5,816 nucleotides of DNA from Bacteroidota bacterium (GTDB taxonomy: Bacteria > Bacteroidota > Bacteroidia > Flavobacteriales > Flavobacteriaceae). The notes below the pieces were generated by a model that was not told the DNA's origin, made no database searches, and was given only the letters and a program-made list of their open reading frames with translations. A program made the position numbers and the translations under genes. Numbering within the stretch: the stretch's first letter is position 1; each line of letters starts with the position of its first letter. This document shows positions 1-5,816 of this stretch, in pieces. The DNA lies in assembly GCA_022560715.1 (NCBI GenBank), contig JADFSQ010000148.1, forward strand, positions 1 to 5,816. Direction: 5' to 3'.

Positions 1-266
1 AAAACTCCCATAGCGTGAAATGCCAGACCTATTCCCCAAAAAAATGCAGTAAAAAAAAATTTTAATTCCCAAATACTTTCATCTTCATCTAAATTTGACC
101 AAATTGAAACAATTATGAAAGCATTTACAACTACATAAGATGCCAAATGCCAATAAAACCCTTTGAGTTTATCAAGTTTCTTTTTAGCTCTTAAATAGGC
201 TTCTTCTTTATTGAAATTGGCTTGAGCATTATTTTCGTAGTCTTCCAAATTATTATAATTCTTCAT
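1..266 (-). CDS. 2TM-domain membrane protein (partial, cut by left window edge)
   Basis: Reading leftward from an ATG at 266-264, 88 codons stay open until the window ends, so the C-terminus is missing. The protein has a charged, soluble N-terminus (about residues 1-35, with AYLRAKKKLDKLKGFYWH), a first membrane helix (about 38-56, HLASYVVVNAFIIVSIW), a short acidic loop, and a second helix holding the family signature FFWGIGLAFHA (about 75-85). This is the layout of the 2TM domain (two-helix membrane domain common in Flavobacteriia). It resembles the upstream gene product closely (LRAK/SRAK, FWGIGLAFHA) and is probably a tandem duplicate. Its start overlaps the end of that gene by 14 bases, which suggests translational coupling. 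No Shine-Dalgarno is visible. The molecular role of stand-alone 2TM proteins is unknown. A role in the adjacent kinase's signalling is inferred from context only. Confidence 0.85.
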   Translation of the reverse strand, partial: MKNYNNLEDYENNAQANFNKEEAYLRAKKKLDKLKGFYWHLASYVVVNAFIIVSIWSNLDEDESIWELKFFFTAFFWGIGLAFHAMGV

Positions 267-603
267 GATATTTGTTATTAGATTTAATATTGTGATTATC
301 TTCTTCCATAAATCCCTTAATTTTGTTTTCTTCCCAGTTACTACCAAAAAAGTAGTCGGTTCCGAAAACTGCAAATGCATGAAACGCCAAGCCTATTCCC
401 CAGAACAACCATATTCTGTAAGACTTTATATCGAAAAATGCTTCAGAAAAGGTTTCACCATCATTTAGATTTCTTACAATTTTGATACCGAAAATAAATG
501 CGTTTACAATAATGTAAGCCGATAAATGATTATAAAACCGTTTAATTTTATTCACTTTATATTTTGCTCTCGAATAAGCATTATCTTGTTTGAAATATTT
601 CAT
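253..603 (-). CDS. 2TM-domain membrane protein
   Basis: Small inner-membrane protein of 116 residues if started at the ATG at 603-601. The frame also extends up to a TTG at 651 (132 residues), which would overlap the kinase gene by 10 bases. I prefer the ATG because the N-terminus then matches the length seen in 2TM proteins. Visible parts are a basic amphipathic stretch SRAKYKVNKIKRFYNHL (11-27), membrane helix 1 (about 26-42), membrane helix 2 with LFWGIGLAFHAFAVFG (about 66-81), and the family's C-terminal signature FFGSNWEENKIKGFMEE (85-101). The same signature, GGNWEQRKIDEFM, ends the 2TM domain fused to the upstream kinase. The gene sits between the kinase and a second 2TM gene in one operon. 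The function is unknown; it could be an accessory partner of the kinase (inference). Confidence 0.88.
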   Translation of the reverse strand: MKYFKQDNAYSRAKYKVNKIKRFYNHLSAYIIVNAFIFGIKIVRNLNDGETFSEAFFDIKSYRIWLFWGIGLAFHAFAVFGTDYFFGSNWEENKIKGFMEEDNHNIKSNNKYHEEL

Positions 604-641
604 CTTATTTAATGTATTTTTTGGATGTCCATTATGAACTT

Positions 642-1988
642 TTAATTCCAATTTTGTTTTTCTTCTTCTTGCATAAATTCATCTATTTTGCGTTGCTCCC
701 AGTTTCCTCCAAAAACGCCGTCGTTTACGTACACTTTATAGGCTTGAAAACAGAGCCCCATTCCCCAACCTAACATGGGCCACCAAAACCAATAATAGCT
801 TGGTGATGTCCTTAAATTAATAAAGATTAAGAATGGAATAACTATACAATATGAAATTAAACTATAATAAAACTCTTTGAGTTCTTCTACATGTTTGCGT
901 GCTCTAACATAACTGTCGTCTATGCGAGATGTTGATTGTGTTCTCATTACTGATACTTGTTTTGTAAGCATTGGTATTGCAACTGCAAAACGGTTTGCCT
1001 GTTGGTTGATATTTACTTTTTTATTGGTTAATAATTGGTATCGTTGCATGATATTACTTAAACCTACTCCACTACCCTTTTTTATGATTTGTTTGGGTTG
1101 TAAATTGTTCTCAACAACCAAATTACCATTAGCTTCATATATTTTAATATGTAATGGTTTGTTTGCAGTTACTATATTGTGCTTTACCGCATTTTCTAAC
1201 AATAACTGTAATGATAAAGGCACCACTTTACTTTCGGGATTGAGCGATTTCTCTGGTATGTCGAAAATAATACTGTCTTCAAAACGCATTTTCAACAAAG
1301 TCATATAAGTTCTTGCAAAGTCCAACTCTTCATCTACAGTTACCAAGTCTTTATTTTTTTGTTCTAACACATAACGATATACTTTAGACAAAGAGGTGGT
1401 AAACTTTTGTGCATTTTCCGGATGTTCTTCTATTAAACTTGTGAGTACATTTAAGCTATTGAACAGAAAATGTGGATCTAACTGGTTTTTTAAAGCATCA
1501 AACTTAGCACTCGCTGTTCCTGCAATAATTTTTTGTTCTTTAACTTTATTTTTTTGTAATTCCTGATAAAAATAAAAAGCGTGAAAAAAAAGTGATATTA
1601 CAGCAGTTATTATTAATGGGATAAAATAAAACTGTAGTTTTTCAGACTCTAAAAACTCGCTATAACTTAAACCATCTAATACTGTTCGGTGAAATAGTCG
1701 TATAAAAAAAACGGTAATTAACGTAATTGTAATAGAACCTATAAAACCAATTAATATCTTATTTTTTATAAAACGATTAGGTCTTGCTTTATGATGCAGA
1801 TACCAAAAAAAATAGGAGTTTACAAAGGTTAATGGTAAGGAATACATAACATAATACCCAAACATTATTAGAAGCTCAAAGTCGAATATAATTTCTCTGC
1901 CACCAGAAAATTGAAATATTATATCTATAACAAATAAAATGACTGCTATAATTATGCTTATACCACAAACTTTAATAAACTCCTTCAT
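642..1988 (-). CDS. LytS/YehU-type sensor histidine kinase with C-terminal 2TM domain
   Basis: Membrane histidine kinase of 448 residues. Four hydrophobic helices (about 7-25, 39-64, 78-96, 120-141) form the sensor/anchor part. A linker helix leads to the phospho-acceptor box LKNQLDPHFLFNSLN (166-180), with H173 as the likely phosphorylated histidine of the His_kinase (LytS/YehU) family. The ATPase part follows, with an N box LLLENAVKHN (262-271) and a glycine-rich GSGVGLSN (305-312). After residue about 355 comes a complete 2TM domain: VRARKHVEELKEFY (361-374), helices about 373-391 and 399-420 with FWWPMLGWGMGL, and tail GGNWEQRKIDEFM. Such kinases normally phosphorylate LytTR-type response regulators; none is in this window. 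The ATG lies 2 nt after the stop of the secreted TPR-like gene, and the gene end is followed by or overlaps the next 2TM gene, so all four genes are probably co-transcribed. The ligand is unknown. Confidence 0.93.
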   Translation of the reverse strand: MKEFIKVCGISIIIAVILFVIDIIFQFSGGREIIFDFELLIMFGYYVMYSLPLTFVNSYFFWYLHHKARPNRFIKNKILIGFIGSITITLITVFFIRLFHRTVLDGLSYSEFLESEKLQFYFIPLIITAVISLFFHAFYFYQELQKNKVKEQKIIAGTASAKFDALKNQLDPHFLFNSLNVLTSLIEEHPENAQKFTTSLSKVYRYVLEQKNKDLVTVDEELDFARTYMTLLKMRFEDSIIFDIPEKSLNPESKVVPLSLQLLLENAVKHNIVTANKPLHIKIYEANGNLVVENNLQPKQIIKKGSGVGLSNIMQRYQLLTNKKVNINQQANRFAVAIPMLTKQVSVMRTQSTSRIDDSYVRARKHVEELKEFYYSLISYCIVIPFLIFINLRTSPSYYWFWWPMLGWGMGLCFQAYKVYVNDGVFGGNWEQRKIDEFMQEEEKQNWN

Positions 1989-1990
1989 TC

Positions 1991-2611
1991 TTATTTTTTA
2001 CAAGATTCTAAAATTTCTTCTGCCCTATTCTTTCCCCATTTAGGGTGAAATGGTGTTTCAGGCTTAAAGTTAGTAAAAAGTTCTAAAGCTTTTTCTACAT
2101 CTTTACAAAATGGTGCAGTATCCTGTCCGAAAAAACGAGCAGATCCCATTGCCCAATCTGCTTTATTTAAAATTACTCTTGGGTTATTTGGTGCTAATTG
2201 TTGTGCTTGTGCATATAAAGCAACAATTTTTCCAGTTAATGTCATTCCATAAGTCGCACCATCATAAGCAACCCAAGCTGTATTTAACATGGCTTCCATA
2301 ACCAATATTTCAGGGTTGTTTTTTGAAATGGCTTTAGACACATTTAATAAATCTTGTGCTTTACCAAGTTGCGCAGTTAATTTTTCTTTGTCTTTCTCAC
2401 CAAAGCTTTTTACAATATTAATTTGTGCCGCATAATAGCTTGGCAACCAATTGTCTGGTTCTGCTTTGGCAATACGCTCAAATAAGTTTGAAGCTTCTGC
2501 TGAATTTGTTCCCCAAAGTTCGAAGGCCTTTTGCATGCCTTTTTCATAATTTGTTTGAGAAGTTATTACTCCTGTAATTAATAGTACTAAAATGATGATT
2601 AATTTTTGCAT
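1991..2611 (-). CDS. secreted helical-repeat (TPR-like) protein
   Basis: Exported protein of 206 residues. I start it at the ATG at 2611-2609 because a standard signal peptide then begins at residue 1: a lysine, the hydrophobic run LIIILVLLITGV, and a cleavage region ITSQ (16-19). A longer frame to 2662 would add 17 residues that spoil the signal peptide. The mature part is alpha-helical with recurring TPR-like pieces: FERIAKAEPDNWLPSYYAA (about 44-62), AISKNNPEILVMEAML (94-109) and AQQLAPNNPRVILNKADW (136-153), each with the N-P turn typical of helical repeats. C169 and C204 could pair in the periplasm. It is first in the operon, 2 nt upstream of the kinase, so it may be an exported partner of the sensing system (inference). 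No enzymatic motif is seen and the exact role is unknown. Confidence 0.85.
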   Translation of the reverse strand: MQKLIIILVLLITGVITSQTNYEKGMQKAFELWGTNSAEASNLFERIAKAEPDNWLPSYYAAQINIVKSFGEKDKEKLTAQLGKAQDLLNVSKAISKNNPEILVMEAMLNTAWVAYDGATYGMTLTGKIVALYAQAQQLAPNNPRVILNKADWAMGSARFFGQDTAPFCKDVEKALELFTNFKPETPFHPKWGKNRAEEILESCKK

Positions 2612-2636
2612 AATAATTCGTTTTATAATTATGATA

Positions 2637-2644
2637 CAAATATC
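2637..2644 (-). promoter_or_regulatory. possible -7 box for the leftward sensor operon
   Basis: On the minus strand GATATTTG lies 25 nt before the ATG of the TPR-like gene and fits the Bacteroidota -7 consensus TAnnTTTG at five of six fixed positions. Nineteen bases further upstream there is a T run rather than a true TTG -33 box, so the match is only partial. It is the best candidate promoter for the four-gene leftward operon. Confidence 0.3.
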
Positions 2645-2804
2645 TTTTGTTTGGTTCAGCATTAAAAAAGAGAATGACCGAATTGTAATTTTTAATGGAT
2701 GGAGTGTTTAACAACTTAGATTTAATATCTGCATTAACAAACAATAAGTATTACACTTTTTAGTTTTATGGTATTACTAATCGCAACAACTAACAATAAT
2801 TAGA

Positions 2805-3382
2805 ATACATAATCTGTATATTATATCTGTTATTTTATCTTACTTAATGAGTAATAGTTTTTCTTATTCTCAAAATATCAGCAAACATGAAAAGTGGGAA
2901 TTTATTTTAGAGGACACTGGCGATGTATTACAACTAGCATTACCAATTGCTGCGGGATTAACAACAATTATTAAAAAGGATTGGAAAGGCACTAAACAAT
3001 TCGCTTTCTCTTACGCTACGAGTTTTGCAGTCACTCAATTGTTAAAAAAAGTAGTGCGTAAAGAACGACCAGAAGGAAGAAATTTATTTGATGCATTTCC
3101 GTCAGGGCATACATCTTCTGCGTTTACTGGTGCTTCATTTATACAACGTCGCTATGGGTGGCAGTATGGCAAATGGGCTTATGTATTAGCAGCTCTAGTC
3201 GCCGTAAGCAGAATGGAAGGACCAGAGGATGGCACGACATTTGGGATGTTATGGCAGGAGCAGTAGTTGGCATTGGCAGTACCTATATATTTACTACACC
3301 TTATGAAAAAAAACCAATTGATGTGGGATTTTATTCAAACGGAAAAGACACTTTTGTACTTAGTCTAAAATATAAATTTTAA
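2805..3382 (+). pseudogene. PAP2-family phosphatase, frameshifted
   Basis: Remnant of a periplasmic type-2 phosphatidic acid phosphatase (lipid or polyprenyl-phosphate phosphatase family). The first frame (ATG at 2847, stop at 3264-3266) holds motif 1, KKVVRKERP (K-x6-RP), motif 2, FPSGHTSSAF, and the start of motif 3, SRMEG. The rest of motif 3, WHDIWDVMAG with the expected catalytic His and the Asp, is read in another frame from 3230 to the stop at 3380-3382, followed by GAVVGIGSTYIFTTPY and a short beta-like end. The shift lies between 3222 and 3229: eight bases sit where the usual SR-x5-H spacing would need three. The in-frame sequence before 2847 (from about 2805) encodes IISVILSYL...SFSYSQ, which looks like a signal peptide, but it has an ATA where a start codon would be expected. 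The gene is therefore probably inactive unless the sequence is in error. It is divergent from the kinase operon. Confidence 0.75.
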
Positions 3383-3434
3383 AAACATTACGACTAACTT
3401 TATTTTATAAACAGCTGTTAAAAACAAAGCCCTG

Positions 3435-3459
3435 AAAATCATACAATTGTATTGATTTT
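3435..3459. repeat. AT-rich inverted repeat, possible terminator or operator
   Basis: A 25-nt near-perfect inverted repeat. AAAATC (3435-3440) and GATTTT (3454-3459) flank the 12-bp palindrome ATACAATTGTAT (3441-3452), with one bulged T at 3453. It ends in a T run and lies 53 nt after the phosphatase remnant, so it could end transcription from the left, but the stem is weak and has no real loop. Its right half overlaps the start of the first intergenic repeat copy. Confidence 0.45.
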
Positions 3460-3505
3460 AAAACGTAAAAAATATAACTTCGCTTATCGTTTGATATAGA
3501 CAATT
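3447..3505 (+). repeat. intergenic direct repeat, copy 1 (left of higBA)
   Basis: This block aligns to 4311-4348 plus 4368-4388. The first 38 positions match 30/38 without gaps. The next 21 match 17/21, once 19 extra bases in copy 2 are set aside. Shared words include TTGTATTGA, CTTCGCT, TATCGT, GATATA and CAATT. The two copies bracket the higB-higA module. The function is unknown; a duplicated regulatory region or the footprint of module insertion are both possible. Confidence 0.7.
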
Positions 3506-3554
3506 AAAAAAGTCCATATCTTTACATTAGGGCGCATAAAAACTTCTCAATAAA

Positions 3555-3586
3555 TTTGGATAATGTTATCTTTTAAGATAACTTTG
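3555..3586 (+). promoter_or_regulatory. higBA promoter (Bacteroidota -33/-7 type)
   Basis: TTTG at 3555-3558 is followed after 20 bp by TAACTTTG at 3579-3586, a full match to the Bacteroidota consensus TTG-N~20-TAnnTTTG. Counting from the -7 box, transcription should begin at about 3590, next to the higB ATG at 3591. The mRNA would then be leaderless or nearly so. A weaker -7-like TATCTTTA at 3517-3524 could give a longer transcript. Confidence 0.7.
3565..3582. promoter_or_regulatory. candidate HigA operator (inverted repeat over the -7 box)
   Basis: Perfect 8-bp arms GTTATCTT (3565-3572) and AAGATAAC (3575-3582) are separated by two bases. The right arm covers the first half of the -7 box. 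Helix-turn-helix antitoxins of HigBA modules repress their own promoter by binding such palindromes, so binding here would block RNA polymerase. The site fits by position and symmetry; binding itself is inferred. Confidence 0.6.
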
Positions 3587-3590
3587 TGAA

Positions 3591-3927
3591 ATGATAAGAA
3601 AGATTATATTCTTTCAAAATCACTTTATTGAATTCTACCAAAAACAGAATAAAAAAGTTAAAGGGAAAATTCAATATGTTTTCGAGATAATTAAACAAGT
3701 TGAGAGAGTACCTGAAAAGTTTTTAAAACATTTATCAGGAACTGATGGACTTTATGAAATTAGAATAGAATACCAATCTAATATATATATCGGATTTTTG
3801 CTGTTTCGATAAAGGAAGACTTGTTGTATTATTCAACGGATTTCAAAAAAAGAAACAGAAAATACCGAAAATTGAACTTGATAAAGCAGAACGATTGATG
3901 TCAAAATACTTTGAAAACAAAAAATAA
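3591..3927 (+). pseudogene. higB: HigB/RelE-type mRNA interferase toxin, frameshifted
   Basis: Toxin gene of the RelE/HigB superfamily (phage Gp49-like branch), whose members cut mRNA at the ribosome. The first frame gives 73 residues ending at 3812 and contains the family stretch GLYEIRIEYQSNIY (53-66). The remainder, CCFDKGRLVVLFNGFQKKKQKIP and on to a C-terminal FENKK, is read in the +1 frame up to a TAA at 3925-3927. The whole locus is 337 bases, one more than needed for 111 codons plus a stop, and about 110 residues is normal for this family. The lesion lies at 3781-3799, in (AT)5-CGGA-T5. Removing one T restores the frame. Removing one AT and adding one T would restore it and recover the family-like YRIFCCF. 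As written, the protein lacks its C-terminal half. The stop is 4 nt before the higA ATG, as expected for a toxin-first higBA operon. Confidence 0.8.
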
Positions 3928-3931
3928 GATT

Positions 3932-4231
3932 ATGAAAAATTACAAGAACATAAAAACATTTGATGAGCTGATTGAACTTGAACACGGAAAAATTGGAACA
4001 GAAAGCAGGAATGAATATGAAGAAGGTGCTCAGATGTTCATTATAAGTGAAATGTTAAAATCGGCAAGAAAAGAGGCAAAAATGACTCAAGAACAATTAG
4101 CTGATAAAGCTGGAACAAAAAAAAGCTATATTTCAAAACTTGAAAACGGAAAAGGGAATATACAACTATCAACTTTAATCCGAATATTTGAACAAGGATT
4201 AAATAGGAGAATCGGATTGACTTTTCTATAG
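3932..4231 (+). CDS. higA: HigA antitoxin, XRE-family helix-turn-helix repressor
   Basis: Intact 99-residue antitoxin from the ATG at 3932, 4 nt after the reconstructed higB stop. A TTG at 3911 in the same frame would overlap higB and is less likely. The N-terminal 35 residues are acidic. An XRE/Cro-type helix-turn-helix follows (about 41-95): MLKSARKEAKMTQEQLADKAG, then recognition helix KKSYISKLENG (63-73) and NIQLSTLIRIFEQGL. In HigBA systems the antitoxin neutralises the RNase and represses the operon; the palindrome at 3565-3582 is the obvious candidate site. The toxin frame is broken as sequenced while HigA keeps a full frame, so it may survive as a stand-alone repressor or immunity gene (inference). 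Confidence 0.88.
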   Translation: MKNYKNIKTFDELIELEHGKIGTESRNEYEEGAQMFIISEMLKSARKEAKMTQEQLADKAGTKKSYISKLENGKGNIQLSTLIRIFEQGLNRRIGLTFL

Positions 4232-4253
4232 CTGAATAAAATACTCACCCTAA

Positions 4254-4268
4254 CAACGGTAATCGTTG
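4254..4268. repeat. short inverted repeat downstream of higA
   Basis: CAACG (4254-4258) and CGTTG (4264-4268) pair around a 5-base loop, 22 nt after the higA stop. No T run follows, so a classical intrinsic terminator is not supported. It might stabilise the 3' end of the mRNA, but support is weak. Confidence 0.3.
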
Positions 4269-4305
4269 CACAAACCCATAAAAAAGAGTAGAATCAACTG
4301 ATTTT

Positions 4306-4313
4306 TATCTTTG
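4306..4313 (+). promoter_or_regulatory. possible -7 box for the RhuM-like/Doc operon
   Basis: TATCTTTG matches the Bacteroidota -7 consensus TAnnTTTG fully and is followed by TATTGAC. No TTG lies 17-23 bp upstream, so the -33 element is missing or degenerate. If used, the transcript would carry a leader of about 125 nt containing the repeat block, the GC-rich hairpin and the 12-bp palindrome. Confidence 0.35.
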
Positions 4314-4348
4314 TATTGACTTTTAAATTTCAAAAAACTATCTTCGCT

Positions 4349-4367
4349 CCTGCCTGCCGTAGGTAGG
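4349..4367. repeat. 19-bp GC-rich hairpin inserted in repeat copy 2
   Basis: CCTGCCT (4349-4355) and AGGTAGG (4361-4367) form a 7-bp stem, with one G-T pair, around the loop GCCGT. Its base composition contrasts sharply with the AT-rich surroundings. Its ends coincide with the gap against copy 1, as expected for insertion of a small palindromic unit or its loss from copy 1. Confidence 0.6.
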
Positions 4368-4379
4368 TATCGTACGATA
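4368..4379. repeat. 12-bp perfect palindrome
   Basis: TATCGTACGATA directly follows the GC-rich hairpin and lies 62 nt before the RhuM-like ATG. Copy 1 has TATCGTTTGATA at the same place, which keeps the outer ten bases but not the central symmetry. It could bind a dimeric regulator, for instance the downstream DNA-binding protein; that is a guess. Confidence 0.4.
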
Positions 4380-4441
4380 TAATCAATTGAAACTGAATAT
4401 ATCTTAATCATTGTGCTTCATGCCAAAAAACAGAATAAATA

Positions 4442-5490
4442 ATGAGTAAAGATCTTACTACATCAGATATACATAGAAAAAATATACTTAATAATAAGTA
4501 TGCTCTTTTGGAGATTGAAAAAGAAATAGCATTTCCTGGAATTCAATTTGAATCATCTTTAAAATATACAAAAAAACAAATAGCAGATTTTTATGATATA
4601 GATTCAAGAACTATTGAAAGATATATTGAACAACATGAACAAGAATTAATAGATAATGGTTATGAAGTATTAAGTGAAACTAGACTTAAATTATTTAAAG
4701 AGATTTATAATCAATCTTATAAAGATGGAGATAAAAGTAATGTTACCGACATTGATGTCGGCGACATAGCAAAAGCTCCTAAACTAGGAGTATTTGATTT
4801 TAGAACATTTTTAAATATAGGAATGCTTTTAACCGAAAGTAATAAAGCCAAACAACTTCGAGCTCTTATTCTAGATATTGTAATTGATACTCTTAACTCA
4901 AAAATAGGAGGTGTCACTAAATATGTTAATCAAAGAGAAGATGAGTTTTTGCCTAGTGCTATACGAGAATTTAATTATAGACAAACTTTTACAGATGCAT
5001 TAGACGAATGCATAGTGGATAATAAATGGAAATATGCTCAATTCACAGATGCAGTTTATAAAAGTATTTTTCATGAAAACGCAAAAGAATATAGGCAGAT
5101 ACTCAAATTAAAATCAAGTGATTCCGCAAGAGAAACGATGTATTCCGAAGTTCTTGATCTAATTGCTGCATACGAAAATGGATTTGCGGACTATTTAATA
5201 CAAAAATATGAGACAATTGGTAGAAAATTATCAATTCCTGAAACTAATACCTTATTTGATGAATTCGAATCAAGCAATCAAGCGGTATTAAAACCTTTGC
5301 TTGAAAAAGCTCGAACCTTAATGGCTAGTAGAGATATGGCTTTCAGAGATGCTTTACACGAAAACTAAAAAACTATGTAACACATCTTAATACGCAAGAA
5401 TTTGAAAAATTCCTTGGAGAAAGAAGTATGGCTTTAGAAGAAAGATTAAAAGATAATATAGAAGTTTTCAAACGACTAAAATACAGATAG
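4442..5490 (+). pseudogene. RhuM-like DNA-binding protein next to a Doc toxin, C-terminal frameshift
   Basis: The first frame runs 308 residues from the ATG at 4442 to a TAA at 5366-5368. It has an N-terminal helix-turn-helix, KYTKKQIADFYDIDSRTIERYI (41-62). A segment FDFRTFLNIGMLL...QLRALILDIVIDTLNSK (118-154) resembles RhuM-type and other phage-like DNA-binding proteins. A helical C-terminal part starts near EFNYRQTFTDALDE (176-189). The following 120 bases are open in the -1 frame and encode KLKNYVTHLNTQEFEKFLGERS and on to FKRLKYR, ending at a TAG (5488-5490) one base before the doc ATG. One A missing from the run near 5363-5366 would explain it (DALHEKLKNYV), giving 349 residues. The protein may be the antitoxin or regulator of the Doc gene instead of Phd (inference). 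The truncated form keeps the DNA-binding part and could still work. The family assignment is tentative. Confidence 0.7.
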
Positions 5491-5491
5491 T

Positions 5492-5791
5492 ATGCCTTTT
5501 TATTATTTTAATTTAGAATATGCTATCAAAGAACATGACTTCATTATTAACGAATCAGGTGGTTCTGAAGGTGTGAATAATATTGGTTTACTAGATAGTA
5601 TTTTAGAACATATTCAAAATGATTTATACTATCCGGAATTTGAAGTTAAACTTACGCATTTGGTCTTTTCTGTAAATAAAAATCATGCATTTAGTGATGG
5701 AAATAAAAGGAGTAGTATAGCTTTGGGTGCATATTTCCTTGAAATAAATGGTTTGGAATATTGTATTGATAAATTCATTGTATATCCGTAA
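5492..5791 (+). CDS. doc: Doc/Fic-family toxin, C-terminally truncated
   Basis: Protein of 99 residues of the death-on-curing branch of Fic proteins, which modify targets (Doc phosphorylates elongation factor EF-Tu). Visible motifs are an N-terminal NLEYAIKEHDFIINESGG (7-24), GLLDSILEHIQNDLYYP (32-48), a central helix KLTHLVFSVNKNHAF, and the Fic core HAFSDGNKR (65-73) with H65, D69, N71, K72 and R73. The family-like sequence continues through SSIALGAYFLEINGLEYCIDKF and then stops at IVYP. Doc-family proteins are usually about 125-135 residues, so roughly 30 C-terminal residues are missing. No other frame after 5775 supplies them, which suggests a deletion or rearrangement junction, not a simple frameshift. 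It starts one base after the RhuM-like gene's restored stop, so the two were translated as a coupled pair. Activity of the shortened protein is doubtful. Confidence 0.8.
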   Translation: MPFYYFNLEYAIKEHDFIINESGGSEGVNNIGLLDSILEHIQNDLYYPEFEVKLTHLVFSVNKNHAFSDGNKRSSIALGAYFLEINGLEYCIDKFIVYP

Positions 5792-5816
5792 ACACTAATA
5801 ATTGATAGTTAATGCT

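Follow-up and report, generated by a model that had tools for sequence, protein, structure and literature searches.

The question raised by this locus is why a higBA-like toxin-antitoxin pair in a member of the Flavobacteriaceae stands between two similar blocks, one 5' of higB and one 3' of higA, in a window (the whole stretch of DNA analysed) of 5,816 nt. Very probably, the block is one of about 20 insertion sites in this genome, each combining a predicted promoter, a predicted hairpin and a fixed junction. One of these sites is likely to be occupied by higBA as a mobile cassette, within an integron-like system for which a Xer/IntI-like tyrosine recombinase is the probable driver. The features of the window are summarized in Table 1.

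Table 1. Features of the window (positions are those of the window; CM, covariance model)
Feature	Position	Strand	Evidence
Site copy 1 (leader), left part of cassette-insertion site, junction after A3526	3447..3526	+	CM match 3448-3541, 93.3 bits, E 6.7e-13, own genome
Predicted promoter of copy 1: TTGA 3452-3455 (-33 type), TAACTTCG 3475-3482 (-7 type), TTG to TA 20 nt	3452..3482	+	boxes
Left arm CGCTTATC, complementary to right-end motif GATAAGCG of other sites	3481..3488	+	left/right covariation
Predicted hairpin of copy 1: GATATAGAC / GTCCATATC, loop AATTAAAAAA	3493..3520	+	covariation
Putative cassette 1, start TT-AGGGCGC, core N7 3529-3535, holds higBA, right limit undefined	3527..4277	+	core pairing 5/7
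higB-like toxin gene in two frames, 3591-3812 and 3796-3929	3591..3929	+	PF05973 Gp49
higA-like antitoxin gene	3932..4231	+	PF01381 HTH_3, E 5.3e-15
Putative end of cassette 1: core partner TCACCCT (4245-4251) and AACAACGGTAATCGTTGCACAAACCC, 5' half of attC-like site	4245..4277	+	core pairing
Site copy 2 (leader), junction after A4410	4311..4410	+	CM match 4312-4425, 115.9 bits, E 5.7e-17
Promoter-like boxes of copy 2: TTGA 4316-4319, TATCTTCG 4339-4346		+	direct coordinates
Palindromic mini-insert CCTGCCTGCCGTAGGTAGG, 19 nt, between -7 box and TATC of copy 2	4349..4367	.	read from the sequence; identical or similar inserts at this point of further copies
Predicted hairpin of copy 2: GATATAATCA / TGAATATATC	4376..4403	+	direct coordinates
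Putative cassette 2, core N7 GTGCTTC 4413-4419, right end would be past contig end	4411..5816	+	
308-aa ORF (4442-5368); in-frame stretch after stop may belong	4442..5490	+	Pfam/NCBIfam match: none
Fic/Doc-type toxin gene, 99 aa	5492..5791	+	PF02661, E 1.4e-11; TIGR01550 DOC_P1, 46.6 bits, cut-off 38.65

A repeat search of the window returned the two blocks as repeat family D3 (3447-3484 and 4311-4348, 38 nt at 79%). Ungapped local alignment of the two intergenic regions gave a score of 36, equalled by three of 2,000 dinucleotide-preserving shuffles, and local alignment with cheap gaps a score of 337, equalled by none of 2,000; the copies align again 3' of the 19-nt palindrome CCTGCCTGCCGTAGGTAGG, which forms the main gap and lies in copy 2. 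The pairwise signal of the two blocks alone is modest, and their homology is secure because the genome holds further copies, found with BLAST, a sequence pattern and a covariance model. Chance similarity was rejected on the strength of the shuffles and the large site family. An earlier account made without database searches (the sequence-only reading) had described the blocks as alike, which the ungapped 38 nt and the gapped score bear out, and had set their limits at 3447-3505 and 4311-4388, which are too narrow, as the conserved part spans about 3447-3526 and 4311-4410. It had also taken both copies to be non-coding, and predicted genes are indeed absent from either block (a 53-aa chance frame on the opposite strand, 4250-4411, overlaps copy 2); its suggestion that the two toxin-type operons share a control region agrees with the same promoter-like region before each. 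The sole Rfam match in the window up to E 1 was snoJ33 (23.9 bits, gathering threshold 45), outside the blocks.

Besides the pair in the window, BLAST and pattern searches found 10 further copies in the genome. A covariance model (R1) built from 11 own-genome copies (alignment A1) gave 22 matches there up to E 1, and 20 of these reached E≤2.4e-4. Among 60 genomes, the own genome included, 11 had a match at E≤0.01, namely all five of the genus (at least 20, 38, 20, 20 and 9 copies, the own genome included) and six of the 32 family members outside the genus (at least 12, 11, 10, 2, 2 and 1 copies), and none of 23 genomes from other families of the order did so; the copy numbers are lower bounds because at most 62 candidates were scored per genome. 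A strict leader pattern, which fits just 30 of the 117 known copies, matched 51/397 Flavobacteriaceae genomes, representing 40/237 genera, and the reversed pattern gave no hit; in GTDB it matched at least 118 stretches. Among the GTDB matches listed (80 titles) were the Flavobacteriaceae genera Winogradskyella, Lacinutrix, Algibacter, Polaribacter, Hyunsoonleella, Lutibacter and others, the remaining titles being metagenome-assembled genomes named Flavobacteriaceae, Flavobacteriales, Bacteroidia or Bacteroidetes. The same pattern, with its fit to 30/117 copies, found no leader in viral contigs; a phage search for the leader returned none, and a plasmid search one weak match (E 0.02, Arcobacter). 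Leaders also occur at orthologous places across genera (genomes G001-G004 versus G033, sites L282 and L286, and others), yet most genera are without leaders.

The site copies share a fixed junction, AACR^TT, and species differ from one another in the DNA that runs from this junction to the end of a palindrome 3' of the gene. At many loci the palindrome lies 3' of the ORF, opens with YAAC and ends with R[AT]TAA[AG]CG (the right-end motif). This motif was found downstream of 38/117 copies, versus 6 antisense and 7 upstream, and in eight of the 38 it stands directly at the junction, without a gene, so that 8/117 copies are empty sites; in a second leader set 9/80 are empty. Orthologous sites fell into 32 groups, of which seven were one genome seen twice and 25 were kept (13 of 79 group members had less than 500 nt downstream). 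The upstream flanks of the leaders align between species as far as the leader, and DNA after the junction is common to none of the 58 orthologous pairs. Five sites show homology again within 13 nt of a right end: two are filled versus empty, with homology back at the junction (622 nt at L098/L129; 889 nt in the own genome versus an empty sister site, L045/L130), and three carry swapped genes (L094/L116, L122/L136, L264/L301). A sixth resumption, at L156/L222, is loose (57/45 nt). Resumption near the right end was thus seen in 7/58 pairs (6/25 groups) and in no other pair, a recovered right flank being missing in most of them.

With these comparisons the sequence-only reading is partly supported. 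It had suggested a mobile toxin-antitoxin unit together with a shared flanking block, and the mobile unit stands; a block that moves with higBA does not, since the block keeps its orthologous place in further species and genera, where it is followed by different genes or by no gene, and neither does a specificity for toxin genes. The further copies that it had proposed to look for are present (20 strong ones in this genome and between 9 and 38 in each of four sister genomes), as are empty sites, at site copies other than those of the window. Synteny of the window with two sister genomes (G003, G004) ends at 2702-2711 and with a third (G001) at 2692, before the PAP2 gene; beyond the break the sister neighbour is a serine-hydrolase-like gene, not PAP2. 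An empty leader lies nearby in G001 (contig C18), at a place not provably identical to the site in the window.

The inserted units carry their own signature. They start with RTT-N7, and the reverse complement of N7 recurs as N7'-AAC where the palindrome, some 120 nt long, opens 3' of the gene. In the first set, 98 of 117 leaders have the TT in place and 91 of these also more than 300 nt downstream; of these 91, 32 show at least six consecutive complementary nucleotides, versus a permuted mean of 1.96 and maximum of 6 (200 permutations), and 26 core pairs have exactly 7 nt. The second set, collected by pattern only, comprises 80 leaders (8 already in the first set), of which 18 are without RTTR, 9 are empty and the rest beyond the tested 50 are too short; a core pair occurs in 29/50, versus a permuted mean of 1.43 and maximum of 5 (300 permutations). 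A pair of at least 6 nt is absent from 59/91 first-set and 21/50 second-set leaders. The cassette ends are imperfect palindromes predicted to pair with an outer and an inner stem; they span 110-126 nt in 41/59 cases, and an inner stem of at least 6 bp is present in 33/59, versus a permuted mean of 9.0 and maximum of 18. Their consensus keeps RTTR and YAAC only, and the canonical attC core boxes RYYYAAC/GTTRRRY are not found; the other core positions vary freely between cassettes and pair within each cassette. Because every cassette has a core pair of its own, 7 nt long and free in sequence, the ends may be recognised by shape, not by sequence.

A candidate enzyme is a tyrosine recombinase of about 380 aa (PF00589 and PF13495), the family of the best partial matches to the integron integrase model TIGR02249. 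None of 60 genomes exceeds the cut-off of this model (265; best protein 210.6 bits), and at 1e-5 matches occur in 59/60 genomes and 14/14 controls, as Xer proteins give them. Two complete recombinases reach 218-229 bits with NF040815 (cut-off 220), and relatives are annotated in Maribacter, Arenibacter and others among 7,999 candidates scored. The nearest PDB sequence is archaeal XerA (4a8e, 144 bits) and the second IntI4 (2a3v, 125 bits). A fold model (mean pLDDT 79.5, pTM 0.57) has Xer 5hxy as its best Foldseek match, but cannot decide between XerA and IntI because structures of both match alike. The likeness to archaeal XerA/Xer in sequence and fold is set against some 105 additional N-terminal residues in the candidate and its place at the head of cassette arrays.

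Those arrays were scanned at 17 recombinase loci, chosen from the best TIGR02249 matches and not at random, with a motif after N7 that was set from first-set pairs after the data had been seen and was used identically in the controls. The loci hold 33 core-paired units, versus 5 and 4 in two controls; 30 lie downstream on the recombinase strand, none upstream and 3 on the opposite strand (reversed control, 1 downstream). Nine of the 17 loci have downstream units, the first of them 48-139 nt after the gene in 6/9. The other eight comprise five with less than 1 kb downstream before the contig end, two broken genes and one divergent array (genome G033, two units on the other strand); the broken genes are those of the own genome (contig C211, two in-frame stops) and of G002, with zero units behind. 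In the ORFs of dispersed sites L001-L174 no recombinase gene was found nearby at E 1e-3, the positive control having worked. The recombinase is frequent, too, in genomes where no leader was detected, and an enzyme shared by leaders and arrays is inferred, as the leaders differ in sequence from the hairpins beside the recombinase. Two loci (L206, L211) have the palindrome AAACACACTAGTGTGTTT right before the first cassette behind the recombinase, which is likely the primary insertion site of that array.

The system shares several features with integrons: one- or two-gene units that include toxin-antitoxin pairs, tandem arrays from a tyrosine recombinase gene, a crossover just 5' of TT, cassette ends foldable into an imperfect palindrome, and promoter-like sequence at the insertion site. 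It is possible, although less likely, that this is a canonical integron with an IntI and attC sites that have simply drifted beyond what present tools can detect, as the shared architecture, the R^TT crossover, the partial TIGR02249 match and the rank of IntI4 in the PDB list would suggest. Against it, the integrase cut-off is reached in 0/60 genomes and the recombinase is without the IntI-type insertion, 60 IntI4 residues (182-241) facing 18 where it is expected. The core is YAAC/RTTR with a free 7-nt inverted pair, units follow the recombinase on the same strand in the 9/17 loci, and many insertion sites are dispersed: nothing like these sites with a predicted promoter, 20-38 per genome, appears in the portions of the integron literature compared.

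Non-classical chromosomal targets of integron cassettes, attG, were reportedly described by Loot et al. in 2024. attG sites are degenerate; those described here belong to one family, about 80 nt long, that is conserved and covarying, opens with promoter-like sequence and keeps orthologous positions across genera. What they have in common with attG is that cassettes enter the chromosome outside the array, as a passage of PMC12901181 also states. A CALIN, according to the part of PMC8618304 consulted, is a cluster of attC sites lacking an integrase, and has in common with the present sites that cassettes lie away from a recombinase gene; here, in contrast, a conserved promoter-hairpin site stands at the start of every dispersed place, some of these places are empty, and the cassette ends are without the canonical core boxes, a CALIN having at least two canonical attC sites. 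Integrons are thought rare in Bacteroidetes, where the excerpted IntegronFinder 2.0 account (PMC9024848) gives nothing but integrase-only elements for its earlier study and then one complete integron, in Salinibacter ruber. The open-access literature searched (subscription papers and preprints lay outside the search) yielded no description of such sites; it was drawn on in part, from PMC9024848, PMC8618304, PMC9668308, PMC8138268, PMC5385486, PMC11023631 and PMC12901181.

The site itself has a consensus (column counts from 89 matches) of TTGAYTTT, an A-rich stretch, TAACTTCG, YT, TAWCR, NNY and GATAWA, followed by a variable arm, MATTRAAAC, a second variable arm, TWTATC, TTAAC, R and TTR. The TTG and TAnnTTYG boxes, both parsed in 88/117 copies, are of what we take to be the Bacteroidota promoter type, and the start of the site is predicted from them to be a promoter. 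Pairing of the hairpin arms is supported by covariation: in 71 distinct hairpins the inner three pairs are paired in 74.6% (permuted mean 43.6%, maximum 52.6%, 2,000 permutations) and the W-W pair in 98.6% (permuted 60.2%, maximum 76.1%). The left arm and the right end also covary, with 13 T-A, 11 A-T and one T-T among 25 parsed sites (24/25 complementary; Fisher 2.7e-6), the T-T exception being an empty site whose tail TTAACGATAAACG parses in two ways. Two unrelated mini-palindromes, of the CCTGCCTGCCGTAGGTAGG and TTTATGCTGAATTAGTTTCAG types, occupy the same point between the -7 box and TATC (window 4349-4367; L006, L019, L025, L028), and a copy on contig C224 has a second mini-palindrome inside the hairpin loop.

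Such anatomy could be that of a regulatory leader, a promoter and an RNA hairpin through which one regulator or RNA-binding protein would control a regulon of unrelated genes: the boxes are 20 nt apart in 76/88 parsed copies, hairpin and loop are conserved, and a sense ORF starts within about 300 nt downstream in 91/117 copies. The genes are unrelated indeed, 72 first ORFs matching 83 Pfam families of no more than three members each, among them hydrolases, dehydrogenases, methyltransferases and an Mrr-type restriction enzyme, and PADLOC families behind leaders have one or two members each. A regulon is nevertheless improbable as the explanation, for it does not lead one to expect empty copies without genes, different genes at orthologous copies, or exact junctions and core pairs after the gene; the block may have a regulatory role in addition to cassette docking. 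Non-autonomous transposons (e.g., of the single-strand IS200/IS605 or REP type) with the leader as left end and the palindrome as right end are the least credible reading, in spite of hairpins at either end, fixed junctions and mini-palindromes inside leaders too, because the leader keeps its chromosomal place with the gene absent or different and is thus a target, not the end of a mobile unit, and because the N7/N7' pair is private to each unit and units stand in tandem behind a tyrosine recombinase.

Returning to the cassette reading, higBA genes are cassettes in several relatives, as exact core pairs enclose HigA homologues there. Of 120 family genomes, 20 contain such homologues; among 28 loci, 8 (in 6 genomes) are enclosed by a tight exact core pair, versus 0, 0 and 0 in three controls. 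In sister genome G001 an intact higB (112 aa) and higA stand behind a leader, and the exact core partners are 731 nt apart. No exact core pair surrounds the four closest HigA homologues (80-95%). The genes of the window are ordinary HigBA, a Gp49/HigB-like toxin before an HTH antitoxin, with higB split over two frames in the assembly (PF05973 profile positions 4-52 at E 0.0011, below cut-off, and 55-89 at E 5.5e-9); the novelty is their setting. Their core pair matches at 5/7, and its YAAC, directly after higA, is the only one in 3601-4311 to reach at least 5/7. The 5' half of an attC-like site that follows is also seen at the L212 cassette end (TACGCACAACACCGGTAACCGTTGCAC), and no 3' half or right end was recognised between 4277 and site copy 2, so that this cassette appears to have decayed or been fused to the second site. 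Behind such sites related species have other genes or no gene at all, which makes it likely that higBA is a cassette that can be swapped. The partner GAAGCAC of putative cassette 2 is absent within the window.

Cassettes of this kind would be excised and circulate as DNA, and their ends would fold, presumably as single strands, into an attC-like hairpin of about 120 nt (basal stem TT-N7/N7'-AA, second stem of 6 bp) that the recombinase would join to the site at AACR^TT. The array behind the recombinase would act as a store, and each dispersed site, by supplying a promoter to the incoming gene, as a separate expression slot for one or a few genes. One such cassette system would explain why unrelated genes of one genome share one start region. 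On balance we favour a distributed integron in the Flavobacteriaceae, in which a Xer-derived recombinase and a cassette store are combined with dozens of promoter-bearing docking sites, long kept at fixed places and independently switchable, and in which ends are recognised by shape. If this is true, a marine family carries a gene-capture system missed by current models, with a recombinase that accepts ends defined by pairing alone and a new answer to how captured genes far from a single integron promoter are expressed; many strain-specific genes of marine Flavobacteriaceae, including toxin-antitoxin and restriction genes, would then be testable as cassettes.

The arrays of G036 and G029 (L205, L207; 11449 and 18214 on the minus strand, 12440 and 13836) contain cassette ends that are short hairpins with the leader loop CATTAAAAC, which suggests that the leader derives from a short cassette end. 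Three genes of the window, PAP2 (2847-3382), higB (3591-3929) and the 308-aa ORF before Doc (4442-5490), are each apparently split by a frameshift; these frameshifts and the stops in the recombinase of the own genome are either assembly errors or decay. Higher-order repeats were considered for the first 800 nt of the window and rejected in favour of unrelated domain copies. A repeated segment (repeats D1, D2) is common to two small ORFs and to the 3-651 and 642-1988 region's histidine-kinase-like ORF, at the end of the latter.
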